Made by a program: the position numbers and the translations under genes | Shown here: positions 1 to 10,605 of the stretch, one piece after another | How the letters are laid out: each line of letters opens with the position of its first letter | Numbering within the stretch: position 1 is the stretch's first letter | Notes under the pieces: model-generated | Told to the model about the DNA's origin: nothing | Database searches by the model: none | The model's input: only the letters and a program-made list of their open reading frames with translations | Source of the DNA: Candidatus Omnitrophota bacterium | GTDB lineage: Bacteria > Omnitrophota > Gorgyraeia > Gygaellales > JAHJCI01 | Assembly (NCBI GenBank): GCA_018813085.1 | Contig: JAHJCI010000104.1 | Location: forward strand, 1 to 10,605 | DNA: 10,605 nt | Direction of reading: 5' to 3'

Positions 1-76
1 AATGCGTAAGTCTCAAAGCAAAGCAAATCCTAAAATGGTAAGAGAGATTTTGCTCAAAAAATTAAAAAAGGACTAA
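1..76 (+). CDS. gatB: GatB C-terminal end (Asp/Glu-tRNA amidotransferase subunit B), partial
   Basis: Only the last 24 codons, positions 2-73, and the TAA at 74-76 are in the window; the gene starts upstream. The peptide ends KANPKMVREILLKKLKKD, which fits the GatB C-terminal YqeY-like tail as I know it, for example a Bacillus form with QANPPMVNKILLEEIKKR. GatB is the tRNA-binding and kinase subunit of GatCAB, which converts Glu-tRNA(Gln) and Asp-tRNA(Asn) to the amidated forms in the cytoplasm. The call rests on about 20 residues, so it is good but not certain. The ATG at position 2 is most likely an internal Met, not a start. The next gene begins 13-19 nt later, so co-transcription is plausible. 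Confidence 0.72.
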   Translation, partial: MRKSQSKANPKMVREILLKKLKKD

Positions 77-82
77 GGCTCC

Positions 83-98
83 GGGAGGTATGAAAATG
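83..98 (+). promoter_or_regulatory. Ribosome binding site that favours the second ATG of the S41 protease
   Basis: GGGAGG at 83-88 is only 1 nt from the ATG at 90 but 7 nt from the in-frame ATG at 96. Normal Shine-Dalgarno spacing favours 96 as the true start, which removes two residues (Met-Lys) from the N-terminus. Confidence 0.6.
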
Positions 99-1403
99 CG
101 AATTAAAATATTAAAGCCCCTGACTATTATTTTAGTAATAGTCTGTATCGGTATTATCAGCTCAATTGCTACTTCAGAAGAAAATCAATCGCAGGGCAGG
201 GAAGAATTATACCGCAATATCAGCTTATTTTCGGACGGCTTTGCCCTGGTAGAAAATGACTATGTTGACGATGTTGATTCGAAAGATATGGTCTACGGTG
301 CGCTAAAAGGGATGCTTTCTTCGCTGGATCCTCATAGCCAATTCATGGATCCGGATACCTATAATGAGTTAAAGGTGGATACTACGGGTGAATTCGGAGG
401 CCTGGGTATCGAAATCACCATAAAGGACGGTTTGCTGGCAGTGGTTACGCCGCTTGAGGGTACGCCTGCCTGGAGCGCCGGACTGAAATCAGGAGATTAT
501 ATCGTTGGAATTGACTCCGAGTTGACGCGCGACATTACGCTTATGGAGGCGGTGAAGAAATTAAGAGGCAAGCCAAAAACCGAGGTCAAATTAACCGTGC
601 TCAGGGAAGGGGAAGAAAAGCTATTAGAGTTTAAACTTATTCGTGAGATTATTAAAATAAAGGATATAAAAGAATCTCTAATTCTGGGAGATGATATTGG
701 TTATATCCGCCTGGTAGAATTCCGTAAGGATACGCCTCAGGATTTCAGGAAGGCAATAAACCAGCTTAAGAAGCAGGGGATGAGCTCTTTAATCCTTGAC
801 TTGCGCAATAACCCCGGAGGGCTGCTTGATGCTGCGGTAAAGGTAACCGAGGTTTTTCTGGAAAAGGGCAAGCTGATTGTTTCTACGCGCGGCCGCAAGG
901 AAGAACAGAACATGGAGTTCGTCTCTGTAAATAAAAAAGCTGATTTGGATTTACCGATGATTGTTCTAATCAACGCTGGTTCCGCTTCCGGAAGCGAGAT
1001 AGTAGCCGCAGCCCTACAGGATTATAAACGGGCAATTATTCTGGGGAGTAAATCTTTTGGCAAGGGCTCGGTGCAGACGATATTCCCTTTAAGCGACGGC
1101 TCGGCAATCAGGCTGACTACCAGCAAATATTTTAGCCCTAAGGGCCAGGTTATCCACGGCCAGGGGGTTATGCCTGATTTAGTAGTCCAGGAAGGCAAGA
1201 TTCAACTAACTGCCAAAGAAGATACAGGCAAGTCAGCAGAGGAAATTTTCCAGAAGATAGAAAAAGGCGAGGCCGAAGAAAAAATAGCTGAGAAAATTCC
1301 CGAGGAGTATTTATCCGATAACCAGCTGATGCGCGCAATGGACGTATTAAAAGCAATAAAAATCTATAACCCTCCAGATTATTCACGGACAGATAGCGAA
1401 TAA
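90..1403 (+). CDS. C-terminal processing peptidase, S41 family (CtpA/Prc type)
   Basis: A membrane-anchored serine protease acting outside the inner membrane, in the family that trims or degrades envelope proteins from their C-termini. Residues about 5-28 form one hydrophobic segment (signal anchor or uncleaved signal). An N-terminal helical part runs to about 85. A PDZ domain covers about 90-175, with the carboxylate-binding loop GLGIEI at 104-109 and GLKSGDYIVGID at 131-142. The S41 protease core covers about 195-370. The catalytic dyad is visible as Ser300 in GSASGSE and Lys325 in SFGKGSVQ, 25 residues apart as in characterised members, with Gln329 as the third conserved residue. A charged Lys/Glu-rich tail follows. 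The length of 437 aa is usual for CtpA. The start may be the ATG at 96. tsaD follows 3 nt after the stop. The substrate cannot be told from sequence. Confidence 0.93.
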   Translation: MKMRIKILKPLTIILVIVCIGIISSIATSEENQSQGREELYRNISLFSDGFALVENDYVDDVDSKDMVYGALKGMLSSLDPHSQFMDPDTYNELKVDTTGEFGGLGIEITIKDGLLAVVTPLEGTPAWSAGLKSGDYIVGIDSELTRDITLMEAVKKLRGKPKTEVKLTVLREGEEKLLEFKLIREIIKIKDIKESLILGDDIGYIRLVEFRKDTPQDFRKAINQLKKQGMSSLILDLRNNPGGLLDAAVKVTEVFLEKGKLIVSTRGRKEEQNMEFVSVNKKADLDLPMIVLINAGSASGSEIVAAALQDYKRAIILGSKSFGKGSVQTIFPLSDGSAIRLTTSKYFSPKGQVIHGQGVMPDLVVQEGKIQLTAKEDTGKSAEEIFQKIEKGEAEEKIAEKIPEEYLSDNQLMRAMDVLKAIKIYNPPDYSRTDSE

Positions 1404-1406
1404 AAA

Positions 1407-2405
1407 ATGCTTGTGCTCGGAATTGAAACATCCTGCGATGAGACAGCCGTTTCCGTAGTCGGAAACGGCGAGAAGATTTATTCCAGCGTAGTTTCTTCCA
1501 GTATAAATTTTCATAAACGCTATAAAGGCATAGTTCCTGAAATCGCTTCGCGTTTACATATTGAAACTATAAGCGCGGTTTTATCAGATGCTTTAGCGCA
1601 GGCAGGCCTGGGATTAAAGCGTATAGGGTTAATTGCGGTAACCTCAAAGCCGGGGCTGCCCGGGTCTTTGCTCGTTGGTTTATGTTTTGCGCGTGCTTTA
1701 AGTTTTGCAAAAGGCATACCCCTTTTGCCTGTAGACCATCTCAAGGCGCATCTTTACGCTGCTTTTTTTAGCAGGCCTCGACCGCGTTTTCCTTTTATCG
1801 GCCTGGTAGTTTCCGGCGGCCATACCAGTTTATTTTACGTTAAGAAGTTTTCTCAAATTAAACTCTTAGGCTCAACCCAGGATGATGCCTGCGGAGAAGC
1901 TTTTGATAAAGTATCCAGTATGCTGGGATTGGGTTATCCTGGCGGGCCGGCAATTGAGGAGATGGCCAGAAACGGCGAGGCCAAAGCCTTTTCTTTTAAT
2001 TGCAGCAATACACAAGAGCCTTTAAATTTCAGTTTCAGCGGCATCAAAACAGCCCTGCTCTACAAAACGCGGGAAGAAAAGATAGGGGCAAAGAAAAACA
2101 GAGGCGCTAAGATTAGGCAGAAGATTAAAGTGAGCAACCTCTGTGCTTCATTCCAGGAAGCAGTTATAAATGCTTTAGTAAAGAAGTCCCTTTTAGCTTG
2201 CAGATTAAAAAAAACGCCACGCCTGGTTATCGGAGGAGGAGTAGCAGCTAATAATCGGCTAAGGGAAAGGTTTTTTTCTGAGGCAAGGTTAAACGGCATA
2301 GATATATATTTTTCCAGGAAAGAATTTTGTACTGATAATGCGGCAATGGTTGCCGGGATGGGGTACAATTTATATAAAAATTCCCACAAGAACAAGTCCC
2401 TTTAA
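1407..2405 (+). CDS. tsaD: tRNA N6-adenosine threonylcarbamoyltransferase TsaD
   Basis: TsaD (YgjD/Kae1/Qri7 family) transfers the threonylcarbamoyl group from threonylcarbamoyl-AMP to A37 of ANN-decoding tRNAs, working with TsaB and TsaE in the cytoplasm. The N-terminus LGIETSCDETAVSVV (4-18) is the first ATP-binding motif of this ASKHA-fold family. His111 and His115 in VDHLKAHLYA and Asp310 in CTDNAAMVAG are the expected metal ligands. Other family blocks are VVSGGHTS (134-141), GLGYPGGPAIE (174-184), FSFSGIKTAL (208-217) and VIGGGVAANNRLRE (274-287). The length of 332 aa is normal. The Lys/Arg-rich stretch at 221-241 is an ordinary variable loop. The start lies 3 nt after the protease stop with no strong Shine-Dalgarno, which suggests translational coupling. 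Confidence 0.97.
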   Translation: MLVLGIETSCDETAVSVVGNGEKIYSSVVSSSINFHKRYKGIVPEIASRLHIETISAVLSDALAQAGLGLKRIGLIAVTSKPGLPGSLLVGLCFARALSFAKGIPLLPVDHLKAHLYAAFFSRPRPRFPFIGLVVSGGHTSLFYVKKFSQIKLLGSTQDDACGEAFDKVSSMLGLGYPGGPAIEEMARNGEAKAFSFNCSNTQEPLNFSFSGIKTALLYKTREEKIGAKKNRGAKIRQKIKVSNLCASFQEAVINALVKKSLLACRLKKTPRLVIGGGVAANNRLRERFFSEARLNGIDIYFSRKEFCTDNAAMVAGMGYNLYKNSHKNKSL

Positions 2406-2441
2406 AGACATCCTATAATGAGAAAGAAAGCGAGGATGTCT
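2406..2441 (+). promoter_or_regulatory. Perfect 8-bp hairpin between tsaD and the GxxExxY gene
   Basis: AGACATCC (2406-2413) is exactly complementary to GGATGTCT (2434-2441) across a 20-nt loop. The 3' arm overlaps the only Shine-Dalgarno-like stretch (GAGG, 2432-2435) before the start at 2449, so folding could limit translation. The loop holds TATAAT (2414-2419), but I see no matching -35. No T-tract follows, so it is not an ordinary intrinsic terminator. Confidence 0.5.
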
Positions 2442-2478
2442 GATTACAATGATTGAAAAGAAGATTACAGAGATTAAA
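2440..2478 (+). repeat. Left inverted-repeat arm, overlapping the GxxExxY start codon
   Basis: The arm begins CTGATTAC (2440-2447) and ends AGATTACAGAGATTAAA (2462-2478). It contains four GATT units at 2442, 2451, 2463 and 2472. It covers the ATG at 2449 and the first ten codons. The partner arm is at 2837-2873. Confidence 0.6.
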
Positions 2479-2841
2479 AGCAGAGATCCGCTTACTGAGA
2501 AAATAATTGCTTGTGCCTATAAGGTTCATTCTGAATTAGGGCCTGGATTTAACGAGGGCATATACCACAATGCTTTAAAGATGGCCCTAGAAGACCAAGG
2601 ATTAAAATATCAGGCCGAGAAAGGCTTTAATGTTTTATTCCATGGCAAAGACGTCGGTAAGATGAGGTTAGATTTAATCATAGAAGATAAGATTATAGTT
2701 GAAATTAAAGCCCTAACAGGCAATATACCTACTGTATTTGAGTTACAGGTTTTATCTTATTTAAAGGCATCAGGATATAAAATCGGATTATTGATAAACT
2801 TCGCTAACAAAAGTTGTCAGGTAAGGCGATTAATGGTTTAA
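2449..2841 (+). CDS. GxxExxY protein, predicted PD-(D/E)XK nuclease fold
   Basis: A 130-aa protein of the GxxExxY family (NCBIfam TIGR04256; Pfam PDDEXK_3). The signature is exact: Gly33, Glu36 and Tyr39 within GPGFNEGIYHNAL. A nuclease-like acidic centre follows: Asp75 in RLDLII, then Glu85 and Lys87 in VEIKA, with a helix carrying Gln100 and Tyr104 (ELQVLSYL). This is the order expected for a PD-(D/E)XK active site, but activity and target have not been established for the family as far as I know. Residues 1-14 precede the usual family start and are partly encoded by the left repeat arm. The gene differs from its neighbours in having repeats and palindromes at both ends, which suggests an accessory insertion between tsaD and mgtC. 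The Shine-Dalgarno is weak and distant (GAGG, 2432-2435). Confidence 0.9.
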   Translation: MIEKKITEIKSRDPLTEKIIACAYKVHSELGPGFNEGIYHNALKMALEDQGLKYQAEKGFNVLFHGKDVGKMRLDLIIEDKIIVEIKALTGNIPTVFELQVLSYLKASGYKIGLLINFANKSCQVRRLMV

Positions 2842-2845
2842 TCGC
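2826..2845 (+). repeat. Perfect 8-bp palindrome over the GxxExxY stop codon
   Basis: GCGATTAA (2826-2833) and TTAATCGC (2838-2845) are exact inverted copies separated by TGGT. The TAA stop (2839-2841) lies in the 3' arm. No T-tract follows, so a simple Rho-independent terminator is unlikely; it may act as an RNA-stabilising hairpin or a protein site. Confidence 0.6.
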
Positions 2846-2873
2846 TGTAATCTGACTTAATCTCAGTAATCAG
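2837..2873 (+). repeat. Right inverted-repeat arm made of four phased TAATC units
   Basis: This is the inverted partner of 2440-2478. On the + strand TAATC starts at 2839, 2848, 2858 and 2867, so the spacing is 9, 10 and 9 bp, close to one helical turn. The array overlaps the predicted -35 of the mgtC promoter, so a protein bound here could affect mgtC transcription. Confidence 0.6.
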
Positions 2874-2880
2874 GTATAAT
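2852..2880 (+). promoter_or_regulatory. Predicted sigma70 promoter for mgtC
   Basis: A -35 like CTGACT (2852-2857, four of six consensus bases) is 17 bp from a perfect -10 TATAAT (2875-2880). Transcription would begin near 2887, leaving a leader of about 34 nt before the mgtC start. The -35 lies inside the right repeat arm and the -10 lies in the palindrome at 2870-2899. Confidence 0.55.
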
Positions 2881-2909
2881 TTCTACGATTTATACCTGAA
2901 AATTATACC
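2870..2909 (+). promoter_or_regulatory. Overlapping palindromes at the mgtC -10 and leader
   Basis: TCAGGTATAA (2870-2879) is perfectly inverted as TTATACCTGA (2890-2899), spanning the -10 and the likely start site, which looks like a repressor operator. A second perfect 10-bp pair, GGTATAATTT (2873-2882) with AAATTATACC (2900-2909), shares the left arm and ends one base before the Shine-Dalgarno. The two pairings exclude each other. Confidence 0.5.
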
Positions 2910-2920
2910 AGGAGGTAAAT

Positions 2921-3364
2921 ATGGTTGGGCCGATGATTGGGCCGTTAGGTATTATCGGGCGTCTGGTTTTAGCGCTTCTTACCGGAGGAGTAATAGGATT
3001 CGAACGCGAGGTTAAGCGCCGCAGCGCAGGCCTACGTACGCATATTTTAGTTTCTTTAGGCTCGTGTCTTATAATGTTGACATCTTTATATGTTTTTGAT
3101 ATATATAAAGATAGCGGAATAAATATAGATCCTTCCAGGATCGCAGCCGGCGTAATTACCGGTATTGGTTTCCTGGGCGCGGGAACAATAATACGTTCCG
3201 GAGAGGCAGTAAAGGGATTAACCTCAGCCGCTACGTTATGGCTGGTTGCCGGAATAGGGTTGGGGATAGGTTGCGGGTTTTATTTAGCCAGTATTGTCAC
3301 AACGATTCTGGCGATAGCTGTGCTTTTTTTCCTTGGCCGCCTGGAAAAATCATTAGTCAAATAA
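2921..3364 (+). CDS. MgtC/SapB family membrane protein
   Basis: An inner-membrane protein of 147 aa with about four hydrophobic segments, near residues 10-26, 43-60, 73-92 and 105-138. The family signatures are clear: GGVIGFERE (22-30) leading into RRSAGLRTH (33-41), then AAGVITGIGFLGAGTI (75-90) and VKGLTSAATLW (97-107). It covers only the hydrophobic N-terminal domain; the cytosolic ACT-like C-terminal domain of Salmonella MgtC is absent, as in many short bacterial homologs. MgtC is linked to Mg2+ limitation and restraint of the F1Fo ATP synthase in Salmonella, but short homologs are of uncertain function, so transport should not be assumed. It has a strong Shine-Dalgarno (AGGAGGT, 2910-2916), a predicted promoter and palindromes directly upstream, so it probably has its own control. 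Confidence 0.9.
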   Translation: MVGPMIGPLGIIGRLVLALLTGGVIGFEREVKRRSAGLRTHILVSLGSCLIMLTSLYVFDIYKDSGINIDPSRIAAGVITGIGFLGAGTIIRSGEAVKGLTSAATLWLVAGIGLGIGCGFYLASIVTTILAIAVLFFLGRLEKSLVK

Positions 3365-3456
3365 GATTCCGAAACAAGAAAAGCGAAGGCGCCTGAACTG
3401 TATTCATAAGTTATTTTTTGAATATAAAAAGCAGTGGTTGATTAAAGGAGGAGGAA

Positions 3457-3957
3457 ATGGGCTTGAGGAAAAAGATTGAAGAAAAGGTGCTTGATGTAGA
3501 TGCTTCAATGCAAGGCAGCCTAAGTTTCAAAGATCCTGTTAATCTGCGCATTAACGGCAGGTTTGAAGGAAATTTGGAAGTCAAGGGGGTTTTGACTATC
3601 AGTTCGAGCGCTGTAGTAAAAGCAGATATAGTCGGTGATAAAATTATTATCGGCGGGAGAGTAAAAGGTAAGATTATTGCCAGGGAAATGTTGACCTTAT
3701 TGTCTACGGCAATAAGTGAGGGTGAAATATTCCCGGCAAAATTAAGTATTGAGGAAGGTGCAATTTTTGACGGTAAATGCTATATGCTGCATGATTTTCT
3801 TACTGCCGAGGAATTGGCGCGCTATCTGGAGGTAGATTTAAATTCGATTGTCGAGTGGGCCAGTTCAGGAAAAATCCCCGGAACCCGCGAAGGCAACAAC
3901 TGGAAGTTTGAGCGTAAGAATGTCGATGCCTGGATAGCTTCCGGTAAAGTCAAATAA
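3457..3957 (+). CDS. Bactofilin fused to a C-terminal helix-turn-helix (HTH_17/excisionase type)
   Basis: Residues about 17-107 are a bactofilin (polymer-forming cytoskeletal) domain: repeating short beta strands such as LRINGRFEGNLEVKG (30-44), then SSAVVKADIVG and KIIIGGRVKGKI, the pattern of a beta-helix that polymerises without nucleotide. Residues about 113-166 are a MerR/excisionase-like helix-turn-helix: FLTAEELARYLEVD, a turn, WASSGKIPGTREG, then WKFERKNVDAWI. The typical bactofilin C-terminus is a short disordered tail, so the DNA-binding-like module is notable. The Lys/Glu-rich start (RKKIEEK) could contact membrane. The Shine-Dalgarno is strong (AGGAGGAGG, 3446-3454). The next gene carries a second helix-turn-helix of the same type. 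Binding of DNA is inference; such modules can also serve protein contacts. Confidence 0.88.
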   Translation: MGLRKKIEEKVLDVDASMQGSLSFKDPVNLRINGRFEGNLEVKGVLTISSSAVVKADIVGDKIIIGGRVKGKIIAREMLTLLSTAISEGEIFPAKLSIEEGAIFDGKCYMLHDFLTAEELARYLEVDLNSIVEWASSGKIPGTREGNNWKFERKNVDAWIASGKVK

Positions 3958-3980
3958 ATCAGCGCTAATTTAATTATTCC

Positions 3981-4280
3981 ATGAGAGAAGATAAACTTTT
4001 AACGGTAAGAGAAGTGTCTAGGGAACTGGGTATTGCGGAAAAAGAAGTAATCGATTTAGCCGAGCAGGGAAGGATTCAGGCATACAAAATCGGCGGCTTA
4101 TACTTAAGGTTTAAGCCGGAACACATCCAGGAGATAAGGCAGGAGATTTCAAAAACGGTCCGCTCGCAGGAAAAGGTCGGATTTTTTGACCGGCTTCAGG
4201 ATTTTTTTTATTTCAGTGATTTTTATATCCTCTCTATTTTAATAATCATTTTGATGCTGATTCTTGTTTTTAGGGTCTAA
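3981..4280 (+). CDS. Small helix-turn-helix protein with a C-terminal membrane anchor
   Basis: A 99-aa protein I recognise only by domain. Residues 5-52 match the excisionase/MerR-like HTH_17 pattern (LLTVREVSRELGIAEKEV, then GRIQAYKIGGLYLRFK). A charged linker follows (53-72). Residues about 81-98 are a continuous hydrophobic segment ending at the C-terminus, as in a tail-anchored protein with the DNA-binding-like domain in the cytoplasm. The module resembles the C-terminal part of the preceding bactofilin, so the two may be paralogous modules. No good Shine-Dalgarno precedes the ATG, 23 nt after the bactofilin stop; coupling to that gene is likely. The stop codon abuts the larB ATG with no gap. 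Whether it binds DNA is untested. Confidence 0.8.
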   Translation: MREDKLLTVREVSRELGIAEKEVIDLAEQGRIQAYKIGGLYLRFKPEHIQEIRQEISKTVRSQEKVGFFDRLQDFFYFSDFYILSILIIILMLILVFRV

Positions 4281-4964
4281 ATGCGCAAGTGCCTTAGCAG
4301 TAAATCCATTAGAACAGGGGAGTTTGCCGAAGTTGATATAGACAGGTTTAGGCGGCGGGGTTTTCCTGAAGTAATTTATTGCCCCGGAAAAACAAAGGAA
4401 CAAATCAGGAAGATAGCAGCTGTCTTATTAAAAGAAAAACAGCCCCTGTTATTAACCCGCCTTGATAAAAAGGTATTCTCCTATCTGAAGAAGTTTTATT
4501 CCGGCTTAAGGTATAATCCGAGAGGAAGAGTAGCTTATTACAATCCGCAAACGCGCAGTAGTTCTTCCAGGGGAAAGATTTGCCTGGTTTGTGCAGGGAC
4601 TTCGGATTTACCCGTAGCCGAGGAAGCAGCAGCTACCCTGGAAGCCATGGGTGAGCGTATGGTTAAGTTTTACGATGTCGGTGTTGCCGGGGTTCACAGG
4701 GTCCTCGGTAAAGTAAATTTATTAAGGCAATGCAGCGTGGTTATTGTTATTGCCGGGATGGAGGGAGCATTGGCAAGCATCGTCAGCGGCTTGGTTTCCT
4801 GCCCCGTGGTTGCGGTTCCCACAAGCGTCGGTTACGGCGCTAATTTTTCTGGCCTTGCGCCTTTATTAACCATACTTAACAGCTGTTCGCCAGGAATAGC
4901 TGTAGTAAATATTGATAACGGATTCGGCGCAGCTTATTTTGCCAGCCTGATTAACAGGGGATAG
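4281..4964 (+). CDS. larB: Nickel pincer cofactor biosynthesis protein LarB
   Basis: LarB (pyridinium-3,5-biscarboxylic acid mononucleotide synthase) carboxylates the nicotinate ring of nicotinic acid adenine dinucleotide and cleaves off AMP, the first step towards the nickel-pincer nucleotide of lactate racemase-type enzymes. The family blocks are unmistakable: RRRGFPEVIYCPGKTKEQI (24-42), GTSDLPVAEEAA (106-117), YDVGVAGVHR (131-140), VIAGMEGALAS (156-166), VPTSVGYGANFSGLA (179-193), LNSCSPGIAVVNIDNGFGAA (199-218). The C-terminal half has the PurE (AIR carboxylase)-like fold. At 227 aa it is slightly short at the N-terminus. No larA, larC or larE is in the window, so the cofactor's user is not shown. 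The ATG directly follows the previous stop; AGGG at 4272-4275 may be its Shine-Dalgarno. Confidence 0.95.
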   Translation: MRKCLSSKSIRTGEFAEVDIDRFRRRGFPEVIYCPGKTKEQIRKIAAVLLKEKQPLLLTRLDKKVFSYLKKFYSGLRYNPRGRVAYYNPQTRSSSSRGKICLVCAGTSDLPVAEEAAATLEAMGERMVKFYDVGVAGVHRVLGKVNLLRQCSVVIVIAGMEGALASIVSGLVSCPVVAVPTSVGYGANFSGLAPLLTILNSCSPGIAVVNIDNGFGAAYFASLINRG

Positions 4965-4980
4965 CTTTTAGCGTATAGAA

Positions 4981-5430
4981 ATGGGCTATAACAGCAGCAG
5001 TAGTTTAAATGAGGCGGTAAGATTTCACGGGCACCTGGGGCCCTATTTGATATTAGGTATACTTGCAGGCAATACGGCTGTCAGGAAACTTAAATCCGGA
5101 AAATATTTTAATTTATATGTGAAGGTCTGGGGTGCTTATAAAAAACCCAAGTCTTGCCTTATCGACGGATTACAGCTGTCTACGGGCGCAACTTACGGCA
5201 AAGGCAATATCGAGAAATTAAAAGGCAGGAGTATCTGGATAGAGGTAACTAATCTTTCCAACTCTGGAAGGATTAGATTGAGTTTAAAAGAAAGCCTGGT
5301 TGCTGAATTAAAAGCAGCAAACACGCACAGGGCTGCGGAAGTTTTAGCAAAAAAACTGTATAAAATAAAAAATTGTGCTAAAATATTTAAACTGTCGCCA
5401 GTAACAAAAATTAATAATAATAATCCGTAA
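4981..5430 (+). CDS. FmdE-family protein (short form)
   Basis: Residues about 8-105 match the FmdE family (Pfam PF02663), named for a gene beside molybdenum formylmethanofuran dehydrogenase in methanogens and of unsettled function. Landmarks are FHGHLGPYLILG (15-26) with His16 and His18, a Cys59-containing CLIDGLQLSTGA segment (59-70), and TYGKGNI (71-77). Many relatives have Cys in the GCT of this last block; here it is Ala70. The C-terminal zinc-ribbon of longer members is absent. The tail from about 125 is AT-rich and low in complexity (ending INNNNP) and is unlikely to be conserved. A metal- or cofactor-binding role is an inference from the His/Cys pattern. It sits 16 nt after larB and 26 nt before acsC, so it is probably co-transcribed with both. 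Confidence 0.85.
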   Translation: MGYNSSSSLNEAVRFHGHLGPYLILGILAGNTAVRKLKSGKYFNLYVKVWGAYKKPKSCLIDGLQLSTGATYGKGNIEKLKGRSIWIEVTNLSNSGRIRLSLKESLVAELKAANTHRAAEVLAKKLYKIKNCAKIFKLSPVTKINNNNP

Positions 5431-5451
5431 CCCTTGACCCATAACCCGTAA
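5425..5451 (+). repeat. Short degenerate repeat between fmdE-like gene and acsC
   Basis: CCGTAACCC (5425-5433), CCATAACCC (5439-5447) and CCGTAA (5446-5451) form an imperfect tandem motif that starts in the last codons of the FmdE-like gene and fills the gap to acsC. It replaces the Shine-Dalgarno expected before acsC. I do not recognise it. Confidence 0.45.
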
Positions 5452-5456
5452 AAACT

Positions 5457-6794
5457 ATGGCTCTATCAGGATTAGACATATATAAACTTCTACCTAAGAC
5501 TAATTGCAGGGAGTGCGGATTTGTTACCTGCCTTGCTTTTGCCATGCAGCTGGTAAAGAGGCAGGCGCTACCCGAGAAGTGCCCTTATTTATCCGAACAG
5601 GCAAAGAGCGCATTGGATGCGGCAAGCCGTCCACCGATTAAGCTGGTTGTAATAGGCGAGGGTGAGGATAAACTGGAGATTGGCAATGAAACCGTTATGT
5701 TCCGCCATGAGGAGAAGTTCCATCATCCTACGGGACTCGGATTTATTATTGAAGATGGCTTAAGCAGTGAGGAAATTCTTAAAACGGTTAATAAAATAAA
5801 TGCTTTAAGTTTTGAGCGTATCGGATGCCTGCTTCGGCCGAACCTTATTGCAATAAAACAGAATGGTGATGCTTCTGTTTTCGCGGCAGCGGTTAAGTTG
5901 GTCAAGGAGCATACGAATCTGGGCCTGGTTTTAATAAGCAAAGACGCATCCGCGCAAAGAAGCGCCTTGGAGATAGCTGCTTGCGGGAAGCCGTTAATCT
6001 ACGGTTTAGATAAAAATAATTTAGAGGCTTTTACTAAGCTTGCCGTAGAATTTAAAGTTCCGCTTGTAGTTTCCCTGCAGGATTTATCCGAACTCTCAGC
6101 TGTGGCCGGGAAGTTAATAGCTCAAGGCGTAGAAGACCTGATTCTTGATACGGGTAATAAGAATATTGCCGAGAAGATATGGGATTTAACCCAGATCAGG
6201 CGCCGAGGCCTTTACAGGTCAGAGCGCAGTCTTGGATTCCCGACAATAGTGACGATAGAAGATAGCGCTGACCGTTTTGATCCGATACTGGAAGCCGCGA
6301 CTTATATAGCTAAATATGCAGGGGTAGTTTTAATTAAGGCGAATGAGCCTTGGCAGGCATTATCGCTTTTAACCCTAAGGCAGAATATTTATACAGATCC
6401 GCAGAGGCCCTTACAGGTAGAGTCTAAGCTTTATCCGATAGGAAACACAAGCGATAAATCGCCCGTATTGATAACCACTAATTTTTCCTTAAGTTATTAT
6501 ACTGTCCTGGGCGAGGTAGAAGCGAGCAAGATACCTGCTTATATTATGACTATTGACACCGAAGGCATGTCTGTTTTAACTGCCTGGGCAGCAGAGAAGT
6601 TTACGCCAGAAAGCATAAGCGCAGCCATTGATAAATACGGGTTAAAAGAACAGGTCTGCCATAAACAGCTGGTTATTCCGGGTTATGTAGCAGTAATGAG
6701 CGGAAAATTAGAAGATGCTTGCGGATGGCAGGTTGCTGTCGGGCCGAAGGAGGCATCGGGTATACCGTCTTTTTTAAAAAACCTGCAGCTATAA
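5457..6794 (+). CDS. acsC: Corrinoid iron-sulfur protein large (gamma) subunit AcsC
   Basis: AcsC, with AcsD, forms the corrinoid/iron-sulfur protein that accepts a methyl group from methyl-tetrahydrofolate (via AcsE) on cob(I)amide and delivers it to acetyl-CoA synthase. The N-terminal [4Fe-4S] motif is visible: Cys17, Cys20, Cys25 and Cys42 in CREC-GF-x-TC and PEKCPY. This cluster helps reduce the cobalt. A TIM-barrel domain follows to about residue 320. The C-terminal cobalamin-binding domain (about 325-445) includes TNFSLSYYTVLGEVE and DTEGMSVLTAWAAEKF. The length of 445 aa is normal. The start MALSGLDIYKLLPKTNC is the family's usual N-terminus, so it is firm even though no Shine-Dalgarno is visible. 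acsV follows after 16 nt. Confidence 0.96.
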   Translation: MALSGLDIYKLLPKTNCRECGFVTCLAFAMQLVKRQALPEKCPYLSEQAKSALDAASRPPIKLVVIGEGEDKLEIGNETVMFRHEEKFHHPTGLGFIIEDGLSSEEILKTVNKINALSFERIGCLLRPNLIAIKQNGDASVFAAAVKLVKEHTNLGLVLISKDASAQRSALEIAACGKPLIYGLDKNNLEAFTKLAVEFKVPLVVSLQDLSELSAVAGKLIAQGVEDLILDTGNKNIAEKIWDLTQIRRRGLYRSERSLGFPTIVTIEDSADRFDPILEAATYIAKYAGVVLIKANEPWQALSLLTLRQNIYTDPQRPLQVESKLYPIGNTSDKSPVLITTNFSLSYYTVLGEVEASKIPAYIMTIDTEGMSVLTAWAAEKFTPESISAAIDKYGLKEQVCHKQLVIPGYVAVMSGKLEDACGWQVAVGPKEASGIPSFLKNLQL

Positions 6795-6810
6795 GCCGGG
6801 AAATATTTAG

Positions 6811-8739
6811 ATGAAAAAACTCAAGGTAACATTCTATCCGGAAAACAAAAGCATAGAGATAGAAAAGGGCAAGACCATACTTGCCGCAGCTATATCTGCC
6901 CATATTTATATCAATTCCAGTTGCGGAGGCGACGGAGTGTGCGGCAGGTGCAAGATAATCCTTAATAAGGGAGAGGTTATAAGCCAGCCTTCAGGAAGGC
7001 TGAGTCCTGAGCAAAGGAAGCACGGTTATTATCTGGCTTGCCAGACGTTAGTAGAGAGCGATTTAGAAGTTTTGATTCCTCCGGAGTCAAGGCTTGAACT
7101 GGATAAGCTTACTCAGGAGGAAGTAGATTTAAGATTAAAGGGTTTATATTCTAAAGCCGAAGAGGTCGGCCCGCCACAATCCCTGATAAAGGAAGGTATT
7201 TTCCGGCATTCTCCCCTGGCTACGAAATTATACCTGGAATTAACTCCTCCTGACCATACTGACCGGATAAGTGATTTGGAAAGAGTCCTCAGGCATATTC
7301 GCCAAAACTACGATGTCAAGGTAATACAAATCGGCTTGGTCAATATTCGCCGGCTGGGCAGCTTGTTGCGCGATTCGGATTGGAAGGTTACGGTTACCCT
7401 GGGCAAAAGAAACGGCACTACAGAAATAGTACTTGTGGAGCCCGGGGACACATCAGAGAAAAATTACGGGCTCTGTTTTGATATAGGAACAACTACTATA
7501 TCCGCACAATTAATCGACCTGAAAACGAAAAAGATTTTAGGCACAAAGGCCACCTACAACAGGCAGGCCAGCTTTGGAAGCGATATTATTACGCGCATTA
7601 TTTATGCCCGCGAGGAAGACGGTCTTGAGAAGCTGCATCATGCGGTGATTGATACAATGAACGAAATGATAAAGGAGCTGGTTCGGGAAAATTGTGTTGA
7701 CCTGAATGATGTTAATTGTATATTGTGTGCGGGAAATACTACCATGGTACATCTTTTATTGCGCGTTGACCCGACCTACATTAGAAGAGAACCCTACGTA
7801 TCTACGGCGAATTTTGTCCCTACGATCCGTGCTAACGAAGCCGGCATAAAGATAAATCCCCGCGGGCTTCTCTCCTGTGTTCCCGGGGTTTCCAGTTATG
7901 TCGGAGGTGATATCTCTGCCGGTATTCTTGCCTGTGGGCTGGATAAAGAGGAAGAGGTATGTTTATTAATCGATATCGGAACTAACGGAGAGATAGTTGT
8001 AGGCAATAAAGAATTTTTGATTAGCGCTGCCGCATCAGCAGGCCCTGCTTTCGAGGGAAGCGGCTTGAGCTGCGGGACAAGGGCAGCCAGAGGCGCGATC
8101 CAAAAGGTTAAAATCAGCCCAAAGGACTTTGAAGTAAGTTTCAATGTAATCAAGGACGTAAAGCCCATAGGAATTTGCGGTTCCGGGTATATTGATATTG
8201 TTTCTCAGATGCTGAAGGCAGGTCTGATTGATAAGGAAGGTAAATTCAAGCAGGTTAAATCATCCCGCCTTCGTAAAAGCGATATTGGCAATGAGTTTAT
8301 TCTTGTTTTCTCCGGGGATTCAGGGACAGGTTCTGATATCGTTGTCAGCGAAGCAGATATTGAGAATATCAAGCGCGCTAAAGCAGCTATATTTGCCGCC
8401 TCAGCAATACTCATAGAACAGCTAAGCCTGAAATTCGGCGATATCGATAAGGTATTTATTGCAGGCGGATTCGGAACGTATCTCGATATGGAAAATGCAG
8501 TTAGTATCGGATTACTCCCGGATATCGAGCGGAAGAAATTTATTTTTGTAGGAAATAGCTCCCTTGCCGGGGCAAGGGAAGTTCTCCTTTCTTATGAGGC
8601 AATGAAAAGCATTACAGAGATCGCTAAAAAAGTAACCTATCTTGAATTATCCATCGAGTCCAGGTATATGGACGAATATATGGCGGCGATGTTTTTTCCG
8701 CATACGGATAAATCAAGGTTCCCCAATATGAAAGAATAG
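6811..8739 (+). CDS. acsV: Reductive activator of the corrinoid iron-sulfur protein (RACo)
   Basis: RACo rescues the corrinoid protein when Co(I) has been oxidised to inactive Co(II), coupling ATP hydrolysis to an uphill one-electron transfer. The N-terminal plant-type [2Fe-2S] ferredoxin domain (1-95) has Cys38, Cys44, Cys47 and Cys77 (CX5CX2CX29C). A linker and middle domain run to about 215. The C-terminal ASKHA-type ATPase (DUF4445) covers about 220-642: phosphate loop FDIGTTTISAQLIDL (223-237), second loop LLIDIGTNGEIVVG (385-398), ICGSGYIDIV (455-464) and FIAGGFGTYLD (549-559). The length of 642 aa matches characterised RACo. Its place between acsC and acsD makes the corrinoid protein the likely client, rather than a methyltransferase corrinoid protein served by RamA-like enzymes. 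acsD starts 2 nt after the stop. Confidence 0.95.
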   Translation: MKKLKVTFYPENKSIEIEKGKTILAAAISAHIYINSSCGGDGVCGRCKIILNKGEVISQPSGRLSPEQRKHGYYLACQTLVESDLEVLIPPESRLELDKLTQEEVDLRLKGLYSKAEEVGPPQSLIKEGIFRHSPLATKLYLELTPPDHTDRISDLERVLRHIRQNYDVKVIQIGLVNIRRLGSLLRDSDWKVTVTLGKRNGTTEIVLVEPGDTSEKNYGLCFDIGTTTISAQLIDLKTKKILGTKATYNRQASFGSDIITRIIYAREEDGLEKLHHAVIDTMNEMIKELVRENCVDLNDVNCILCAGNTTMVHLLLRVDPTYIRREPYVSTANFVPTIRANEAGIKINPRGLLSCVPGVSSYVGGDISAGILACGLDKEEEVCLLIDIGTNGEIVVGNKEFLISAAASAGPAFEGSGLSCGTRAARGAIQKVKISPKDFEVSFNVIKDVKPIGICGSGYIDIVSQMLKAGLIDKEGKFKQVKSSRLRKSDIGNEFILVFSGDSGTGSDIVVSEADIENIKRAKAAIFAASAILIEQLSLKFGDIDKVFIAGGFGTYLDMENAVSIGLLPDIERKKFIFVGNSSLAGAREVLLSYEAMKSITEIAKKVTYLELSIESRYMDEYMAAMFFPHTDKSRFPNMKE

Positions 8740-8741
8740 TC

Positions 8742-9689
8742 ATGGCAGAATTAGTCTATCAGAAATGGTCGGGCAAGATTAACGAAACAATAATCGGAGC
8801 AGGGCCTTTATCAATAAAGATTGGCGCAGAAGAGGGCTTACCTTTTCTGTTTAAAGAAGGCAAGATCCCCAACCAGCCACGGATTGCTTTTGAGGTCTGG
8901 GACATAGCGCCTGCGGATTGGCCTGATGAGTTAGCAGGCCAATATAAGGATGTTTTTAATAATCCTTTAGAGTGGGCAGGCAAGTGCGTGCAGGAATACC
9001 AGGCTCAGGCTATCTGCTTAAGGCTTCAGGGCGCGCATCCTGATTTCGGCAACAAGTCGGCAGAAGAGGAAGCAAGATTAATAAAGGACTTACTTAAGGC
9101 ACTCGATGTACCGTTAATTATCCTGGGTTGCGGAGACGATAATAAAGACAACGAAGTCCTGCCGGTATGTTCTCAGGCAGCCAGCGGTAAGAGATGTTTG
9201 ATAGGAAGCGCTGTTGGGGACAATTATCGTACTTTGGCAGTTGCGGTTTTAGCAGACGGACACAGTATTATTGCCGAATCACCGATAGATATTAACATTG
9301 CCAAACAGCTGAATATTCTTATTTCCGATATGGGAATTCCCCTGGAAAGGATAGTAATAAATCCTACGATCGGGGCCCTGGGTTACGGCTTGGAATATGC
9401 TTATTCGATTATGGAGCGCGCAAGACTGGCTGCTTTAGCAGGAGATAAGATGATGGCGATGCCGTTTATATGTTTCGTCGGCCAGGAGACATGGAGGGCA
9501 AAAGAAGCAAAGGCAGGAGAAAAGGAGTTCCCGCAGTGGGGCCCGGAGGCTGAGCGCGGAGTGGCTTGGGAATCAGTTACGGCTGTTGCTTTACTTCAGG
9601 CAGGCGCAGACCTCTTGGTTATGCGGCATCCGAAAGCGATAGACTGCGTAAGGAAATATATTGAAGTTAGTTTCAAGGATAATATTTAA
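8742..9689 (+). CDS. acsD: Corrinoid iron-sulfur protein small (delta) subunit AcsD
   Basis: AcsD is the TIM-barrel partner of AcsC; the B12 cofactor sits at the interface of the two subunits. Family blocks are IAFEVWDIAPADWP (49-62), NPLEWAGKCV (74-83), ICLRLQGAHPD (91-101), ESPIDINIAKQLNILI (178-193), INPTIGALGYGLEYAYSIME (205-224) and VGQETWRAKEA (246-256). The length of 315 aa is as expected. It begins 2 nt after acsV without a clear Shine-Dalgarno, which indicates coupled translation and fits the need for equal amounts of subunits. No cysteine motif is expected or seen. acsE follows after 34 nt. Confidence 0.96.
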   Translation: MAELVYQKWSGKINETIIGAGPLSIKIGAEEGLPFLFKEGKIPNQPRIAFEVWDIAPADWPDELAGQYKDVFNNPLEWAGKCVQEYQAQAICLRLQGAHPDFGNKSAEEEARLIKDLLKALDVPLIILGCGDDNKDNEVLPVCSQAASGKRCLIGSAVGDNYRTLAVAVLADGHSIIAESPIDINIAKQLNILISDMGIPLERIVINPTIGALGYGLEYAYSIMERARLAALAGDKMMAMPFICFVGQETWRAKEAKAGEKEFPQWGPEAERGVAWESVTAVALLQAGADLLVMRHPKAIDCVRKYIEVSFKDNI

Positions 9690-9709
9690 CCATTCAGGCT
9701 CAAACAGAC

Positions 9710-9726
9710 AGGAGTAATAAGAGATG
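9710..9726 (+). promoter_or_regulatory. Strong ribosome binding site of acsE
   Basis: AGGAG at 9710-9714 lies 9 nt before ATG 9724 in a 34-nt gap, so acsE can be translated independently. acsC, acsV and acsD lack a comparable site. Confidence 0.6.
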
Positions 9727-10512
9727 CTTGTTATCGGAGAGTTAATCAACGGAATGTATAACCAGGCAGGGGGGGCAATTCAGAAAAAAGATAAATCCGT
9801 AATCCAGCGCCTGGTGCGTGAGCAGGTTGAAGCCGGTTGCGATGTGCTGGATTTAAACTGCGGCCCGCTAAGCCATAATCCTGCCGAGGATATGGCCTGG
9901 CTGGTGGAGAGCGTTCAGGAAGTAACCGATAAGATGCTATGCTTAGACAGCACAAAGCCTAATGCCATTGAAGAGGGCTTGAAAATAATTAGAAATAAGG
10001 CAATCATTAATTCCACCTCAGCCGATAAGGAGAAGCTTGATGTTTTTGTTCCGCTGGCATTGAAATATAAAACCGGATTAATCGGTTTAACCCTGGATAA
10101 AAAAGGCGTGCCGCAGGATAAAGACAGGCGTATGGAATTGGCTGCTATGATTATCGCTGATTGTCAGGAGAAGGGTTTTCCCTTGGAAGATCTTTATATC
10201 GACCTTGTTATCCTGCCGGTAAATGTCGCCCAGGCGCAGCTTGAAGATACCTTAAATGCATTAGCGGAATTTAAAATACATTCTTCTCCGGCTCCGAAAA
10301 CGGTAGTCGGCTTGAGTAACGTATCGCAAGGGATGAAAGAAAGAAGCCTGGTTAACCGCACTTTTTTAATCATGGCAATAGTCAACGGACTGGATGCCGC
10401 AATATTGGATCCCCTTGATAAGGAATTAATGGATTCCTTAATTACCGCAGAGTTAATTTTAAACAAGCAGATTTATTGTGATTCTTATCTACAGGCGTAT
10501 AAGAAGAAATAA
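9724..10512 (+). CDS. acsE: Methyltetrahydrofolate:corrinoid/iron-sulfur protein methyltransferase AcsE
   Basis: AcsE (MeTr) moves the N5-methyl group of methyl-tetrahydrofolate to the Co(I) centre of AcsCD, linking the folate branch to acetyl-CoA synthesis. It is a single pterin-binding TIM barrel of 262 aa, the same length as the Moorella enzyme as I recall it. The pterin-site residues fall at the same positions: Asp75 (CLDSTK), Asn96 (INSTSA), Asp160 (LYIDLVILP) and the catalytic Asn199 (GLSNVSQ). The N-terminus MLVIGELINGM and the C-terminal block CDSYL are typical. A good Shine-Dalgarno (AGGAG, 9710-9714) lies 9 nt before the ATG, in contrast to the coupled genes upstream. Nothing suggests a fusion or loss. 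A methionine-synthase-type paralog is less likely because the sequence aligns end to end with MeTr. Confidence 0.96.
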   Translation: MLVIGELINGMYNQAGGAIQKKDKSVIQRLVREQVEAGCDVLDLNCGPLSHNPAEDMAWLVESVQEVTDKMLCLDSTKPNAIEEGLKIIRNKAIINSTSADKEKLDVFVPLALKYKTGLIGLTLDKKGVPQDKDRRMELAAMIIADCQEKGFPLEDLYIDLVILPVNVAQAQLEDTLNALAEFKIHSSPAPKTVVGLSNVSQGMKERSLVNRTFLIMAIVNGLDAAILDPLDKELMDSLITAELILNKQIYCDSYLQAYKKK

Positions 10513-10530
10513 TAGCCTGTTTCTAATCTT

Positions 10531-10604
10531 GGCGGTGTAGCTCAGTCTGGCAGAGCGAACGGCTCATACCCGTTATGTCACTGGTTCAAATCCAGTCGCC
10601 GCCA
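10531..10604 (+). tRNA. tRNA-Met(CAT), elongator type
   Basis: All four arms can be drawn. The acceptor pairs GGCGGTG (10531-10537) with CGCCGCC (10597-10603), with one G-T wobble. The D arm pairs GCTC (10540-10543) with GAGC (10553-10556). The anticodon stem pairs AACGG with CCGTT around loop CTCATAC, with anticodon CAT at 10565-10567. The T arm ACTGG/CCAGT encloses TTCAAAT. The discriminator is A10604. The paired 1-72 end and the lack of three G-C pairs in the anticodon stem argue against initiator tRNA. CTCATAC followed by CC fits elongator Met better than lysidine-type Ile(CAT), though the latter is not fully excluded. The window ends one base later, so an encoded CCA cannot be checked. 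Confidence 0.93.
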
Positions 10605-10605
10605 C

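Follow-up and report, generated by a model that had tools for sequence, protein, structure and literature searches.

We analysed a window of 10,605 nucleotides from a Candidatus Omnitrophota genome in which one short gene lies between tsaD (positions 1407–2405, forward strand; TIGR03723, 394.6 bits) and mgtC (2921–3364, forward strand; PF02308, 139.7 bits). The gene (2449–2841, forward strand) encodes a PD-(D/E)XK nuclease-like protein of 130 amino acids. As an earlier note on this DNA had supposed, it is a clear member of the GxxExxY family (TIGR04256, 126.2 bits against a cut-off of 35; PF13366, 121.1 bits against a cut-off of 22) and its PD-(D/E)XK residues are intact. The eponymous motif is G33-E36-Y39; across an alignment of 39 sequences E36, Y39, D75, E85, K87 and Q100 are invariant and G33 is kept in at least 90%. 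The predicted structure has a pLDDT of 89.4, with the first eight residues, which are encoded by the left repeat arm, below 50 and disordered in the model. Foldseek returned SSO0001, a Cas4 protein, as the best PDB match (E 7e-5), followed at E > 0.001 by lambda exonuclease, Holliday junction resolvases and, as a weak match (E 0.013), the homing endonuclease I-Bth0305I. Given TM-scores of about 0.5, and an rmsd of about 11 for the top matches, these hits give a fold class and not a function, and the modelled domain is of the Cas4/RecB-like nuclease fold class. Transcription of the gene is probably driven by the promoter of the upstream operon. Further along the window (4281–10512) lie larB, an FmdE-like gene and several Wood–Ljungdahl-type genes in a row, among them those for CdhD-family proteins, a RACo-like activator and a pterin-binding protein; the named protein matches near the top of the list come from Candidatus Omnitrophota. 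That protein search also gave matches of 82–89% identity.

The gene is enclosed by two arms built from a single repeat unit, GATTACNNNGATTRA, with exact copies at 2442 and 2463 on the forward strand and at 2838 and 2857 on the reverse strand. Each arm holds two copies in tandem, and the right pair is inverted relative to the left. Left unit 1 (GATTACAATGATTGA, 2442–2456, forward strand) contains the start codon, and left unit 2 (GATTACAGAGATTAA, 2463–2477, forward strand) follows 21 nt past it; right unit 2 (GATTACAGCGATTAA, 2838–2852, reverse strand) overlaps the stop codon and is spaced 19 nt from right unit 1 (GATTACTGAGATTAA, 2857–2871, reverse strand). The inner step of the repeats is 9 nt. 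A hairpin with the stem AGACATCCT/AGGATGTCT (2406–2441), recognized from sequence and fold, abuts left unit 1. On the other side, an inverted-repeat search and the fold gave a hairpin region (2872–2909) with two alternative stems that both fall inside 2870–2909: stem A, TCAGGTATAA/TTATACCTGA (also given as AGGTATAA/TTATACCT, 2872–2897), and the longer stem B, GGTATAATTT/AAATTATACC (2873–2909), which the predicted fold chose. The whole element spans 2406–2909, with a core of 2442–2871, and encodes no Y1 transposase.

The earlier note had described inverted arms whose limits coincide with those of the gene. Both descriptions hold: 2440–2447 matches 2866–2873 at 8 of 8 positions and 2462–2478 matches 2837–2853 at 16 of 17, the start codon is part of the first left unit, and the right arm begins at the stop codon. 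To this we add that one unit, present four times, makes up the arms and that outer hairpins abut them. Shuffle tests rule out a chance origin of the arms. Their alignment score of 33 was reached by none of 2000 dinucleotide shuffles (maximum, 27), and the 11 unit matches in the window at up to two mismatches compare with a shuffle mean of 1.84 (0 of 200 shuffles reached 11).

Relatives carry the same gene junction free of the cassette. We matched tsaD in 36 relatives and fetched the locus for 29; in 22 of these, tsaD and mgtC adjoin with no GxxExxY gene between them (the other seven are G006, G037, G038, G021, G023, G036 and G025). The gap in the 22 is −17 to 156 nt, which leaves no space for a GxxExxY gene, and it is 135 nt in G002, a member of the same family as the window genome and its closest relative with a readable junction. 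The junctions of G007 and G026 (L249 and L250) hold a gene-less palindrome with a 7-nt period, as judged by eye; the two belong to one genus and perhaps record one event. A different short gene-less palindrome lies at the junction of G004 (L235).

The arms recur elsewhere without the gene, as gene-less palindromes in the window's own genome and in its order. At up to one mismatch, the unit has 41 matches in its own genome against 9 for the reversed pattern, and one GxxExxY gene was found in this genome (75% complete). Five of the 12 unit places fetched from it (L022, L023, L024, L025 and L028) are gene-less palindromes of three to four units; the open frames listed for the first four of these show that the palindromes fall outside the main genes. 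The exact string GATTACRCAGATT is present in 22 of 58 genomes, the window's own included, with up to 78 copies in one genome and 0–1 per strand for the reversed control. Copies in G030, G052, G001 and G094 are often arranged as unit–unit–centre–unit–unit with the second pair inverted; others in these genomes have one to three recognized units.

A survey of 285 genomes of the phylum found GxxExxY genes in 43 and the exact unit in 86. At least three exact units were present in 24 of the 43 genomes with GxxExxY and in 19 of the 242 without (odds ratio 14.8, Fisher p 3e-12, a statistic that ignores kinship). The phylum contributed 34 GxxExxY loci: seven show the two-plus-two arrangement (in the window, G030, G042, G186, G223, G125 and G130), another six carry units on just one side and the remaining 21 lack them; a truncated gene in G004 also lies within two-plus-two units. 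G030 carries its cassette at another site, with tsaD on contig 2 and the cassette on contig 17. All seven two-plus-two genomes hold at least four exact units, and so do those of 9 of the 21 loci that have no GATTAC-type units, so the link between arms and genome is not exclusive. One unit-rich genome, G052 (78 units), gave no GxxExxY match; by eye it retains a 3′ gene remnant with a right arm. Many unit-rich genomes such as this one have no intact GxxExxY gene, which makes mobilization in trans possible. The outer hairpins recur as well: perfect stems of at least 7 bp abut 31 of 73 distinct element ends, whereas mononucleotide shuffles predict 0.76 and more distant DNA gave 1 of 73. The sequence of the stems at GATTAC elements (L100–L139 and the window) varies between loci. 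Double hairpins lacking a core also occur.

The layout extends beyond the phylum. We read the flanks of 121 GxxExxY loci: 34 from the phylum (window included), 7 from plasmids of named bacteria and 80 from named genomes, judged by their titles to span about 17 phylum-level groups. The last are the best 80 of at least 578 matches listed in a scan built on one branch of the family. Many loci carry inverted arrays of differing sequence (CACGAAGNN, CACAGAGNN, CACGAATNN, ACGGATNNN and others). After removal of three duplicates (L147, L148 and L151, of L049, L047 and L045, respectively) and six loci near a contig end, matching inverted flanks were found at 83 of 112 loci (the named part drawn from the best 80 of at least 578 matches) and at 4 of 101 distant flanks, the threshold being the 99th percentile of distant-flank arm scores. 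The loci that passed comprise 27 of 31 from the phylum, 4 of 7 from plasmids and 52 of 74 from named genomes (again from the best 80 of at least 578); 29 of the 112, including three plasmid loci, missed it. Comparison of GxxExxY loci with their flanks, a check that had been suggested, showed that the layout with matching inverted arms recurs in many phyla. The string CACGAAGNNCACGAAG was present in 19 of 24 chosen genomes with up to 112 copies (reversed control, 0–1 per strand). Viral contigs supplied five loci; by eye, among four of them, L327 has inverted arrays and L329 a stretch in direct repeat.

Although sequences differ between loci, the two arms of one locus resemble each other: the mean score is about 32.4–32.6 for a locus's own arms and 19.0 for swapped arms, indicating that the arm sequences of a locus change together. 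The own flank was the single best partner at 29 of 112 loci, and 16 loci scored above the 99th percentile of swapped arms; this test is blunted because many loci share CACGAAG/CACAGAG arrays, and distant flanks were then used as the control. A strong period was detected in 31 of 239 GxxExxY flanks (9 nt in 24 of the 31 and 8 nt in four) and in 3 of 226 distant flanks. On the right side of the loci the mean lag-9 excess was 0.039, compared with 0.023 in distant flanks. Such wide array diversity is hard to square with one conserved DNA-binding protein.

Genes for four-helix-bundle proteins (TIGR02436) form a parallel family. Matches were found in 31 of 58 genomes, the window's own genome having four, and 29 of 36 loci passed the arm threshold (L275 was dropped, and 7 of 39 plasmid records were taken). 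Strong arrays lie in 42 of 72 of their flanks (lag 7 in 28, lag 8 in eight and lag 14 in six) and in 0 of 72 distant ones. With 9 nt predominating at GxxExxY genes and 7, 8 or 14 nt at four-helix-bundle genes, the strong period follows the carried gene. The two families also meet in their settings: the four-helix-bundle locus L284 and the GxxExxY locus L051 both lie between tRNA-Val and tRNA-Asp genes, the four-helix-bundle loci L261 and L272 both lie between tRNA-Pro and tRNA-Arg genes, and ARAGORN placed a tRNA gene next to the cassette at seven of seven loci (L261, L272, L284, L051, L270, L053 and L054). Two cyanobacterial plasmids (L333 and L334) carry four-helix-bundle genes inside CRISPR gene runs, between cas10 and a Cmr3-family gene and between cas6 and cas4.

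Gene-bearing and gene-less forms stand side by side in one Schlesneria genome (G307), where 20 fetched regions yielded three full cassettes and five gene-less copies. The full cassettes share 90–92% DNA identity, and their dN/dS of 0.05–0.25 indicates, at the level of sequence, that the GxxExxY gene is under purifying selection within this multi-copy set. In the gene-less copies, ATGGAATT of the gene start is joined to the last codons before the stop, within the same arms (one arm is damaged in two of the five). The break falls at ATGGAATT, which recurs near the 3′ end of the gene; one full copy has it there unchanged, and the other two have it with a single mismatch. Their sequences thus mark the gene-less copies as internal deletions of the gene cassette. 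Because they have patches of flanking repeats in common, the five are not proven to be independent insertions. In a degraded cassette (L347), the arms lie 1.5 kb apart and enclose what by eye looks like an insertion-sequence fragment.

Presence and absence at single sites could be compared in G068 and its congeners G065 and G071. At one site, G068 has an element of 121 nt that is cleanly absent from the same place in both congeners; the insert has CCTCC on both sides, and G065 and G071 have a single CCTCC. For these three species, gain in G068 would be the simpler reading. The insert (L322:4141–4262) alters the last codons of the preceding gene, whose product ends in ...DYTD*. At a second site, the two hairpins are separated by a core in G068 and by no more than AATT or GATT in G065 and G071; no target duplication is seen there, and both G065 and G068 carry the full hairpin–core–hairpin unit at other places. 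A clean target duplication, the 5-nt CCTCC, was seen at one of the two compared sites only. Two more shared places are marked by decay or by an additional insert.

Scattered cassettes of gene plus arrays, together with gene-less copies, have the look of mobile DNA of a kind that has been little studied, and not of an ordinary gene. The earlier note had suggested a minimal mobile cassette that has no transposase, and this is borne out by the cassette-free sites in relatives, the arm copies elsewhere in the genome, the same layout in other genomes, the deletion derivatives and the G068 element absent from two congeners; diverged arms with no copies elsewhere, or shuffles that do equally well, are the opposite of what was found. 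We favour, with a probability of roughly 60%, the reading that 2406–2909 represents a single copy of a mobile cassette with one gene, and we infer that its own nuclease moves it. On DNA that is single-stranded or supercoiled, the inverted arrays would fold back into a hairpin or a cruciform; the GxxExxY protein would recognize its own arrays by their period and structure, not by a fixed sequence, and would cut at the folded-back arrays; the cut element would then be copied into a new intergenic place, and gene-less copies would use the same enzyme in trans.

An account at the level of RNA is the strongest competitor of this reading, though we hold it to be somewhat improbable as a replacement. 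The arms would act as in the intervening sequences of 23S rRNA: pairing in the transcript would hide the start codon, a possibility that the earlier note had raised, and RNase III would remove the insert, so that insertion into an operon is tolerated and the DNA itself is moved by an older route. The predicted fold agrees with the pairing: the transcript beat 100 of 100 shuffles (z −5.13) with its arms paired. Orientation also fits. By a crude open-frame test, in which both neighbours were callable at 81 GxxExxY and 30 four-helix-bundle loci, the gene lies on the strand of same-strand neighbours at 58 of 63 and 26 of 28 loci, respectively, which suggests that co-transcribed insertions survive best. 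A precedent comes from Coxiella, whose 23S rRNA intervening sequence is portrayed, in the passages of PMC4990558 drawn on here, as a selfish element, cleaved by RNase III, in which the terminal stem has 28 bp and heptamers in tandem precede the S23p ORF; its authors consider that S23p is probably not made, which points to a role of the RNA rather than the protein in that relative. Pairing in RNA, however, accounts for tolerance and not for spread, leaves the gene-less copies unexplained and by itself needs no tandem units of fixed period, and the gene-less copies and deletion derivatives demand a move at the level of DNA. The RNA reading may nevertheless describe an added function of the arms, as far as the predicted fold goes.

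Less probable still, and in our judgement unlikely, is that the cassette owes its movement to another enzyme acting in trans, for instance a Y1 transposase of the IS200 type, or to host recombination, with the nuclease as a passenger or in a separate role. The 19 of 242 genomes that hold at least three exact units with no GxxExxY match speak for this, as do the outer hairpins, which abut the units and resemble the subterminal hairpins of Y1-transposed elements. Y1_Tnp is present in 232 of the 285 phylum genomes, but as a partner it is too common to discriminate, and the comparison is uninformative. Movement by a foreign enzyme also sits poorly with an array period that tracks the carried gene and with purifying selection on GxxExxY in the multi-copy set. 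That this is an accessory gene of the ordinary kind, whose repeats regulate it locally and resemble other repeats by coincidence, is highly improbable: the single place in an incomplete genome would suit it, but it is refuted by unit copies in its own and other genomes with reversed-pattern controls near zero, by empty junctions in relatives and by a layout that recurs in many phyla, and arms that occur without the gene reject a purely regulatory reading.

Generalizing from the proposed cassette, we tentatively propose, at somewhat less than even odds, a class of very small mobile elements in many phyla, in which a single gene is recognized together with end arrays by period and foldback (9 nt for the GxxExxY nuclease and 7–8 nt for the four-helix-bundle protein). 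If this is true, the class would take in, as members or as remnants, the classical intervening sequences of 23S rRNA, orphan heptamer repeats and many of the palindromes found between genes, and the GxxExxY nuclease would represent a mobility enzyme of a new type. Co-varying arms and a gene-specific period make recognition by period and foldback a testable prediction.

GxxExxY genes are widespread, and the annotations met here give no function past the family name. In the open-access literature we found no link between these genes and repeat arms or mobility (subscription papers may describe one), and in the portions of open-access papers that name GxxExxY it serves as an annotation label only. 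GATTAC-type unit strings had no match in that literature, and CACGAAG/CACAGAG strings matched unrelated animal papers only. The one-gene plan with inverted arms is already familiar from the intervening sequences of 23S rRNA; a form that lies outside rRNA, bears a nuclease and has mostly nonamer arms, with gene-less copies and a gene-specific period, was not found described in open-access sources. The present data place GxxExxY in a concrete setting, a cassette of one gene with repeat arms of its own and derivatives that lack the gene, and connect it with a long-standing puzzle, that of the 23S rRNA intervening sequences and the heptamer repeats between genes.

Several known systems share parts of this design. 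Like MITEs, the gene-less forms are short, multi-copy palindromes with terminal inverted repeats dispersed between genes, and those of Schlesneria derive from a gene-bearing parent by internal deletion; unlike MITEs, the parent cassette has no transposase gene, and target duplication was not consistent over two sites. IS200/IS605 and REP/RAYT elements have structured ends with hairpins, as the cassette does, but it contains no Y1 transposase and has long inverted arrays around its gene. A homing endonuclease cassette is a candidate likeness: the layout fits, and the weak fold match to I-Bth0305I would agree with it.

The heptamer repeats of Xanthomonas and Nostoc (a Xanthomonas genome has 70 to 75 inverted, convergent pairs; PMC4692102) and the TAACTGA repeats of Beggiatoaceae (PMC4679880) are, in the parts of these papers used here, likewise short, tandem and intergenic, but have a period of 7. 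The main texts of both papers contain neither 'S23' nor 'four helix bundle', and that of PMC4679880 does not contain GxxExxY. Closest of the designs considered in its plan is that of the 23S rRNA intervening sequences, as the consulted passages describe them: one short ORF inside terminal inverted repeats, a long predicted stem, and short tandem repeats in the arm right before the start codon. The window element differs in lying between tsaD and mgtC, outside rRNA, in carrying a PD-(D/E)XK nuclease-like ORF and no S23p four-helix bundle, and in belonging to a family whose commonest strong period is 9 nt, not 7. We regard the window cassette as a cousin of the 23S rRNA intervening sequences.
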